Assembly (NCBI GenBank): GCA_029432795.1
Contig: JARNMJ010000013.1
Coordinates: 1-64,000 of the forward strand
Direction of reading: 5' to 3'
DNA from: Pontiellaceae bacterium B12219
GTDB taxonomy: Bacteria; Verrucomicrobiota; Kiritimatiellia; Kiritimatiellales; Pontiellaceae
DNA: 64,000 bases
A program made the translations under genes and the position numbers. The notes below the pieces were generated by a model, which saw only the letters and a program-made list of their open reading frames with translations, was not told where the DNA came from and did no database searches. This document shows positions 1 through 64,000 of this stretch, piece after piece. Within the stretch, counting starts at the first letter, position 1. Every line of letters begins with the position of its first letter.

Positions 1-24
1 TTCGCTATGTGGGTTATTCGTCAT
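1..24 (-). CDS. Start of an unidentified gene leaving the left edge
   Basis: Read on the minus strand, an ATG at 24-22 opens eight codons (MTNNPHSE) to the window edge. GGAGG (complement of 31-35) sits six bases upstream of it, which is good ribosome-binding-site spacing. Only eight residues are visible, so no function can be given. It could be a chance ATG behind a GGAGG. Confidence 0.35.
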
Positions 25-393
25 TTGATGCCTCCTTGGGTTTGTGAACGAAGGATTATAGCTTCAGTGACAATCCACATAGCATCTACAATTCAGTCGC
101 TGCAAGCAGCGGGGTATTGAACCCAATGCTTCGCAATAAATTTTCGGAGTACGAGATAGAGGCTCTTGAAAAGAGCAAGCTTCACCACAAAAATCTACGT
201 AGAACCCTTTTGCGCCTCTTTGTGGCCATAAAATCGGTGTGCCGAGTTCACGCCGTTTCAGGACAACGCTGATCCAAAACGATCCCTCTCTTTGAGTGCA
301 TTCCAATGATTGGAAAAAAATATAATAGATTCCTTCCGAAATTTGCTGTTTATTAAATTCTCTTTCAAAATCTGAAAACAACTAGGGGATAAC
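25..393. other. Intergenic region with one palindrome copy and a housekeeping-style repeat fragment
   Basis: No convincing gene is present. An exact copy of the dispersed palindrome (TTCCAATGATTGGAA) lies at 301-315, about 80 bases before the next start codon. The stretch around 206-224 contains TTTGCGCCTCTTTGTGGCC, which resembles the 'cgcctctttgtgg' sequences scattered between genes in many environmental bacteria. A related-looking fragment occurs near 49400. Confidence 0.5.
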
Positions 394-1917
394 ATGAAAC
401 AGAAGCGCATGGCCACACTTGCCTTATCCGCATTGCTCGCCGGAATTTTTCCAATGTCTGGAAACGCCGATAAACCGATGCATCCGGCGGTCGAAAAACT
501 CGACCTCGATGGCGATATGGTGCTTTTTCTTAACACCGCAACCCTTGAAGCGCGGGTTTTGGAATACATCGAAAACATGGGCTCCATGGTCCTGGACTCC
601 ATCGCAGATTCCTCCCCGCAAAACGCACTGGTCTTAGCGGAAGGTATTGAAACCGTGAAAACGGCCATTGAATGGAGCGGGCTGTTCTCCATCGAAGCCT
701 ATGCCATGAGCATGGCCCCGGCGGAAGAGGATTTAAGCCGCGTGGTTTCCATTGTCCAACATGCCGAAACCGATGCCGACAAACCGATCTGGCGTCTGAT
801 GGGTTCTAAACCGCGGGAGTTGGAGGGCATTGAATTTGTGCCGGCCAACGCCGTTTACACCGCCAACTCCAGTACCAGTCTCGATGAAGTCTGGAAAATC
901 GTGAACGAAGCCGTTAGCGAATTCGGCGGACCGGAAGCGGCCAACGCTTTTAATCAGCAAATCATGATGGCTCAAATGCTGATTGGAACCAATGTCAGCG
1001 CCATCACCGAGTCGATCGAAAACGATCTCCTGATTTCGCTCCAGCTTTCCGACGTCAAAACCGTCACCATTCCCCAAGCAAACGGAAAAACGCTAACCTT
1101 TCCCGAACCCAGCCTGCTGATCGGTCTGGGGATGAATGATCCAATGCTTGGAAACATTATCCTTCAGAAACTGGAATTGGCAGGAATGCCGCCCGTAAAA
1201 TCCATGCACGATGAGTACGAACTCTACACGCTGAATCTACCCATTCCCTCGCCCGTTCCGCTTTCCCCCACTCTCGTGATGACCGACGACTATCTTCTGA
1301 TCGGCTCCACGCTGGACGTCGTGAAAGAAGCCCTCGATTGTGAAGAAAATGAATCCGGACTGGTTTCAAGCCCGCTCTACAAACAACTGCTGAAAAATAT
1401 TCCGGAAGAAACCAGTGCCATCGAATTCCTCTCTCCGCGTTTCATGAAAACGTATCTGGATGTGCTGAACACAGCCATGAACGCCGCCAACGAACCGGAG
1501 TTTGAATCCATGATGAACATGATGACCGATTCCTGGGCCAACATGTATGCGGGCGGCTATGCCCTGAAAACCCCGACCGGATTTTATTCCGAATCCTATG
1601 CAAACTATGGCGGAGCAAAACCCGTCGAACTGGCAGCTTCATCCTATATCGGCGTGCTCGCCGCGATCGCGATTCCCAGTTTCCAGAAAGCGCGAAGCAA
1701 TGCGCAGGAAAAAACCTGCGAGAACAACTGCCGAATCATCGAAGCCGCCAAAGAACAATGGGCCATGGAAAATGGCAAGGCGGTTGGCACCCCGGTGACT
1801 GAAGCCGACATCTCCGAATACATTCTGGGCGGCTTCACCGCTCTGGTCTGCCCGAACGGCGGAATCTATACGATCAATCCCGTCGGAACCGACTGCGAAT
1901 GTTCAATCCATAATTGA
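394..1917 (+). CDS. Exported protein with a pilin-like C-terminal domain
   Basis: The 507-residue product starts with a signal peptide (basic start, hydrophobic run, NADK-like cleavage region around residue 25). Residues 26-410 are an exported domain I do not recognise, rich in acidic and small residues. Residues about 418-435 (IGVLAAIAIPSFQKAR) match the C-terminal half of the type IV pilin / type II pseudopilin N-terminal helix. They are followed by a cysteine-containing region (CENNCR, VCPNGG, CEC) typical of pilin-like proteins from Verrucomicrobiota-Lentisphaerota genomes. The prepilin peptidase site (G before FTLxE) is absent, so this is an internal fusion and not a processed pilin. Two palindrome copies (449-463, 1139-1153) lie in the gene. 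It is monocistronic, with convergent neighbours. Function unknown. Confidence 0.85.
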   Translation: MKQKRMATLALSALLAGIFPMSGNADKPMHPAVEKLDLDGDMVLFLNTATLEARVLEYIENMGSMVLDSIADSSPQNALVLAEGIETVKTAIEWSGLFSIEAYAMSMAPAEEDLSRVVSIVQHAETDADKPIWRLMGSKPRELEGIEFVPANAVYTANSSTSLDEVWKIVNEAVSEFGGPEAANAFNQQIMMAQMLIGTNVSAITESIENDLLISLQLSDVKTVTIPQANGKTLTFPEPSLLIGLGMNDPMLGNIILQKLELAGMPPVKSMHDEYELYTLNLPIPSPVPLSPTLVMTDDYLLIGSTLDVVKEALDCEENESGLVSSPLYKQLLKNIPEETSAIEFLSPRFMKTYLDVLNTAMNAANEPEFESMMNMMTDSWANMYAGGYALKTPTGFYSESYANYGGAKPVELAASSYIGVLAAIAIPSFQKARSNAQEKTCENNCRIIEAAKEQWAMENGKAVGTPVTEADISEYILGGFTALVCPNGGIYTINPVGTDCECSIHN

Positions 1918-1959
1918 TTCAGCCGGAAAACCGATCCGATTCGGTTGATAACAGAATAA

Positions 1960-2670
1960 TCATTCTGAAAATAACCCGGGAGCTGAAGGCGGCTCTTCCG
2001 GTTGTTTTTCAAGCAGCTCGCTGACGGTGGTGAATTCATAGCCTTGCGCTCTTAAACCGTCGATGATCAGCGGAACGGCGGCGATGGTGGCGGCGCGGTT
2101 TCCGCCCCCATCATGCAGAGCAATGATGGAACCGGGATTCACTTTTTTCAGCACCCGGTCGCAGATGGTTTGGGCATTGATTTCTTTCCAGTCGCCAACC
2201 ACCACATTTGCACTGACATGCGTGAGGCCCCGGTCGGCTACCAACTTGCGCTGCCAGGGCAGCATAAAACCGCCGGGCGGACGGAACAGCGTGGTGCTGG
2301 GGATTCCAAGGTCGGTAAAGGCCGCCTCCATTTCCTGCAATTTGCCTTCCATTTCGGTGGGCGATTCAAAAGCCAGCGATTTCCAATCGCTGGAATGTCC
2401 GCCGATCTCATGCCCGCCCTTGAAAATCTGCAGTGCGGTTTCGGGATAGGCCGTCACTTCCTGACCGATCAGAAAAAAGGTGGCGGTCACCTGTTTTTCT
2501 TCCAGAGTTTGGAGAAGCTGTCCGGTATAGGGCGGATTCGGGCCGTCGTCGAACGTAAGTGCAACGACGCGTTCGGCGGTGTCGACAAAGCGAACGCCTG
2601 CTGTGAACCAGGAAAGAATGAGCAGGCCGATCAGAATCAGAATGACGATGAGGTTTCTTAGGGTCTTCAC
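1960..2670 (-). CDS. Membrane-anchored polysaccharide deacetylase (NodB fold) with an altered zinc site
   Basis: The 236-residue product has an N-terminal membrane anchor (residues 7-25) and a NodB-homology domain (carbohydrate esterase family 4). Visible motifs are TFDDGP (motif 1), GHEIGGHSSDW (motif 2), RPPGG (motif 3), GDWK (motif 4) and LHDGG (motif 5). Family members normally carry H-x3-H in motif 2. Here the second zinc-binding His is Trp (HSSDW), and the Trp codon is part of a dispersed palindrome at 2381-2395. The enzyme would be expected to remove acetyl groups from cell-wall or extracellular sugars, but activity is doubtful with this ligand missing. It is the last gene of a minus-strand operon, 5 bases after its neighbour. 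Confidence 0.85.
   Translation of the reverse strand: MKTLRNLIVILILIGLLILSWFTAGVRFVDTAERVVALTFDDGPNPPYTGQLLQTLEEKQVTATFFLIGQEVTAYPETALQIFKGGHEIGGHSSDWKSLAFESPTEMEGKLQEMEAAFTDLGIPSTTLFRPPGGFMLPWQRKLVADRGLTHVSANVVVGDWKEINAQTICDRVLKKVNPGSIIALHDGGGNRAATIAAVPLIIDGLRAQGYEFTTVSELLEKQPEEPPSAPGLFSE
2381..2395. repeat. Palindrome copy overlapping the deacetylase zinc-binding motif
   Basis: TTCCAATCGCTGGAA. On the coding (minus) strand it covers the codons for Ser-Ser-Asp-Trp, right after the conserved motif 2 His. The Trp codon TGG is the right arm of the palindrome. Confidence 0.9.
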
Positions 2671-2675
2671 GTTTT

Positions 2676-3338
2676 TTACATATCCAATACAGTTTCGGGA
2701 TAGACTTGGCCGTTGGTGCCGATTTTGAACACATAGATCAGGCCGGGGCGCAGGCGCTTATAAACCGCGTTGCCGTAGACCGCTTTAATGCCGTGGTCGC
2801 GCAGCGCTTCAGGATTGTTGGCCAGATCCCAGATGGATTCCCAAAACAAATCCTGATCCGATTGCTTCAAATCCCGCAGTAAATCAGCGTAGCGCTCTGG
2901 ATGGGTGCCGGGGGTTGAAATATCGAACCCTTCAGACGGGCTCATGGTTTCGCCGTAAACCCGGCGCCAGAGATAGAGCGAACGCGCTTTTCCATCCAAC
3001 ACAGCCTGATCGGAAAAGGTGACGATGAGGGCGTCGAAGTGGATCACATCGCCTTCGATTTCGTATTCTTTTTCAAGCACCCGGTTGAGCAGATCGCCGC
3101 GGGCGGTTTCAACAAACTTGATAGTGGTATAGAGTTTGCCGTCGCGCGTTTCCTGTTTAAGCACTTTGGCAAAGCCGATCTGATCTTCGTGGGTCAGGGT
3201 GGTGATGGCCTTCTTCAGTTTTTCATTATCGGCCAGCAAATCGTGCACCGTTTTCGTGCCGTAAAAAATCGTTCCTCCAACGAAGGCGAGCACAACCAGA
3301 AAAAGAATGGAAATGATTCCCCGAAAAAAACGCCTCAT
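2676..3338 (-). CDS. Single-pass membrane protein of unknown function
   Basis: The 220-residue product has one N-terminal membrane segment (about residues 8-27). A short heptad-like stretch (HDLLADNEKLKKAITTL, about 32-48) may form a coiled coil, and a soluble, presumably periplasmic domain follows. I do not recognise the family. Its ATG overlaps the stop of the upstream dmeF-like gene (ATGA at 3338-3335) and the deacetylase follows after 5 bases, so the genes should be co-translated. No catalytic motif is apparent. Confidence 0.8.
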   Translation of the reverse strand: MRRFFRGIISILFLVVLAFVGGTIFYGTKTVHDLLADNEKLKKAITTLTHEDQIGFAKVLKQETRDGKLYTTIKFVETARGDLLNRVLEKEYEIEGDVIHFDALIVTFSDQAVLDGKARSLYLWRRVYGETMSPSEGFDISTPGTHPERYADLLRDLKQSDQDLFWESIWDLANNPEALRDHGIKAVYGNAVYKRLRPGLIYVFKIGTNGQVYPETVLDM

Positions 3339-4237
3339 TTCCGGTGCACCTCAACATTCACATGAACAAGATCATCCATACCGTCCAGCAGCAATTTCAC
3401 CGCATCAGGTTTCCAATCGCTGGATGTTTCCACCGCCAGAATGACGGCATGGTGCCCGGGCGAAACGGCCCAGACATGCAGATCGGTGACGTCGAGATCG
3501 GCCTCGGCCTCCACCGTGGTACGAATGGTTTGGCAGAAGGCCGGGTCGACGCTGCCGTCGAGCAGAACACTGCTGGTTTCGCGGATCAGGCCGACGGCCC
3601 ATTTCGTGATGACCAGCGAACCGACCACGCCCATAAGCGGATCGAGCACGGTCCAGCCGAAGATTCGCCCGAATGTCAGGGCAATAATGGCGGCCACAGA
3701 AGTGAGCGCATCGGCCAGCACATGAAAATAAGCGGCTTTCAGATTATGATCTTCGTGATGGTTGTGCGTATGTCCATGGTGATGGTGCTGATGGTCATCC
3801 TTAAGCAGCAGCGCGGAAACGAGGTTGACCACTAAACCGATGACGGCCACCCCGATCGCTTCGTTAAAACGGATTTCCCGCGGTTCAAGAATGCGGTGAA
3901 TCGATTCGACGGCCATCAGCAGCGCCACCACACCGAGGGCGACTGCACTGGCAAAACCGCCGAGAACGCTGACTTTTCCGGTGCCGAAACTGAAGCGCGG
4001 ATTCCGGGCGTTTTTGCGGGCGTAGCGATAGGCAAAGATGGTGATGCCGAATGCGGCGGCGTGTGTGCCCATATGCCAGCCGTCGGCCGTGAGCGCCATG
4101 GAATTGAAGAGGTAACCGGCCACGATTTCAACGGCCATGGTGACGAGTGTTAAAGCGAGAACCAGATACACCCGGCGCTCGCCACGCTCGCTCGCATGGA
4201 GGAAATCATGGTCGTGTAAGTCGCACCGGGTCATCAT
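3335..4237 (-). CDS. dmeF: Cation-diffusion-facilitator metal exporter (DmeF type)
   Basis: This 300-residue inner-membrane protein should export divalent metal cations, most likely Co/Ni in the DmeF subgroup, in exchange for protons. Visible features are an N-terminal His/Asp segment (HDHDFLHASERGERR), and a TM2 metal site ADGWHMGTH with the D/H pattern of DmeF. A cytoplasmic His-rich loop (HQHHHHGHTHNHHEDH, around residue 150) precedes the TM5 site HVLADALTS. The C-terminal cytoplasmic domain follows. A one-mismatch palindrome copy (3411-3425) codes SSDWK in that domain. The start directly abuts the phosphoesterase stop. The DmeF subtype is inferred from the DGWHMxTH and HERxERR-like features; a zinc exporter is the alternative. 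Confidence 0.9.
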   Translation of the reverse strand: MMTRCDLHDHDFLHASERGERRVYLVLALTLVTMAVEIVAGYLFNSMALTADGWHMGTHAAAFGITIFAYRYARKNARNPRFSFGTGKVSVLGGFASAVALGVVALLMAVESIHRILEPREIRFNEAIGVAVIGLVVNLVSALLLKDDHQHHHHGHTHNHHEDHNLKAAYFHVLADALTSVAAIIALTFGRIFGWTVLDPLMGVVGSLVITKWAVGLIRETSSVLLDGSVDPAFCQTIRTTVEAEADLDVTDLHVWAVSPGHHAVILAVETSSDWKPDAVKLLLDGMDDLVHVNVEVHRK

Positions 4238-4978
4238 TTACATTCGTTCCAGAGGTTGGAAATCGCGGATCAGGCGCACCCCTTTCGGTGTAAGTTCAAG
4301 CACGGCCGGGCCGGCATCATCCACGTGTGCACTCAAGGTGTAATACGAGGTTCCATCAACCTGAATCAGATCGTCTTCATGATTATGCCCCTGGAAAACA
4401 GCGGCCACTTTATCCGTCAGGGAAATCATGTTTCGTATCAGATCGTAGTTGCGCACGGCAAAGCGCGTTTCCTTATCGATCCGCTGGTGGCTGATGATGA
4501 TGGTCGGCTGCAGCGAGGCCGCAAGACGAGTGCGCAGCCATTCGATCTCGCCGTCGGGAATAAACGATTCCTTCCAGTCGAAATTCCCGGCGCAATATTC
4601 GGTGCCGTCCGGCGAAAAATTTCCGTCGATACAGATAAAGGTATAACCGCCCGCCTCGAAATGGAAGCGGGAGGAATCGCCGGCGCGGCCGAGGGCATTA
4701 TAAAACTCGGCTTTGGAAAGATAGTCCAGGTCGTGATTGCCCGGCATAAAATGAACCTGGCCTTTGAACACATCGAAAAGCGCCGAGACTTCGCGCAGCA
4801 TGCGGCGGGCATGCGTTTTTGTTTCGCCGTTCACCAGATCGCCCATCACCACCAGCGTTTCAATTCCGCCGGTATTCAACAGCGACACTTTCTCGAATAA
4901 ACGGTTCAGCGCCACCGCACATCCATCGTAATGAACGTCCGTAATTAATCCGATTCGGTTGGATGACGTTTTCAGCAT
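4238..4978 (-). CDS. Calcineurin-like metallophosphoesterase
   Basis: The 246-residue product has all the dinuclear metal motifs of the calcineurin-like superfamily in order: DVHYD (residues 14-18), GDLVN (46-50), GNHD (about 81-84), SHQR (about 164) and GHNH (about 198). No signal peptide is present, so it is probably cytoplasmic. The substrate is not evident from sequence. It is first in a four-gene minus-strand operon with the metal exporter, the membrane protein and the deacetylase. A palindrome copy (4247-4261) encodes the FQPLERM tail, ending three residues before the stop. Confidence 0.9.
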   Translation of the reverse strand: MLKTSSNRIGLITDVHYDGCAVALNRLFEKVSLLNTGGIETLVVMGDLVNGETKTHARRMLREVSALFDVFKGQVHFMPGNHDLDYLSKAEFYNALGRAGDSSRFHFEAGGYTFICIDGNFSPDGTEYCAGNFDWKESFIPDGEIEWLRTRLAASLQPTIIISHQRIDKETRFAVRNYDLIRNMISLTDKVAAVFQGHNHEDDLIQVDGTSYYTLSAHVDDAGPAVLELTPKGVRLIRDFQPLERM

Positions 4979-5031
4979 GGCCAGAACTTAGATGGAATCC
5001 TCTAAAGCGAAAAGTGAAATGTGTACGCACT

Positions 5032-5062
5032 TTCCATGCATTGGAAATTCCAACCCCCGGAA
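5032..5062. repeat. Two adjacent palindrome copies between convergent-side genes
   Basis: TTCCATGCATTGGAA (5032-5046) is followed one base later by TTCCAACCCCCGGAA (5048-5062, right arm with one change). They sit between the phosphoesterase start and the 3' end of the PAS-AraC gene, and do not overlap coding sequence. Confidence 0.8.
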
Positions 5063-5070
5063 AGACCGGA

Positions 5071-5814
5071 TCAGCCCGTGTATTGCTTGCGGTAATCTTT
5101 CGGAGAAGAGCCCATAATTTTGTGAAAGTTGCGGGTAAAATGCGAATGATCGTAGAAGCCGCAATCGAGGGCAATCGATGCAATCGTATCGTTCGTGGTG
5201 GTTAACCGATGGCTCGCGGCACGGATGCGGACATTCATGATGTGCTTGAGCGGAGAAATCTGGAAAACCTTGCGGAAGCGGCGTTCGAACTGACTAACGG
5301 AAAAGTGGACCAGTGCGGCGAGCGTCTTGATTTCAATCGAATGCATATAGTTGTCGCGCACATATTCCAGCACAACCTGCATTTCGGTGTACGGGCGCAA
5401 AGCCAAACCTGCCCGGGTGATATCGCGTGCGGTTCCGGCCAGGCCGATGATTTCGCCGGCGGGGGAGAAAAGCGGTACTTTGGTGGTGACAAACCAATTG
5501 ATTGAGTTCCCCGGGTCGGGAGCCAGTTCCACCTTATCAACGATCTTCTCTCCGGTATCCATGACGTAATTATCATCCTTCACATACCCTTCTGCGCGAT
5601 CGGCCGGAAAAAAATCAAAATCAGTTTTACCGATAATACCGGCTTCTGAGCTCTCCCCGCACTGTTTCACAAACTGGTCATTCCCGAGAACAAAACGCCC
5701 CTGCCGGTCTTTCATGAAATACCAGACATCCGGCAGGTGATTAAACAAAACCTGCATCTGCTGCGGGCTGTGCATCCGTGCCAGAAAATCAGCCTTGAAA
5801 TCCGTTGTGTCCAT
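5071..5814 (-). CDS. AraC-family regulator with N-terminal PAS domain
   Basis: The 247-residue product joins a PAS sensor domain (about residues 17-130, with LPDVWYFMKDRQGRFVLGN and a PAC-like GEIIGLAGTARDIT) to a two-helix-turn-helix AraC/XylS DNA-binding domain (about 140-247, with the signature DCGFYDHSHFTRNFHKIMGSSPKDYRKQ). The start at 5814 was chosen over an upstream in-frame ATG because AGAGGAAGAAG lies just before it, and because the conserved operator-like repeat 5846-5876 then stays outside the gene. It is divergent from the sugar cluster and is its likely regulator. The PAS ligand is unknown. Confidence 0.9.
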   Translation of the reverse strand: MDTTDFKADFLARMHSPQQMQVLFNHLPDVWYFMKDRQGRFVLGNDQFVKQCGESSEAGIIGKTDFDFFPADRAEGYVKDDNYVMDTGEKIVDKVELAPDPGNSINWFVTTKVPLFSPAGEIIGLAGTARDITRAGLALRPYTEMQVVLEYVRDNYMHSIEIKTLAALVHFSVSQFERRFRKVFQISPLKHIMNVRIRAASHRLTTTNDTIASIALDCGFYDHSHFTRNFHKIMGSSPKDYRKQYTG

Positions 5815-5845
5815 CTCTTCTTCCTCTGATTGATAATGCTTAAAA

Positions 5846-5876
5846 TGTACAAGTATCAGCCCATGATCTACAAGAC
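5846..5876. promoter_or_regulatory. Putative AraC-type operator, copy 1
   Basis: TGTACAA, 16 bases, then TACAAGAC. The two half-sites share TACAA in direct orientation 23 bases apart, as expected for a tandem AraC-family site. It lies in the divergent region between the PAS-AraC gene and the sugar permease. The same arrangement recurs at 10509-10539 (identical half-sites) and 46956-46986 (one change). Confidence 0.65.
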
Positions 5877-5911
5877 ACTTTATTCTCTTTAACACTAACG
5901 TCTTAAACCAT

Positions 5912-5935
5912 CCCGGACTGCCGTTGCAGTCCGGG
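5912..5935 (+). other. Perfect hairpin in the permease leader
   Basis: CCCGGACTGC / loop CGTT / GCAGTCCGGG: a perfect 10-bp stem with a 4-base loop. It ends 34 bases before the permease start and has no T-run, so it is not a standard terminator. It could stabilise the mRNA or be a protein-binding inverted repeat. Confidence 0.6.
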
Positions 5936-5969
5936 AGAGGCCACTCAACCAGTAAAGGGAGATGTCAGA

Positions 5970-7130
5970 ATGGTAAAAGTTGTCGCGTTATTAGGAGTGT
6001 TTGGATTGGGCATGTGCTTCGCCTTGTTAGGATCTGTCAGCGTTAAACTGATGCCTCGGCTTAAAATCGACCAGGGCCGCTTCGGTTCACTGATTTCCGC
6101 CTTCATGTTCACCTCGCTGATTGCATCGCTCGTTATGGGCGTGGTAACCGACCAGGTAGGCTATAAACCCGTGGCCATGTTCGGCTTTATACTGACGGCC
6201 GTTGTGATCTTCATGCTCGCCTACGCCAAGAGCTACACCGCCACTTTGATTGCCTGTCTACTGCTCGGCTTTGGTGCCATGGCGCTGAATACGGCCGGTA
6301 ATACCCTTATTCCGCAGGTACTTTTCGGCGGCGAAAAACCGGCTGAAGCCAGTAATATGGGAAATGTATTCTTCGGGCTCGGCCTTTTTCTGACCCCGAT
6401 GATCATCAGCTTTCTCTTCCGGAAAACCAGCTATGAAAAAGCTGTTTCCGCGTTGGGTGTAATTATCCTGATTCCGGTGATCTGCGCCGCGACCGCCACC
6501 TATCCTGAATCCGCCAATGCTTTTGCCATCGGCGATGCACTCGGCCTGCTCGCCAAACCCGCCGTTCTTCTGGCGGCCTTTGTACTGTTCTGCTACATCG
6601 CGCTCGAATCTTCGTTCTGCAACTGGCTTCCCGCATTCGGAAAAGAGGTCATCACCAATGAATCGCCGGACACCGATGAAAACGTTGCCGATGCTTCTGC
6701 GCAGGGATTGCTCTCGATGTTCGCCATTGCCATGATGGTGGGGCGGCTTGTTTTCAGCGCACTGCCAAAAGTCACCCTGTTCGGCGGCTACTATATTGCC
6801 GGCGCGGCCCTTGCCGCCGGATTAATCATTCTGGCGATGACCCGCTGTAAAAGTGCCAAAACGGCCAAGCTGCTCTCTGCGGCGGCCGGCTTTGCATTTG
6901 CGCCCTGTTTCCCGACCACAGTCGGCGTGACCTTCGCGAAATTCTCGCCGGAACTCTACGGCAGTATCTTCGGCATCATTTTTGCAGTCGGCCTGCTCGG
7001 CGGCGTGATTATTCCGAAAGCAATCGGCAACATGGCGGGAAATTCCAGCATCCAGAAAAGCCTCAAGCTGTTGCTGCCGGCCTGCATTCTGCTCGTCGTC
7101 CTTGCGGTTGTGCTTGGATATCTCAAATAA
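5970..7130 (+). CDS. Major-facilitator sugar permease
   Basis: This 386-residue inner-membrane protein has about twelve hydrophobic segments and is MFS-like overall. It includes the loop 2-3 motif GVVTDQVGYKPV and a mid-protein acidic loop (NESPDTDENVADASAQG). It resembles the FucP-like sugar:proton symporter group in length and layout, but the substrate cannot be read from sequence. AAAGGGAG precedes the start. It is first in a co-directional cluster with a Gfo/Idh/MocA oxidoreductase, a TIM-barrel epimerase and a ThuA protein, and probably imports their substrate. Confidence 0.85.
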   Translation: MVKVVALLGVFGLGMCFALLGSVSVKLMPRLKIDQGRFGSLISAFMFTSLIASLVMGVVTDQVGYKPVAMFGFILTAVVIFMLAYAKSYTATLIACLLLGFGAMALNTAGNTLIPQVLFGGEKPAEASNMGNVFFGLGLFLTPMIISFLFRKTSYEKAVSALGVIILIPVICAATATYPESANAFAIGDALGLLAKPAVLLAAFVLFCYIALESSFCNWLPAFGKEVITNESPDTDENVADASAQGLLSMFAIAMMVGRLVFSALPKVTLFGGYYIAGAALAAGLIILAMTRCKSAKTAKLLSAAAGFAFAPCFPTTVGVTFAKFSPELYGSIFGIIFAVGLLGGVIIPKAIGNMAGNSSIQKSLKLLLPACILLVVLAVVLGYLK

Positions 7131-7156
7131 AATTTTAAATAACAGGAGTTAAACTC

Positions 7157-8308
7157 ATGGATAGAAAACTGCGCATGGGAATGGTCGGAGGCGGCCGCGA
7201 CGCATTTATCGGAGCGGTGCATCGTATCGCCGCCGGAATCGACGGAAAAATAGAGCTGGTCTGTGGCGCGTTCAGCAGCAGCCCGGAAAAATCGAAAGCC
7301 AGCGGCAAAGACCTGATGCTGCCGGTCGACCGCTGCTACGGCTCCTATCAGGAAATGATGGAAAAGGAAGCCGCCCTGCCGGAAGGCGAACGGATGGATT
7401 TCGTGGCAATCGTCACCCCGAACCACATGCACTATCCCGTCGCCTCCGCCGCTCTCGCCGCCGGTTTCCATGTGGTATGCGACAAACCGGTCACCTTCAC
7501 TCTGGCCGAAGTCCAACAGCTGGAAGCGGAAATCAAGCAGTCTAAAAAGCTGTTCTGCCTGACCCACAACTACACCGGCTCCTCCATGGTGAAAGAGGCG
7601 CGCGAACTGGTGAAAAGCGGACAGCTCGGAAAAATCCGCCGTGTGGTGGTGGAATACCCGCAAGGCTGGCTGGCCGAAGACCTCGAAAAAACAGGACAGA
7701 AACAGGCCTCGTGGCGCGTTGACCCCAAACAGGCGGGAATCAGCTGCTGTATGGGCGATATCGGAACGCACTGCGCCAACCTGGCGGAATACATTGTCGG
7801 TTCCCCCATCAAAGAACTCTGCTCCGATCTCTCCACCTTTGTGAAAGGCCGTAAACTGGATGACGATGGCAATGTGCTGATCCGTTTTAAGAACGGAGCA
7901 AAAGGAGTTCTCTGGGCCAGTCAAATTGCCGTCGGCAAGGAAAACGGGCTGAATATCCGGGTCTACGGAGAAAAGGGCGGCATAGAATGGCAGCAGGAGG
8001 AGCCCAACTCGCTGGTGGTTCGCTGGACGGATAAACCAATGGAAATCCGCCGGGCGGGAACCGGCTTTGTCGGAGCCGCCGCTGCGGCTGTAACACGCAC
8101 ACCGGCCGGGCATCCGGAAGGATACCTCGAAGCGTTTGCCAATATTTACAACAACTTTGCCGACACCCTGATCGGCGAGCTGACCGGCAACCGTATCAAA
8201 GTGGCCGACCGCGACTACCCGACCATTAAAGACGGCATCCGCGGAATGGCGTTCCTCGATGCCGTCGTTAAATCATCTTCAAGTGAATCTAAATGGATCA
8301 AGCTCTAA
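7157..8308 (+). CDS. Gfo/Idh/MocA-family sugar oxidoreductase (cytoplasmic)
   Basis: The 383-residue product has an N-terminal Rossmann fold with MGMVGGGRDAFIG (dinucleotide-binding glycine motif, residues 8-20), the family motif CDKP (variant of EKP, about residue 117) and a C-terminal alpha/beta substrate domain (GDIGTHCANL contributes active-site His). No signal peptide is present. It should oxidise or reduce a sugar or inositol-type alcohol with NAD(P). It starts 27 bases after the permease with AGGAGTT upstream. ThuA and epimerase neighbours are the classic company of 3-keto-sugar or inositol-like catabolism; the exact substrate is not determinable. Confidence 0.9.
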   Translation: MDRKLRMGMVGGGRDAFIGAVHRIAAGIDGKIELVCGAFSSSPEKSKASGKDLMLPVDRCYGSYQEMMEKEAALPEGERMDFVAIVTPNHMHYPVASAALAAGFHVVCDKPVTFTLAEVQQLEAEIKQSKKLFCLTHNYTGSSMVKEARELVKSGQLGKIRRVVVEYPQGWLAEDLEKTGQKQASWRVDPKQAGISCCMGDIGTHCANLAEYIVGSPIKELCSDLSTFVKGRKLDDDGNVLIRFKNGAKGVLWASQIAVGKENGLNIRVYGEKGGIEWQQEEPNSLVVRWTDKPMEIRRAGTGFVGAAAAAVTRTPAGHPEGYLEAFANIYNNFADTLIGELTGNRIKVADRDYPTIKDGIRGMAFLDAVVKSSSSESKWIKL

Positions 8309-8396
8309 GAGCTTGAGAGTCCGGGGCCGAAGGTCGGAAAGTCCACGGTCCTGACCTTTGACGTTAAACCTCAGCCCCAAAACAAGGAGCAATACC

Positions 8397-9389
<993 letters not shown>

Positions 9390-9487
9390 TCGTTTCCTGC
9401 CATGTGAATGTCATGAAAATCTGATCCGGGAAATAATCCGCTCCGATTGGCTGATTCCGGATACTCTAAATAAAAGGAAACTCTGAA

Positions 9488-10366
9488 ATGAATAAACTGA
9501 TTGCCGTACTTTCCATCCTCGCCCTTGCGGCCGGGGCCTCCGCTGCACCAAATAAAAACAAACTGGGCCCGCCCACCCCCGAAAGCATTAAAAAAGTGAA
9601 AGCTGCACTGCCGGAAAAAGCGCCGGCCAAACCTTCCAAAGATCGGAAAATACTCGTGGTTACCCGTTGCGAAGGTTATGTGCATAAATCCATCCCGCTG
9701 GGGGTTGCCGCGATTGATCTGATGGGTGAAGAGACCGGGGCCTATACCATTGTGGAAACAAAGGATCTCGCTGACTTTAACGACAAAAACCTCAAGCAAT
9801 ACGATGCGGTTCTTTTCATGAGTACCACCAAACTGGACCCCACCCCGGAACAGCGTGAGGCCTTGCTGAAATTTGTCCGCAACGGAAAAGGAATCATCGG
9901 TATCCATGCCGCCACCGACAATTTTTACAAATGGGAAGAAGGCGCAAAAATGATGGGCGGCCTTTTCTGCCAGCATCCCTGGACGGCCGGTTGCACCGTT
10001 CAGATGAAGCTCGACGAACCGGACCACCCGATCAACGCATGCTTCCATGGCGAGTCGTTTAAAGTGAAAGATGAGATCTACCAGTTTAAAGCCCCCTATT
10101 CCCGTGAGAATCAGCGCGTAATCGTCAGCCTCGATATGGACGATCCCGACACCAAGGCCGTGAAGGGCGGCAAACCGGATAAAATTGAGCGTACCGATGG
10201 CGATTTCGGCGTCACGTGGGTTCGACCGGAAGGTAAAGGCCGCGTGTTCTACTGCTCCATGGGCCACAACAACTCCATATTCCAGGACAACCGCATCCTC
10301 CAGCACTATCTCGCCGGCATTCAATATGCCCTCGGCGATTACGAGGTGCCGGACGAAATCAAATAA
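9488..10366 (+). CDS. Exported ThuA-domain protein
   Basis: The 292-residue product has a signal peptide (about 1-20, ending ASAAP), a Pro/Lys-rich linker to residue 52, then a ThuA-like class I glutamine-amidotransferase-fold domain: ILVVTRCEGYVHKSIP, DAVLFMSTT, GKGIIGIHAATDNF, and a C-terminal GRVFYCSMGHN. ThuA proteins accompany glycoside catabolism through keto intermediates, but their reaction is not settled for most members. The signal peptide implies a periplasmic step. AAAGGAAA precedes the start. Confidence 0.9.
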   Translation: MNKLIAVLSILALAAGASAAPNKNKLGPPTPESIKKVKAALPEKAPAKPSKDRKILVVTRCEGYVHKSIPLGVAAIDLMGEETGAYTIVETKDLADFNDKNLKQYDAVLFMSTTKLDPTPEQREALLKFVRNGKGIIGIHAATDNFYKWEEGAKMMGGLFCQHPWTAGCTVQMKLDEPDHPINACFHGESFKVKDEIYQFKAPYSRENQRVIVSLDMDDPDTKAVKGGKPDKIERTDGDFGVTWVRPEGKGRVFYCSMGHNNSIFQDNRILQHYLAGIQYALGDYEVPDEIK

Positions 10367-10697
10367 AACCCGAAGCGGTGTGCCTCCAACCGCCGAGGCG
10401 GAGCCGCAGATCAGAAAAAAATCTAAAACATATATGTGGCGTTCTGAAGAAACAGGGCGGAAATCCGTCCTGTTTTTCTTAACCGTTCGCACGGACCATT
10501 GTTGGTTTTGTACAAATTATGGCTCTTATTTTACAAGACGTAAGCTGTTTTCATGAATAGGGTGCACGGCATAAATACAAGAACAGCTCCTCTTCAAATA
10601 CGCCGAAACGATGCAGCGGGCTTTATTGAATGAAATACAGAATCGAAGTAGAAAGATAATTGGTTAATTAACAACACAGTTTAGGCGGGGGATAGAA
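10367..10697. other. Intergenic region with an operator-like repeat
   Basis: No gene is visible. It holds the second operator-like repeat (10509-10539) and is A+T-rich downstream of it. The spacing suggests a separate promoter for the oxidoreductase-cytochrome pair starting at 10698. Confidence 0.55.
10509..10539. promoter_or_regulatory. Putative AraC-type operator, copy 2
   Basis: TGTACAA-N16-TACAAGAC, both half-sites and spacing identical to copy 1 at 5846-5876. It lies 160 bases before the exported oxidoreductase and probably ties this gene pair to the PAS-AraC regulator. Confidence 0.65.
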
Positions 10698-12035
10698 ATG
10701 AACATGAATCGCAACCACTTTATGCAGACCGCGGCCATCGCCGGCACCATGCTGGCGACCCTTAAGGCCCGCGCGATTGAAAATGCCGTACTTTCGGCCA
10801 AAAAGAATCCGGACCAGCTGAACATCGCCGTCATCGGCGTAGGGGCGCAGGGGCGTATTTTAATGGAGTCCTGCCTGCGCATTCCCGGCATACGGTTCAT
10901 CGCAGTCTGCGATATCTGGAACTATTCCCAACGCTACGCCGAACGCTACCTCAAAAAATACGGCCATGAGGTAAACGTCTATGAGGACTACCAGGAGATG
11001 CTGGCCAACGAAACCGATAAACTGGACGCAGTCATTGTGGCCTCCCCCGACTGGGTGCATGCCGAACATACCAATGCCTGCCTGAATGCCGGCCTCCACG
11101 TCTATTCTGAAAAAGAAATGGCGAACACACTCGAAAAGGCGGCCAGCATGGTGCGTACCGCCAAATCCACCGGAAAGCTCTTACAGATCGGTCACCAGCG
11201 CCGCTCGAATCCGCGCTATATTCACGCCGTTGAAACCCTGATTCACGAAACGAAACTGATTGGCCGGGTGACCACCGCCACAGCGCAATGGAACCGCGCC
11301 AAAGCAGATGACATCGGCTGGCCGGCGAAATATGAAATGGATGCCGCCACCCTGGATAAATACGGCTACAATTCCATGACCGAATTCCGCAACTGGCGGT
11401 GGTACAAAAAATACGGCGGCGGCCCGATCGTCGACCTCGGCTCACATCAGATTGATCTCTTTGAATGGGTCTGGGGAGTCAACCCCAGCTCTGTTATTGC
11501 CTCCGGCGGAACAGATTTCTACAAACACCGCGAATGGTACGACAACGTGATGGCCATTTATGAATACGAAACCCCCGAAGGCACGGCACGCGCATTCTAC
11601 GAAACGCAGACCACCACCGGACACGGCGGTTTTTCCGAAGCCTTCCGGGGATCGGAAGGAACCATTGAAATTGCCGAAGTTCCGCAACAGGGCAATTCCG
11701 CTCTGCGCGAAGCTCATGCCCCGGAATGGGATAACTATGCTGTGCAAGGGCTGATCAAAAAAGTTGCCGCCCCCATCAAACAAGCCTCCACCAAAAATGT
11801 GGCGGTCGACGTACGCGTGACCGCCGCCGCCGGTGCCTGGCCGCTGCCGGTCGAGCTGACCAAGCCGGCACACCAACCGCACCTGGAAAATTTCTTCAAT
11901 GCCATTCGTTACGGCACCCCGCTCAACTGCCCAGCCGAAACCGGCTATGAAACCGCCGTCGCCGTGCTGGCCGTAAACCGCGCTGTTGCCACAAACCAGA
12001 AAATCACCTTCAAACCTTCGGACTTCCACGTATGA
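10698..12035 (+). CDS. Exported Gfo/Idh/MocA-family oxidoreductase
   Basis: The 445-residue product has an N-terminal export-type segment (NRNHFMQTAAIAGTMLATLKARA) with an Asn-Arg where Tat substrates usually have Arg-Arg, then a Rossmann motif NIAVIGVGAQGR (about residues 39-50). The family motif is SEKEM in place of EKP: Lys is kept, Pro is lost. The C-terminal domain has GGGPIVDLGSHQID. Exported members such as glucose-fructose oxidoreductase carry tightly bound NADP, which would fit periplasmic action. Its stop overlaps the cytochrome start (ATGA at 12032-12035), implying coupled translation and possibly electron transfer. Substrate unknown. Confidence 0.85.
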   Translation: MNMNRNHFMQTAAIAGTMLATLKARAIENAVLSAKKNPDQLNIAVIGVGAQGRILMESCLRIPGIRFIAVCDIWNYSQRYAERYLKKYGHEVNVYEDYQEMLANETDKLDAVIVASPDWVHAEHTNACLNAGLHVYSEKEMANTLEKAASMVRTAKSTGKLLQIGHQRRSNPRYIHAVETLIHETKLIGRVTTATAQWNRAKADDIGWPAKYEMDAATLDKYGYNSMTEFRNWRWYKKYGGGPIVDLGSHQIDLFEWVWGVNPSSVIASGGTDFYKHREWYDNVMAIYEYETPEGTARAFYETQTTTGHGGFSEAFRGSEGTIEIAEVPQQGNSALREAHAPEWDNYAVQGLIKKVAAPIKQASTKNVAVDVRVTAAAGAWPLPVELTKPAHQPHLENFFNAIRYGTPLNCPAETGYETAVAVLAVNRAVATNQKITFKPSDFHV

Positions 12036-14650
12036 AAAAGATGAATCTTTTTTCGGATTTCCGATTTAAGATTGCCGATTTCAGATTGAATAGCCCATTT
12101 GTTTCCCGGCAAGCCAATCGTCAATCAGCAATCGGTAATCGGAAATTGTTGGGCATTGCATTAGGCATGGGCATTTCGCTCGCGGCAAGCGCTTCCCACT
12201 TCGACGGCTCCCGAACATGGCCTGTTCACCGAATCCCGTTAAGCGATGAGGAAGGAAACGCAATTGTATGCACTGTTCCCGACACCATGCCGTTTTCGGC
12301 GCGGATGACCTGCGGCGCGTGCCACGACTACGACAAAATTCAGGGTGGAACCCACTTCAGCGGCGCCATGGGCGGCCGTCCGGGAGAGCCCTGGATTGTG
12401 GTTGATGAAACAACCGGTGTTCAGGTTCCGGCCGAACGGATGAATCTTTCCGCATGGGAATTCACCAAGCGTTTCGGCAGTCATCTGCCCGGCGGCGGCA
12501 TCAGCGACCCGGTCGATAAACTGACCGATCCCGATTCCCGCTGGGATATTTCCGGCGGGCTCGAAATGAACTGTCTGGCCTGCCATAACCAATCTCCCCG
12601 GCAGGACCTGACCGAATGGGCCAAACAGATCGGCCGCGAAAACTTCCGCTGGGCGGCCACGGCCGCTTCGGGCATGGGCGAAGTTGGCGGAATGGCCTCG
12701 CGCCTGCCCGATTGGTGGAATATTCACTCCGGCGGAAATCCCGACGACCACACCTATCGCGTTCCGCCCACCGTCAACTACGACACTTCGCTGTTCGATT
12801 CCAAGCATCGGATGTGGTTCGACATTGGTGAGCCCCAGGACAAAAACTGTCTGCAATGCCATTCTTCGCATCCGGTTACCGCCCAGCGGATGGATGTGCC
12901 CGGCGATGTGCATGCCGCCGCCGGACTCTCCTGTGTGGACTGCCATAAAAACGGGGAAGACCACGTGATGCTGCGCGGCACAACCGAAACGATGAGCTGT
13001 GCGGCCTGTCATACAGAAGAAGGAATGATTGCCGGACAGCTCGGTGCACCGGTTGCCCATCATAAAGGTATTCCGCCGGTTCACTTTGAAGAACTCACCT
13101 GCACCGCCTGCCACTCCGGGCTTGCACCTTCGCAAGAGCCGCAGCTGGTCCGCACCTCGCGCGCCAACACCCTCGGCATCTATGGCCGGGCGCAGTGGTA
13201 CACCGAATCGCCGTTCATTGTTGAACCGGTTTATGTCCGCAACGACGAAGGCAAGATTGAGCCGCGCCGTATGATGTGGCCGGCCTTCTGGGCCGATGCA
13301 GACGGCAATCCGATTCCGGAAGAAACCATTGCGGAAGCAGCAGTCGGCATTCTGGATACACAACAGCAGATTGGAGCAATTCTTAATCAGCTTTCCGGCG
13401 TTGAAAGTGCGCTCGGAATCCCGCTCTTTGTTGCTGCTGGAAATACCTATGCGCTCAATATGGATGGCGGGCTCGACCTTGTGGGAGAAACCGAACTGGA
13501 TTTGACTTGGGTTTGGCAAACCGAATCCAATCTGGTTTCCACCATTCCGGAATTCGATGTGAATGCCGAAACCGTGGACTACGATGCGGAAGGTGCCATT
13601 CTCGATGTGTTCACAGCCCTGAAACCACTTGAAACGATTCTTGTTACAAAGGGTAAAATGTTCACCGTTGGGGAAGACGGATACCTGCACGGTACCAATT
13701 CTACCCTCGTAGATGGCTGGTACACAAAAGACGGACAACCGCTGGTTTCTGAATTTGCCGAAAACGCTGTGCTCGATACGGTGGGATCTACAAAAAGCTT
13801 CAACGAAGAACAGGTTGCTCTCATGCTTCAGAAACTGGGCAATGGAGCCAGCTACATTTCCAATGGTCGGAAATTCGAACTCGACGGCGATGCGCTGGTG
13901 GATTCGGATGATGAAGCGGCCGAACCGGTTTCCTGGGCCATCGGTCACGATGTGCGCGGTGCGGCGCAGTCGCTCGGCGCAAAATCCTGTCAGGAATGCC
14001 ACGCCGCCGATTCCGCCTTCCTCTTTGGAACGGTGACCGCCACCGGTCCGTTGCTTACAGATCGGGCCAAAACCGTTCCGATGCACGAATTTCAGGAAGT
14101 CAGCAGTACCTTCAATAAGCTGTTCGGGAATACCCTTAATGTACGCGAAGGCTTCAAAAAAATGCTCGGCTTCATTGCCGCGCTGTTGATTCTGCTGGGA
14201 TTAGCCGTTGGACTTCCACTGCTTTATAAGCTGGTGAGCAAAGCTGAGGAAAAACAGGTTTCACTGACTCCGGTCCGGATTGTAATGATGACGGCGATGC
14301 TGGTGCTGATCGTTACCGGCTTCCTGTTCGGCTGGCCGATTAAACCTTCATTGGGCGGTTTCCCGTTGCTCAGTCATGTCGGCTTCGGTGCACTGTATGC
14401 GATCGCCTTGCTGGTTTATGCGGTGTTGAAAGTAAAATCCGGCGGCCCGTGGTTCTGGGTACTGCTCCTCTGCGGCATTGTGCTGATTCTGAGTGTGCTG
14501 ATTGCGATGTTTCCAATCCTTGGAACTCACGGTCAGCATCTCGCCATCGTCGTTCACCGCATCGCCGCCGTACTCAGCATCGTCGCCGCCGTCATGGGTT
14601 CGGCGACTGGCAGGAAGAAATCCAACCGGAGCAATCAGCAAAATAATTGA
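12032..14650 (+). CDS. Seven-haem membrane cytochrome c
   Basis: The 872-residue product contains seven CxxCH haem c sites in order: CGACH, CLACH, CLQCH, CVDCH, CAACH, CTACH and, after a long gap, CQECH. The first six lie in about residues 90-365. Residues about 420-640 are haem-free and may be a beta-rich insert. The C-terminal part (about 705-860) holds four or five membrane helices, the last ending in an arginine/asparagine-rich tail. The first 35 residues (FRFKIADFRLN to QSAIGNRK) are encoded by a repeat-like sequence; the true signal peptide appears to begin near LLGIALGMGISLAASA, so the start may be internal. It probably carries electrons between periplasm and membrane pool. Confidence 0.85.
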   Translation: MKKMNLFSDFRFKIADFRLNSPFVSRQANRQSAIGNRKLLGIALGMGISLAASASHFDGSRTWPVHRIPLSDEEGNAIVCTVPDTMPFSARMTCGACHDYDKIQGGTHFSGAMGGRPGEPWIVVDETTGVQVPAERMNLSAWEFTKRFGSHLPGGGISDPVDKLTDPDSRWDISGGLEMNCLACHNQSPRQDLTEWAKQIGRENFRWAATAASGMGEVGGMASRLPDWWNIHSGGNPDDHTYRVPPTVNYDTSLFDSKHRMWFDIGEPQDKNCLQCHSSHPVTAQRMDVPGDVHAAAGLSCVDCHKNGEDHVMLRGTTETMSCAACHTEEGMIAGQLGAPVAHHKGIPPVHFEELTCTACHSGLAPSQEPQLVRTSRANTLGIYGRAQWYTESPFIVEPVYVRNDEGKIEPRRMMWPAFWADADGNPIPEETIAEAAVGILDTQQQIGAILNQLSGVESALGIPLFVAAGNTYALNMDGGLDLVGETELDLTWVWQTESNLVSTIPEFDVNAETVDYDAEGAILDVFTALKPLETILVTKGKMFTVGEDGYLHGTNSTLVDGWYTKDGQPLVSEFAENAVLDTVGSTKSFNEEQVALMLQKLGNGASYISNGRKFELDGDALVDSDDEAAEPVSWAIGHDVRGAAQSLGAKSCQECHAADSAFLFGTVTATGPLLTDRAKTVPMHEFQEVSSTFNKLFGNTLNVREGFKKMLGFIAALLILLGLAVGLPLLYKLVSKAEEKQVSLTPVRIVMMTAMLVLIVTGFLFGWPIKPSLGGFPLLSHVGFGALYAIALLVYAVLKVKSGGPWFWVLLLCGIVLILSVLIAMFPILGTHGQHLAIVVHRIAAVLSIVAAVMGSATGRKKSNRSNQQNN
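12046..12150. repeat. Imperfect inverted repeat at the 5' end of the cytochrome gene
   Basis: The arm around 12056-12085 (GATTTCCGATTTAAGATTGC...) is the near reverse complement of the arm around 12124-12149 (...AATCGGTAATCGGAAATT). The type ('AATCGGxAATCGGAAATC') is a low-complexity dispersed repeat seen between genes in PVC bacteria. Here it is read in frame at the start of the cytochrome. Confidence 0.65.
14511..14525. repeat. Palindrome copy in the cytochrome membrane domain
   Basis: TTCCAATCCTTGGAA, read as FPILGT in a transmembrane part of the cytochrome. Confidence 0.85.
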
Positions 14651-14660
14651 ATGCAAAATG
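14641..14660. repeat. Left inverted repeat of the GxxExxY cassette
   Basis: AAATAATTGAATGCAAAATG. It matches the reverse complement of 15391-15410 at 19 of 20 positions. Its first ten bases contain the last two sense codons and stop of the cytochrome gene. Confidence 0.8.
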
Positions 14661-14672
14661 AGGTTCTGAGCT

Positions 14673-15386
14673 TTGCCGATTGAATTGCAGATGCCCGTTC
14701 ACCGGATTTCCCAAAAAGAATTCCATGAAATCGATCAGGTTGTCACAGGGCTTTCCTTTGACATCCACAATGAATTCGGTCGATTGTGTGATGGGAGCAT
14801 CTATCAGGCAGAGCTGCTGGCCCGATGTAAGAAGAAGGGTATCGAAGGGCATTCCGAATTTGAAATCAAAGTGTCCGACAACACATTCTGCAAAAGTTAC
14901 TTCATCGATCTGCTTCTAACGAATCTCGCCCATGAAGCCTTGATTAATTTTCGGCCCACGTCCGTTGTTCACGAATTCGCATCCACCATGCTAACTGAGG
15001 AAACGAGGTTCAAATATTCGATTGAGGAGAATGCGTGGCAGTCGCTGGACAGCGACTCCACTCAATTCAGAATATTGATGCATAACTTACTGGGAGAATG
15101 GGGAGCTTTTCCCGACAGCCAACTCTACACGGAGGCGATCACCCACTTCTTCGGAGGAGAAGAACAATCCATACCGGCGATTCCTATTTCTGAATCAGGC
15201 CGCATTCTTGGCTATCAGAACGTTCGTTTACTGAATCCGGAAACTTCATTTACTGTTTCTGCTACCACAAAAAATATCGACTACTACGGAAAACATATTA
15301 AGCGGTTCCTTAACCACACCGATCTTAGAGCAATTCAATGGGTGAACTTTAATCACGGAATAATTGAGTTCCGAACCGTGACCTGA
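14673..15386 (+). CDS. GxxExxY-like (PD-(D/E)XK superfamily) protein in an inverted-repeat frame
   Basis: The 237-residue product resembles GxxExxY proteins: FDIHNEFGRLCDGSIYQAELLARCKKKGI corresponds to the segment that names the family, with Asp in place of the Glu. FCKSYFIDLLL may be the nuclease-core strand, but the usual (D/E)xK is not clear, so catalysis is doubtful. The C-terminal half is an extension I do not recognise. The start is a TTG at 14673 behind AGGTTCTGAG; an ATG at 14691 is the alternative. The gene sits alone between 20-bp inverted repeats, separating the cytochrome from apbE, which suggests insertion as a unit. Confidence 0.65.
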   Translation: MPIELQMPVHRISQKEFHEIDQVVTGLSFDIHNEFGRLCDGSIYQAELLARCKKKGIEGHSEFEIKVSDNTFCKSYFIDLLLTNLAHEALINFRPTSVVHEFASTMLTEETRFKYSIEENAWQSLDSDSTQFRILMHNLLGEWGAFPDSQLYTEAITHFFGGEEQSIPAIPISESGRILGYQNVRLLNPETSFTVSATTKNIDYYGKHIKRFLNHTDLRAIQWVNFNHGIIEFRTVT

Positions 15387-15390
15387 CCAA

Positions 15391-15410
15391 CATTTTGCAT
15401 TAAATTATTT
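15391..15410. repeat. Right inverted repeat of the GxxExxY cassette
   Basis: CATTTTGCATTAAATTATTT, partner of 14641-14660 (19/20). It ends six bases before the apbE start codon. Confidence 0.8.
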
Positions 15411-15415
15411 GGCGA

Positions 15416-16216
15416 ATGAATTCCGAACCGCACAGTTTTAAATACGAGGCGATGACCACTGAGTTTGAGGTGATCATTGCCGGGCAGGAACAGGAATATG
15501 CCCGGCAGGCATCGGGGGCTGTATTTCGTGAAATCGACCGCATTAATGATCTGCTCAATAAATACGATGCACGCAGCGATATCGGGCAGGTGAATCTGCT
15601 GAAGCCCGGCGAATCGGTGCGCGTAGCGATTGAAACACTCGAATGTCTGGAACGCGCCGCCTGGGCCTATCGGGTTTCGGGTGGATTGTTTGATCCAACG
15701 CTTGGAACCGGTTTCCAATGGTTGGAAATCGATCGGCCGAATTTTTCCGTAGGCTGGAAAAAGGGCGGCAAAGGCGAAGTGAACCTCGGCGGTATCGGAA
15801 AAGGCTATGCGATTGATCAGGCCACGGAAATCCTGAAGGACTGGGATGTGGAAGAGGCGGTCATTAATGGCGGAACGAGCACGGTGCTGGCGCTGGGAAA
15901 AAAATGGACGCTGGGCGTTGGCGGTCCGTGGGGCGAAAAGGTTGGACTGACCGAAATTACGTTGGAAAATCAGGCCCTCAGCGGTTCCGGAACCGAAGTG
16001 AAGGGTGACCATATCATCAACCCGAAAACAGGAAAACCGGCTCGGCGTCATTTGGCGGCCTGGGCGGTGCATCCCTCGGCGGCGGCATCGGACGCTCTTT
16101 CGACGGCGTTTATGATGATGACCCCCGAACAAATTGAAAAGCTGTGCCGCAGCGAAAGCGGTACGGTTGCATTTATTGTGAATCAGGAAGAAGCATTGAT
16201 TGAAATCGGTGTCTGA
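15416..16216 (+). CDS. apbE: FAD:protein FMN transferase (ApbE family)
   Basis: The 266-residue product attaches FMN to Thr/Ser of target flavoproteins. Visible motifs are FREIDRINDLLNKYDARSDIGQVN near the start, GGLFDPTLG, LGGIGKGYAID (flavin-binding, about residues 122-132), INGGTSTVLALG and SDALSTAF (metal-binding Asp and Thr/Ala region, about 222-229). It lacks the lipoprotein signal of exported ApbE and is shorter than the roughly 330-residue norm, so it may act in the cytoplasm. No clear RBS precedes it. Palindromes at 15693-15707 and 15713-15727 encode DPTLGT and FQWLEI. The target flavoprotein is not obvious nearby. Confidence 0.88.
   Translation: MNSEPHSFKYEAMTTEFEVIIAGQEQEYARQASGAVFREIDRINDLLNKYDARSDIGQVNLLKPGESVRVAIETLECLERAAWAYRVSGGLFDPTLGTGFQWLEIDRPNFSVGWKKGGKGEVNLGGIGKGYAIDQATEILKDWDVEEAVINGGTSTVLALGKKWTLGVGGPWGEKVGLTEITLENQALSGSGTEVKGDHIINPKTGKPARRHLAAWAVHPSAAASDALSTAFMMMTPEQIEKLCRSESGTVAFIVNQEEALIEIGV
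15693..15727. repeat. Two palindrome copies five bases apart in apbE
   Basis: ATCCAACGCTTGGAA (15693-15707, one change) and TTCCAATGGTTGGAA (15713-15727, exact). They are read in two different frames of the same gene. Confidence 0.85.
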
Positions 16217-16302
16217 AATATACAGCGCACAGCGTTTATAGTATGTACCGACACCCAAACACTGGCGGCTTGAAGACCCGCAACTTAACAGGAGGTAATG
16301 AA

Positions 16303-16956
16303 ATGAAAAACCAATTGAAGATTGTATCCGTTGCGGCCCTGGCGGCTGTTTTTGCCGGCTCGGCCCTGGCAGAAGAAATGCAGTTGCTCGAACTGGAACT
16401 CCCGAAACCGCTTTTTGCCGGTACGCCTAAAACCATTAAAACGCCGAATCTGGAACGGGCACCGGTTGAGGAAAAAATTATGGTTCCGGCGGGCACCGTG
16501 AATGTTGCAGCTGAAATGGAAGTAACCGGCTCCGACGATTTCCCGGTGATTGGTGAGCTCGAATACATCACCGATGGTGATAAAGACGGTGCAGACGGAT
16601 CGTATGTCGAACTCGGCCCGGGCGTACAATGGGTTCAGATCGATCTCGGCGATAAGAAAACCATTTATGCAATCGCACTGTGGCACTATCACGCACAGGC
16701 CCGTGCCTATCGCGACGTGATCATTCAGGTGGCCGACGATGCCGACTTTATTGAAAACGTACAGACGGTATTCAACAACGACCACGACAACTCCGCCGGT
16801 CTGGGCGTTGGAAAAGACAAGGAATATATCGAAACCAACAAAGGCAAACTGGTCGATGCAAAAGGCATTAAAGGGCAATATGTTCGCCTCTATTCCAATG
16901 GCAGCACCGGTTCCGATATGAACCACTACATCGAAGTGGAAGTATTCGGAAAATAG
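16303..16956 (+). CDS. Exported discoidin-like (galactose-binding fold) protein
   Basis: The 217-residue product has a clear signal peptide ending GSALAEE. After a Pro-rich stretch come features of an F5/8 type C (discoidin) domain: ITDGDKDGADGSYVELGPGVQWVQIDLGDKKTIYAIALWHYH, and near the end YVRLYSNGSTG and YIEVEVFG. Such domains bind carbohydrates at the cell surface. Start 16303 was chosen because AGGAGG lies 7 bases upstream, although the frame is open for 20 more codons. It is followed by a strong terminator, so it is probably a single-gene unit. Confidence 0.8.
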   Translation: MKNQLKIVSVAALAAVFAGSALAEEMQLLELELPKPLFAGTPKTIKTPNLERAPVEEKIMVPAGTVNVAAEMEVTGSDDFPVIGELEYITDGDKDGADGSYVELGPGVQWVQIDLGDKKTIYAIALWHYHAQARAYRDVIIQVADDADFIENVQTVFNNDHDNSAGLGVGKDKEYIETNKGKLVDAKGIKGQYVRLYSNGSTGSDMNHYIEVEVFGK

Positions 16957-16959
16957 CCG

Positions 16960-16974
16960 ATCCACGGATTGGAA
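16960..16974. repeat. Imperfect palindrome copy just after a stop codon
   Basis: ATCCACGGATTGGAA, one mismatch to the TTCCA-N5-TGGAA pattern, 4 bases after the discoidin-like gene. Confidence 0.6.
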
Positions 16975-17004
16975 ATTTTCAATCCCAATTACCGAATTCT
17001 TAAC

Positions 17005-17039
17005 AAACCCAAAATGCCAAACGGTGTTTTGGGTTTTTT
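17005..17039 (+). terminator. Rho-independent terminator of the discoidin-like gene
   Basis: Stem AAACCCAAAA (17005-17014) pairs with TTTTGGGTTT (17027-17036), followed by more T. Confidence 0.85.
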
Positions 17040-17090
17040 GATGATTGAATAGTGTTTAGGATTTCGAGCTTAGCGCTTAGGATTTCGTTT

Positions 17091-18626
17091 ATGAAATGGA
17101 TGCCCATCGCTTTTCTGCTGATTCTGGCTGTCGGTCTTTCGCTGCGCGTGCCTCAGCTGGCGGATCGTCCATTGCATCATGATGAAGCCAATCAGGCCTA
17201 TCGCTTCGGGTTGCTGCTGGAAAACGGGGTTTATGAATACGATGCCGACGACCACCACGGTCCTTCGCTGTATTACCTGACACTTCCGATTGCGAAGCTC
17301 ACCGGAGTGACCTCCTTTGCGGACTCCACCGAAATCACCTACCGCACCCTCCCGGTATTTTTCGGCATGTTACTGATTTGCTGTATTCCGCTTTTGCGAT
17401 GCGGTATCGGGCCCGTGGCCGTACTTGCCGCCGCACTGTTCACCGCCATATCCCCGGCCATGGCCTATTACAGCCGGTTTTATATTCAGGAAATGCTGCT
17501 GGTTTTCTTCACATTGATCACGATTGCCGCCGGTTGGCGCTCCATTAAAAGCGGTTCGCGGCGCTGGGCCATCGTATGCGGCATTTCCGCCGGACTGATG
17601 TTTGCCACCAAGGAAACGGCGGTCCTCTCTTTTGCCGCGCTGGTCGGTGCCTCGCTGCTCTGCGCACTTATGGCGCACGTGACCCATTTCCCCCTAAAGA
17701 ATATTGCCCTGGCCCTGCTTTGTGCGGCGCTGGTTTCTTTCCTCTTTTTTTCATCCTTTCTCACCAACCTCGACGGTCCGTTTGAATCCATCCTGGCATT
17801 TAAAGGCTATATTGCCCGGGGTGCCGGAGTGGATACCGAACACATACAGCCGTGGAATTATTATCTCCGCATGCTGACCGTCTATCGGTTTGGTGACGGC
17901 CCGCGCTGGAGCGAAGGACTGATTTTCGGCCTTGGACTGCTGGGCTGTTTTTCCATACTTTTGAAAAAACTGCCGCAACGCATCGATCAGGGACTGGCCC
18001 GCTACATCATGTTCTACACGCTGCTGCTCACCGCCGCGTATTCACTGCTCTCCTACAAAACCCCCTGGTGCATGCTCTCCTTTCTGCTTGGATGGATTCT
18101 GCTCGCGGGCATCGGTGTTGCCTCCATGCTGAACTGCTGCAACAATAAAATAACCATTCGCAGTGCGGTCTATTTTGTGCGGATACTGATTCTGCTGGCC
18201 CTCAGCTATCCGGTTTACGCCACCTACCGCCTCGCACAGCACACGGTGTTCCGCTACGCCGCCGACTATCACAATCCGTATGTCTATGCCCACACCTCGC
18301 CCGACTTTAAGAATCTCGTAAAGCGTATCGACAATCTTGTTGCGGTCAGTCCCAAAGGAAATAACGTCTATATCCAGGTGATCGCCAAACCCGATTCCAC
18401 CTGGCCCCTGCCCTTTTACCTGCGGAAGTTTCCAAACATTGGATATTGGACCGACGCTCAGGAAGTCCCCGGAGAAATTAAACCCGACCTGATTATTACG
18501 CCGCCCGATTTCGAAACCGATCCGGAAGATTTTCTGACGGAATATTACGGCCTGCGCCCCGATACCCTGCTCGCCATTCATATCGATTCCAACCTTTGGA
18601 AGGCCTTCATCAAAACCAGAAGGTAG
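17091..18626 (+). CDS. Agl23-like polytopic membrane protein (putative flippase-associated or glycosyltransferase)
   Basis: This roughly 510-residue membrane protein has ten or more hydrophobic segments and a C-terminal soluble domain. The first loop RPLHHDEANQAYRFG carries the acidic motif of GT-C glycosyltransferases, and FYIQEMLLVFFTL, TKETAVLSF and YKTPWCMLSF are typical of the TIGR03663 group (flippase activity-associated protein Agl23). It may transfer sugar from a lipid-linked donor. The ATG at 17091 is preferred because the open frame before it (from 17052) is a repetitive 'aggatttcg' sequence; neither start has a strong RBS. Palindromes at 18430 and 18587 lie in the C-terminal domain. 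Confidence 0.8.
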   Translation: MKWMPIAFLLILAVGLSLRVPQLADRPLHHDEANQAYRFGLLLENGVYEYDADDHHGPSLYYLTLPIAKLTGVTSFADSTEITYRTLPVFFGMLLICCIPLLRCGIGPVAVLAAALFTAISPAMAYYSRFYIQEMLLVFFTLITIAAGWRSIKSGSRRWAIVCGISAGLMFATKETAVLSFAALVGASLLCALMAHVTHFPLKNIALALLCAALVSFLFFSSFLTNLDGPFESILAFKGYIARGAGVDTEHIQPWNYYLRMLTVYRFGDGPRWSEGLIFGLGLLGCFSILLKKLPQRIDQGLARYIMFYTLLLTAAYSLLSYKTPWCMLSFLLGWILLAGIGVASMLNCCNNKITIRSAVYFVRILILLALSYPVYATYRLAQHTVFRYAADYHNPYVYAHTSPDFKNLVKRIDNLVAVSPKGNNVYIQVIAKPDSTWPLPFYLRKFPNIGYWTDAQEVPGEIKPDLIITPPDFETDPEDFLTEYYGLRPDTLLAIHIDSNLWKAFIKTRR

Positions 18627-18713
18627 GGCCGGTTCGACGAACCGTCCGCCGGTCCAACGAGCTTACCTGCAGGCGGCGGTTTCATCGAAACACGCCCTGC
18701 CAAATACAAAAAA

Positions 18714-18739
18714 AAAACGCGCCCCGTGGGACGCGTTTT
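18714..18739. terminator. Bidirectional terminator between convergent genes
   Basis: AAAACGCG (18714-18721) pairs with CGCGTTTT (18732-18739), with CCC/GGG extending the stem inward. A long A-run on the left gives a T-run on the minus strand, so it best terminates the xylose operon; the four T on the right may serve the membrane-protein gene. Confidence 0.8.
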
Positions 18740-18752
18740 CCAAGCGTTGGAA
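18738..18752. repeat. Palindrome copy overlapping a terminator
   Basis: TTCCAAGCGTTGGAA, exact, sharing two bases with the right arm of the terminator and ending 7 bases before the sugar porter stop. Confidence 0.85.
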
Positions 18753-18759
18753 GATTCGC

Positions 18760-20163
18760 TTAACCCTGCATATCTTCCAGTTCGATGCCCTTGGTCTCTT
18801 TAACAAATTTATGAACAAAGAAGACCGAGATTACTGCACCCGCCGTATAAAGGCCGTAGGCACCGCCCAGGCCAATTCCTGAGAGCAACATCGGGAAGGT
18901 CAGGGTGACCAGGAAGTTTGCTCCCCATTGCGCGAGACCGGCAATTGCCAGTCCGGAACCGCGAATCTGGTTCGGGAACATTTCGCCCAGCATGACCCAC
19001 ATGATCGGTCCCCAGGATATGTTGAAGAACACCACATAGATAATGAGCGAAACCAATGCGATGGGTCCGGTGCTTGACGTCAGCGCCAGTTTTCCATCGA
19101 CAACGCCGGCGGTTACAAAAACATATGCAATGACAGCCAATGAAATTGCCATTCCAATGGAGCCGATAAACAGCAGCGGTTTCCGACCCACTTTATCAAC
19201 CAGCATTGTAGCAGCCACACAGGCACCGATACTGAAGGCATTTGTGATTACCGTCGTTAACAGCGCCTGCCCTTCTGAGAAGCCTGCCGCCTGCCAGACA
19301 ACCGCACTGTAATAGAATACAACATTAATACCGACAAATTGCTGGAATACCGCCAAGCCGATACCAATCCAAACAATAGGACGTATGCCATGTTTCTTAT
19401 CAACAATATCCTTCAGGCTGGGTTTATGATGGTCGCCCGCCAGCGAGCTGTTGATCTCTTCATATTTGGCGTTGGCATTTGCTGCCCCCATCAAGCGGGT
19501 GAGCACTGCAATTGATTTTTCTTTTTTACCCGTTGCCACCAGGAAGCGCGGGCTTTCCGGAATCAGGAGTAATGCAAAGAAGAAAGTGATGGCCGGTATC
19601 AGCTCAATCCAGAACATCCAGCGCCATGCATCGAATCCCCATGCAAATTCTAAAGTGGAACCACCTGCCGCCTTTGCAATGGAGTAGTTACTTAAAGCGG
19701 CCAGAAACAGCCCCGAGATGATCGCAATCTGTTGAATTGAAGAAAGCGTTCCACGATACTTCGCAGGAGCAACCTCACTGATATAGGCCGGCGCCAGCAC
19801 ACTGGCCGCCCCCACCGCCAGACCACCCAGCAGACGGTAAAAAATAAATTCGCCGGTACCATGGGCAATGCCGGATCCCCAGGCACTGACCGCAAAAAAT
19901 ACGGCTGAAACAATAAGAATCGATCGACGGCCTGCTTTATCTGCCAAAGTTCCTGCAAAAAATGCACCTGCCGCACAACCGAGCAACATGGAAGCCACTG
20001 CAAAACCTGTTCCCGCGGCATTGGATCCGAAGGCCAGAGAAAGACCATCAACGGTTCCGTTGATTACACCGCTGTCGAATCCGAACAGAAAGCCGCCGAT
20101 GGTGGCAACAATACTGATCAGAATCACAAACCCCATATTCGTTGAATCGTCTTTTTGAGACAT
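18760..20163 (-). CDS. Sugar porter, probable xylose:proton symporter (XylE-like)
   Basis: This 467-residue MFS protein has 12 hydrophobic segments and sugar-porter signatures: GFLFGFDSGVINGT in TM1, DKAGRRSILI in loop 2-3, PAYISEVAPAKYRGTL after TM4, PESPRFLV after TM6, QQFVGINVVFYY in TM7 and DKVGRKPLLF in loop 8-9. The ATG at 20163 is preferred over one 60 bases upstream because AAGGAG is well placed before it. It is the last gene of the xylB-xylA operon, after an intercistronic hairpin. Xylose specificity is inferred from context. Confidence 0.9.
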   Translation of the reverse strand: MSQKDDSTNMGFVILISIVATIGGFLFGFDSGVINGTVDGLSLAFGSNAAGTGFAVASMLLGCAAGAFFAGTLADKAGRRSILIVSAVFFAVSAWGSGIAHGTGEFIFYRLLGGLAVGAASVLAPAYISEVAPAKYRGTLSSIQQIAIISGLFLAALSNYSIAKAAGGSTLEFAWGFDAWRWMFWIELIPAITFFFALLLIPESPRFLVATGKKEKSIAVLTRLMGAANANAKYEEINSSLAGDHHKPSLKDIVDKKHGIRPIVWIGIGLAVFQQFVGINVVFYYSAVVWQAAGFSEGQALLTTVITNAFSIGACVAATMLVDKVGRKPLLFIGSIGMAISLAVIAYVFVTAGVVDGKLALTSSTGPIALVSLIIYVVFFNISWGPIMWVMLGEMFPNQIRGSGLAIAGLAQWGANFLVTLTFPMLLSGIGLGGAYGLYTAGAVISVFFVHKFVKETKGIELEDMQG

Positions 20164-20208
20164 ACACACACTCCTTGATATGTTAACTGCCCTGACAAAT
20201 CTGATTTC

Positions 20209-20239
20209 AAAAAGGGATATCACACGGATATCCCTTTTT
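20209..20239 (-). terminator. Strong hairpin between xylA and the sugar porter
   Basis: A perfect 13-bp stem, AAAAAGGGATATC (20209-20221) with GATATCCCTTTTT (20227-20239), loop of 5. On the minus strand it ends in five T, so it may reduce read-through from xylA into the porter gene. Confidence 0.8.
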
Positions 20240-20262
20240 AACAGATAATATTCTTTTATGGA

Positions 20263-21591
20263 TTAAATGTACTGGTTGATCAGCGCTTCGTAGAGCTCCT
20301 GCTTACCGCTGATCTGAGGCACTTCGCCGCCGGCCGCACCGATACCCGCGAGTTCTTCGAGCGTCATCTTGCCTGCAGCAAACTCAGCACCTTTTCCTTC
20401 GCCGAAGGAAGCATAGCGATCAGCACGCATCTTCTTATACGGCGAATTGGTCAGTATATTGTCCGCAACCACCAGCGCACGGGCAAACGTATCCATACCA
20501 CTGATGTGCGCAATGAAGAGATCATCGAGATCCGTGGAATTCCGGCGGATTTTCGCATCGAAGTTGGTTCCGCCACCCTGCAGGCCGCCGGCTTCGAGGA
20601 TCACCAGCATGGCTTCAACCGTTTCACGGATGCTGACCGGGAACTCATCGGTATCCCAGCCGTTCTGGTAGTCGCCGCGGTTCGCATCGATGCTGCCGAG
20701 CATGTTGTTATCGGCCGCAACCTGCAGATCGTGCTGGAAGGTGTGCTGAGCGAGAGTTGCGTGGTTGACTTCGATGTTCAGTTTGAAGTCGTCCTGCAGA
20801 CCGTGTGCATTCAGGAAACCGACCACTGTTGCGGCGTCGAAATCATACTGATGCTTACTTGGTTCCATCGGTTTAGGCTCAATGAGGAAGTTTCCTTTGA
20901 ACCCCTGTGCACGGGCATAGTCGCGCGCCATACGAAGGAAGTTTGCGAAGTTTTCAAGCTCCTGCTTCATGTTCGTATTAAGCAGGCTCATATAGCCTTC
21001 ACGTCCACCCCAGAATACATAGTTTTCGCCGCCGAGCGCGATGGTGGCATCGATGGCGTTTTTCAGCTGAGCACCGGCATAAGCCAAGGTTCCGAAATCG
21101 GGGTTGGTGCCTGCGCCGTTCATATAACGCGGATTGGAGAACAGGTTGGCAGTGCCCCACAGCAGTTTAACACCGGAAGCGGCCTGCTTTTCTTTGGCAT
21201 AGGCCACAATGTTTTCCAGACGCTTGCTGGTTTCAGCAAAATTATCGGCTTCTTCCACGATATCCATATCGTGGAAACAGTAATACGGAGCACCGATTTT
21301 GGTAATGAACTCGAATGCCGCATCCATTTTATTTTTAGCACGGGCGTCGGCATCCGCACCGGTAAACCATGGGAAGTTGTGGGTTCCGCCGCCGAACGGA
21401 TCGCCGCCGGTTCCACAGAATGTGTGCCAGTAAGCGATGGCGAAACGCAGGGTTTCCTTCATCGTTTTTCCGCCGACGACGGCATTTTCGTCATACCATT
21501 TGAAAGCCTGCGGGTTGTCGCTTTCACGACCTTCGAATCCGATTTTTCCAATGCCTGGAAAATATTCAGTGTTGCCAGTTACAATACTCAT
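20263..21591 (-). CDS. xylA: Xylose isomerase
   Basis: The 442-residue product interconverts D-xylose and D-xylulose in the cytoplasm. Length and sequence fit class II xylose isomerases: [14 protein letters not shown] near the N terminus, FHDMDIVEE (catalytic His and Asp region), [17 protein letters not shown] (metal Glu, Lys), [15 protein letters not shown], and [20 protein letters not shown] (metal Asp). AGGAGATAATC precedes the ATG. A palindrome (21546-21560) encodes FPGIGK in the conserved N-terminal motif. It follows xylB by 116 bases that hold a dispersed repeat. Confidence 0.97.
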
Positions 21592-21627
21592 GATTATCTC
21601 CTGTTGGTTCTAATTAAGAAATGTGAG

Positions 21628-21718
21628 AAATGAAATTGGGTCTGCGACGCCTTCACGAAAAGGCTACCGCCGACTGAGTTCCGATTTCATAGTTCATCAT
21701 TCATCTCTCATATTTCTG
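21628..21718. repeat. Dispersed intergenic repeat, copy 1 (between xylB and xylA)
   Basis: The core ATGAAATTGGGTCTGCG(A)CGCCTTC is shared with the reverse complement of 54716-54852. Both copies are flanked by 'atgaat/gatgaa'-type and 'tcatcattcat' sequences, giving loose overall dyad symmetry. A small hairpin GCCTT-CACGAA-AAGGC lies inside this copy. Confidence 0.7.
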
Positions 21719-23189
21719 TTAACGTTGTTTCTAAATGCTTTTTCCACGCGGCATAGGCCGTCTTGTAGTTGCCCGCTCCGGGCACGATCTTTTTCTTCAG
21801 TTCCAGATTGGCGAATGCTTCTTCCAGAGATTGGTAAATACCTGCACCGAAACCTGCACCGCGTGCCGCGCCAAGGGAACCATCGGTTTCATACAGCTCA
21901 ATCGTTGCGCCGCTGACACCCGCCAGGGTATTGCAGAAAACATCGCTCATGAACATATTGGCAAAACCGGCGCGAATGGTTTTCAGTTCAATACCGGTTT
22001 CGGCCATGACTTCCATTCCATACATGAAGGAAAAGACGATGCCTTCCTGAACTGCGCGGCAAATCTGCGCGCGATCGTGCCGATTAAAATCGAGCCCGGC
22101 AATCTGGGCACCGATGTTTTTGTTACCGAGTACCCGCTCCGCTCCGTTTCCAAAGGGCAGCATTGTTACACCGTCGGAACCGATGGCCACCGATTTTGCC
22201 AACTCGTCCATTTCCTTATAAGAGAGGTCGCCGAGCAGTCGTTTGGTCCAGGCGTTCAGAATGCCGGTACCGCTGATGCAAAGCAGCACGCCGAGGCGCG
22301 GGTTTCCGGCTGCGTGGTTTACGTGGGCAAAGGTGTTCACGCGCGATTTCGGGTCGAACTTCTTTGCATCGGTTACGCCGTAAACCACCCCCGAAGTTCC
22401 GGCAGTGGCGGCAATTTCACCGGGATTCAGAACATTCAGCGAAAGCGCATTATTCGGCTGGTCGCCGCCGCGGTAGGAAACCGGAGTCCCCTCTTTCAAC
22501 CCGAAGGCCTCAGCCGCTTCGGCTGAAACCGTGCCCTGGTTTCCAAAGGTTGGAACAATTTTGGCGAGCAGACGTTCGTCGAATCCCCAGTGGTCCATCA
22601 GGAATTTGGCCGGTGCTTCTTCCTGGAAATCCCAGAGCATGCCTTCGGACAGACCGGAAGCGGTGGTGCAGGCTTCGCCGGTCAGTTTCATGGCGAGCCA
22701 GTCGCCGGGCAGCATAATTTTGTCGATCTGTGCGTAAACTTCGGGCTGATGTTCTTTCACCCAGGCCAGTTTGGCGGCGGTAAAGTTTCCGGGTGAGTTC
22801 ATCAGATGGCTCAGGCACTGTTCCGAGCCGAGTGCTTCGAAGGCGGCTTCGCCATACGGAACTGCACGGGAATCGCACCAGATGATGGAGGGACGCAGCA
22901 CATTCTGATCTTTATCGACGCAAACCAGACCGTGCATCTGATAGGCAATGCCGATGGCTTTGATATCTTCCGCAGCAGCACCGGCTTCGCGCATGGCATC
23001 ACGAACGGCATCGCGAGCGGTGTCATACCAGAGCTGCGGATCCTGCTCGGCAAAGCCGGGCTCGGGCGATTCGATCTTCTGTTCCGATTTCGGATAAAAT
23101 GCGCTGCCGGCACAGGTGCCGCTGGCCGCATCGAGCAACGATGCTTTAACGGACGAGCTGCCGATATCTATTCCCAATAAGTAGTTCAT
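21708..23189 (-). CDS. xylB: Xylulokinase
   Basis: The 493-residue FGGY-family kinase phosphorylates D-xylulose at O5. Visible are the N-terminal phosphate-binding loop LGIDIGSSSVKASLLD (residues 5-20), YQMHGLVCVD and IIWCDSRA substrate segments, the catalytic Asp243 in RGGDQPNNALS, GTSGVVYG and the C-terminal ATPase motif GAARGAGFGAG. The length matches the E. coli enzyme. GAGGAAC precedes the start. A palindrome (22541-22555) encodes VPTFGN. It is first in the xylose operon, divergent from an AraC regulator 96 bases away. Confidence 0.97.
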   Translation of the reverse strand: MNYLLGIDIGSSSVKASLLDAASGTCAGSAFYPKSEQKIESPEPGFAEQDPQLWYDTARDAVRDAMREAGAAAEDIKAIGIAYQMHGLVCVDKDQNVLRPSIIWCDSRAVPYGEAAFEALGSEQCLSHLMNSPGNFTAAKLAWVKEHQPEVYAQIDKIMLPGDWLAMKLTGEACTTASGLSEGMLWDFQEEAPAKFLMDHWGFDERLLAKIVPTFGNQGTVSAEAAEAFGLKEGTPVSYRGGDQPNNALSLNVLNPGEIAATAGTSGVVYGVTDAKKFDPKSRVNTFAHVNHAAGNPRLGVLLCISGTGILNAWTKRLLGDLSYKEMDELAKSVAIGSDGVTMLPFGNGAERVLGNKNIGAQIAGLDFNRHDRAQICRAVQEGIVFSFMYGMEVMAETGIELKTIRAGFANMFMSDVFCNTLAGVSGATIELYETDGSLGAARGAGFGAGIYQSLEEAFANLELKKKIVPGAGNYKTAYAAWKKHLETTLTEI

Positions 23190-23285
23190 TCTCAGTTCCT
23201 CGCTAAAATTCGATGGTGCACTGTTTCAAAGTTCGGAAACGAATGCCTTGAATATTATCCCAAATATAAGCACTATATTCCCACC

Positions 23286-24200
23286 ATGAACGATGCAACT
23301 ATAGCTGATGGAATACATTATTTCGGCCTAACAGGCTTTCCTTTAGCCGTTCGGCGTGTTCGCACGAATCAAACACACACGCCATCGCACTCGCACGATT
23401 TGACCGAAGTTGAACACAGCCATGATTTCTGCGAATTGGTCATCGTGACACATGGGTCGGCCATGCATATGCTCGAAGGAACCGAGTTTCCGGTCACGGC
23501 CGGGGATGTGTTTCTACTGCAGGGCCGGCAGCGGCATTATTTTTATAACCGCGAAAATCTGGACCTGATCAATATTATGTATGACCCGGAAAAGATCGCC
23601 CTGCCGGAAAATGAACTGCGCCGTATGCCGGGCTATTGTGCGATGTTTATGCTGGAACCGACCTATCGGCGGCAACATCGGTTTGCCAGTCGCCTGCACC
23701 TTAAACGCGTACCGCTGGCTTATGTGGAACGCCTCGCGGAAGAAATGGAACAGGAATGTGAGGAGGATATCCCCGGGCGGGAAGTGGCACTGCGGGCCAA
23801 ACTGCTGGAGCTGATGGTTTACCTTTCCCGGGCTTATACCAATTCCGATACCACCGAGGCGCATGCACTTCTGCGTGTCGGGAATGTGATCGGCGCACTG
23901 GAAAATGATTTTTCCAAAGATTGGAAACTCGATGAACTGCTGGATATTGCGCATATGTCGCGCAGTAATCTGATGCGGGTTTTCCGCAAGGCCACGGGGC
24001 AGACTCCGATTGAATATCTGGTGCGGCTGCGTATTCAGCGTTCGATGGAAATGCTGCGCAATACCGATTTAAGTATCACTGAAATTGCACTCGAAGCGGG
24101 CTTTAACGACAGCAATTATTTTACGCGTCAGTTTCGGCGGATCCTCGGTGAATCGCCTCGTGATTTCCGCACTCGCCAAGGTGTGCAATCAGCCAATTAA
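23286..24200 (+). CDS. AraC-family regulator with cupin sensor, probable xylose regulator
   Basis: The 304-residue product has an N-terminal cupin-like sugar-sensing domain (HSHDFCELVIVTHGSAMHML, GDVFLLQGRQRHYFYN) and a C-terminal AraC/XylS DNA-binding domain (about residues 200-300): LDELLDIAHMSRSNLMRVFRKATGQTPIEYLVRLRIQ and ALEAGFNDSNYFTRQFRRILGESPRDFR. The layout is that of RhaS/RhaR-type regulators. Its divergent position suggests it activates xylBA from the 96-base shared region. A palindrome (23912-23926) encodes FSKDWK at the domain junction. Confidence 0.9.
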   Translation: MNDATIADGIHYFGLTGFPLAVRRVRTNQTHTPSHSHDLTEVEHSHDFCELVIVTHGSAMHMLEGTEFPVTAGDVFLLQGRQRHYFYNRENLDLINIMYDPEKIALPENELRRMPGYCAMFMLEPTYRRQHRFASRLHLKRVPLAYVERLAEEMEQECEEDIPGREVALRAKLLELMVYLSRAYTNSDTTEAHALLRVGNVIGALENDFSKDWKLDELLDIAHMSRSNLMRVFRKATGQTPIEYLVRLRIQRSMEMLRNTDLSITEIALEAGFNDSNYFTRQFRRILGESPRDFRTRQGVQSAN

Positions 24201-24277
24201 GCCAATCAGCATCCCATCGGCATTCGGCCAAAACCATAACCATAAAGGAGTTCGGTTTTATTAAAATAATTAATTTT

Positions 24278-24306
24278 TTGACTAAACTGAGATTAATACG
24301 TAATAG
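24278..24306 (+). promoter_or_regulatory. Sigma-70-like promoter for the PAS gene
   Basis: TTGACT (24278-24283), 17-base spacer, TAATAG (24301-24306), in an A+T-rich stretch 30 bases before the start codon. Confidence 0.5.
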
Positions 24307-24335
24307 TTATCGTCATTATTAATGGACGTATAGAT

Positions 24336-24785
24336 ATGGCGGAATTTTCATTTCAGGATGCAAAAACAATCATTCATGCAATTTGCAATGCGGCAGAAAA
24401 CAATGAATTCCCCACACGGAAATCGTTCATGGATATGCTCGAGGCCAATCCACACCTTGCAGTCCAAGGCTATAATGCATATGCCAAAATCTTTTACTGG
24501 AACGCGGCCTCCATCGGTCTCTATGGCTATCGGCTGGATGAAGTGGTGAATAAAAACCTGATAGAACTGATTCTGCCCCCCGAAATGCGCGCTTTTGCAC
24601 GGGATATGATTTCCAACGGAGCAAAAACCGGAAAGATGCCTGAAGCCGGCGCATGCGACCTGCTCAAATCAAACGGGGAATATGTCACCGTCTATTCCGG
24701 GCATATCGTGTTTCAGTGGGAACATGCAACCTCGCCCGAATTCTACTGCATTGATCTGGCCCTTCAGACAGAAAGTGTCGTGTAA
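24336..24785 (+). CDS. Single PAS-domain protein
   Basis: The 149-residue product has one PAS fold (about residues 30-145): NAYAKIFYWNAASIGLYGYRLDEVVNKNLIELILPPEMR is the usual PAS core and hinge. KSNGEYVTVYSGHIVFQW is the closing sheet. No output domain is present, so it would act by protein contact, or be a stand-alone sensor. No good RBS is seen. The next gene is convergent. Confidence 0.75.
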   Translation: MAEFSFQDAKTIIHAICNAAENNEFPTRKSFMDMLEANPHLAVQGYNAYAKIFYWNAASIGLYGYRLDEVVNKNLIELILPPEMRAFARDMISNGAKTGKMPEAGACDLLKSNGEYVTVYSGHIVFQWEHATSPEFYCIDLALQTESVV

Positions 24786-24791
24786 AACCGG

Positions 24792-25787
24792 TCAGAATCC
24801 TTTCACAACATAGACCCAGATCGGAATTGTGAAAATACTCAGTACAGTACTGAGCACGAGCATGGATGAAACAAACCCGCGCTCCACCCCCAGCTGGCAG
24901 CTGATCACATACATGGCCACCGCGCTGGGGGTTCCAGAAAGAAGTACCGTCACACCAACTGCATCCCGGCCTGCTGCGGGATTAAGCCAGCGGATGAAGA
25001 TCAGGGTAATCAGCGGAAACATAATCAACTTCGCAGCAACCACCCAGGAAAGCGCGCCGAGATGAGAACGGGTTTGCTCCCACTTCAAGGATGCCCCGAT
25101 AGACAGCAGTGCCAGCGGGAGCCCCATGCTTCCGACCAGTTTAAGGAATGAACCGATTAGAGAAAGAATCGCCATGATCGGATCGGAAAGCTCCGGCATT
25201 CCGTCCTCTCCGCGAAAGCCTTCCCCTATCAGCGCAAGCAAAACCCCTAAAAGCGCCGAGAGCAGAATCGGGTTAAGCACTGCTGTTCGAAACCGGCGGC
25301 TTATTTTCGTTTCACCGTTTCCCGCTCCGTAAAACCCGATCAGCAGATAGCCGGAAATGATGAAGAGCGGAACTACAAACCCGTTATAGATCGCAGCTTT
25401 TGCGAGCCCGTCCGACCCGAAAGCACTTTGACATAACGGCATACCGACATAGGTTGCATTGCTCCAGAACGTCCCGAACACAAAGGCCGCCGCAAAGCCG
25501 CCTTTGTAACCGTTTATTTTTGCGATAGCCATGGTGATTAATGCCACCGAAAGCATTCCAAGCAACGGCATCACGACCATCGTCGGGTCCAGAAACGTAT
25601 CGAACCGCTGCCGTGAAACTTCATTAATAATCAGCGCCGGCAAGGAAAATGTATAGACCAGCCAATTAATAAAGGAACAATGTGTCTCCTCAATCTTTCC
25701 CCGCAAGCTCAGCAGTTTTCCAAGCCCCAGAACAGCAAAGACCGGAACGCAGATCACCAGCACATCCATAACTCTCAAAATATCCAT
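24792..25787 (-). CDS. AEC-family (auxin efflux carrier-like) transporter
   Basis: This 331-residue protein has about ten membrane segments in two five-helix repeats with helix-breaking Asn/Gly motifs. Family features are LVYTFSLPALIINEVS in the first repeat, FVFGTFWSNATYVGMPLC (conserved Asn-x5-GxP) and LLSGTPSAVAMYVIS in the second half. AEC proteins export or exchange organic acids; the substrate is unknown here. AAGGTG precedes the start. A palindrome (25851-25865) lies upstream, at the 3' edge of the neighbouring gene. Confidence 0.88.
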   Translation of the reverse strand: MDILRVMDVLVICVPVFAVLGLGKLLSLRGKIEETHCSFINWLVYTFSLPALIINEVSRQRFDTFLDPTMVVMPLLGMLSVALITMAIAKINGYKGGFAAAFVFGTFWSNATYVGMPLCQSAFGSDGLAKAAIYNGFVVPLFIISGYLLIGFYGAGNGETKISRRFRTAVLNPILLSALLGVLLALIGEGFRGEDGMPELSDPIMAILSLIGSFLKLVGSMGLPLALLSIGASLKWEQTRSHLGALSWVVAAKLIMFPLITLIFIRWLNPAAGRDAVGVTVLLSGTPSAVAMYVISCQLGVERGFVSSMLVLSTVLSIFTIPIWVYVVKGF

Positions 25788-25870
25788 CCGCGCACCTTGA
25801 GGAAAGGGATCGGCCCGAACAAGTTCATGTGCCTGGCTTTTTCGGTTTTATTCCAGAGAGTGGAAGCGGG

Positions 25871-26707
25871 TTATTGCTTAAGTTTAAGGATGCCGCCCGA
25901 ATCCTGAGCGATGTACAGAAACCCATCGTCATCACGGGTTATACCTTCCTGATCCTCGCCCGGAAGCACATGGGCAGCGTGTACCGTTCCATCCAAGGCA
26001 ACCTGAAACAGTGTATCCATCTTATCGCTGACCACCAGCAACTGGGAGGACATTGCATCATACTGCAAACCGGACATATCAATGGCGCCGATGGAAAAAC
26101 AGCGTTTGATTGTTGCAGTGACCTTCGTGTTCGGATCGCTCAGCGGAACCGCCAACTCGAAAAGGGCCGAAGCGTCAGCGGTATTTGTTAAATCCTTTCC
26201 CTGGTTCGCAACATAAAAACTGCCGCCGTCCGGATTTCCGTCATCGGGAACAAAAGTGATCGCTTCAATTCCATCGCCCCCCTTTTTCATCCGTATTTCA
26301 CCTTCGAATGTGCGCTCAATCTTGAATTCCCGCAGCACCTGAAATCGATCCGGATCGATTTCAAGGATGACCTCCTCCCCTTCGACGGCAACATACAGCA
26401 AACCGCTAGCCGGATTACAGGTTACCCCTTCAAAATCCGCCTTCTTTATAATCCGTTCGACACGAAGCATGGTTCCATCGGTTTTCAGCTCTCCCAGATA
26501 TCCCGAATCACCAATCACAAACAACGTCTTCCGAATCGGATGAAAGCAGATTCCCGAAGGCTCTTTGAATCCGCTGTTATCAATATTTCCAATAACGGTA
26601 TACGAATTGGCCTCCGGTTCCGGAAGCAACTTAGCCGACGCCATAGCCAGGCTCCCGCCGGTACCCAGCAGGATCATGATGCCTAATTTAAGTCTGGATA
26701 CACGCAT
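25871..26707 (-). CDS. Exported SdiA-regulated-domain (beta-propeller) protein
   Basis: The 278-residue product has a signal peptide (about 1-25) and a six-bladed-propeller-like domain of the SdiA-regulated / YjiK type: NSGFKEPSGICFHPIRKTLFVIGDSGYLGEL, DFEGVTCNPASGLLYVAVEGE, GIEAITFVPDD, DMSGLQYDAMSSQLLVVSD and EGITRDDDGFLYIAQDSGG. The function of the family is poorly defined. AAGGATTC precedes the start. It may be co-transcribed with the transporter downstream. Confidence 0.8.
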   Translation of the reverse strand: MRVSRLKLGIMILLGTGGSLAMASAKLLPEPEANSYTVIGNIDNSGFKEPSGICFHPIRKTLFVIGDSGYLGELKTDGTMLRVERIIKKADFEGVTCNPASGLLYVAVEGEEVILEIDPDRFQVLREFKIERTFEGEIRMKKGGDGIEAITFVPDDGNPDGGSFYVANQGKDLTNTADASALFELAVPLSDPNTKVTATIKRCFSIGAIDMSGLQYDAMSSQLLVVSDKMDTLFQVALDGTVHAAHVLPGEDQEGITRDDDGFLYIAQDSGGILKLKQ

Positions 26708-27038
26708 GTCTGAATCCTTCAGTTTGCAGGTTTATTTTCCAATTCCTGGAAAATGACGCACTGCATCATTCGCCAGAATGCGAGTTTGTTGGCTTTTATT
26801 TCACATTAGCCGGGGAAAACTCTGCCGCTTTCAACAAACGAGAGCATAGTCAGAGGAGTCGATTCCAAAAAGAAGATAACGATTGAATTGCGATTCCGAT
26901 GGTGAAAAACATATTACTTTTCATATTCTTTCAGAGTCCTTCATTTTTTTAAATTTGATTTACCGCCCCTTCGGCCATATGCTCTGCTAAATCGTTTGAA
27001 ATAGTCATTTTACACTTCAATCAGTCTTGGAGGGAGTT
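26708..27038. other. Intergenic region before hppA with one palindrome copy
   Basis: TTCCAATTCCTGGAA (exact) lies at 26737-26751. The rest is A+T-rich, with no gene or recognisable riboswitch. Presumably it holds divergent promoters. Confidence 0.5.
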
Positions 27039-29324
27039 ATGTCTGTTATCACAAACCTGTGGTTGATCGCACCGATTGCATCCGTTTTTGCGCTCTTATT
27101 CGCCATCTATTTTTATAAAAAAATGATGGCCGCCAACGAGGGCAATGCCGCCATGATCGAAATTGCCGGACATGTCCGCGAAGGCGCAATGGCCTATCTT
27201 TTCCGGCAGTATAAAGTCGTGATTCTGGTTTTTATTGTTCTGTTGATTATTCTTCAGGCGCTGGCTTTGTTCGGCATTCAGAATCCATTTGTACCGATTG
27301 CCTTTTTGACCGGCGGTTTTTTCTCCGGACTTTGCGGGTTCATCGGGATGAAGACCGCCACCGCGGCCTCTTCACGAACCGCACAAGGCTGCTCGGAAGG
27401 GCTGAACCGCGGATTGCAGGTGGCGTTCCGTTCGGGCGCCGTAATGGGCCTGGTGGTCGTCGGCTTCGGTTTGCTCGATATCTGCCTCTGGTATTTTGCG
27501 CTCGATAAAATCTACTCCCCCGAAAATATGCTCAACGGTGTCAACTTCCTGGGGATGGAAATTGTTCCGGCCGGCTGCACCGTGGCGGAAAAGCTGGTTC
27601 AGATGACCACCACCATGATCACCTTCGGCATGGGTGCCTCCACTCAGGCTCTGTTTGCCCGCGTCGGAGGCGGTATTTATACCAAAGCGGCGGATGTTGG
27701 TGCCGATCTGGTGGGAAAAGTGGAAGCCGGAATTCCGGAAGACGATCCACGTAATCCTGCAACAATTGCGGATAATGTCGGCGACAACGTAGGCGATGTG
27801 GCCGGAATGGGAGCTGATCTCTATGAATCCTACTGCGGTTCTATTCTTGCCACCGCCGCCCTCGGCGCGGCCGTCGGTGCGCATAACGTCATGAACGGAA
27901 CCGGAACAGAAGCCGATGCGGTCGGGCTGGTAACCGCGCCGATGGTGGTGGCGGGAATCGGTACACTTCTTTCCATCTTTGGCATGTTTATGGTCCGCTG
28001 CAAAGAAGGTGCCTCTCAGAAAAACCTGCTCAAAGCATTGCTCACCGGTACACTCGGAAGTTCCATCCTGATTGTGCTGGCACTGGCGGGTATGGCCTTT
28101 GCCGGAATGATTTCCTGGGGCATTGTTTTCTCCGTTTTTTCCGGCCTCACCGCGGGCGTCATCATCGGGCAGGCCACGGAATATTATACCTCCGATGAAT
28201 ATAAACCCACACAGGGCATTGCCAACCAGGCTGTAATGGGACCGGCCACCACGATTATCGACGGCCTGGCAACGGGCATGTATTCCGCCGGCATTCCGGT
28301 GATTACAATTGTGGTCGGCATCATCTGCGCCTTCGGCTTTGCCGGCGGATTTTCCGATATGTCGATGGGCCTTTATGGAATCGGCTTTGCGGCTGTCGGC
28401 ATGCTGGCCACACTCGGCATCACCCTGGCCACCGATGCGTACGGCCCTATTGCCGACAACGCTGGCGGGAATGCTGAAATGGCGGGACTTCCGCCGGAAG
28501 TGCGCGAGCGCACCGATGCACTCGATTCGCTGGGCAATACCACGGCTGCCACCGGGAAAGGATTTGCCATCGGTTCCGCCGCACTCACCGCCATGGCGCT
28601 TTTGGCGGCTTATATTGAAGAAGTGAAAATCTGGATTGGCAAACTTGCAGGCGAAGGCTCCTTTGCCGGATTTACTGCAGAACAGGCCGAGCACGCCGGA
28701 ATTATGGATTTTGTAAACGCGTATGAGCTGCACATCATGAATCCCCTGCTCCTCTGCGGATTATTTATCGGCGGAATGATGGCCTTTATTTTCTGCGCCA
28801 TGACCATGAAAGCCGTCGGCCGCGCCGCCGGAGCAATGGTGGAAGAAGTGCGCCGCCAGTTCCGCGAAATTCCCGGTATTATGGAAGGCACCGGAAAACC
28901 GGATTATGCCTCCTGTGTGGCAATTTCCACGAAAGGCGCACAGCGCGAAATGCTGATGCCTTCGCTGCTCGCCATTATTGTTCCGGTTGTGACCGGGCTG
29001 ATTCTCGGCGTTCCGGGGGTGATGGGCCTGCTTGCGGGCGGTCTGACCACCGGCTTTGTCCTGGCCACTATGCTGAACAATGCAGGCGGCGCGTGGGATA
29101 ATGCGAAGAAGTATGTGGAAAAAGGTGCTCTTGGCGGAAAAGGATCGGAAGCACACAAAGCAGCTGTTGTCGGCGACACCGTCGGCGATCCCTGCAAAGA
29201 CACTTCCGGTCCGTCCCTCAATATTCTCATCAAACTGATGACCATGGTCAGTGTGGTTTTCACACCGGTGATCGTGAAATTCTCCCCGATCATTCAGGAA
29301 CTGCTTCACATCAATACACAATAG
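27039..29324 (+). CDS. hppA: Membrane-bound ion-pumping pyrophosphatase
   Basis: This 761-residue protein has about 16 membrane helices and hydrolyses pyrophosphate to pump H+ or Na+. Substrate motifs are complete: GGGIYTKAADVGADLVGKVEAGIPEDDPRNPATIADNVGDNVGD, DAYGPIADNAGGNAEM, and GDTVGDPCKDTSGPSLNILIK. The segment GNTTAATGKGFAIG has Ala and Gly at the two sites that mark the K+-dependent subfamily (K+-independent enzymes have Lys). Whether it moves Na+ or H+ is not settled by eye. Start 27039 (ATG, after GGAGGGAG) is preferred over an in-frame TTG 12 bases upstream. Monocistronic. Confidence 0.96.
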   Translation: MSVITNLWLIAPIASVFALLFAIYFYKKMMAANEGNAAMIEIAGHVREGAMAYLFRQYKVVILVFIVLLIILQALALFGIQNPFVPIAFLTGGFFSGLCGFIGMKTATAASSRTAQGCSEGLNRGLQVAFRSGAVMGLVVVGFGLLDICLWYFALDKIYSPENMLNGVNFLGMEIVPAGCTVAEKLVQMTTTMITFGMGASTQALFARVGGGIYTKAADVGADLVGKVEAGIPEDDPRNPATIADNVGDNVGDVAGMGADLYESYCGSILATAALGAAVGAHNVMNGTGTEADAVGLVTAPMVVAGIGTLLSIFGMFMVRCKEGASQKNLLKALLTGTLGSSILIVLALAGMAFAGMISWGIVFSVFSGLTAGVIIGQATEYYTSDEYKPTQGIANQAVMGPATTIIDGLATGMYSAGIPVITIVVGIICAFGFAGGFSDMSMGLYGIGFAAVGMLATLGITLATDAYGPIADNAGGNAEMAGLPPEVRERTDALDSLGNTTAATGKGFAIGSAALTAMALLAAYIEEVKIWIGKLAGEGSFAGFTAEQAEHAGIMDFVNAYELHIMNPLLLCGLFIGGMMAFIFCAMTMKAVGRAAGAMVEEVRRQFREIPGIMEGTGKPDYASCVAISTKGAQREMLMPSLLAIIVPVVTGLILGVPGVMGLLAGGLTTGFVLATMLNNAGGAWDNAKKYVEKGALGGKGSEAHKAAVVGDTVGDPCKDTSGPSLNILIKLMTMVSVVFTPVIVKFSPIIQELLHINTQ

Positions 29325-29551
29325 TTTCTGAACCTGGCTCAGATCGGCATATAAAAAAGCAGTAAACTGATGGACTGCACCGTATTTATTCCGGCTGTTT
29401 ACACGACTTTCAGGATCTGAAAGACTTAAAATTTCCGGTTTTGTTTCATAAAATAATACCCTTTGCGGGGTTGCTATCCGTTGAAAATCCCTATAAACAA
29501 CGCCGTCAATTCACGGATCATGCGTGACTTGCAAAAATCGGGGAAGAAACC

Positions 29552-30844
29552 ATGGATTTTCAGACTGTTATTAAAACTATTTTTGAAATTGCGTTGATGG
29601 GCGCCTTTATTCTGTCGCTCGGTTATTTTGTTGTAACGGCTGTTGCACTGGGGCTGTCCCGCTTGCGGAATACACCAGAGGTCATTACGGATGAATCGCT
29701 CTACCCTACCGTTACGGTTCAGATTCCCACCTATAATGAACTGGCGGCGTTGAATTGCGCGGCGCGTTGCCTCGACTTTGATTACCCGGTTGAAAAAATA
29801 CAGATTATAATCGGCAACGACAGCAACAAGCCGGAAATCTCAGAAAAGATTGATGCATTTGCAGCGGCTAACCCGCGGTTGGAAATCAGCCGGCGCGGCG
29901 AGAACATCGGGTTTAAACCGGGTAACCTGAATGTCATGCTTCCGAAATCGACCGGCGATTATCTCCTGATTCTGGATTCCGACTTTCTTCCGAAAAAAGA
30001 TTTTCTGAAGCGGCTGGTGGTTCCTGTCATTAAAGACCCCACACTGGCTGGTGCACAGGCGGCCTGGCGGATTATTAATGTGCATGATAACCACAGTACA
30101 CTGATGGGTACGGGTATCGTGAATATTATCCATTCGGTCATTCTCCCCTTCCTTAAAGCGGCAACCAACCAATGTGTATTCTGCGGTTCGGGCGAACTGG
30201 TGAAAAAGAGCTATCTGATTGAACGCGGCGGCTGGACGGCCGGCGCATTGACAGAAGATGTGGATTATTCCCTGCGCGTGATTACCGAAGGAAAGCGCAT
30301 TGCTTATGTGAGCGATCTGCGAATTCGCTGCGAAGTGCCCTACACCCCGGGCGACCTTTTCCGCCAGCAGATGCGTTGGGCGTATGGCGTGATGCGCGCC
30401 TTTATGGCACATGGTAAAAAACTGTATCTTTCCCGCACCATTCAGAAGCGCACCAAATTTGCGGCATTTCTGTTCAGCAGCGGGTATGTGATGATTACCC
30501 TGCTCCTCCTGACCGGTCTCTTCGGTATGCTTAATCTGATTTCCACCTATTTCGGAATCGACCAGGCCGCCGGACAGAGCTCCTCTTACACCATTGGCCA
30601 TTTTGTTTATGATTCCGCCGTTAATTTTCTACTGACCTGCGGGATGATTGTTTCATCAATTGCCGCCGGTTTTATTAACGGTTTCGGTTTCCGCAGCCTC
30701 GGAAAACTGATTGTGGCCTCCTTCACCATCGGTGTCATCTGTATGCTTTTTGTGGGCCGCGGCCTGATTACCGCAACGCTCGGACTTCCAATGAAGTGGT
30801 TTATGCTGAAAAAGGCCGGAAACCAAACGGCTGAAAATATTTAA
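29552..30844 (+). CDS. Processive family 2 glycosyltransferase, membrane-bound
   Basis: The 430-residue product has an N-terminal membrane helix, a GT-A catalytic domain (about residues 50-280) with VQIPTYNE, ENIGFKPGNLN, DSDF (metal and UDP), TEDVDYSL (catalytic Asp) and QQMRWAYG (the QxxRW motif of processive enzymes), and three or four C-terminal helices. It is similar in layout to cellulose or hyaluronan synthases, so it probably makes or starts an exopolysaccharide. No c-di-GMP PilZ domain is present. The gene is followed by its own terminator. Confidence 0.9.
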   Translation: MDFQTVIKTIFEIALMGAFILSLGYFVVTAVALGLSRLRNTPEVITDESLYPTVTVQIPTYNELAALNCAARCLDFDYPVEKIQIIIGNDSNKPEISEKIDAFAAANPRLEISRRGENIGFKPGNLNVMLPKSTGDYLLILDSDFLPKKDFLKRLVVPVIKDPTLAGAQAAWRIINVHDNHSTLMGTGIVNIIHSVILPFLKAATNQCVFCGSGELVKKSYLIERGGWTAGALTEDVDYSLRVITEGKRIAYVSDLRIRCEVPYTPGDLFRQQMRWAYGVMRAFMAHGKKLYLSRTIQKRTKFAAFLFSSGYVMITLLLLTGLFGMLNLISTYFGIDQAAGQSSSYTIGHFVYDSAVNFLLTCGMIVSSIAAGFINGFGFRSLGKLIVASFTIGVICMLFVGRGLITATLGLPMKWFMLKKAGNQTAENI

Positions 30845-30880
30845 ACCCCTGTTTTTTATAGGAATAATTCTTACTCTAGG

Positions 30881-30911
30881 AAAAAGAGTTCCGCCGAAAT
30901 GAACTCTTTTT
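30881..30911 (+). terminator. Rho-independent terminator after the glycosyltransferase
   Basis: Perfect stem AAAAAGAGTT (30881-30890) / AACTCTTTTT (30902-30911), ending in T. Confidence 0.85.
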
Positions 30912-30966
30912 ATCCTTCGTGGTCTTAGTTGATGTAAGACATAAGACGATGAAACGGAGGTAAGAA

Positions 30967-31182
30967 ATGTTCCTAAAACATGCTCCAACAGGAGATCTGG
31001 TTGAAGTAATCGACCTGCCGGATGTCATAAATCCGGGCTCGCCGACCATCCGGGCCAGATCACATTCGGGCGATATTATTCAACGTCCGGAAAACTTCCT
31101 GAAGTCGGAATTGGTGTTCCCTTCAGGAGAACCGTTACCTTTATGCTGGCGCGACGCACACTACTACGAACATGCCGCATAA
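30967..31182 (+). CDS. Small conserved-looking protein of unknown function
   Basis: This 71-residue soluble protein begins MFLKHAPTGDLVEVIDLPD, has a central SPTIRARSHSGD and ends with FPSGEPLPLCWRDAHYYEHAA. It has a strong ribosome-binding site (ACGGAGGTAAGAA-ATG) and its own promoter interval, because terminators lie on both sides (30881-30911 and 31188-31218). The compact, well-expressed-looking layout supports a real gene. I recall similar small proteins but cannot assign a role. Confidence 0.75.
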   Translation: MFLKHAPTGDLVEVIDLPDVINPGSPTIRARSHSGDIIQRPENFLKSELVFPSGEPLPLCWRDAHYYEHAA

Positions 31183-31187
31183 AAACC

Positions 31188-31218
31188 GCCCCGTTTGCTC
31201 GAAACAAACGGGGCTTTT
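31188..31218 (+). terminator. Rho-independent terminator after the small gene
   Basis: Perfect 10-bp stem GCCCCGTTTG (31188-31197) / CAAACGGGGC (31205-31214), then TTTTC. Confidence 0.9.
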
Positions 31219-31286
31219 CTTTTATCCTCAGAGCGTGTTCTATTGGGTTCAGTTCATTTTTTAACCCTATGTTTTGAGGACGTCTT

Positions 31287-32051
31287 ATGCTCGAATTCTG
31301 GCTGCCGATGGCACTGCTTTTCATTGCAGCAACCATTACGGCAATTGCAACCCGGCGCAAACGCGACCGCTGCCTTAAATATTTCAACCGCGAACCGGTT
31401 ATGATTCTGATGCAGACGGGGAAATGGCTGTGGGGAAATTTTGTGGCTTATTCCAATGCCATGGAACTGGTATTCGAAAACCCGGTAAAAGATGAAAACG
31501 GAATTCGAAAAGCAAGCTATGTGCTGTATACCCCTGAAGTGGATGGAATTAAAAAAATAATTCAACCACCGCCGGAAGCCGGAACCAAAGCGTATGAACG
31601 CTGGAAAAAAGAGATTAAGCGCATTGCCAATCCATCCCTGCACCGCAGGTTAAAACGCTGGATCTGGAATATTTTCAATACGTTGCGCGATGCCATTTCG
31701 CAGTCGCTGAGCATGGTGATCGGGTCGATGAAAAGAGCCACGCCCCTGGGCAAAGTTTCAGGGGCGGATAAACGGGCCGGCGAAATCGGCGATACCCTGC
31801 TCGACACCATTCCGAATGCCTACGAACCGGTACTGGAAAAATACCTGAGCAAACAGGTTGTGGTTGAAATACTGGAAGATGGAAAAGTTGTCGAATTCAC
31901 CGGACTTTTGCAGGAATATTCCGGTAAATATCTGCTTTTACGTAATGTACCTTATACTCCCGAACTGGATGTGGGCCGGAAACTGCCTGATCGGTTCGAC
32001 ATTATTTTTCCCCGCTCCAATGCGCTTGTTCGACACTGCACGGTAAACTGA
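31287..32051 (+). CDS. Membrane-anchored protein of unknown function
   Basis: The 254-residue product has an N-terminal membrane helix (about 3-20, MLEFWLPMALLFIAATITAIAT) followed by a basic stretch, and a cytoplasmic domain of unknown type. A tail near residues 190-240 (KQVVVEILEDGKVVEFTGLLQEYSGKYLLLRNV) looks like an Sm/SH3-like beta fold. It is first in the operon running to 36151, ending one base before the phosphodiesterase start. Confidence 0.75.
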   Translation: MLEFWLPMALLFIAATITAIATRRKRDRCLKYFNREPVMILMQTGKWLWGNFVAYSNAMELVFENPVKDENGIRKASYVLYTPEVDGIKKIIQPPPEAGTKAYERWKKEIKRIANPSLHRRLKRWIWNIFNTLRDAISQSLSMVIGSMKRATPLGKVSGADKRAGEIGDTLLDTIPNAYEPVLEKYLSKQVVVEILEDGKVVEFTGLLQEYSGKYLLLRNVPYTPELDVGRKLPDRFDIIFPRSNALVRHCTVN

Positions 32052-32052
32052 T

Positions 32053-32823
32053 ATGAAATTTACATTTTTAGGAACCGGAACCTCACATGGAGTTCCAATG
32101 ATTGGATGCTCCTGCGAGGTCTGTACATCAACCGATCCCCGAAACTACCGCCGGCGCAGCAGCCTCTATGTTGTGACTGAACAGCAGCATATTGTAATGG
32201 ATACCCCGCCGGACTTTCGGGATCAAGCGCTCCGCTTCGGCGTGAAACGGGTGGATGCTGTTCTGCTGACCCACCCGCACGCCGATCATATTTATGGATT
32301 CGACGATGTCCGCCGGTTCAGCACCATGCAGGAAACGCACATTCCGGTTTACGGCGCCCCCCGAACCATCAAACAGATGCGTAAGAAATTCGACTATGTC
32401 GATCGCGTAAGCTACGGATTCGAAAGTGTCCCGCGGGTTCTTTTTACAGACCTGACAAACGCCGTGCAGATCGAAAACTGCAAGGTGACTCCCCTGCCCG
32501 TTTCACATGGCATGGATATGATTTACGGTTTTCTGATTGAGGGCGATGGAAAACGGCTGGCCTATATTCCCGACTGCAACGGTATCCCCGACGAAACCTT
32601 CCAATGTCTGGAAAATCTGGATGTGATGATTCTCGACGGCTTGCGTCCACAGCCCCACCCCACTCATTTTTCAATCGCTGAAGCCATTGAACATCTTGAA
32701 AAAATAGGAGCAAAACAATCGTTCATCACGCACCTGACGCATAATTCGGAACACCACGATCTACAGGCGCGTATTGGCGATGCCATCACTGTGCCCTGGG
32801 ACGGCCTGGAAATTTCACTATGA
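32053..32823 (+). CDS. Metallo-beta-lactamase-fold phosphodiesterase (PhnP-like)
   Basis: The 256-residue product begins FTFLGTGTSHGVPMIGCSCEVC, as PhnP-type enzymes do, with Cys residues that may bind structural zinc. The dinuclear metal motif is THPHADHIYG (about residues 75-84), with later ligands in VSHGMD, IPDCN and THFS. PhnP cleaves cyclic phosphates; the physiological substrate here is unknown. Palindromes at 32093 (VPMIGC, one mismatch) and 32599 (FQCLEN) lie in the gene. Its stop overlaps the folP start (ATGA). Confidence 0.88.
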   Translation: MKFTFLGTGTSHGVPMIGCSCEVCTSTDPRNYRRRSSLYVVTEQQHIVMDTPPDFRDQALRFGVKRVDAVLLTHPHADHIYGFDDVRRFSTMQETHIPVYGAPRTIKQMRKKFDYVDRVSYGFESVPRVLFTDLTNAVQIENCKVTPLPVSHGMDMIYGFLIEGDGKRLAYIPDCNGIPDETFQCLENLDVMILDGLRPQPHPTHFSIAEAIEHLEKIGAKQSFITHLTHNSEHHDLQARIGDAITVPWDGLEISL

Positions 32824-33674
32824 GCGTAAGACGTACATACGAATGGAAGTGTAAAGACCGCACCCTGATGCTTGGCCAGCGCACGCTGGTGATGGGGATT
32901 CTGAATGTTACTCCGGATTCCTTTTCCGATGGCGGGCATTTTACGGATTCTTCAGCGGCTGTTGACCGGGCCTTGCAGATGATTGAGGAAGGCGCGGATA
33001 TCATCGATATCGGCGGCGAGTCCACCCGACCGGGTTCTGATCCGGTGACGGTGGCGGATGAAATTAAGCGCACCGTTCCAATCATTGGAAAACTGCGCGC
33101 ACAAACAGACATTCCGATTTCGATTGATACGATGAAAGCGGAAACCGCGTTCCAGGCATTGGAAGCCGGCGCGGACATCATCAACGATGTTTCTGCGTTT
33201 GAGGCCGATCCGCGTATGGTTGAGGTTGCCGCTCAGAGCAAAGCCGGTGTGGTCCTGATGCATATGAAGGGCTCGCCGAAAACCATGCAGGACGATCCCA
33301 GGTATGGAAATGCTGTGGAGGAAATTTCGCGTTATCTTATGCAGCGCCTGGCCTTCGCCATTGAAAACGGAGTTGACCGGAACCGGCTGGTCATTGATCC
33401 GGGCATTGGATTCGGAAAGAGCGATGCGCATAACCTCGAACTCCTGCGTGGAATTCCAATCTTTGGAAACGCAGCACCGGTGCTGATCGGTGCTTCACGA
33501 AAAAGTCTGATCGGGCGCATTCTGAAGCGGGAAAATCCGGCTGAGCGTTTGGCCGGAAGTCTGGCTGTTGCGGGATGGTCGGTATTGCATGGCGCCCATA
33601 TTTTACGGGTTCATGATGTAATCGACACTTGCGATGTATGCCGTATCATGGATACACTTTCTGACGGTGATTAA
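32820..33674 (+). CDS. folP: Dihydropteroate synthase
   Basis: This 284-residue folate-pathway enzyme joins p-aminobenzoate to dihydropterin pyrophosphate. Signatures are MGILNVTPDSFSDGG (pterin/phosphate loop), DIIDIGGESTRPGS, SIDTMKAETA, ADIINDVSA, LMHMKGSPKTMQ, DPGIGFGKSDAHN, and IGASRKS plus the C-terminal RVHDV. Length is typical. Three palindromes (33076, 33150, 33454) encode VPIIGK, FQALEA and IPIFGN. Organised with cdaA directly downstream (2-base gap). Confidence 0.97.
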   Translation: MSVRRTYEWKCKDRTLMLGQRTLVMGILNVTPDSFSDGGHFTDSSAAVDRALQMIEEGADIIDIGGESTRPGSDPVTVADEIKRTVPIIGKLRAQTDIPISIDTMKAETAFQALEAGADIINDVSAFEADPRMVEVAAQSKAGVVLMHMKGSPKTMQDDPRYGNAVEEISRYLMQRLAFAIENGVDRNRLVIDPGIGFGKSDAHNLELLRGIPIFGNAAPVLIGASRKSLIGRILKRENPAERLAGSLAVAGWSVLHGAHILRVHDVIDTCDVCRIMDTLSDGD

Positions 33675-33676
33675 AC

Positions 33677-34537
33677 ATGCAATGGAAAGATGCTTTTGAA
33701 CTTCCGACGATGCTGGGATGGATAGAAATATTCATTCTGGCTGCTTTGCTATATTTTGTTTTTCGGCTGTTTAAAGGCACCCGTGGATCTTCGATTCTGA
33801 CCGGACTCATTATTCTCTTCGGCATGCTGTTTGCCATTACGAGTGTCAGCCACCTGGATGTTCTAAACTGGATTCTCACGAAGCTGATGCTCTACATTAC
33901 GCTCGCGGTGGTGGTGATCTTTCAACCGGAAATCCGGCGGGTTCTGGCGCGTCTTGGAAGACAACCCTGGCGGAATACGGGATTGAATACACAAATATCG
34001 CTGGTGGAGCCCTTATTGCAAAGCATTATGCTTTTGTCGAAACGCAAGATTGGTGCACTCATTGCCATCGAACGTGAAATCGGAATGCGGGCAATTCAGG
34101 ATACCGGAACAAAAATGAACAGTTTAGTGAGTGCCGAACTGCTCTCTACCATCTTTTTCCCGCATACCCCGCTGCATGATGGCGGCGTGATTATTTCGGG
34201 CGATCGAATCTGTGCTGCGGGCTGTCTCTTCCCGTTGTCGCAAAAAGAAGAGCTGAGCAAAATGCTGGGTACGCGGCACCGGGCGGCCATTGGAATTACC
34301 GAAGAGACCGATGCGGTTGTGATTGTTGTTTCGGAAGAAACGGGTTCTATTTCAATTGCCTATAACGGACGCTTGCGCCGCGGGTTGCAGGAAGAGCGTT
34401 TGCGCCGTGTTCTTTCTTCTATGCTGCGCCGGGAACGCACGGGTCTCTCCCGTTTCCGTGAAAAAATTCAATCCGGTGAGGCGCCGTTATCGGAATCTGT
34501 TTTAATGACACTGAATGAGGACGAAGATGAAGGGTAA
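33677..34537 (+). CDS. cdaA: Membrane diadenylate cyclase
   Basis: This 286-residue protein makes cyclic di-AMP from two ATP. Three N-terminal membrane helices (about 10-85) precede the DAC domain with LHDGGVIISGDRI (usual DGA motif as DGG) and GTRHRAAIGITEETDAVVIVVSEETG (RHR motif). An arginine-rich region (about 230-265) follows. The gene overlaps cdaR by 11 bases, as expected for the cdaA-cdaR pair, whose products act together to set c-di-AMP levels and so potassium and turgor. Confidence 0.95.
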   Translation: MQWKDAFELPTMLGWIEIFILAALLYFVFRLFKGTRGSSILTGLIILFGMLFAITSVSHLDVLNWILTKLMLYITLAVVVIFQPEIRRVLARLGRQPWRNTGLNTQISLVEPLLQSIMLLSKRKIGALIAIEREIGMRAIQDTGTKMNSLVSAELLSTIFFPHTPLHDGGVIISGDRICAAGCLFPLSQKEELSKMLGTRHRAAIGITEETDAVVIVVSEETGSISIAYNGRLRRGLQEERLRRVLSSMLRRERTGLSRFREKIQSGEAPLSESVLMTLNEDEDEG

Positions 34538-35477
34538 GTTTTCCAATCTTTGGAACCAGTTCCGGCGGGATAAAATGCTCCTCCTTCTCTGCTTCTTCCT
34601 CGCATTTTTTGCCTGGCAGATCATTCGGAAAAATATCGGTTTCGAGGTTTCTGTTTCCAACATTGCTGTGGATGTTACATCCCCTTCCGGCTGGGCGGTT
34701 TGGGAAAAATCGGCAAATCGCGTTAATATTGTATTTCGCGGTTCCCGCGAGGCCATCCGTTATCTGAATAATGACCAGCTTCGCGTGGTAATTCCGGTAC
34801 CGAATCCGGAACAGGGAAAAGAAGTCACTATTAAACTCACGGAAGCCCATCTTCGAAATCCAACTGGTGCCAAAGTGGTCCGATTCAGTCCTTCTGAAAT
34901 TGTGATTCGTCTGGATCAGGAGGGTGAACGAAAACTTCCGGTGAAAGCTGCATTTAAAGGTTCATTACCCGATGGACTGGAAATTGATCGTGTTGTCTGC
35001 ACACCGGCCTCAGTTACGGTTTCGGGAGCACGTCAGATGCTTGATACAATGATTAACATTCATACCGAAGAGGTGGATCTTAAAGATCGGCAATCCACAT
35101 TTAAGGTAAGTGTTCCGATTGCAGTTCCTCAGGCCGGTCGTCTTAGCGTTGATCCGGATTGGATCTCGGCGGAGTTTTTTCTCGTCGAACGAAACAGTAT
35201 GGCGGTTTTTGAAAAGATTCCTGTTCGCGTTATGGCGGCACCGGGTGAACAACGCGTTATCATGGTGACACCGCAGAATATTACGGTCACTCTGCAAGGT
35301 CAGCAGCAGAAAATTGAACAAATGCGGGCAAGCGATTTATTTGCGTATGTCAGTTGTTACGAGCTTACTGAAAATGCTGCATATGAATTGCCGGTGGAAA
35401 TAGATCTTCCGCCCGATGTTGTTGTGGTTAAAACTGAACCTTCTGTTGTTCATGTGGAAATCAGTTCCCCAAAATAG
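34527..35477 (+). CDS. cdaR: YbbR-domain regulator of the diadenylate cyclase
   Basis: The 316-residue product has one N-terminal membrane helix (about 15-35) and three or four YbbR-like repeats outside, each ending in a VxVEIxx or VxVxxPxxITVTLQG strand. It sits next to and overlaps cdaA, the usual partner. Start 34527 is preferred to an in-frame ATG 12 bases upstream because GAGGACGAAG precedes it. A palindrome (34541-34555) encodes FSNLWN near its N terminus. Confidence 0.9.
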   Translation: MKGKFSNLWNQFRRDKMLLLLCFFLAFFAWQIIRKNIGFEVSVSNIAVDVTSPSGWAVWEKSANRVNIVFRGSREAIRYLNNDQLRVVIPVPNPEQGKEVTIKLTEAHLRNPTGAKVVRFSPSEIVIRLDQEGERKLPVKAAFKGSLPDGLEIDRVVCTPASVTVSGARQMLDTMINIHTEEVDLKDRQSTFKVSVPIAVPQAGRLSVDPDWISAEFFLVERNSMAVFEKIPVRVMAAPGEQRVIMVTPQNITVTLQGQQQKIEQMRASDLFAYVSCYELTENAAYELPVEIDLPPDVVVVKTEPSVVHVEISSPK

Positions 35478-35485
35478 GAGTTTTT

Positions 35486-36151
35486 ATGAAAACCTTTCAC
35501 ACATCCCTTATTTTACTACTAGGTGCCCTGCCCTGCCTTTCCATCGCACAGGAAACGCAGCGTGTTGAAACCGCTGAAACATCCGGCCTCCAGATCAACA
35601 GCAGAACGGATAAAGAACGAATCCAGTTTCTTTCAAATGTTGCGCAGGTCTATTTCAGCGAAGAAGATTATGTATCGGCCATGAATGCCTATGAGCGGAT
35701 ACTCGAAATTGATCCGGAAAATCCGGAAGCGCTCTATATTATCGCGCACGTCTACATTAATGCGAAACAGTATGCTAAAGCCGAAACCCTGCTTAAAAAG
35801 CTGATTGAAGAAAATCCGGATGATTTCAAATTAAAGAATAATCTGGCCTGGCTCTATGCGACCGCTGAAGATCCTAGATTCCGTGATGGTGAAAAAGCGG
35901 TGCGATATGCACAGGAGGCGATGGTGATTGAACCCACTGATCACCATATCTGGAGTACGCTGTCAGAAGCGCACTACATTAACGGCGAATATGAAAAAGC
36001 CTACCGGGCAATTAAAAATATGGCCCTGCTTGCTTCCCAATATGGAACCGGAATAACCAAGGAAAGTGTGGAAAATTACAACGAGCAGATCCGAAAATGT
36101 AAACGGGCCTGGGATACACAGAAGATGCTCGAAGGTGAAGAAGAGGAATAA
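35486..36151 (+). CDS. Exported tetratricopeptide-repeat protein
   Basis: The 221-residue product has a signal peptide (about 1-21, ending SIAQE) and three TPR motifs, for example VYFSEEDYVSAMNAYERILEIDPENPEALYIIAHVYINAKQYAKAETLLKKLI. It ends in a Glu-rich tail. It should be a periplasmic scaffold. AGGAG precedes the start, 8 bases after cdaR, so it closes the operon. Function unknown. Confidence 0.85.
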   Translation: MKTFHTSLILLLGALPCLSIAQETQRVETAETSGLQINSRTDKERIQFLSNVAQVYFSEEDYVSAMNAYERILEIDPENPEALYIIAHVYINAKQYAKAETLLKKLIEENPDDFKLKNNLAWLYATAEDPRFRDGEKAVRYAQEAMVIEPTDHHIWSTLSEAHYINGEYEKAYRAIKNMALLASQYGTGITKESVENYNEQIRKCKRAWDTQKMLEGEEEE

Positions 36152-36165
36152 CCCCTTCTTTCCCA

Positions 36166-36705
36166 TCAATATACAAATATTCCAAGTACAATAAGCACTA
36201 TGCCAAATGCGCTTTTGCTGTATGCCACAAGTTTAAACAACCCTTCATTCGCCGTAAGGGGGGTATAGAATTTTCGAAAATACCACGGAGACATCAGTAA
36301 AATAATGCCATAAATGACACCCAGATAAACGGCCGCCACCAGAACCTGAAATAATGGTGATCCGGACATTGATGCCGTACGGGTAATCGGAACAGCCACC
36401 AGACATAGAAATCCACCAAGTGCACGCGGAGCTAAAAGTTCCTTCATGTATATAACACTCGCCGCAAAAACCCCCACAGCGATAAACGGTATATAGGGTT
36501 TAATTACATCCACAGCCCCCATATTCATGGCACTGGCTTCTTTCGCCCCCATCCAGCAACATAACGCAGTTAAAACCCAGGCAGGAATGGTGCTGCGCGG
36601 AAACAGTTCTGCAAAACGTTTTACCAAATCCGGTCTAAGGATTCCCACAATTCCACCTGCGGTGGCCAGAGTACCCAGCAAAATCGAAATCCATTGTAAA
36701 CTCAT
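36166..36705 (-). CDS. Small polytopic membrane protein
   Basis: The 179-residue product has five predicted membrane helices and little else; an RFAELFPRS loop follows the first helix. I do not recognise the family. GGAGAGACG precedes the start, and a palindrome copy (36720-36734) lies 14 bases upstream of the ATG. Monocistronic and convergent with the TPR gene. Confidence 0.75.
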   Translation of the reverse strand: MSLQWISILLGTLATAGGIVGILRPDLVKRFAELFPRSTIPAWVLTALCCWMGAKEASAMNMGAVDVIKPYIPFIAVGVFAASVIYMKELLAPRALGGFLCLVAVPITRTASMSGSPLFQVLVAAVYLGVIYGIILLMSPWYFRKFYTPLTANEGLFKLVAYSKSAFGIVLIVLGIFVY

Positions 36706-36719
36706 CGTCTCTCCTACCC

Positions 36720-36734
36720 TTCCAAGGTTTGGAA
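36720..36734. repeat. Palindrome copy upstream of a membrane-protein gene
   Basis: TTCCAAGGTTTGGAA, exact, in the 5' untranslated region of the 36166-36705 gene (minus strand). Confidence 0.85.
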
Positions 36735-36893
36735 TTAGTATGTTTTGGGAAAGCGGGATAGTGCGGATTCTTTAAGCCTTGTTCAAGCCTCCTTATCGTT
36801 TACTCGTCAACCATAGAACAGCCAAAGACAAGCATCCCCTCCCCTTCTACGGTGCACCGACCTCCAACACCATTTTTGATGGAGACCCAAAAA

Positions 36894-36919
36894 AAGGCCC
36901 TTGCTGAGGCAAGGACCTT
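36894..36919 (-). terminator. Terminator of tRNA-Lys
   Basis: AAGGCCCTTGC / loop TGAG / GCAAGGACCTT, with a single mismatch. On the minus strand it ends in a T-run (complement of the A-run at 36889-36895) right after the tRNA. Confidence 0.85.
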
Positions 36920-36923
36920 AAAA

Positions 36924-36999
<76 letters not shown>

Positions 37000-37104
37000 G
37001 TAAAAGAGGACAAAACATACGGATCGATTTGAGCTCCTGCAACTCATTTTTTTACATTAATGCTCAATTCGTCATTAAATATAAAATTAATCTTATTAAT
37101 ATAT

Positions 37105-39006
37105 TTAAATCTTAACTTTACTCTTTTTCATCCACATCCCTAAAATCGAAACATCAGAAGGATTGACTCCTGAAATACGACTGGCCTGCCCTATATTTTC
37201 CGGCTTTATCTTTTTTAATTTTTCCCGTGCTTCAAAACGCAAACTTTTTATCTGATCATAATCAAAATCAATTGGAATAAGCTGTTTCTCCTGTTTTCGA
37301 ACAACCTCAATCCGTTCTGATTCGCGTTTAATATACCCCGCATATTTAACTTCAATTTCAACCTGTTTAATCACATCCTCATCCAGATCAGAAGCAGCCT
37401 GAGGAAGGTTTATATATAAATTTTCAGGTCTTCGCAGGTGCTGAGCCAGTGATTTTCCTTCAAAAAATACTTTCTCCAATCTCTCACATTCAGATTTTAT
37501 CTGACGATCCTGCTGTTCAATTGATTGAATCTCATCCGGGGAAACAATCCCCAGCTGCTTTGTATGATTCAATAACCTGAAATAAACATTATCCTGCCGT
37601 AACGTCAGTCTATGCTCAGAACGCGAAGTAAACATACGATAAGGTTCATCAGTTCCTTTTGTAACCAAATCATCAATAAGAACCCCTATATAACTTTCAT
37701 TGCGGCTCAATGTCAGCGATTCTTCACCTAATACTTTAAGTGCAGCATTTGCTCCGGCAACAAACCCCTGCCCCGCCGCTTCTTCATAGCCTGTTGTTCC
37801 ATTCAACTGGCCTGCAAAAAACAGACTTTCTACCCGTTTAGTCTCCAATGTATGGAAAAGTTGCGTAGGATTCGCATAGTCGTATTCAATTGCATATCCA
37901 GGACGAAGAATTTCAGCATTCTCCAATCCCTGGATAGAGTGGATCATTTGTTCCTGCACATCCTCCGGCAGACTGTTTGAAGTTCCATTTGGATATAGGC
38001 GGATATTATTTCTTCCTTCCGGCTCAATGAAGACATGATGTGCATTTCGATCTGCAAACTTTATGATTTTATCTTCAATAGAAGGGCAATAGCGAACTCC
38101 CGTTCCTTCCACCATACCTCCGTACATTGCACTCTTATGGAGGTTATCCGCGATAATCTGATGTGTATTTTCATTGGTATGCGTCAACCAGCAGGGTAAC
38201 TGATCGGATCCGGGCATCCAGGGATGAAGATGCTGATGTTCCACGTGGAACATCTTGTTTAATTCTTCCTTACTCAACCCTTCATGTTCCACGTGGAACA
38301 TATGCCATTCTTTTTTCGCGGTTCGGGAAAAAAACGGAGGAGGAATTTCTCCGGGTTGAATCTCCATTTTTGAATAATCAATTGAATCTCTGTGCAGTCG
38401 GGGTGGGGTGCCTGTTTTTAAACGCGCCAACTCAAATCCGAAGCGAGCAAATGATGCGGACAAATCTTCCGCCGACTCTTCGCCCATTCGTCCTTCTTTA
38501 ATACTTTTCGTTCCGATCAAAACCCGACCACGCAAAAAAGTTCCGGTGCAAATTACCACAGCTTCAGCATCAATATCACCGCTTCCCCGTGTAGTTACAC
38601 CACATATTTTAGTTCCTTTTGTCCGTATTTCAGTGACGATATCATCGTGAATATCCAGATTATCCTCCATCGACAACACCGCTTGAATACGCAAAGGAAA
38701 AAGATCTTTATCACATTGCACACGGTTTGACTGCACAGCGGGACCTTTTCGGGTATTCAGCATGCGATATTGGATTCCTGTGTAGTCAGTATTACGGCCA
38801 AGTTCTCCACCCAGCGCATCCAATTCCGAAACTAAATGCGATTTAGCAATACCACCGACTGCCGGATTACAGGGTAATCTTCCTATAAGTGATTTATTAA
38901 GCGTTATTAATAACGTTTTAACCCCCATACGCGCTGAGGCCAAAGCAGCCTCATAGCCTGCATGTCCACCACCCACAACAATAACTTTATATAAAGACTT
39001 ACTCAT
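37105..39006 (-). CDS. mnmG: tRNA uridine 5-carboxymethylaminomethyl modification enzyme
   Basis: This 633-residue FAD enzyme acts with MnmE on tRNA wobble uridine. FAD-binding [14 protein letters not shown] (residues 8-21), [37 protein letters not shown] and [12 protein letters not shown] match the family. Compared with E. coli MnmG there are roughly 30 extra residues (about 230-265) between FFSR and LPCWLTHT. They contain MFHVEH twice, each coded by a parS palindrome. The start is at 39006; upstream in-frame sequence to 39156 is not MnmG-like. Near dnaN-dnaA, as is common for mnmG at origins. Confidence 0.97.
38235..38254. promoter_or_regulatory. parS site (ParB binding), copy 1, inside mnmG
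   Basis: GATGTTCCACGTGGAACATC, a perfect 20-bp palindrome containing TGTTCCACGTGGAACA, which fits the TGTTNCACGTGNAACA parS consensus. ParB loads here to organise and segregate the origin region. Confidence 0.92.
38284..38301. promoter_or_regulatory. parS site (ParB binding), copy 2, inside mnmG
   Basis: ATGTTCCACGTGGAACAT, perfect 18-bp palindrome with the same 16-bp parS core, 48 bases from copy 1, in the same reading frame (both read MFHVEH). Confidence 0.92.
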
Positions 39007-39193
39007 ACAATTACCTATCCTTAAAATTAGAAAGGCGAAATCGTTACATTCAGCAACAAATTGTTCAACAACAGGTTGTGCAAAATAGTGATTTAATTTC
39101 ACATCGATACTCCTGTAAAATACCGCTGAGTCAGGTTGCTTTTGGCATATTGCCAATATTCATTCTTGTTTATGAACACCATATGGAAAAACT

Positions 39194-40042
39194 ATGAAAA
39201 TTATGATTTCAGGGTCACACGGATTAGTAGGATCAGCATTGGCTGCTTTGCTTCAACGCAATGGCCACACCGTCATTCAACTTAACCGGGCGTTCGACGA
39301 TGCACTCGATTTTCATGATGTTCATGCAGTTGTTCATCTGGCCGGTGAAAGTATTGCCGAAGGACGATGGAACTCAGAAAAGAAAAAACGCATAGAGCAG
39401 AGCAGGGTAGGGGGGACGCAGAAAATTTCACAATTAATATCGCAGTCTGATGAAAAACCTTCCGTTTTCATCAGTGCATCAGCAATTGGCTATTATGGAA
39501 ACCGGGCTGAAGAAATTCTTACTGAGGAAAGTACTGCAGGAAATGATTTCTTATCGACGGTATGTGTTAAATGGGAAAATGCGACAGAAGCCGCTCAACA
39601 TGCAGGAGTACGAACTGTGAACCTCCGAACCGGTATTGTTCTCTCAAAACAAGGCGGAGCACTCGCTAAAATGTTACCTCCATTTAAACTGGGTGGGGGA
39701 GGAGTTATGGGGAGCGGAAAACAATATATGAGCTGGATCAGTCTCGACGATATGGTTGAAGCAATTCTCTGCATTATTAAAGATAAAACAGTAAGCGGAC
39801 CGGTCAACATGACAGCACCACATCCTGTTACAAATAAAGAATTTACAAAAACACTCGGTAAAACACTGAAACGACCGACCGTTATGCCTTTACCATCATT
39901 TGCAGCACGGCTTATTTTTGGCGAAATGGCTGATGCGCTTCTGCTCTCCAGCACGCGGGTTGAGCCGGTTAAATTAGTAAAAGCAGGATATCAATTTAAA
40001 CATCATGATCTAAAAACAGCACTTGAGGATATTTTAAAATGA
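39194..40042 (+). CDS. TIGR01777-type NAD-dependent epimerase/dehydratase (SDR)
   Basis: This 282-residue extended short-chain dehydrogenase-like protein has MISGSHGLVGSALAALL (Rossmann motif), VHLAGESIAEGRW (family hallmark), SASAIGYYG and NLRTGIVLS. It has a C-terminal DUF1731-like segment (about 235-282: LPSFAARLIFGEMADALLLSSTRVEPVKL). The physiological substrate of this family is unknown. Its stop overlaps the HNH gene start (ATGA at 40039). Confidence 0.92.
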   Translation: MKIMISGSHGLVGSALAALLQRNGHTVIQLNRAFDDALDFHDVHAVVHLAGESIAEGRWNSEKKKRIEQSRVGGTQKISQLISQSDEKPSVFISASAIGYYGNRAEEILTEESTAGNDFLSTVCVKWENATEAAQHAGVRTVNLRTGIVLSKQGGALAKMLPPFKLGGGGVMGSGKQYMSWISLDDMVEAILCIIKDKTVSGPVNMTAPHPVTNKEFTKTLGKTLKRPTVMPLPSFAARLIFGEMADALLLSSTRVEPVKLVKAGYQFKHHDLKTALEDILK

Positions 40043-40389
40043 AACGTAGTGATGCTTTGCATAAAATTCATCAGGAACTTTCGGATAAAGAAAAAGGGTA
40101 TCGCGCTAAAGCCCTTAAAATGTACCCCCATGTGTGCGGCAGTTGTGCAAGAGAGTTTTCAGGTGCCAAATTAAAAGAGCTCACGGTTCACCATAAGGAT
40201 CACAATCACGACAACAACCCTCCGGACGGAAGCAACTGGGAGTTGCTTTGTGTTTACTGCCATGACAATGAGCATGAAAAACACAAAATGAAGGGATATG
40301 GCGGGGCCGTGGAAAAATCATTTGAGAGTAAAGGGTTCAGCGCTTTCGATGGACTGGATTCATTATTTCCAACCTCTGGAAAAGACTAG
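40039..40389 (+). CDS. yajD: HNH nuclease-domain protein (YajD-like)
   Basis: The 116-residue product has an HNH motif with zinc-binding cysteines: CGSCAREFSG, LTVHHKDHNHDNNP and WELLCVYCHDNEHEK. The arrangement is that of YajD, a putative HNH endonuclease. The C-terminal 30 residues are family-typical and include a palindrome (40367-40381) encoding FPTSGK just before the stop. It is translationally coupled to the SDR gene. Confidence 0.88.
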   Translation: MKRSDALHKIHQELSDKEKGYRAKALKMYPHVCGSCAREFSGAKLKELTVHHKDHNHDNNPPDGSNWELLCVYCHDNEHEKHKMKGYGGAVEKSFESKGFSAFDGLDSLFPTSGKD

Positions 40390-40401
40390 GACCGGTAACA
40401 A

Positions 40402-40626
40402 ATGCAACAGTCTGTTGCACAGTCATTGCAAATGGAATTTAAACAGTCAGATCAAAAAGACCTCAGGAAACTGAAGTTCATATTCATGGCATTGTTTAGT
40501 TTTGTTACCACCGTCATGGCATTGAACTACATGAAACAGCCCTCCGTAATGCAACTGATCTATCTTGCATTGCATATCTTTACAGGCTTATTCATTCTGA
40601 CGATTTGGATCTTCTCAAAGAGGTAG
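40402..40626 (+). CDS. Small two-helix membrane protein
   Basis: The 74-residue product has two membrane helices (about 28-46 and 53-71) and a polar N terminus rich in Gln. It starts 13 bases after the HNH gene without a clear RBS. I do not recognise it. Coding status is moderately supported by the helix pattern and operon-like spacing. Confidence 0.55.
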   Translation: MQQSVAQSLQMEFKQSDQKDLRKLKFIFMALFSFVTTVMALNYMKQPSVMQLIYLALHIFTGLFILTIWIFSKR

Positions 40627-40819
40627 AATAAAAAAATGGACTACCAAAATGGTCAAAGTCTGTGTTCCCCATAAATAGTCCTGCAACCAAATCCTGGTCG
40701 AGGAGGCTAAAGTTTGATTCCTGAGTCAATTCAGCTCTAACGTTGTTTTTTTGTATGAATAATGAAGAGAGCGGTTACCTGATCATAACTGTTTCCATTC
40801 GAAATTCATTTAAGCGTGA

Positions 40820-41116
40820 TCAGAACGTACGATTTACCTGAATTGTATATTGATTCGATAAATGAATTAAAAAAAAAGCGGATAACAATGCCAGCCAGAA
40901 TAACAGGAAGACGACGAATCCTTTCATCCATCGGTTCTTCAACGTCATTTTTAAATAGATAAAAGGAATGCTGGGGATCTGAACCCAAAGCTTACGGGAA
41001 TTTACAGTGCCTCCCCCAAACTTATTAATCTGATCACGCATATAGATCCATAATCCGAAAGAAGCTAATCCGAGAGGGAAGGCGAATACAAAAAAATAAG
41101 CTGCGTCTAATTCCAT
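40820..41116 (-). CDS. Small two-helix membrane protein
   Basis: The 98-residue product has two hydrophobic segments (about 6-26 and 66-85) separated by a basic loop (MRDQINKFGGGTVNSRKLWVQIP). No family recognised. It starts 8 bases after the upstream small gene on the minus strand, so the two probably form one transcript. Confidence 0.65.
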   Translation of the reverse strand: MELDAAYFFVFAFPLGLASFGLWIYMRDQINKFGGGTVNSRKLWVQIPSIPFIYLKMTLKNRWMKGFVVFLLFWLALLSAFFLIHLSNQYTIQVNRTF

Positions 41117-41124
41117 CAAACGAA

Positions 41125-41364
41125 CTACATAACCGTTTTAACAAAAGCACTGAATTCTTCTGGAGTCATATCGTCCAGCTTCAGGCCACGGGCCTTAAGT
41201 TCTGCTTCAATTTTTTGAATAAGCTGCTGAATAAATTCATGACTTTCATCAGATCCCATCAGCACATCATAGTTCTCCCCTTTGGTGATTCGAATATGGC
41301 CGTCGTCGGTATCAAAACCGACTCCCAACAAACGGATAACTTTCTTTCGATTAGCTTCGGGCAT
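41125..41364 (-). CDS. Small soluble protein of unknown function
   Basis: The 79-residue product is of alpha/beta character, with RLLGVGFDTDDGHIRITKGENYDVLMGSDESHEFIQQLIQKIEAEL and an acidic C-terminal helix. I do not recognise a family. It heads a two-gene minus-strand unit ending at 40820. Confidence 0.65.
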   Translation of the reverse strand: MPEANRKKVIRLLGVGFDTDDGHIRITKGENYDVLMGSDESHEFIQQLIQKIEAELKARGLKLDDMTPEEFSAFVKTVM

Positions 41365-41425
41365 TTTTTTTAATAAACCTGCTTGATCCCATTCTCAGAA
41401 ATGGCTATTTTCTGCGCTCATTCAT

Positions 41426-41500
41426 TGCCGAATGGTGTAATTGGCAGCACAAGCGACTCTGACTCGCTTAGTCAAGGTTCGAGTCCTTGTTCGGCAACCA
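41426..41500 (+). tRNA. tRNA-Gln (anticodon CTG)
   Basis: TGCCGAA pairs with TTCGGCA, followed by A and an encoded CCA. The anticodon arm AGCGA-CTCTGAC-TCGCT gives CTG. D arm (ATGGTGTAATTGGCAGCA) and T arm (CAAGGTTCGAGTCCTTG) are intact. 75 bases. Confidence 0.96.
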
Positions 41501-41507
41501 CTCTCCC

Positions 41508-41522
41508 TTCCAATTCCCGGAA
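41508..41522. repeat. Imperfect palindrome copy after tRNA-Gln
   Basis: TTCCAATTCCCGGAA, right arm with one change, 8 bases beyond the tRNA 3' end. Confidence 0.6.
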
Positions 41523-41573
41523 AACTGAATAAAAATACGATTCAATCCTCCGGAAATTCAGCAGTTCCAGTGA

Positions 41574-42668
41574 TTAACTCACCCGAATCGGCATGATTAC
41601 ATACAGGAATGGAACATTCGTTTTAATGACGCCAGGACTCAGTTCATCTGAAAGCTCCAGATAAATTTCATCGCTGTCGAGATGTTTAAGCGGAGCCATC
41701 AGAAACGTCGGATTAAATGCAATCGTGATATCTTTTCCGGAATACTTCACCGGGACCGCTTCACGCGATTCTCCAACTTCAGGAGAGGATGTTAAAAGTT
41801 CCATGCGGTTTTCGGTTATCTGAATCTTCACAGAAGCCGCCTGATCATCCAGCATCAAAGAAACACGCCGAACAGCACTCTGCAGCATTTCGCGATCGAT
41901 CGCGATGCGCTCTTCACACTGCGACGGAATCACCTGTCGGTAATTCGGATACGTGCCATCAATCAGTTTTGAAATAATAAAAATATTTCCGAATTCAAAA
42001 GCCACCTGGGTAGCGGAGGTTTTAATGCTGGCATCACCGTCGCTATCCAGAGTTTTAATCAGTTCAGCAACTGTTTTGCTCGGCACCACAATATCCAGCT
42101 GTGCATCATCCGGCACATCAATTTCCTGCTCAACCAAAGCGAGTCGGCGACCGTCTGTACAAACGGTTGTCAACTTATTGTCACGGAAGGCCATCAGGGA
42201 CCCGTTCAGAATCGCCCGGGATTCATCCGTAGAGGCCGCGTAAGATGTTTTCTGTAGGATATCCTTAAATGTGCTCTGCTTGAGCGTATAGGAGAAACTC
42301 TCCTCGAATGTGGGCATAGGCGGAAAATCATCGCTGGAAAGTCCTTCAAGCTTACAGCTGTAGGACCCCGAGATGATGGTGGCCACATCTTCATTGCTCA
42401 CTCCGATATCCACCTGATGGCTCGGAAGATCCCGGCAGATGCTGAAAAAACGGCGGGCGGGCAGGGTGGTAGCCCCATCCTCATCAATGTCTGCCTCAAT
42501 ACTGGTCCGCACGCTGACTTCCATATCCGTGGTGGTGAGCGTGAGTTTTCCATTGCTTGCCTCCAGCAGTACATTGGAAAGAATCGGCAGAGTGGTCCGC
42601 TGACCTACAATAGACTGCACCTTTTGCAGCGCTTCAAGAATCTGATCCTTTTCAATGCTGAACTTCAT
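41574..42668 (-). CDS. dnaN: DNA polymerase III beta subunit (sliding clamp)
   Basis: The 364-residue ring-forming clamp tethers polymerase to DNA. Begins MKFSIEKDQILEALQKVQSIVGQRTTLPILSNVLLEA, with LTTTDMEVSVRT, PARRFFSICRDLP and the typical end LSPGVIKTNVPFLYVIMPIRVS (usual MPMR as MPIR). Start 42668 follows AGGAGGCTTGTTA; an in-frame TTG 6 bases upstream is less likely. Lies downstream of dnaA in the same direction, with an unusually wide gap of about 770 bases between them. Confidence 0.97.
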   Translation of the reverse strand: MKFSIEKDQILEALQKVQSIVGQRTTLPILSNVLLEASNGKLTLTTTDMEVSVRTSIEADIDEDGATTLPARRFFSICRDLPSHQVDIGVSNEDVATIISGSYSCKLEGLSSDDFPPMPTFEESFSYTLKQSTFKDILQKTSYAASTDESRAILNGSLMAFRDNKLTTVCTDGRRLALVEQEIDVPDDAQLDIVVPSKTVAELIKTLDSDGDASIKTSATQVAFEFGNIFIISKLIDGTYPNYRQVIPSQCEERIAIDREMLQSAVRRVSLMLDDQAASVKIQITENRMELLTSSPEVGESREAVPVKYSGKDITIAFNPTFLMAPLKHLDSDEIYLELSDELSPGVIKTNVPFLYVIMPIRVS

Positions 42669-42726
42669 TAACAAGCCTCCTGTTATATAGATATACTTTA
42701 TTTATAAAATCACTATTATTAATGTC

Positions 42727-42842
42727 TGTGTATAACCGATCTGAAATCTACTTATTTATCGTAAGTCCGTCACCAGTAAAGTTTTAAAAAACCTAGTAAC
42801 CCTGTGCATAAACTGAGCATAACTGGTGCCGTCTGTGCACAA
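42727..42842 (-). other. Cluster of DnaA-box-like sequences
   Basis: Two full matches to TTATNCACA on the minus strand (42735-42727, 42811-42803) and two one-mismatch copies, all in the same orientation within 116 bases, next to A+T-rich DNA and close to dnaA, dnaN and parS. Consistent with oriC. Confidence 0.6.
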
Positions 42843-42943
42843 CGTGAAGTTGTTAAATTCATCATCAGCAACTCCACAGGTTATTAAGGATTCATTAACA
42901 GGCAATTTGCGTTTTAGCGCCCTCGAAACAAATCCCGAACCGG

Positions 42944-43228
42944 TTCCGAACATTGGAAGAAATAGTGCCTGAAAATGCCGCGCTTTCCAACATTGGAAGT
43001 GAGTTTTCGCAGGGGTATCTCAAACCGGAAAAGGGGAGAGGTGGAACGCGGTAAAACCGAAAAACGGAGGGTGCTGTTCCCGCAGCGCTGCGGGTAAGAA
43101 AGGCAGGTGTTTATTTTTTTTATGATCATGCTTCTACCGGAATATGCTCCCGCCGGAAAATAACCGGTGTTCCAGCAAACCAATCGGTCACCGCTTATCT
43201 TTTCGCCTGTATATTCCAGAGCTTGGAA
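42944..43228. repeat. Three palindrome-family copies in the origin region
   Basis: TTCCGAACATTGGAA (42944-42958, one change), TTCCAACATTGGAA (42985-42998, a 14-bp form with the spacer one base shorter) and TTCCAGAGCTTGGAA (43214-43228, exact). Confidence 0.75.
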
Positions 43229-43395
43229 ACCGATCTTCATCAGCGATGCATTACACCTGTTCATCATCACGGCATCCACTGCCGATCTGCAGGGGCTCGG
43301 GATACCGACCGTTTCTGTATGCAGTGCCGCAGGTGTTCTGAAGTTATATCATTATCGATGACAACCTTGCCGCGCTCTCTGTATTGCCATAAAAA

Positions 43396-43420
43396 AAGCC
43401 GCCTCATTTTGAGACGGCTT
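43396..43420 (-). terminator. Terminator of dnaA
   Basis: AAGCCGCCTCA / loop TTT / TGAGACGGCTT (one wobble). Minus-strand T-run follows (complement of the A-run 43391-43397). It implies that dnaA and dnaN are mostly transcribed separately. Confidence 0.85.
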
Positions 43421-43442
43421 CAGGAGTATGGCTGCAAATGGA

Positions 43443-44825
43443 TTAAGACATGGTTTTGGCGGCATTCTTACTTACTTTATCCTTAAGAATGGCAATGGTC
43501 TGCTGCAGGCCTCGATCCTCTTTCGCTTTGTCGGAAACCTGTTCATGCGCATAGAGAATCGTTGCATGATTCCGGCTGAACTGTTTTCCAATCACCGGAA
43601 AAGATTGTGAGGTCATACTCCGGGATAGGTGCATTGCAATTTGCCGTGGCCACGCGATATCTTTTGTGCGTTTTTTACTCAGCAGATCAGAGGGGCGCAG
43701 ATCGAAGTGTTCTGCAACCGTGCGCTGAATAATATCCACGCTGATGGCCGCCTGGGATTCTTTATCCAGCAGATCGTGCAACAGCTCTTCCACTTTCTGA
43801 ACATCCACCTGCTGATTGGTCAGCGACATGAAGGTTGCCACTCGTATCAGCGCGCCTTCAAGGCTGCGTACATTGGAAGAAACACGTTCTGCCAGATAAT
43901 CCAGAAGCTGATGATCAATATTCAAATTCAGCAGTTCCGCTTTTTTACGCAGAATGGCCGACCGCGTTTCAACATCCGGTTTTCCAAGCTCTGTAACCAG
44001 GCCCCATTCAAAACGGGAAATCAAACGCGGAGCCAGACCTGCCATTTCACTCGGCGTGCGGTCGGAGGTCAGTACAATCTGCTTATGGCTTTCAAAAAGC
44101 GTATTGAAGGTGTGGAAAAATTCCTCCTGCAAACGCTGTTTTCCATCGAGAAATTGAATGTCATCAATCATCAGCATATCGATTTTCCGGTATTTTTTAC
44201 GGAAATTCGACACGTTGTTGTTCTGAAGCGCATCAATATATTCATTGGTAAACGTTTCGCAGGTGATATAGCAGATTTTAGAACGCGGTTTTTTCGTGAC
44301 AATGTGATTACCGATCGCCTGCATCAAATGGGTTTTACCCAGTCCAACACCGCCATAAATGAAAAGCGGATTATATGTGCGTGAAGGGGAGTTGGCCGCA
44401 GCCATACCCGCCGCGTGGGCAAATTGGTTGGCCGGACCCACCACATACGAATCGAATGTATAGTTCGGATTCAGATTATGCGTCGGCTTTTTCGACCCCA
44501 ACCCAAGGGTTGGCAGTGAAATTGGAGAATGATGCTCCGGTTCAGGTGCTTCTTCTTTGATGGCGTCAAAACAGCTGGAATCCACAACAAGCGAAATATC
44601 CATTTCCTTGCCGCTCACGACGAGCACCGCTTTGCGGATCATCGGAAAATAATTTTCCTCCAACCAGTCTTTATAGAAATCATTGGCCACAGCCAGACGC
44701 ATGGTGGTTCCGGAAATATCCAGACATTGAATAACTGCAATCCAGCGATCGTAAATATCGCCCGAAAGAATCCCCTTCAATTGTTTTTTGGCGTCTTCCC
44801 AAATATTTATAGAATTCTTACTCAT
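43443..44825 (-). CDS. dnaA: Chromosomal replication initiator DnaA
   Basis: This 460-residue ATP-dependent origin-binding protein has all four domains: domain I (1-75), an acidic linker, the AAA+ core with YGGVGLGKTH (Walker A, 157-166), MLMIDDIQFLDGK (Walker B) and RFEWGLV, and the DNA-binding domain IV with LSRSMTSQSFPVIGKQFSRNHATILYAHEQV. Family members usually have SFPEIG and GGRDHTT in that signature; here Val replaces Glu and SRNHAT the second part. A one-mismatch palindrome (43586-43600) encodes FPVIGK there. Divergent from the M24 peptidase. Confidence 0.97.
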   Translation of the reverse strand: MSKNSINIWEDAKKQLKGILSGDIYDRWIAVIQCLDISGTTMRLAVANDFYKDWLEENYFPMIRKAVLVVSGKEMDISLVVDSSCFDAIKEEAPEPEHHSPISLPTLGLGSKKPTHNLNPNYTFDSYVVGPANQFAHAAGMAAANSPSRTYNPLFIYGGVGLGKTHLMQAIGNHIVTKKPRSKICYITCETFTNEYIDALQNNNVSNFRKKYRKIDMLMIDDIQFLDGKQRLQEEFFHTFNTLFESHKQIVLTSDRTPSEMAGLAPRLISRFEWGLVTELGKPDVETRSAILRKKAELLNLNIDHQLLDYLAERVSSNVRSLEGALIRVATFMSLTNQQVDVQKVEELLHDLLDKESQAAISVDIIQRTVAEHFDLRPSDLLSKKRTKDIAWPRQIAMHLSRSMTSQSFPVIGKQFSRNHATILYAHEQVSDKAKEDRGLQQTIAILKDKVSKNAAKTMS

Positions 44826-45117
44826 TTTCCCCTAAAAACATCCCTCTTAACAGGTCACGCTACTTTGTTGACAAGTTATTAACAGGTAGTTACTTCCTAT
44901 TTCGATAAGCGAGGTTGAAAGGTAGAGAATGTGGATTCTTACCTCAAGGGCAGAGAATGAAAATCAGACTATAAATTTAAGAACCACCAAATATAGTGTA
45001 GGACAACTTTTGAAACACAATATATCATCCCTAATGTTTACGAATCATTAACACATAAATGTATGTTCCAAACATCGTGTTATTCTAAAGCACCCAAATT
45101 TAGGAGGTTGCGCGCAA
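44826..45117. other. Divergent dnaA / peptidase promoter region
   Basis: A 292-base A+T-rich spacer between divergent genes, with GTTATTAACAGGTAGTTAC near 44874-44892 resembling degenerate DnaA-box sequence and a TTAACACATAAATG stretch near 45049. It could contribute to the origin or autoregulate dnaA. No gene seen. Confidence 0.4.
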
Positions 45118-46245
45118 ATGAATACATTAACAGGTCTAATTTTACTCTCCGGATCATCTCCAAGTACCACAAATATCCACTATTTAAGCGGATTTACTGC
45201 TCCCGATCCCTTTTTATACCTTAAAACGCAAACCGGTGGAATCCTGCTTGTTTCACCCATGGAAAAGGGAAGGGCCTGTAAACAATCCACACCCGGAACC
45301 CAGGTATTCACACCGGAGGATCTGGGCCTTAAAGGGAAGAAAATAGGAAACCAAGTAGAACAAATAAGGGCTTTAATGGAAAAAGCCGGAGTTCGCCGAC
45401 TGAAGGTTTCCTCCGATTTTCCCGTTGGACTTTTCCAGACCCTGGAAAAAAAAGGCATAAAAATTTCGGTTGATAAAAATCCGGCCTGCCCGGAACGGAA
45501 AATAAAATCCGCCGCTGAGATTTCCAAACTTCGGAAAAGTCAGCAGGCCGCTGTTGCTTCCATGAAAGCCGGAATTGCGCTGATCGGCTCGGCAGAAATC
45601 GGTCCGAAAAATGAGCTTTATATAGGAAAAGAAAAACTCACTTCTGAAAAAGTGCGTCATCTGATCCACAAAACACTCATTGAATACGATTGCGCCGGCG
45701 TTGAAACCATTGTTGCCGGCGGGGATCAGGGAACTGATCCGCACGAACGCGGCCACGGCCCGCTTTTTGCCGGGCAGTCGATTATTATGGATATTTTTCC
45801 GCGCTCAGAAAAAACCGGCTATTGGGGCGATATTACCCGTACGGTTTGTCGAGGCCCCGCCAATCCTGAACTCAAAAAACTCTATAATGCCGTAAAAGCA
45901 GCTCAGCTTGCAGCCCTCAAAGCCGTCAAACCGGGCATCTGCGCCGATGAAATACATCGTCTTTGTCAGCAGATTTTTGAAAAACGCGGTTTCCAAACCT
46001 TGGAAAAAGAGGGCAGGCATGTTGGCTTCATCCATGGAACCGGGCATGGGGTCGGGCTCGATATTCATGAACTTCCAAGGGTTGGAAGAAGCGGCGAGAT
46101 CCTGGAGGTTGGAAATATCATTACGATTGAACCCGGACTTTATTACCCCGGTTTAGGTGGGGTTCGGATTGAAGATACCGTTGTTGTCACAAAAACCGGA
46201 TACAGTTTTCTGGCGGCCTGTCCGAAAAAGTTTGAACTTTTGTAG
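45118..46245 (+). CDS. M24-family metallopeptidase (Xaa-Pro aminopeptidase-like)
   Basis: The 375-residue product has an N-terminal creatinase-like domain (1-130) and a pita-bread catalytic domain. The dimetal ligands are visible: Asp in IIMDIFPR, Asp in GDITRTV, His in GTGHGVGLDIHE, Glu in TIEPGLY and Glu in RIEDTVVV. It should cleave an N-terminal residue ahead of proline. AGGAGG precedes the start. Four palindrome-family copies (45433, 45522, 45991, 46073) lie in the gene, two of them encoding FQTLEK. Confidence 0.93.
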   Translation: MNTLTGLILLSGSSPSTTNIHYLSGFTAPDPFLYLKTQTGGILLVSPMEKGRACKQSTPGTQVFTPEDLGLKGKKIGNQVEQIRALMEKAGVRRLKVSSDFPVGLFQTLEKKGIKISVDKNPACPERKIKSAAEISKLRKSQQAAVASMKAGIALIGSAEIGPKNELYIGKEKLTSEKVRHLIHKTLIEYDCAGVETIVAGGDQGTDPHERGHGPLFAGQSIIMDIFPRSEKTGYWGDITRTVCRGPANPELKKLYNAVKAAQLAALKAVKPGICADEIHRLCQQIFEKRGFQTLEKEGRHVGFIHGTGHGVGLDIHELPRVGRSGEILEVGNIITIEPGLYYPGLGGVRIEDTVVVTKTGYSFLAACPKKFELL

Positions 46246-46305
46246 GCAATACCTGCTGTTCGCTTGCGTTATTCAGCTCGGACACCGTATTTGAGGATAC
46301 AGACG

Positions 46306-46884
46306 ATGAAAAAAACTTTGATCATACTCGCAACCATCGCACTTGCCTTCCCGGCACTTGCAGAACAAACCAATGAATACCGCCGCTCGAAAGACGAGCG
46401 TAAGGGCGAACGAAAATACAGAGAGTATCGGGAAATGACTCCGGAACAAAAAGCTGAAATGGACGAACGGCGCGTTCAGCTGATGGAAAAAACTCTGGCA
46501 GAGATCGGTGTGTCTGAAGAACAGCAGGCGCAGATTGCCGAACTGCAGGCTAATCTTAAAACGCAGATGCGGGAAAGCTCTATGCTCCTGGATGAATGCA
46601 GAAAAAATCTTTCCGAACTCGAGAAAATCGGAGCTGCTGAAGGCGAGGTTTATGCAGCCATCGATGCGGTTGCTGATGCGCAGGCTGAACAGATGAAAAT
46701 TCTGGCGCGCAACCGGATACAGATGGAACGTATTCTCGGAAAAGAAAAATTTTCCCAGTTTATGGATTGTGCCCGTTCAAAATGGCATGAGCACGGCCGC
46801 CGAAGAAAAGAGCAGGTTCCGCCTCAGCCCGGAGTGCCGCCTCTTCCCAATCAAAATAAACAGATCACTCCTCCGATGCCGTAA
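46306..46884 (+). CDS. Exported Spy/CpxP-like helical protein
   Basis: The 192-residue product has a signal peptide (1-19, ending PALAEQ), then a charged helical region with MTPEQKAEMDERRVQLMEKTLAEIGVSEEQQAQIAELQANLK, reminiscent of LTxxQ motifs in Spy/CpxP periplasmic chaperones, and a Pro-rich tail. Start 46306 follows GAGGATAC; the frame is open 42 bases further upstream, but the signal peptide marks this start. Heavy-metal resistance or periplasmic chaperone roles are possible. Confidence 0.75.
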   Translation: MKKTLIILATIALAFPALAEQTNEYRRSKDERKGERKYREYREMTPEQKAEMDERRVQLMEKTLAEIGVSEEQQAQIAELQANLKTQMRESSMLLDECRKNLSELEKIGAAEGEVYAAIDAVADAQAEQMKILARNRIQMERILGKEKFSQFMDCARSKWHEHGRRRKEQVPPQPGVPPLPNQNKQITPPMP

Positions 46885-46905
46885 ATTATATAACTCATTT
46901 TAATC

Positions 46906-46941
46906 AGGAGCGTAACAGAAATTCTGATACGCTCCTTTTTT
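46906..46941 (+). terminator. Rho-independent terminator after the Spy-like gene
   Basis: AGGAGCGTAACAG pairs with CTGATACGCTCCT (one A-A mismatch), loop AAATT, followed by six T. Confidence 0.88.
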
Positions 46942-46955
46942 GTATATGCTTTAAA

Positions 46956-46986
46956 TGTACAAGGATTTACGTTTTCTATAAAAGAC
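46956..46986. promoter_or_regulatory. Putative AraC-type operator, copy 3
   Basis: TGTACAA-N16-TAAAAGAC, same spacing as copies 1 and 2, one base different in the second half-site. It lies 48 bases before the PA14-like gene start. Confidence 0.5.
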
Positions 46987-47033
46987 ATGGTCCGTTAAAT
47001 GCGTATAATGGACGTTTTTGGAGGTAAATAGAA

Positions 47034-48224
47034 ATGGGTAGTTCAGGCAAAAAAGGATATTTTGGAAAACACGCAAAATCGAGTGCTGCAATGATCAGCC
47101 TCACGATTCATGCGATATTGATTTTAGTGGCCATTTCATTTGTGGCCGTTCGTGTTTATGTGAAAGATGAACCGGTTTTTGAAGCTAAACCGATTTCGCG
47201 TCCGAAAATGCAACTTAAAAAACTGAAAGTTCCGGTTAATATTAAGAAAAAAAAGGTACAGAAACCGAAACTCCGCAAAAACATCGTCGCCAAGCCGAAG
47301 AATAAATCTATAGATATTAAAATGCCGGAAATGACGGGCATTAAAGGCGGAATGGGCTACCTCGATGAAGGGGGCTTAGGGGGAATCGGTTTCAGTCTTG
47401 ATCTCAACCTTTTTGGGGGAGACAAGGGATCTGGAAATGAATTGGAAGGCAGCTTTTTCGATTTAAAAATGGATTCAAAAGGAAAACCCTCCGATATGGC
47501 CATCGAGATTACGGGCGATGCGAAAAAAGATTCGGCATTGGAAAATCAGAAAAACAATGAATTTGTTGAAGTTCTTCGTAACTTTGCCGGTTCCTGGAGT
47601 GTGAAACGTTTAGAAAATAGATATTTTAAAGCACCGAAAAGTAAATTTGCCACCACATTCATGGTTCCTTATATGAAGGCGGAGGAAGCTCCAAAGGCCT
47701 ACGGTGTTGAAAATGAAGTGGAGCCAAGGCGCTGGGTGGCCTACTACAACGGTAAAATTGCAGCACCGGAAACCGGTCGCTATCGTTTTTGGGGGATTGC
47801 TGACGATGTTCTGATGGTTCGTATCGGAAGGGATTTGGTGATTGATGCCAACTATCCGAGTTCATCTCTCACGGGGCGGGCACCTGAATATACAGGTAAG
47901 GTGACGGGCTGGTCCAGTGATGATCCCCAAAGCCGTAAATTTATGTCCGGCAAGGAAAAGGGATTTGTTATCGGCGATTGGTTTCATTTGAGTAAGGGTA
48001 AACCCACTGATATGGAAGTATTGATCGGGGAACTGCCCGGAGGGTATTTCTATTGCCGTCTTCTGATTGAACAGGAAGGTGTTGACTATCCGAAAGGAAA
48101 AGACGGTCGGCCGATTCTTCCGGTCTTTAAAACTCAGGAAATTCCCGAAAAGTTAATTCCTCAAATGAAAATCGACCCAGGTGTTGCAACAGCAGAAGGT
48201 CCGACTTTCGGGGTTTTGAAATAG
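47034..48224 (+). CDS. Membrane-anchored protein with TonB-like linker and PA14-like domain
   Basis: The 396-residue product has a short cytoplasmic N terminus, one membrane helix (about 20-42) and a long Lys/Pro-rich linker (about 50-100: KKLKVPVNIKKKKVQKPKLRK), as in TonB or periplasm-spanning proteins. A Gly-rich stretch (MGYLDEGGLGGIGFSLDLNLFGG) follows, then a domain with WVAYYNGKIAAPETGRYRFWGIADDVLMVRIGRDLVIDA, which matches the core of carbohydrate-binding PA14 domains. GGAGG precedes the start. A third copy of the AraC-type operator lies upstream. Precise role unknown. Confidence 0.8.
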   Translation: MGSSGKKGYFGKHAKSSAAMISLTIHAILILVAISFVAVRVYVKDEPVFEAKPISRPKMQLKKLKVPVNIKKKKVQKPKLRKNIVAKPKNKSIDIKMPEMTGIKGGMGYLDEGGLGGIGFSLDLNLFGGDKGSGNELEGSFFDLKMDSKGKPSDMAIEITGDAKKDSALENQKNNEFVEVLRNFAGSWSVKRLENRYFKAPKSKFATTFMVPYMKAEEAPKAYGVENEVEPRRWVAYYNGKIAAPETGRYRFWGIADDVLMVRIGRDLVIDANYPSSSLTGRAPEYTGKVTGWSSDDPQSRKFMSGKEKGFVIGDWFHLSKGKPTDMEVLIGELPGGYFYCRLLIEQEGVDYPKGKDGRPILPVFKTQEIPEKLIPQMKIDPGVATAEGPTFGVLK

Positions 48225-48272
48225 AAAATAAATTCGGCTCCCCATTCCCATGCGGTTTGCTACATTCGCCGC

Positions 48273-48461
48273 ATGGTTGAAAAAAAATCCAGTTCCATCA
48301 AATCCGCATTCGGGCTCACCAAGCAGGAAAAATTATATATTCTGCTGATTTGCACGCTCTTCATTCTCGGGGCAGGGGCTCGGTATCTTTATTTAAATAA
48401 TCGAAATCCGACCGTCTATCCGCCGGTGGAAAAAGAAGTGCCGGAGTTGAATTATGAGTGA
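48273..48461 (+). CDS. Small single-pass membrane protein
   Basis: The 62-residue product has a basic N terminus (MVEKKSSSIKSAFG), one membrane helix (about 20-42) and an acidic tail (VEKEVPELNYE). Its stop overlaps the HIT gene start, which supports a real, coupled gene. No function recognised. Confidence 0.65.
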   Translation: MVEKKSSSIKSAFGLTKQEKLYILLICTLFILGAGARYLYLNNRNPTVYPPVEKEVPELNYE

Positions 48462-48867
48462 TTGTATTTTCTGTAAAATTATCCGGAAAGAAATTCCTGC
48501 CACCGTTGTTTTCGAAGACGACGATGTGTTGGTTTTTATGGATATCGGGCCGATTGTTAAGGGGCATGCTCTTGTAACCCCAAAAAAACATTACGATCCA
48601 ATCACCGAAACCCCCGATGCAATTGTGGCCAAATTACACCTTACCGCCAAGCGGGTTGCAGCAGCACAAATGAACGCTTTCGGGGCTGATGGGGTCAATA
48701 TCATGCAAAACAACGGGGCTGCTGCGGGGCAGGAAGTGGAACACATTCACGTGCACGTCATCCCCCGTTTTTCCACCGACGGACATCACTGGAACTGGAA
48801 TGCAAAAAAATACGACGATTTCAGCGAAATGAATAAACTGGCAGAGGATCTGCGGAAACATCTTTAA
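48454..48867 (+). CDS. HIT-family nucleotide-binding protein
   Basis: This 137-residue protein has CIFCKIIRKEIPATVVFEDDDVLVFMDIGPIVKGHALVTPKKHY and the histidine triad HIHVHVIPR (about residues 97-105). Such proteins hydrolyse nucleoside phosphoramidates or related nucleotides. It is coupled to the small membrane protein upstream and followed by a Minf_1886-type gene. Confidence 0.93.
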   Translation: MSDCIFCKIIRKEIPATVVFEDDDVLVFMDIGPIVKGHALVTPKKHYDPITETPDAIVAKLHLTAKRVAAAQMNAFGADGVNIMQNNGAAAGQEVEHIHVHVIPRFSTDGHHWNWNAKKYDDFSEMNKLAEDLRKHL

Positions 48868-48873
48868 GTTATT

Positions 48874-49308
48874 ATGAACAACCCATCTCTATACGAATTA
48901 CTCGAACCGATTTTACGCAAAGACGACCGCTACTCGGCCGAAGCCTATATCTTTGTTCGAGAAGGCCTCGACCATACCGTGAAAAACCTTAAAACCCATC
49001 GTCATGTTTCCGGGCAGGAGTTGTTGGGCGGTATGCGTGAATATGCCCTCAAAGAATTCGGTCCCGTCACAAAACGCGTACTTTCTGAATGGGGCATCAC
49101 CGAATGCGTCGATTTTGGTAACATCGTCTTTAATCTTGTTGAAGAAGGGCTGCTCGGAAAAACCGAGGAGGATTCCATTGAAGACTTCAAGGGCGGATAC
49201 GATTTTAACGAAGCATTTATCCAGCCTTTTCAGCCAAAACAACCGGTTGCCCGTCCAATAGGCAGCATGTCTCACGCAGACAAAGAAAACTCACCCGATA
49301 AAATGTAA
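48874..49308 (+). CDS. Minf_1886-type conserved protein
   Basis: This 144-residue soluble protein resembles the Minf_1886 family found in Verrucomicrobiota and Planctomycetota: YSAEAYIFVREGLDHTVKNL, HVSGQELLGGMREYALKEFG and WGITECVDFGNIVFNLVEEGLLGKTEED. Its biochemical role is not known. No clear RBS; it starts 6 bases after the HIT gene. Confidence 0.85.
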   Translation: MNNPSLYELLEPILRKDDRYSAEAYIFVREGLDHTVKNLKTHRHVSGQELLGGMREYALKEFGPVTKRVLSEWGITECVDFGNIVFNLVEEGLLGKTEEDSIEDFKGGYDFNEAFIQPFQPKQPVARPIGSMSHADKENSPDKM

Positions 49309-49807
49309 AGGATTCCTTCTGCCAGCCTTTCAAGTTAACCCTCCGGGCTTATTTTTTCGAATGTGATGGGTAGATAACTTTGCGGTATGAATTTAATTCC
49401 TCGCAGAGACGCTGAGAACACAGAGAAACTTTGTAATACGGCTCAGCGGGGAATACCTCGGCAGTTGAACCCAGTATGTTTTGGTAAATGGCATTATTCA
49501 AATTAATCTATATGTAGCAGTTTTTATTGAATAAACAAAACTGGATATAGATAAGTTTATTTGTACATAAATGTATTTATCGGAAAAATATTGTATACAA
49601 TCCTGAATTCCATATCGATTGTGCGCCTTTAGGCCCGTATTTATTGGGTTTTATTCAATTGGCGTATAATGCGGTAGTTACAGAAGACATTTAATTTTCT
49701 CCCCCTCCCGAAGCTCTCGTTTGGCATACCCCGTGCAAAAGGGCATCTCCTTCGCATGGCCCGTTGCTGTGCTGGTTAACGATTAACTGGAGTTAAAGGA
49801 GATAATC
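49309..49807. other. Intergenic region before the urea operon
   Basis: No gene is visible. The stretch 49396-49432 (CGCAGAGACGCTGAGAACAC...) resembles the 'cgcagagacgctgag' sequences dispersed between genes in many environmental bacteria. 49500-49620 is very A+T-rich. The 3' end holds a sigma-54-type promoter (49722-49737) and the urtA leader. Confidence 0.55.
49722..49737 (+). promoter_or_regulatory. Sigma-54 (RpoN)-type promoter of the urea operon
   Basis: TGGCATACCCCGTGCA: GG and GC elements separated by exactly 10 bases, close to the TGGCAC-N5-TTGCA consensus, 71 bases before the urtA ATG. It implies nitrogen control by an NtrC-type activator; no such activator gene lies in this window. 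Confidence 0.7.
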
Positions 49808-51061
49808 ATGATTCGGGAAAACTTTCTTAAAACAGCAACAGCAGTCGCTGCGCTGTGTACCGTGACCGGCGCAGTTCAGGCCGAAGAGACGATTAAAGTG
49901 GGCGTGCTGCATTCGCTGAGCGGAACCATGGCCATTTCGGAAACCTCGTTGAAAGATGTTGTTCTGATGGCCGTTGATGAAGTGAACGCCGCAGGCGGCG
50001 TGAATGGAAAACAATTGGAAGCGGTGGTGGTTGACCCCGCATCCGACTGGCCGCTATTTAACGAAAAAGCCAAAGAGCTGATCACCAAAGAAAACGTCGC
50101 GGTAACCTTCGGTTGCTGGACGTCGGTCAGCCGCAAATCCTGTCTTCCGGTTTTTGAAGAATACAACGCGCTGCTCTTTTACCCGGTCCAGTACGAAGGC
50201 GAAGAGCAATCGCTGAATGTATTCTACACCGGTGCCACACCCAATCAGCAGTTGATTCCTGCGGCCAAATATATGATGGACGAAATGGGCTGCACCAAAT
50301 TCTACCTGCTTGGAACGGACTATGTTTTCCCGCGTACGGCGAATAAAGTACTGAAGGCCTATTTGAAAAGTGTAGGTGTTCCGGATGAAAATATCATCGA
50401 AGAATACACCCCGTTCCATCATCAGGATTACCAGACCATCGTAGCGAACATTAAAAAGTTCGGTGCGGCCGGCGATGCCTGTGTACTGTCGACCATTAAT
50501 GGCGACAGCAACGTCCCGTTTTATAAAGAATTCGCGAATCAGGGCCTGACTTCAGAATTGTGCCCGATCATGGCGTTCTCCGTTGCGGAAGACGAACTGC
50601 GCGCCATGGATGTTCAGCCGCTGGTGGGTCACCTCGCGGCATGGAACTATTTCCAGAGCATCAAAACGCCGGAAAACAAAGCGTTTGTTAAAGCGTTTAA
50701 AACCTACTGCGCGGATAACAATCTGCCGGGTGGAAAAGACCGTGTGACGGATGATCCGATCGAAGCGGCCTATTTCGGCGTGAAAGCCTGGGCGAAAGCA
50801 GCTAATGCGGCCGGTTCGGTGGATGTGGATGCGGTTCGCGAAGAACTCAATGGCATGGAATTTGATTCTCCCGGTGGCAAAAAGAAATTCGATGCCGTCA
50901 ATCAGCATACCTATAAACCGGTTCTGGTGGGCGAAATCCTCAAAAACGGCCAGTTTAAAATTGTGTGGGAAAGCGAAGGTCTGGTGAAACCGGATTCATA
51001 CAGCACCCTGCTGCACACCGATGGAAACTTCCCGGCCCCAACCGGCGGTCCCAAGAAATAA
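49808..51061 (+). CDS. urtA: Urea ABC transporter substrate-binding protein
   Basis: The 417-residue product has a signal peptide ending AVQAEE (about residue 26) and a periplasmic binding fold: IKVGVLHSLSGTMAISETSLKDVVLMAVDEVNAAGGVNGKQLEAVVVDPASDWP, TVFGCWTSVSRKSCLPVFEE (the urea/amide set) and YPVQYEGEEQS. These are UrtA signatures distinguishing it from branched-chain amino-acid binders. AAAGGAGATAATC precedes the start. First gene behind the sigma-54 promoter. Confidence 0.96.
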   Translation: MIRENFLKTATAVAALCTVTGAVQAEETIKVGVLHSLSGTMAISETSLKDVVLMAVDEVNAAGGVNGKQLEAVVVDPASDWPLFNEKAKELITKENVAVTFGCWTSVSRKSCLPVFEEYNALLFYPVQYEGEEQSLNVFYTGATPNQQLIPAAKYMMDEMGCTKFYLLGTDYVFPRTANKVLKAYLKSVGVPDENIIEEYTPFHHQDYQTIVANIKKFGAAGDACVLSTINGDSNVPFYKEFANQGLTSELCPIMAFSVAEDELRAMDVQPLVGHLAAWNYFQSIKTPENKAFVKAFKTYCADNNLPGGKDRVTDDPIEAAYFGVKAWAKAANAAGSVDVDAVREELNGMEFDSPGGKKKFDAVNQHTYKPVLVGEILKNGQFKIVWESEGLVKPDSYSTLLHTDGNFPAPTGGPKK

Positions 51062-51144
51062 GCATCGTGTAAACGACTGCGAAGCCGGGGATTGCTCCCT
51101 GCAATCTCCGGCAAAACCACCTTTTCCACGACTAGAGGATGCTC

Positions 51145-52767
51145 ATGAATTGGGTTAACTATTTAAAATTGCTCTTACTTGCCGGAGCAGTATCGGTTCA
51201 GGCCGATCCGGCGATGGAGCAGTTAAAAAAACTCGGCAGTTCCGACAAAGACGTGCGCGCCGCCACGTTGCAGGAAATTGCTAATTCCGGGGACCAGCGC
51301 ATGATTCCCGTGCTGTCGGACTATCGCCTGGGCAGTCTTTTTCTTTATGAAGACAACGTCGTGCTCGGACTCGATATTTATACGAACGATGACCTCGATG
51401 AATTTGTTCCGATTGCGGAACTGTTTTCTCGCGAACCCCTTTTAAAACCCGATGGCAGTGCATATCTGATTCCGATAGAGGAGATCGAATGTATCGAACC
51501 TTCTCGCAAAGAGCGGAAGAGTGTACTCGAGGCCATCACCCTTTTAGAACTCAGTGCACCGGACAACGAACAAAGGCTGGAAGCAGTTCGTAAAACCGGA
51601 CTGGGCGAGTTTTCCCCGATTCTGATTTCCAAACTCCGGAACCTTTCGGAATCGGATCCCAAACGAGGTATTCGCCGCGCGGCCGATGAAAGTTCAGCGC
51701 TGCTGCAGCTGCGATCCGGCGATCCGTCCGAACAGGCGGTCGCCATTGAAATGCTTGGAAAACTGCGCAGTGTCCGTTCGCGCTCCTTTTTGGAAAATCT
51801 CGATAACGCCGATGCACCCGCTGTTCAGAAAGCATTGAAACGTATTACGGCCAAAGAACGGCAGATTTCCACGTTTAACATTTTAAACTCCGGGATTTCA
51901 ACCGGTTCGGTTTTGGTGCTGATGGCGCTCGGACTGGCGGTCACCTTCGGCATGATGGGCATCATTAATATGGCGCACGGCGAAATGATGATGATCGGTG
52001 CCTACACCACTTATTGTATGCAGCAGCTGTTTCGTCACACGCCGGATGATCCGCACAATATGTTTTTCATCATTGCGCTTCCAATGGCCTTTCTGGTTTC
52101 AGCCCTGTTCGGTGGTTTGATTGAATGGACGGTGGTGCGGCGGCTCTACAAACGCCCGCTCGAATCGCTGCTCGCGACCTACGGTGTAGGTCTTATCTTA
52201 ATTCAGACCACCCGCCTTATTTTCGGCGACAACCGTTCGTGCAATACACCCACCTGGCTGCAGGGCGGCGTTGAAATTGCTGAAGGGATGAGTCTTTCCT
52301 TTAACCGCATTTTCATTTTTATTCTGTGCGCGGTTTGTGTGGGCGGTGTGGTGGCCCTGATGCGCTACACCACGTTGGGCCTTAAAATGCGGGCCGTCAT
52401 TCAGAATCGCGACATGGCCGCATCGATGGGCATCAATACCCGCATGACCGACAGCTTCACCTTCATGCTCGGTTCCGGACTGGCCGGCGTGGCGGGCTAT
52501 GCCTTAACCACCATCGGCGGCATTACGCCGGATATGGGGCAGAACTACATTGTCGATTCCTTCCTCGTCGTTGTAACCGGCGGCGTTGGAAATCTGGCTG
52601 GCGTCGTCTGCAGCGGTATGGGGCTGGGGCTGTTGAATAAATTTCTCGAAGGCACGTTATTCGGGGCGGTTTGGGCCAAGATTATTGTGCTCATGGTCGT
52701 GATTGCTTTCATTCAGTACAAGCCGTCCGGTTTGTTCGCCGCAAAGGGGAGACTGGCCGATGACTAA
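51145..52767 (+). CDS. urtB: Urea ABC transporter permease UrtB
   Basis: The 540-residue product has the UrtB layout: signal-like segment, a long extracytoplasmic helical-repeat region (about 25-245) and about eight membrane helices with GLAVTFGMMGIINMAHGEMMMIGAYTTY and the LivH-type tail. AGAGG sits properly for the ATG at 51145, not for the one 6 bases upstream. A one-mismatch palindrome lies at 51627. Its stop overlaps the urtC start (ATGA). Confidence 0.95.
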   Translation: MNWVNYLKLLLLAGAVSVQADPAMEQLKKLGSSDKDVRAATLQEIANSGDQRMIPVLSDYRLGSLFLYEDNVVLGLDIYTNDDLDEFVPIAELFSREPLLKPDGSAYLIPIEEIECIEPSRKERKSVLEAITLLELSAPDNEQRLEAVRKTGLGEFSPILISKLRNLSESDPKRGIRRAADESSALLQLRSGDPSEQAVAIEMLGKLRSVRSRSFLENLDNADAPAVQKALKRITAKERQISTFNILNSGISTGSVLVLMALGLAVTFGMMGIINMAHGEMMMIGAYTTYCMQQLFRHTPDDPHNMFFIIALPMAFLVSALFGGLIEWTVVRRLYKRPLESLLATYGVGLILIQTTRLIFGDNRSCNTPTWLQGGVEIAEGMSLSFNRIFIFILCAVCVGGVVALMRYTTLGLKMRAVIQNRDMAASMGINTRMTDSFTFMLGSGLAGVAGYALTTIGGITPDMGQNYIVDSFLVVVTGGVGNLAGVVCSGMGLGLLNKFLEGTLFGAVWAKIIVLMVVIAFIQYKPSGLFAAKGRLADD

Positions 52768-53911
52768 TGTAGAGACCGGTTCAGGATATTATTTGGGTTC
52801 ACTTGCCGGTTCGTCGGCAAAGCAGTTGAACAAAGGGTTTCTGGGTTCGATAGTAGCGCTGGCGTCTTTATTGCCGATGCTCGCCTATGCCGGAATTATT
52901 TCGGTCGAAACCGTCAACATGATCGGGCGCTATATGGCGCTGGCGATTGTGGCGCTCGGGCTCGATCTGATTTGGGGATACACCGGAATTCTGAGCCTCT
53001 GCCAGGCGCTGTTTTTTTCCATCGGCGGGTATGCGATGGGGATTTATCTGGCGCATCAGGGCACGCTGCACAACGGAATTCCCGAAGCGCTCTATGTGGT
53101 CTATCCCTATAAAGTCGGGGAAACGCGCGGCATGGAAGTGCTGCCCTGGTTCTGGGCGATTTTTAAATCGTTCAACCTGACACTGATTCTCGGGATTTTA
53201 TTACCCGGTTTATTGGCCGGCTTCATCGGTTTTCTGGGTTTTAAGAGCCGGGTGAAAGGGGTGTATTTCTCCATTCTCACGCAGGCACTGACGGTGGCTG
53301 CAATGATGTTCTTCAGTAAAAACGAAATGAAACTTTGCGGTACCAATGGACTGACCCACTTTAAAACCATCGCCGGTTTTGATCTCAGCGATCCGAACGT
53401 TAAAATCGCGCTCTACGTGGTGACGCTGATTTGTCTGATTGTGGCCTATCTGCTTTGTCTGGCGATTACCCGCTCGCGGTTTGGCCGGGTCTTGCTGGCG
53501 GTGCGCGATTCCGAAACGGCACTGCGTTTTGCAGGCTATGAACCGTTTGCTTTTAAAACGGCCATCTTTGCTTTCGCCGGAATGCTCGCCGGATTGGCCG
53601 GTCTGCTCTACACACCGCAGGCCAACATCATCACGCCGTCGTATATGGAAGCACGCTGGTCAATTTTGATGGTGATCTGGGTGGCCGTCGGCGGGCGCGG
53701 AACGCTTTGCGGCGCGGTGGTCGGTGCGCTGTTGATTAACCTGTTGTACAGCGTACTCACTTCCCAGTGGAGCATCGGTTCCTTTGATTGGAAACCCGAA
53801 TATTGGCCGATCGTGCTCGGCCTGCTGTTTATCGTTGTCGTGCTGGCCCTGCCGAATGGCGTGATCGGTGTGTGGCGTAAAATGGTTGGAAAAGTAACGG
53901 AGCTCGACTAA
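52760..53911 (+). CDS. urtC: Urea ABC transporter permease UrtC
   Basis: The 383-residue LivM-type permease has about ten membrane helices. IWGYTGILSLCQALFFSIGGYAMGIYL and the loop CGTNGLTHFKTIAGFDL are UrtC-typical. Start 52760 overlaps the urtB stop. Its stop overlaps the urtD start (TAATG), giving tight translational coupling. Confidence 0.95.
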   Translation: MTNVETGSGYYLGSLAGSSAKQLNKGFLGSIVALASLLPMLAYAGIISVETVNMIGRYMALAIVALGLDLIWGYTGILSLCQALFFSIGGYAMGIYLAHQGTLHNGIPEALYVVYPYKVGETRGMEVLPWFWAIFKSFNLTLILGILLPGLLAGFIGFLGFKSRVKGVYFSILTQALTVAAMMFFSKNEMKLCGTNGLTHFKTIAGFDLSDPNVKIALYVVTLICLIVAYLLCLAITRSRFGRVLLAVRDSETALRFAGYEPFAFKTAIFAFAGMLAGLAGLLYTPQANIITPSYMEARWSILMVIWVAVGGRGTLCGAVVGALLINLLYSVLTSQWSIGSFDWKPEYWPIVLGLLFIVVVLALPNGVIGVWRKMVGKVTELD

Positions 53912-54705
53912 TGGACTGGATCACCCCCGACTATCCCAACGAACATCCTGCGCAGAACTCGCTGTGGGATAAAAAATACCTGCTGTTCCTCACCGGTGTC
54001 ACCGCCGTTTTCGACGGATTCAAAGCGCTCGATATCGACTACTTCGGAATCTTTCACAACGAACTGCGTGTCATCATCGGCCCGAACGGAGCCGGAAAAT
54101 CAACGATGTGCGATGTCATCACCGGCAAGACCCGTCCCACCACGGGAACGGTTCACTACAACGGCGAAGACATCACCAAAAAACCCGAAGCCGAAATTGT
54201 CCGCTCCGGAATCGGCCGTAAATTTCAGACGCCCACGGTCTATGACAGCCTGACGGTCTATCAGAATATGGAACTTTCACTGCCCGGCCCGAAAGGGGTT
54301 TGGTCGGCGCTGACCGCTCGCGAAACAAAGGTGGAGCGCGATCGGATTATGACCCTGCTCGAACGGGTTCGTCTGCTCGATGCAGCCGATACCGAAGCGC
54401 GCTATCTCAGCCACGGACAACGGCAGTGGCTCGCGATCAGTTCGCTGATTCTGTCGCAGCCGCGTTTGCTGCTTGTCGACGAACCGGCCGCCGGACTCAC
54501 CGATTCGGAAACCGAACTCACCGGGGAACTGCTGCTGGAACTCAAAAAGGATCACACGCTGATTGTGATCGAGCACGACATGGATTTTGTTCGTCAGCTC
54601 GATTCGCGTGTCACGGTGCTGTGCGAAGGCAAGTCGATGGCCGAAGGGCCGCTCGAAGAAGTGAAAGTGAACCCCGATGTTATTGAAGCCTATTTGGGAC
54701 GGTAA
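53911..54705 (+). CDS. urtD: Urea ABC transporter ATP-binding protein UrtD
   Basis: The 264-residue ATPase has Walker A GPNGAGKST (57-65), GRKFQTPTVYDSL (Q loop), signature LSHGQRQWLAI (the UrtD form of LSGGQ) and Walker B LLLVDEPAAGLTDSE. The N-terminal 20 residues precede the fold as in other UrtD proteins. It energises UrtBC import together with UrtE. Confidence 0.95.
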   Translation: MDWITPDYPNEHPAQNSLWDKKYLLFLTGVTAVFDGFKALDIDYFGIFHNELRVIIGPNGAGKSTMCDVITGKTRPTTGTVHYNGEDITKKPEAEIVRSGIGRKFQTPTVYDSLTVYQNMELSLPGPKGVWSALTARETKVERDRIMTLLERVRLLDAADTEARYLSHGQRQWLAISSLILSQPRLLLVDEPAAGLTDSETELTGELLLELKKDHTLIVIEHDMDFVRQLDSRVTVLCEGKSMAEGPLEEVKVNPDVIEAYLGR

Positions 54706-54715
54706 ACGATAGGCG

Positions 54716-54852
54716 AAGTATGAATTGTGAAAGATGAAGAATGAACACTGACAGATGAAAGCAGAGCACAGATGGAGTGGGTCTTCGTGCAGAAGGCGCC
54801 GCAGACCCAATTTCATCCTTCATCATTCATATTTCATTCCTCATCTCTAAGG
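54716..54852. repeat. Dispersed intergenic repeat, copy 2 (between urtD and urtE)
   Basis: Reverse complement shares ATGAAATTGGGTCTGCG(G)CGCCTTC with 21628-21718. The segment is loosely palindromic (GATGAAGAATGAA on one side, TTCATCATTCATATTTCATT on the other) with a central hairpin (GTCTTCGTGC to GCAGAC). It interrupts an otherwise tightly packed operon. Confidence 0.75.
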
Positions 54853-54859
54853 AACTAAG

Positions 54860-55546
54860 ATGCTCAATGTTGAAAATTTAAGTTTTTCCTACGGGGGCGT
54901 TCAGGCGCTCACCGAGGTTACGATGAATGTGCCAACCGGGGAAATGGTTTGCATCATGGGTCGCAACGGCGTGGGGAAAACCACGCTCGTCCGCAATATT
55001 ATGGGACTGCTTTCACTCTCCTTCGGCAGCGTGACTCTTGATGAAGTCGAGATATCGGCGCTGCCGCCTCATCGGCGTGTTAGGCAGGGGATGGCCTATG
55101 TGCCGCAGGGGCGGCAGATTTTTCCCCGGCTCACCGTCGAAGAAAATCTGCGTACCGGACTCGCTTCGCGTGGCGATGAAATTCTGCCGGACGTTTTTGA
55201 ATATTTTCCGGTGCTCGATGAAATGCGCGGTCGAATGGGGGGCGATCTTTCCGGCGGGCAGCAGCAGCAGCTGGCGATTGCCCGGGCGCTGGTCACCAAA
55301 CCCCGCCTGCTGATTCTCGATGAACCGACTGAAGGCATTCAGCCGAACATTATTCAGCGGATCGGCGAAGTGCTCAGCATGCTCAGTAAAGAGCAGGGCA
55401 TGACGATTCTGATCGTCGAGCAGTACCTCGATTTCGTGAAAGAGTTTTCAGACCGCTTTGTATTGATGAACCGAGGCCGGGTGGTTGCGAGCGATGTCAT
55501 TGACCAGCTCAGTGAAGAGCTGATCGAAGAATACCTGCATGTTTAA
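54860..55546 (+). CDS. urtE: Urea ABC transporter ATP-binding protein UrtE
   Basis: The 228-residue ATPase has Walker A GRNGVGKTT, GMAYVPQGRQIFPRLTVEENLRTG (the LivF/UrtE Q-loop region), signature LSGGQQQQLAIARAL, Walker B LLILDEPTEGIQP and VEQYLDF. Starts after AAGGAACTAAG. Downstream of the repeat that separates it from urtD. Confidence 0.95.
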   Translation: MLNVENLSFSYGGVQALTEVTMNVPTGEMVCIMGRNGVGKTTLVRNIMGLLSLSFGSVTLDEVEISALPPHRRVRQGMAYVPQGRQIFPRLTVEENLRTGLASRGDEILPDVFEYFPVLDEMRGRMGGDLSGGQQQQLAIARALVTKPRLLILDEPTEGIQPNIIQRIGEVLSMLSKEQGMTILIVEQYLDFVKEFSDRFVLMNRGRVVASDVIDQLSEELIEEYLHV

Positions 55547-55587
55547 TGATCTGAATAAAAACGAGTAATAACAAAGGAGATAGGCAC

Positions 55588-56403
55588 ATGAAAAAATCAG
55601 TGATGGCGGCTTCTGCCGTAATGGGAATGGGCGCTCTTAGTGCCGGTGCATTCGAAGCAACGGTTACGCCTTCAGTGGATGTAAACTTCGCCAGCGCATT
55701 TGTCGGTGGAAACGGGATCACCTGGGTGGACGGCCCGATGCTGATGCCTTCGGCCTCTCTCGGAATCGACGATAAAAGCGGAAAACACCATACCAGTTTC
55801 ATGTATTGGGCCGGAATCAATCTGGACGACACCAAAGGTCCGGATAACCCGAATGATGCGCAAGGAGAGATCACCGAATGGGATGTTTTTGCGGACTACA
55901 CCTACACGGGTATTGAAATGGTTGATCTTTCTGCCGGTTCAATCTTCTATGCCTTCCCGAAAATCGGCGGGCAGTACACAACAGATGTTTATATTAAAGC
56001 GAAGCTGAATGTTCTACTTAATCCTGCAGCCACCGTTCTTTACGATGTCGATGGATCAAACTACGGTTTTCACGGCGATATCGGGATCAGCGAAGGCTAC
56101 GATTTTGAGTGCGGAGCGAGCATTGGCGCCTGGGCGAAAATTACCTGGGCCGACAGTAACTATGGTAAAGCGTACTTCAGTTCGGATGGAAACGATTATT
56201 CCGGTCTGATGAGTTATGGTGCCGGTTTGAGCGCCTCCTACGGAATCACCGAAGCGGTCAGCCTCAATGCCGGACTGGCCTATTGGAAGCTGGATAACGA
56301 TGATGGTGTACTCGGTCAGACCTATGCCGCCTGGGATGCCATTGACACGCCTTCTCCGCAGGACAATGTTGTTGGAAACGTCTCCGTCGGTTATACCTTC
56401 TAA
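55588..56403 (+). CDS. Porin-like outer-membrane protein in the urea cluster
   Basis: The 271-residue product has a signal peptide (1-20, ending SAGAFEA) and many alternating beta strands rich in Tyr, Gly and Asp, and ends in Phe (VSVGYTF), the outer-membrane beta-barrel sorting signature. It resembles TorF-type putative porins. Placed between the urea importer and urease, it may let urea through the outer membrane or hold a surface role; this is inference. GGAGATAGGCAC precedes the start. Confidence 0.8.
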   Translation: MKKSVMAASAVMGMGALSAGAFEATVTPSVDVNFASAFVGGNGITWVDGPMLMPSASLGIDDKSGKHHTSFMYWAGINLDDTKGPDNPNDAQGEITEWDVFADYTYTGIEMVDLSAGSIFYAFPKIGGQYTTDVYIKAKLNVLLNPAATVLYDVDGSNYGFHGDIGISEGYDFECGASIGAWAKITWADSNYGKAYFSSDGNDYSGLMSYGAGLSASYGITEAVSLNAGLAYWKLDNDDGVLGQTYAAWDAIDTPSPQDNVVGNVSVGYTF

Positions 56404-56414
56404 ATCAGGTTTTT

Positions 56415-56440
56415 CCGTGAAGACTTCCGGGTCTTCACGG
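56415..56440 (+). terminator. Hairpin between the porin-like gene and ureAB
   Basis: Perfect 10-bp stem CCGTGAAGAC (56415-56424) / GTCTTCACGG (56431-56440). Only a short delayed T-run follows, so it may be a partial terminator or an mRNA-stabilising element. Confidence 0.6.
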
Positions 56441-56473
56441 AGCTTATTTTATGACATAAACAGAGGATGAAGG

Positions 56474-57229
56474 ATGCATTTAGGACCCCGCGAAATAGAA
56501 AAGCTGATGTTGCATAACGCCGGTTTTCTGGCACAGAAACGTTATGCAAGGGGCCTGAAACTTAATTATGTCGAAACCGTTGCCCTGCTTTCCGCCCAGC
56601 TGCTGGAGTTTATCCGCGAAGGATGTACCGTATCGCAGTTGATGGATCGCGGGAAACAGCTGTTGGGATTCGACGATGTCATGCCCGGCGTTTCCGGCAT
56701 GCTTGCCGAAGTGCAGGTGGAAGGCACTTTTCCCGACGGCACCAAACTGATCACCGTGCATCAACCGGTTTGCCGCCAACACGGCGAGCCCAAGCTGGCG
56801 CTCTATGGTTCCGGCCTCGTCCGGCAATGCGGCACCATTCCGGTGGATAATGAAAGTTCCGGAAAACCGGGCGAAATCCAATGTCTGGAAGGGGAGCTGG
56901 AACTCAACGCCGGCCGCGAAAGCATCTCCTTAATTGTGCTCAACCACGGCGACCGCCCGGTTCAGGTTGGTTCGCACTATCCCTTTTTTGAAACCAATCC
57001 GGCCCTGCTGTTCGATCGCGCCAAAGCGTTTAACATGCGGCTCAATATTGCGGCCGGAACCGCCATCCGTTTTGAACCCGGCGAATCCAAACAGGTCGAG
57101 CTCGTTAAAATCGGCGGCACCGCCACGGTGCGCGGCGGAAATGCGCTGATACAATCAACCGACTCGCCCGAAGGCGCGCTGGATAAAGCCATCGAACAAA
57201 ACTTTAATCACCAGGAGGAAGGCCAATGA
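56474..57229 (+). CDS. ureAB: Urease gamma-beta fusion subunit
   Basis: The 251-residue product combines the gamma subunit (1-100: [48 protein letters not shown]) and the beta subunit (about 125-245: [61 protein letters not shown]). Such fusions are known in Helicobacter-type ureases. Its stop overlaps the ureC start. A palindrome with one change (56876-56890) encodes IQCLEGE at the junction. Confidence 0.95.
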
Positions 57230-58932
57230 ACATCAGCCGTAAAAATTATGCCGCCATGTTCGGGCCGACCACCGGCGATAAAATCCGCCTTGGCGATACC
57301 AACCTCCTGATTGAAGTCGAAAAAGATCTCACTGTTTACGGCGACGAATGTAAGTTCGGCGGCGGTAAAGTGCTGCGCGATGGCATGGGCCAATGCTCCG
57401 GCGTATCGCAGGCCGACGCGCTCGATCTATTGATTACCAATGCCCTTATTCTCGATTACACCGGAATTTATAAAGCCGATCTCGGCATTAAAAACGGCCG
57501 CATTCACGCCATCGGAAAAGCGGGGAATCCCGATATGATGGACGGCGTGGATCCAAATATGATCTGCGGCCCGACGACGGAAGTCATTGCCGGTGAAAAA
57601 CTGATTCTGACGGCGGGCGGTTTTGATGCCCATATTCATTTTATCTGTCCGCAGCAGATTGATGAAGCCATTGCTTCCGGGCTCACCACCATGCTCGGCG
57701 GCGGCACCGGTCCGGCCACCGGAACCAATGCCACCACCTGCACGCCCGGCGCAAACCATATTGAAATGATGCTCCGCGCCACCGATGCCTATCCCATGAA
57801 TTTCGGATTTCTCGGTAAAGGCAACAGCTCCAGTCCCGTTGGGCTCACTGAGCAGATTGAAGCCGGAGCCGTTGGCCTGAAACTGCACGAAGACTGGGGC
57901 TCCACCCCGGCGGCGATCGACTGCTGCCTCGATGTTGCTGAACAATACGATGTTCAGGTTGCCATTCACACCGACACGCTGAATGAGTCCGGTATGGTGG
58001 AAAATACCTGCGCCGCTTTTAAAGGCCGGACCATTCACACCTATCACACTGAAGGGGCCGGGGGCGGACACGCGCCGGATATCATGAAACTTTGCGGCGA
58101 GCCCAATGTGCTGCCGTCCTCCACCAACCCAACACGGCCCTACACCGTCAACACGATCGACGAGCATCTCGATATGCTGATGGTCTGTCATCATCTGGAT
58201 AAACGGATTCCGGAAGACGTTGCTTTTGCCGAAAGCCGGATTCGTGGTGAAACGATTGCGGCCGAAGATATTCTGCACGATATGGGTGCGCTTTCGATCA
58301 TTTCCTCCGATTCCCAGGCGATGGGCCGCATTGGCGAAGTGATTACCCGCACGTGGCAGACCGCCCATAAAATGAAAGAGCAGCGCGGTGCATTGCCGGA
58401 AGATGAAGGCCACGGAAATGATAATTTCCGGGTCCGGCGCTACGTCGCAAAATATACGATCAATCCCTCCATTGCCCACGGCATGAGCCATGAAATCGGT
58501 TCGATTGAACCCGGCAAGCTGGCCGACCTCGTTTTATGGCGCCCCGACTTTTTCGGCAGTAAACCGGAACTGATCCTTAAAGGCGGGGTGATTGCGCAGG
58601 CGCAGATGGGCGACCCGAATGCATCGATCCCGACGCCGCAGCCCTTTTACTCCCGTCCAATGTTTGGAAACTTCGGCTCGGCGCCCGCCAAAAATTCACT
58701 GGTCTTTGTATCTCAGGCTTCGCTCGAAAATGTGGCGAAGTACGATCTGAATAAATCCGCCGTGCCCGTGAAAAACTGCCGGACCATCGGTAAAAAAGAC
58801 ATGAAGCTGAACGACTTTCTGCCAGACATTGAAATTGATCCGGAGACGTACAAGGTCACGGTCAACGGCGAACACATCACCTGCGAGTCCGCCACCAAAC
58901 TCCCGCTCGCCCAGCTCTATCAGCTGTTTTAA
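57226..58932 (+). CDS. ureC: Urease alpha (catalytic) subunit
   Basis: This 568-residue nickel metalloenzyme hydrolyses urea to ammonia and carbamate. The nickel ligands and active-site residues are present: His136 and His138 (AHIHF), carbamylated Lys219 (GLKLHED), His248 (IHTDT), His274, mobile-flap Cys321-His322 (VCHHL) and Asp362 (SDSQAM). Length is normal. Followed by accessory genes ureF, ureG and ureD; no ureE gene is present. Confidence 0.98.
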
Positions 58933-58934
58933 GG

Positions 58935-59594
58935 ATGGCATTAAGTACGATCCAGTTGATGCATCTGGCGGATTCGGCCTTGCCGATCGGCGGCTTTGCG
59001 TTTTCAAACGGGCTGGAGGCGGCGGTGAAAAGTGGAATGGTGGCCACGCGGCCCGAGCTGATTCGCTATCTTAAAACCGCATTGAAGCAGTGGATGGCTT
59101 TCGAGGTTCCTTTTTTGAACAGTTTTTATGAAGATGCCTCTGCGGAACAGTTGCACCGGTTTGACCGAATGATGCTGTCGCCTTGCATTCGTAAAGGGTC
59201 CATCGCGCAGGGCAGGGGATGGTCGCGCCTGTTCAAAGAACTTTTTCCAACCCTTGGAAACAGCACGAAAGCCCGGCTGGCTTCCGAAGGAATTCCGCCG
59301 CATTGGCTGCCGCTGATGGTGCTGAGCCTGAAATCGGCCGGAGCGACGGCGGGGCAGGTGCGGGAACTTTTTATTTTCACGCAGCTGCGCGATCAGCTCA
59401 GTGCGGCGGTCCGGCTCGGGCTGATCGGCCCGGCAATCGCTCAGCGTATTCAGTCCGATTTGGAACGATCAATCGCCGGTGATTTAAAAATTGCGGAATC
59501 CAAAACCGCAGCTGAAGCTTCGCGTATTGCGCCCTTAATGGATGTTGCGCAAATGCTTCAGCCGTCTTTATATTCAAAACTCTTTCAGAACTGA
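58935..59594 (+). CDS. ureF: Urease accessory protein UreF
   Basis: This 219-residue helical protein binds UreD and guides UreG to apourease for nickel insertion. LMHLADSALPIGGFAFSNGLEAAV is the UreF N-terminal signature, and the remainder is helical as expected. It starts 2 bases after ureC. A palindrome (59245-59259) encodes FPTLGN. Confidence 0.95.
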   Translation: MALSTIQLMHLADSALPIGGFAFSNGLEAAVKSGMVATRPELIRYLKTALKQWMAFEVPFLNSFYEDASAEQLHRFDRMMLSPCIRKGSIAQGRGWSRLFKELFPTLGNSTKARLASEGIPPHWLPLMVLSLKSAGATAGQVRELFIFTQLRDQLSAAVRLGLIGPAIAQRIQSDLERSIAGDLKIAESKTAAEASRIAPLMDVAQMLQPSLYSKLFQN

Positions 59595-59606
59595 GGAATT
59601 CATTCT

Positions 59607-60350
59607 ATGCATACGCACACCCACGATGGACACACCCATTCGCACGATCATGAGCACGGCCATACGCACGAGCACATGGATCATCCCGGCCATTTCACGG
59701 AGCGCGAAACGCCGCTGCCCCGCGATTTTTCAGAGCGCGCGTTCACCATTGGAATCGGCGGGCCGGTCGGATCGGGAAAAACCGCACTGACCAAAGCCAT
59801 CTGTGAAAAGCTGCGCGATAAAATGAGCCTTGCCGTCGTGACCAACGATATTTTCACGCAGGAGGACGCCGAATTTCTAACCAAAAACAAAAGCCTCCCG
59901 GCTGACCGGATTATCGGTGTGGAAACCGGAGGTTGTCCGCATGCGGCAATTCGCGAGGATATTTCGCTCAATCTGAATGCACTGGAAGAATTGATGGATC
60001 GGTTTAATGGAAAAGTGGAATGGCTGATTGTGGAAAGCGGCGGAGATAATCTGGCCGCGAACTATTCCCGAGAACTGGCGGACTACACCATTTATGTGAT
60101 CGACGTTTCGGGGGGCGATAAAATACCGCGAAAGGGCGGTCCGGGTATTACGCAGTCGGATCTGCTCGTGATTAATAAAACCGACATCGCCGAATTGATC
60201 GGGGCCGATCTTGGAGTGATGGAACGCGATTCGCTGAAAATGCGCGGCGATGGACCTTTTCTTTTCACGCAGGCCCGTAATAATATCGGGGTTGATGAGG
60301 TTATTGATCAGATCTCACATGCATATAATCATCAGGTTCTGGGGGAATAA
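59607..60350 (+). CDS. ureG: Urease accessory GTPase UreG with His-rich N terminus
   Basis: The 247-residue SIMIBI GTPase has P-loop GGPVGSGKT (51-59), [28 protein letters not shown] (the metal-binding CPH), ESGGDNL and VINKTDIA. The first 30 residues carry 13 His ([18 protein letters not shown]...), a nickel-storing tail that may do the job of the missing UreE. GAGGAATTC precedes the start. Confidence 0.97.
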
Positions 60351-60986
60351 ATGGAAACATCATTAGGAATTTTGTGCGTAAGCGCGTTGTTATTGGGATT
60401 GGGTCACACAGCAATGGGACCGGATCATTATTTGCCGTTCATCGCGTTGAGCAAGGCGCGGAGCTGGTCGATTAAAAAGACGGTATGGATTACGTTGATC
60501 TGTGGATTAGCTCATGTGTTCAGCTCCATTTTAATTGGTCTGTTCGGTATTGCGCTGGGTATTTCGCTGAATGCGTTGGAAATGGCCGAAGCCCTGCGCG
60601 GCGATGTGGCCGCCTGGATTCTGGTGGGTTGCGGTGCGGTCTATATGATTTGGGGCATTATGTACGGGCTCAAAAATCGGGAACATCACCATGTGGATAC
60701 CAAGGATGGGAAATTAACCCCCTGGGCGCTGTTCATTATTTTTGTATTCGGTCCCTGCGAACCGCTGATTCCCGTGTTGATGTTTCCGGCTGCCACGATG
60801 AGCCTTGGTGCGGCACTCACTGTTGCCGGCATTTTTGCAATTGCCACGCTGGTGACGATGCTCGCTATGGTTCTCGCGGCTTTATACGGTCTTAAATTTG
60901 TGAGTCATAAAAATCATCGCTTTGCACATGCCGTTGCCGGGGCCGTGGTGCTGGCGTGCGGTCTTGCTGTGCAGCTTGGGCTGTAG
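60351..60986 (+). CDS. ureH: UreH-type nickel permease
   Basis: This 211-residue protein has about six membrane helices. LGLGHTAMGPDHYLPFIALSKAR resembles the UreH/HupE nickel uptake family rather than the HAxDADH signature of NiCoT. Other features are CGLAHVFSSILIG and FGPCEPLIPVLMFPA. It follows ureG with no gap and probably supplies nickel for urease. Name given by family and position; substrate inferred. Confidence 0.8.
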   Translation: METSLGILCVSALLLGLGHTAMGPDHYLPFIALSKARSWSIKKTVWITLICGLAHVFSSILIGLFGIALGISLNALEMAEALRGDVAAWILVGCGAVYMIWGIMYGLKNREHHHVDTKDGKLTPWALFIIFVFGPCEPLIPVLMFPAATMSLGAALTVAGIFAIATLVTMLAMVLAALYGLKFVSHKNHRFAHAVAGAVVLACGLAVQLGL

Positions 60987-60987
60987 C

Positions 60988-61785
60988 ATGAAAACCAGTC
61001 GGTTGGAACTTGACCATGTGGAGGGTGCCACGCGCATCACGCGGATGGTCAGTCAGGTTCCGCTCCGACTCCTGGAAACCGGATTGCACGATCACGGTGT
61101 CGAAATTCAGCTCTCGTCGTATGGTGGCGGAATTTTGCAGGGCGACGAGGTGGGGCTTAAAATACGCTGTGGCGAAAAGACCGGTCTGCTGCTCAAATCG
61201 CAGGCCAACACCCACGTTTATCGCAACGAAACCGGCAAAAAAGCCGTGCAGCAGATTGAAGCCGACTGCGAACCGGATTCCAAGGTCTGGAACATTCCTG
61301 AACCGGTTGTTTTGCACGAAGGTGCAATTTTCCGGCAGGAACAGGTGTGGAATATTTCCGAATCAACCGATTTTATCCTCGCGGACTGGATGCTCTCCGG
61401 CCGTAGCGAATCGGATGAACAGTTTATTTTTGAGCGCTACGAATCGTATGTGCTGATTTCGGTCGATGGAAAAGCGGTCGTCGAAGAAAATCTATCCTGC
61501 TGTCCGGCGGAAATGGATATTCGCAGTCCCGCCGCCTTTGGGCCCTACGATCTTTTGCTCAACCTTTACCTGCTCGGACCGAATGCCGATGCTGAGGCCG
61601 AAAAACTGCGTCCGTTTCTGGATTATCCGCAGATTCACACCAATGCGTTGCCCGAAGAACGAGCCGAACTTCCGCGAAAACCGGTCTATGCCCTGAATCC
61701 GCTGCCCGATGGAAACGGCCATCTCTTCCGCGCCATGGCCCGCACCCGCCGGGAACTGCAGCCAATCATCGATCTTTTTCTTTAG
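60988..61785 (+). CDS. ureD: Urease accessory protein UreD
   Basis: The 265-residue accessory factor (called UreH in Helicobacter) binds apourease and, with UreF and UreG, admits nickel and CO2. GGILQGDEVGLKIRCGEKTGLLLKSQANTHVYR is a family signature, with FRQEQVWNISESTDFILADW following. Start 60988 is just after the permease stop. A palindrome (61278-61292) encodes DSKVWN. Confidence 0.93.
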   Translation: MKTSRLELDHVEGATRITRMVSQVPLRLLETGLHDHGVEIQLSSYGGGILQGDEVGLKIRCGEKTGLLLKSQANTHVYRNETGKKAVQQIEADCEPDSKVWNIPEPVVLHEGAIFRQEQVWNISESTDFILADWMLSGRSESDEQFIFERYESYVLISVDGKAVVEENLSCCPAEMDIRSPAAFGPYDLLLNLYLLGPNADAEAEKLRPFLDYPQIHTNALPEERAELPRKPVYALNPLPDGNGHLFRAMARTRRELQPIIDLFL

Positions 61786-61940
61786 TATCTTGCGGTTCTT
61801 TCTGATGCTTACGAATATTTTACACCACCAGGTGGAGTGGAATAGACTGCCCCCCGATAAGCAATGACAGAGAACTAAAAAAAATATGGAAAAACTGCAA
61901 TAAGATGCAGTTGATGACCGTCTCTTTCTAACATGAACAG

Positions 61941-61976
61941 AAGATCTGCACCTGTTTCAGTGCGGATCTTTCTTTT
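61941..61976 (+). terminator. Terminator after the urea operon
   Basis: Stem AAGATCTGCAC (61941-61951) / GTGCGGATCTT (61960-61970), one wobble, followed by TCTTTT. Confidence 0.8.
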
Positions 61977-62036
61977 ATGAATACCATGAAGACTTTGACT
62001 CGGGCCAAAAGGGCTGAACCAACACGGGGCGGAACG

Positions 62037-64000
62037 ATGTATAGGAAGAATAAATTTTTAGTATTTATAATGGGTGCATCACTGGCAGTGCAATTGCCGC
62101 TTGCTTTAGCACAGGATAACCAACAGCAGCGTCGGCGGCCGGGAGGAGGCCCTCCCCCTGATGAAGCAGTAGAGGAACGTTCAGCATCAACTAATTCCTC
62201 CAATTCCAATACCGGGCCTAATCAGCTGTTGAACAGCACGGTCTCGCGCGATGCCTCCGGCTCACAGGTTGCGGTTAACTGGGAGAATATCACGCTTAAA
62301 GATTGTATTGAGGTGCTCTGTCGCGACCTAGGTATGGAGTTCATCATTTCCCCCTCAGTCAACGTTACTCAGGAAATCAGCATTCGTGCCGGCAACGTCA
62401 CGGAATGGGATCGCGAAGACAAACTCGAAATGTTTGATGCCATTCTCGAAACTGCCGGAGTGCAGCGCATCGAACGCGGCCGAGTCTGGGTTTTTTCCCC
62501 TTCCGATATCCGACCGATCATCAAAGCCGGCTCAGAAACGGATTATTCCGATGGCAAACCGATCATCGGTGTCATTGAGCTCGAAAATATTGATGCCTCC
62601 GCCGCCCAGACTTTTCTGAATAACTTCACCGGCAAGCCGCAGCGAATTTTCGGGATGGAAAACTCCAATATCCTGATTGCACTCGGCACTCAGGCCTGGC
62701 TCCAGCAAATGCAGGAGTTGCTGAATATCGTCGACGTTCCCTCTTCCATTCTGGTTCAGCATGTATTGGAACAGGCGGATGCTACGGACGTTGCAGAAGA
62801 GTTATCGAATCTGTTTTACCGTCGTACCGGATATGACGGCACCGCTGTCCAGTTTTTTGCCATTGCCCGCCTGAATATGGTAATTGCACATAATGCAACT
62901 CAGGCAATGGTTCCGGAAATCAAGCACTGGGTTCAGATGCTCGACCGGGCCGACGGCACCAACGAGCGGGTCACCAAAATCTACCGCCTGAAAGTCGTGG
63001 AGGCTGAAACCATCGGTCAAACTCTGAACGATCTTTACTCCAGCCTCTATGCCCAATCGCAGGAAAAAGAGCAGGAACTCGGCAAAACCTCGACTAAACC
63101 CAACACCAAAAATGCGAATTCCTCGAATAACAACAATAAGAATGGCAATAAGACGAAAGCCGATGCGCAACCGGCATCTAACACTGCTCAGAACACCGCC
63201 GCTCTTGGAGGCGATGCGCCGGGCATGTCGGTTGATGAAGAGGTGATTATTCTTTCGGATGAAGAAACCAATACGCTCATCGTCAATGCGCCGGCGAGTA
63301 TGCATAAGGAAATTGCCAAGACGATCGATGAACTCGACCGCTCACGCCGTCAGGTACTCATTGAAACTGTACTCGTCGAAGTTACGCTCGATGAATCGCT
63401 CGACCTCGGTATTGAATGGGCCGTATTCGGGTCGGATTCTTCTGCCGCACAGTTAAGCGGTCTGGACTTGAATACCTTTGGACCCCTCGGCGAACCAATC
63501 ACCACGGCGAGTTCGGGATTCACCTATTTGTTGAATGCCAATGAGAAAGCCATGGCCCTGATTCATGCCGCGCAGGATGACGACCGTCTCCAGGTTCTTT
63601 CATCGCCAACGGTGCTCACGCGCGATGGTATGGAGGCGGAAGTTTCCTTTGGTAAAGAAGTTCCGGTTCAGCAGAGCAGCATCAGCGAATCCGGCACTGA
63701 AAATTTTTACTATGAGTACCGCGATGCAAAAATAACTCTCTTGGTTACTCCGAAAATCGACGACAACCGAATGGTTACCCTCGATCTCGAACAGACGATC
63801 CGGGCTCTCGATGCAGATTCTTCAAATGATGATGCGCCCACCTTTTACACGCGTGAAATTCGTTCCAATCTGCAGGTGGATGATGGACAGACACTCATTC
63901 TTGGCGGCTTGATTGAGCGGACTGACCAGAAAGTGCAGACCGGCATACCGATTCTCAGCCAGCTTCCGGTCATCGGCTGGGTTTTCGGTCGTACGCGAAC
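62037..64000 (+). CDS. gspD: Type II secretion secretin (GspD-like), cut at the right edge
   Basis: About 654 residues are visible, with no stop before the window end. A signal peptide (RKNKFLVFIMGASLAVQLPLALA) is followed by a Pro/Arg-rich linker, an N0 domain (about 70-140: WENITLKDCIEVLCRDLGMEFIISPSVN), N1-N3 repeats, and a low-complexity Asn/Lys loop (about 350-380). Then comes the secretin core with FGKEVPVQQ, KITLLVTPKIDD and LILGGLIERT. It forms the outer-membrane channel of a type II or type IV pilus-like system. In-frame ATGs at 61977 and 61986 overlap or follow the terminator closely; 62037 fits the signal peptide best. Confidence 0.9.
   Translation, partial: MYRKNKFLVFIMGASLAVQLPLALAQDNQQQRRRPGGGPPPDEAVEERSASTNSSNSNTGPNQLLNSTVSRDASGSQVAVNWENITLKDCIEVLCRDLGMEFIISPSVNVTQEISIRAGNVTEWDREDKLEMFDAILETAGVQRIERGRVWVFSPSDIRPIIKAGSETDYSDGKPIIGVIELENIDASAAQTFLNNFTGKPQRIFGMENSNILIALGTQAWLQQMQELLNIVDVPSSILVQHVLEQADATDVAEELSNLFYRRTGYDGTAVQFFAIARLNMVIAHNATQAMVPEIKHWVQMLDRADGTNERVTKIYRLKVVEAETIGQTLNDLYSSLYAQSQEKEQELGKTSTKPNTKNANSSNNNNKNGNKTKADAQPASNTAQNTAALGGDAPGMSVDEEVIILSDEETNTLIVNAPASMHKEIAKTIDELDRSRRQVLIETVLVEVTLDESLDLGIEWAVFGSDSSAAQLSGLDLNTFGPLGEPITTASSGFTYLLNANEKAMALIHAAQDDDRLQVLSSPTVLTRDGMEAEVSFGKEVPVQQSSISESGTENFYYEYRDAKITLLVTPKIDDNRMVTLDLEQTIRALDADSSNDDAPTFYTREIRSNLQVDDGQTLILGGLIERTDQKVQTGIPILSQLPVIGWVFGRTR

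Follow-up and report, generated by a model that had tools for sequence, protein, structure and literature searches.

The segment at positions 14638-15413 of the window (the whole 64,000-nucleotide stretch of Pontiellaceae bacterium B12219 DNA analyzed here) is probably the resident copy of a REPtron-like family of mobile elements, built on a PD-(D/E)XK protein rather than on an HUH transposase. We favor this reading because the gene-plus-arm architecture is conserved, because palindromes with the same arms lie at unrelated places and are matched to the resident gene for types A and B, and because some junctions lack the element and, at one and the same junction, the tree of the element disagrees with that of the host genes. 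The window copy itself has lost its E-x-K.

The element in the window

The features of the region are the following.

12032-14650, forward strand: multihaem cytochrome-like host gene on the upstream side, whose final codons and stop enter the left arm
14638-14660, forward strand: left arm, with R1 GCAAAATAATT (14638-14648), spacer GAAT and R2 GCAAAATG (14653-14660)
14673-15386, forward strand: two-domain GxxExxY-like gene; TTG start, 237 aa, homologues 28 aa longer
14908-14919, forward strand: point of an in-frame deletion of 84 bp, with which the ...YELK... (E-x-K) and HRKQ residues were lost
15391-15413, reverse strand: right arm, the inverted copy, with R2' CATTTTGC (15391-15398), spacer ATTA and R1' AATTATTTGGC (15403-15413)
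15416-16216, forward strand: downstream host gene apbE, which lies about 0-16 nt from the cytochrome gene in the empty-site relatives G021, G025, G022 and G004

The arms are 23 nt each, and 21 of the 23 positions pair (91% complementary). An earlier sequence-only reading had described them as 20-mers (14641-14660 and 15391-15410) matching at 19 of 20 positions; that match holds, and the true arms are longer. Their score of 17 is higher than those of all 540 dinucleotide-shuffled flank pairs (maximum 12). Within each arm a motif of about 11 bp, GCAAAATNATT, occurs twice in tandem, and the same R1-spacer-R2 layout is present in relatives; that reading was right that the repeats are real but missed both this tandem pairing and the 84-bp deletion. 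The TGA stop codon of the cytochrome gene (14648-14650) falls inside the left arm, as had been noticed, and the right arm, once extended to 15413, stops 2 bases before the apbE ATG (15416), so that the repeat does end just before apbE, with a gap of 2 bases instead of the 6 originally given. The sole content between the arms is the single gene reported earlier, a 237-codon ORF (14673-15386), and the idea of a cassette lying between two genes of an operon and breaking neither is supported. Neither arm has a terminator-like site; a terminator pair, which had been named as an outcome that would speak against a mobile cassette, is thus not what was found. No known structured RNA was matched in Rfam.

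The framed protein and its deletion

The window protein matches PDDEXK_3 (PF13366) above the cut-off (24.7 against 22 bits) and TIGR04256 (GxxExxY) below it (19.6 against 35), while the intact homologues reach 66-82 bits for TIGR04256; the GxxExxY-like identity first suggested is borne out by PF13366 in the window copy and by TIGR04256 in these homologues. PF13366 is matched in all 21 of the 21 family members, and intact homologues are about 265 aa long. A search by sequence found no relatives of solved structure. In the AF2 model of one intact homologue (L182, pLDDT 93.5), the N-terminal half resembles the PD-(D/E)XK nucleases Cas4 SSO0001, AdnAB and MGME1 by structure match, with top E-values of about 0.01 and therefore with likeness at the level of the fold only; it also matches archaeal-virus nucleases. 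The C-terminal half aligns with the N-terminal half (hhalign E=3e-5, 103 columns, probability 72%), and in the full model its helices and strands follow one another in the same order; it is therefore probably a second PD-(D/E)XK-like domain in degenerate form. The predicted duplication is based on hhalign and the full model; modeled by itself the second domain was poor (pLDDT 46), and that model was not used.

Residues G36, E41, Y44, D79, E89, K91 and Q103, in the numbering of the intact homologue that heads alignment A1, are invariant in the 21-sequence alignment, and the nuclease active site is kept in nearly all homologues. The window copy is without 28 residues that include E89, K91 and Q103, and has thus lost the E-x-K, while the homologues in alignment A1 keep them. 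At the deletion point, a surviving ATCTGCTTCT matches near-repeats that flank, in the G027 homologue, the stretch absent here; the 84-bp deletion is read from one assembly. The codon-position divergence of the window gene is like that of intact copies, which points either to a recent loss or to continuing constraint on the protein. Judged by the missing residues the window copy is probably catalytically dead, and its protein, encoded by an open and conserved reading frame, may still bind the arms. The framed gene has no DDE, Y1 or S transposase domain, and a comparison with PADLOC-DB gave no match to anti-phage defence systems.

A phylum-wide family of gene-plus-arm units

The single isolated cassette of the sequence-only reading is instead one member of a phylum-wide family. 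When 388 genomes of the GTDB phylum were searched with a profile, two-domain homologues came up in other orders and classes as well. The arms score higher than the best of 540 dinucleotide shuffles at 36 of 45 two-domain loci, and scores above 14 are found for 32 of the 45 target genes and for 1 of 249 other ORFs (at least 200 aa, same loci). Shuffles and neighboring ORFs served as the controls for the arms; a first control with cross-paired arms was inflated because the clades share related motifs. Of the homologues that were initially recovered within the taxonomic family, nearly all lie between an inverted pair of tandem motifs, the exceptions being L091, where one side is clear, and the truncated L090, where the left arm alone is readable. 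Exact arm pairs include TTTTTGACAGAATCATTGGAAGACAGAATCATTTTT (36/36) and TGAGGTAGAAAAATAGAGGGGTAGAAA (27/27). The arm motif differs by clade, as listed here by the downstream gene of each junction (named from its first residues).

Before apbE: GCAAAATNATT
Before exbD/tolR: ACAGAATNATT
Before an ABC-transporter gene: GGCAGAATAATT
Before coaX: ACAAAATAATG or ACAGGACNATT
Before a cobyric-acid-synthase-like gene: GACAGGATNATT
Before a cytidine-deaminase-like gene: GACAGAAAWAT

The gene-bearing form is present as one copy per clade per genome. The element tree gives one junction per clade, the apbE, exbD, ABC, coaX and cob groups requiring one change each and cda two; since each clade keeps to one junction, the gene is a long-term resident there.

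Empty sites and movement between lineages

The cytochrome and apbE genes of G021 are 84-86% identical to those of the window and are separated by 14 nt from stop to ATG (stop included), with nothing between them. The same junction is empty in G025, G022 and G004, so the search for empty sites that had been suggested as a check gave a positive answer. The coaX junction is bare in G012, G004, G014, G022, G023 and G013, mostly with stop/start overlap, carries the element in G003 and G001, and has a lone right arm in G026. Constant presence of the gene at orthologous loci, which had been put forward as an outcome that would count against insertion, did not appear, the apbE and coaX junctions being sometimes empty. 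At the junctions read, no target-site duplication (another of the suggested checks) was seen by eye; the empty sites are all diverged.

At the apbE site, the element tree places G000 with G003, G018 and G027, and G020 with G028, while the host-gene tree places G000, G021 and G020 together. Monophyly of the type A carriers is incompatible with the host alignment (AU p=8e-5), as is the host-like grouping of G000 with G020 with the element alignment (AU p=6e-65). As the two trees conflict at the same junction, the element has moved between lineages into that junction, and this horizontal movement could have occurred through homologous recombination in the flanking genes instead of by the element's own machinery. 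The two-domain protein was found in none of the viral contigs or phage records, and plasmid records held single-domain GxxExxY proteins only.

Such a pattern, in which allelic sites are filled or empty and the element alone has spread horizontally, is also what a homing element would display. In that case the nuclease would cut the empty junction of a relative, repair would copy in the arm-gene-arm unit, and the palindromes would be by-products or decoys. The presence of different element subtypes at the same junction, in conflict with the host phylogeny, and the keeping of one junction per clade agree with this, and PD-(D/E)XK folds are known among homing endonucleases (e.g., I-Ssp6803I). Homing is nonetheless an unlikely account, because by itself it leaves the many arm-only palindromes at unrelated places unexplained and because the junction sequences are short, with no visible conservation between sites. 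Terminal inverted repeats are present as well, and together with the empty sites and with short derivatives that look like internal deletions they recall a classical insertion sequence that moves by cut-and-paste and is accompanied by MITEs. The single gene-bearing copy per clade per genome, its long residence at one junction, the lack of a visible target duplication and the PD-(D/E)XK rather than DDE chemistry make this quite improbable.

Gene-less palindromes

With up to 3 mismatches, the window 20-mer occurs 11 times in the 4.75-Mb genome (reversed control 0); this search, also suggested earlier, indicates that the ends have been seeded elsewhere. Gene-less copies of these arms, in the form of palindromes of about 77 bp, are found in the window genome and in relatives, the enzyme gene thus being framed by the same repeat that is dispersed in short form. 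Arm matches number 11 in the window genome and 29 in G003 (reversed controls 0), and gene-less units of 76-77 bp are present in G003, G018, G021 and G000. G003, a complete-looking relative of 8.7 Mb, has about 17 palindrome units, almost all of 76-77 bp; these have in common with the ends of the gene-bearing form the arms and the inner bases TGAGG..C at one end and CCAACA at the other, and their central bases (about 13) are variable. In BLAST comparisons the copies resemble one another essentially over the element alone, their flanks being unrelated, so that one sequence is present at many unrelated places. A generic palindrome pattern gave up to 68 matches per genome among the 29 genomes of the family, and its reversal gave 0 in all 29. 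The self-seeding unit originally envisaged survives in part: it is mainly the short gene-less palindrome that spreads within a genome, while the gene-bearing form is not multi-copy. The conserved-center CAGAATAATT copies of G003 belong to a separately repeated tract adjoining an apparent integron-type integrase, and were set aside.

In the GGCAGAAT palindromes (34 units, with shared descent among copies not fully controlled), spacer bases agree between the two arms more often than expected within genomes (P 0.048, 0.006 and 0.004), and the free base in R2 agrees less often than expected (P=0.0025). Single-stranded DNA folds are strong (z about -5). The spacer matching and strong hairpins tilt towards a folded strand as the form recognized, as with REP. 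They are also points in favor of a regulatory role, in which arms and palindromes would be host hairpins, or operators for the protein as a regulator, and would have spread by other means; the way the arms hug the ends of the gene also agrees with this. We give such a role little credence, in view of the lack of a terminator at either arm, the copies of the roughly 77-bp unit at unrelated loci with unrelated flanks, the empty and occupied junctions among relatives, and the nuclease active site retained by nearly all homologues.

Palindromes and the subtype of the resident gene

The four carriers of the type A gene, G003, G018, G000 and G027, contain 29, 17, 11 and 3 type A arms, respectively, against no more than 7 in any other genome (Mann-Whitney p=5e-5; this and the other p-values for subtype matching are indicative only, the genomes being related). 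A type B gene is carried by G028 and G020 only; G028 has 22 type B arms (spacer NNGAG) and G020 has 16, and none of the other genomes has more than 4 (p=0.002). The GGCAGAAT motif of the ABC site, with 53, 34, 27 and 5 matches in its carriers (p=0.004), fits more loosely than types A and B; it also has 29, 29, 16 and 10 matches in four genomes in which no matching gene was found (G018, G013, G026 and G025), some of them incomplete, where resident palindromes could have outlived a lost gene. Two or more palindrome matches are found in 12 of 13 gene-bearing and 5 of 16 gene-free genomes (Fisher p=0.002). Type A palindromes are also present in G021, where the apbE site is empty and there is no type A gene. 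From these counts, palindromes concentrate in genomes with the matching gene for two subtypes, A and B, the third being looser.

Y1_Tnp genes are common, in 25 of the 29 genomes, and the repeats might then be the REPs of a Y1 (HUH) transposase with the GxxExxY gene as a passenger. This is hardly credible, since the motif frames the gene at 0 of 30 Y1_Tnp loci, since G004, G012 and G023 have Y1 genes and no palindromes, and since the motif varies with the GxxExxY clade; ownership of the repeats by Y1/RAYT was rejected on finding that the REP-associated Y1 genes are not framed by these motifs.

Proposed mechanism

In the REPtron-like reading, it would be this PD-(D/E)XK protein that moves the palindromes. 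It would recognize the arms of its own subtype, bind them and then nick or cut them, alone or as a dimer, presumably with the folded hairpin as substrate and acting in trans. New gene-bearing insertions would be founded rarely, at operon stop/start junctions, with the arm supplying the stop of the upstream gene; we propose that insertions there are tolerated because the arm carries an in-frame stop. Short non-autonomous derivatives (about 77 bp, little beyond the two arms) would be dispersed more often, these arm-only units perhaps being copied by host repair or replication. Points against the REPtron-like reading are that no transposition event was seen, that the GGCAGAAT motif abounds in four genomes in which no matching gene was found, that G021 has type A palindromes and no type A gene, that no target duplication was visible, and that each clade has a single gene-bearing copy per genome.

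Relation to known systems

In REPIN-RAYT systems (REPtrons), a single-copy, long-resident enzyme gene is framed by its own repeats, and two-unit inverted palindromes are dispersed (PMC8049555, PMC8266576, PMC3116915). The present element has in common with them a subtype-specific match between enzyme and repeat and hairpin-forming units (PMC8049555, PMC8266576, PMC3116915). It differs in having a PD-(D/E)XK protein where REPIN-RAYT has the HUH/Y1 tyrosine transposase that defines a REPtron, in lacking the GTAG foot, in having arms that each consist of two tandem copies of an 11-bp motif, in its location at operon stop/start junctions, and in the transfer of subtypes between lineages at one site. 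The closest proposal in print concerns the hupL MITE of Thiomargarita nelsonii, for which the relevant passages propose a PD-(D/E)XK putative transposase (YhgA/Rpn-type, PF12784, TIGR01784) as parent and call such parentage of MITEs possibly the first case (PMC4853749). As described in those passages, it involves another PD-(D/E)XK family (PD-(D/E)XK_2) and a single genome, with no motif matching, empty sites or phylogeny (PMC4853749).

The GxxExxY family (TIGR04256 / PF13366 PDDEXK_3) has the same N-terminal domain, with the conserved G..E..Y, D, E-x-K and Q; the present proteins differ in their length of about 265 aa and their probable second, degenerate domain, and the framing is absent from the family description as found. 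Homing endonucleases of PD-(D/E)XK fold, in group I introns or free-standing, likewise have a conserved site, presence/absence and horizontal spread, but the present element has no intron or intein and has inverted tandem arms and dispersed palindromes. An IS/MITE pair works similarly, but here there is no known transposase. The open-access literature on GxxExxY and PDDEXK_3 (subscription journals being outside this scope) yielded no description of such elements, and the family is apparently undescribed there.

GxxExxY proteins are common in many bacteria, and we know of no settled role for them; among 5.39 million open-access papers searched in full text, two use the name, and neither of them is apparently concerned with the function. 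A broader and more tentative proposition, on balance doubtful, is that GxxExxY/PDDEXK_3 proteins as a whole, the single-domain ones included, are the enzymes of selfish operon-junction units, with the nuclease gene enclosed by inverted tandem motifs, that occur throughout bacteria and seed motif-matched palindromes without DDE, HUH, tyrosine or serine recombinases. Hints in this direction are that single-domain genes in the window genome are framed by other tandem repeats, and that a Sphingomonas gene between fabD and fabG is framed by TTCACGCGAAG repeats.

The GxxExxY family gains from this analysis a concrete, testable role, that of recognizing, and perhaps dispersing, its own flanking repeats. 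If the REPtron-like reading is true, a PD-(D/E)XK route would be added to the few enzymatic ways in which small palindromes come to fill bacterial genomes, many palindromic repeats of PVC bacteria would be explained, and a type of element would be recognized that makes its home at operon junctions by carrying a stop codon of its own.

Palindromes and junctions in the relatives

Palindromes of the GGCAGAAT type are numerous in G013 and G025, two of the relatives' genomes, and despite this abundance the two-domain GxxExxY gene was not detected in either of them; the gene may have been lost there, it may have escaped detection because the assemblies are incomplete, or the palindromes may depend on a different enzyme. 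Tandem arrangements are seen in two other relatives. Type A palindromes form an array with a period of 151 bp in G018 (contig C141, L139), and three tandem repeats of about 500 bp each at G003:C1:1465700-1468300 (L198), every one with a conserved-centre CAGAATAATT palindrome, adjoin a gene that reads like an integron-type tyrosine recombinase.

At the junction upstream of apbE in G026 (L112) lies a single GCAAAATGATTTTGC, possibly the footprint of a lost element. Other small palindromic units, of types such as ACCACGGAG...CTCTGTGGT, are found upstream of coaX in several relatives (L276, L277, L282, L284 and L287), the operon junction that the two-domain element also occupies, so that more than one family of repeats seems to land there.

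Single-domain GxxExxY genes

Elsewhere in the window's own genome, five single-domain PDDEXK_3 genes were found (L009-L013); inspection by eye shows three of them framed, like the two-domain gene, by inverted repeats, here of other motifs such as ACCGCGGAATACATTGAACACACGGAA and GCCACGAAGAGGCAC. A further single-domain gene was located in Sphingomonas parapaucimobilis:

plasmid NZ_CP155749.1, 1471-1899, single-domain GxxExxY gene (L301), between fabD and fabG

The inverted repeat TTCACGCGAAG is present on both sides of this gene, which shows, in another phylum, the operon-junction habit of the two-domain element.
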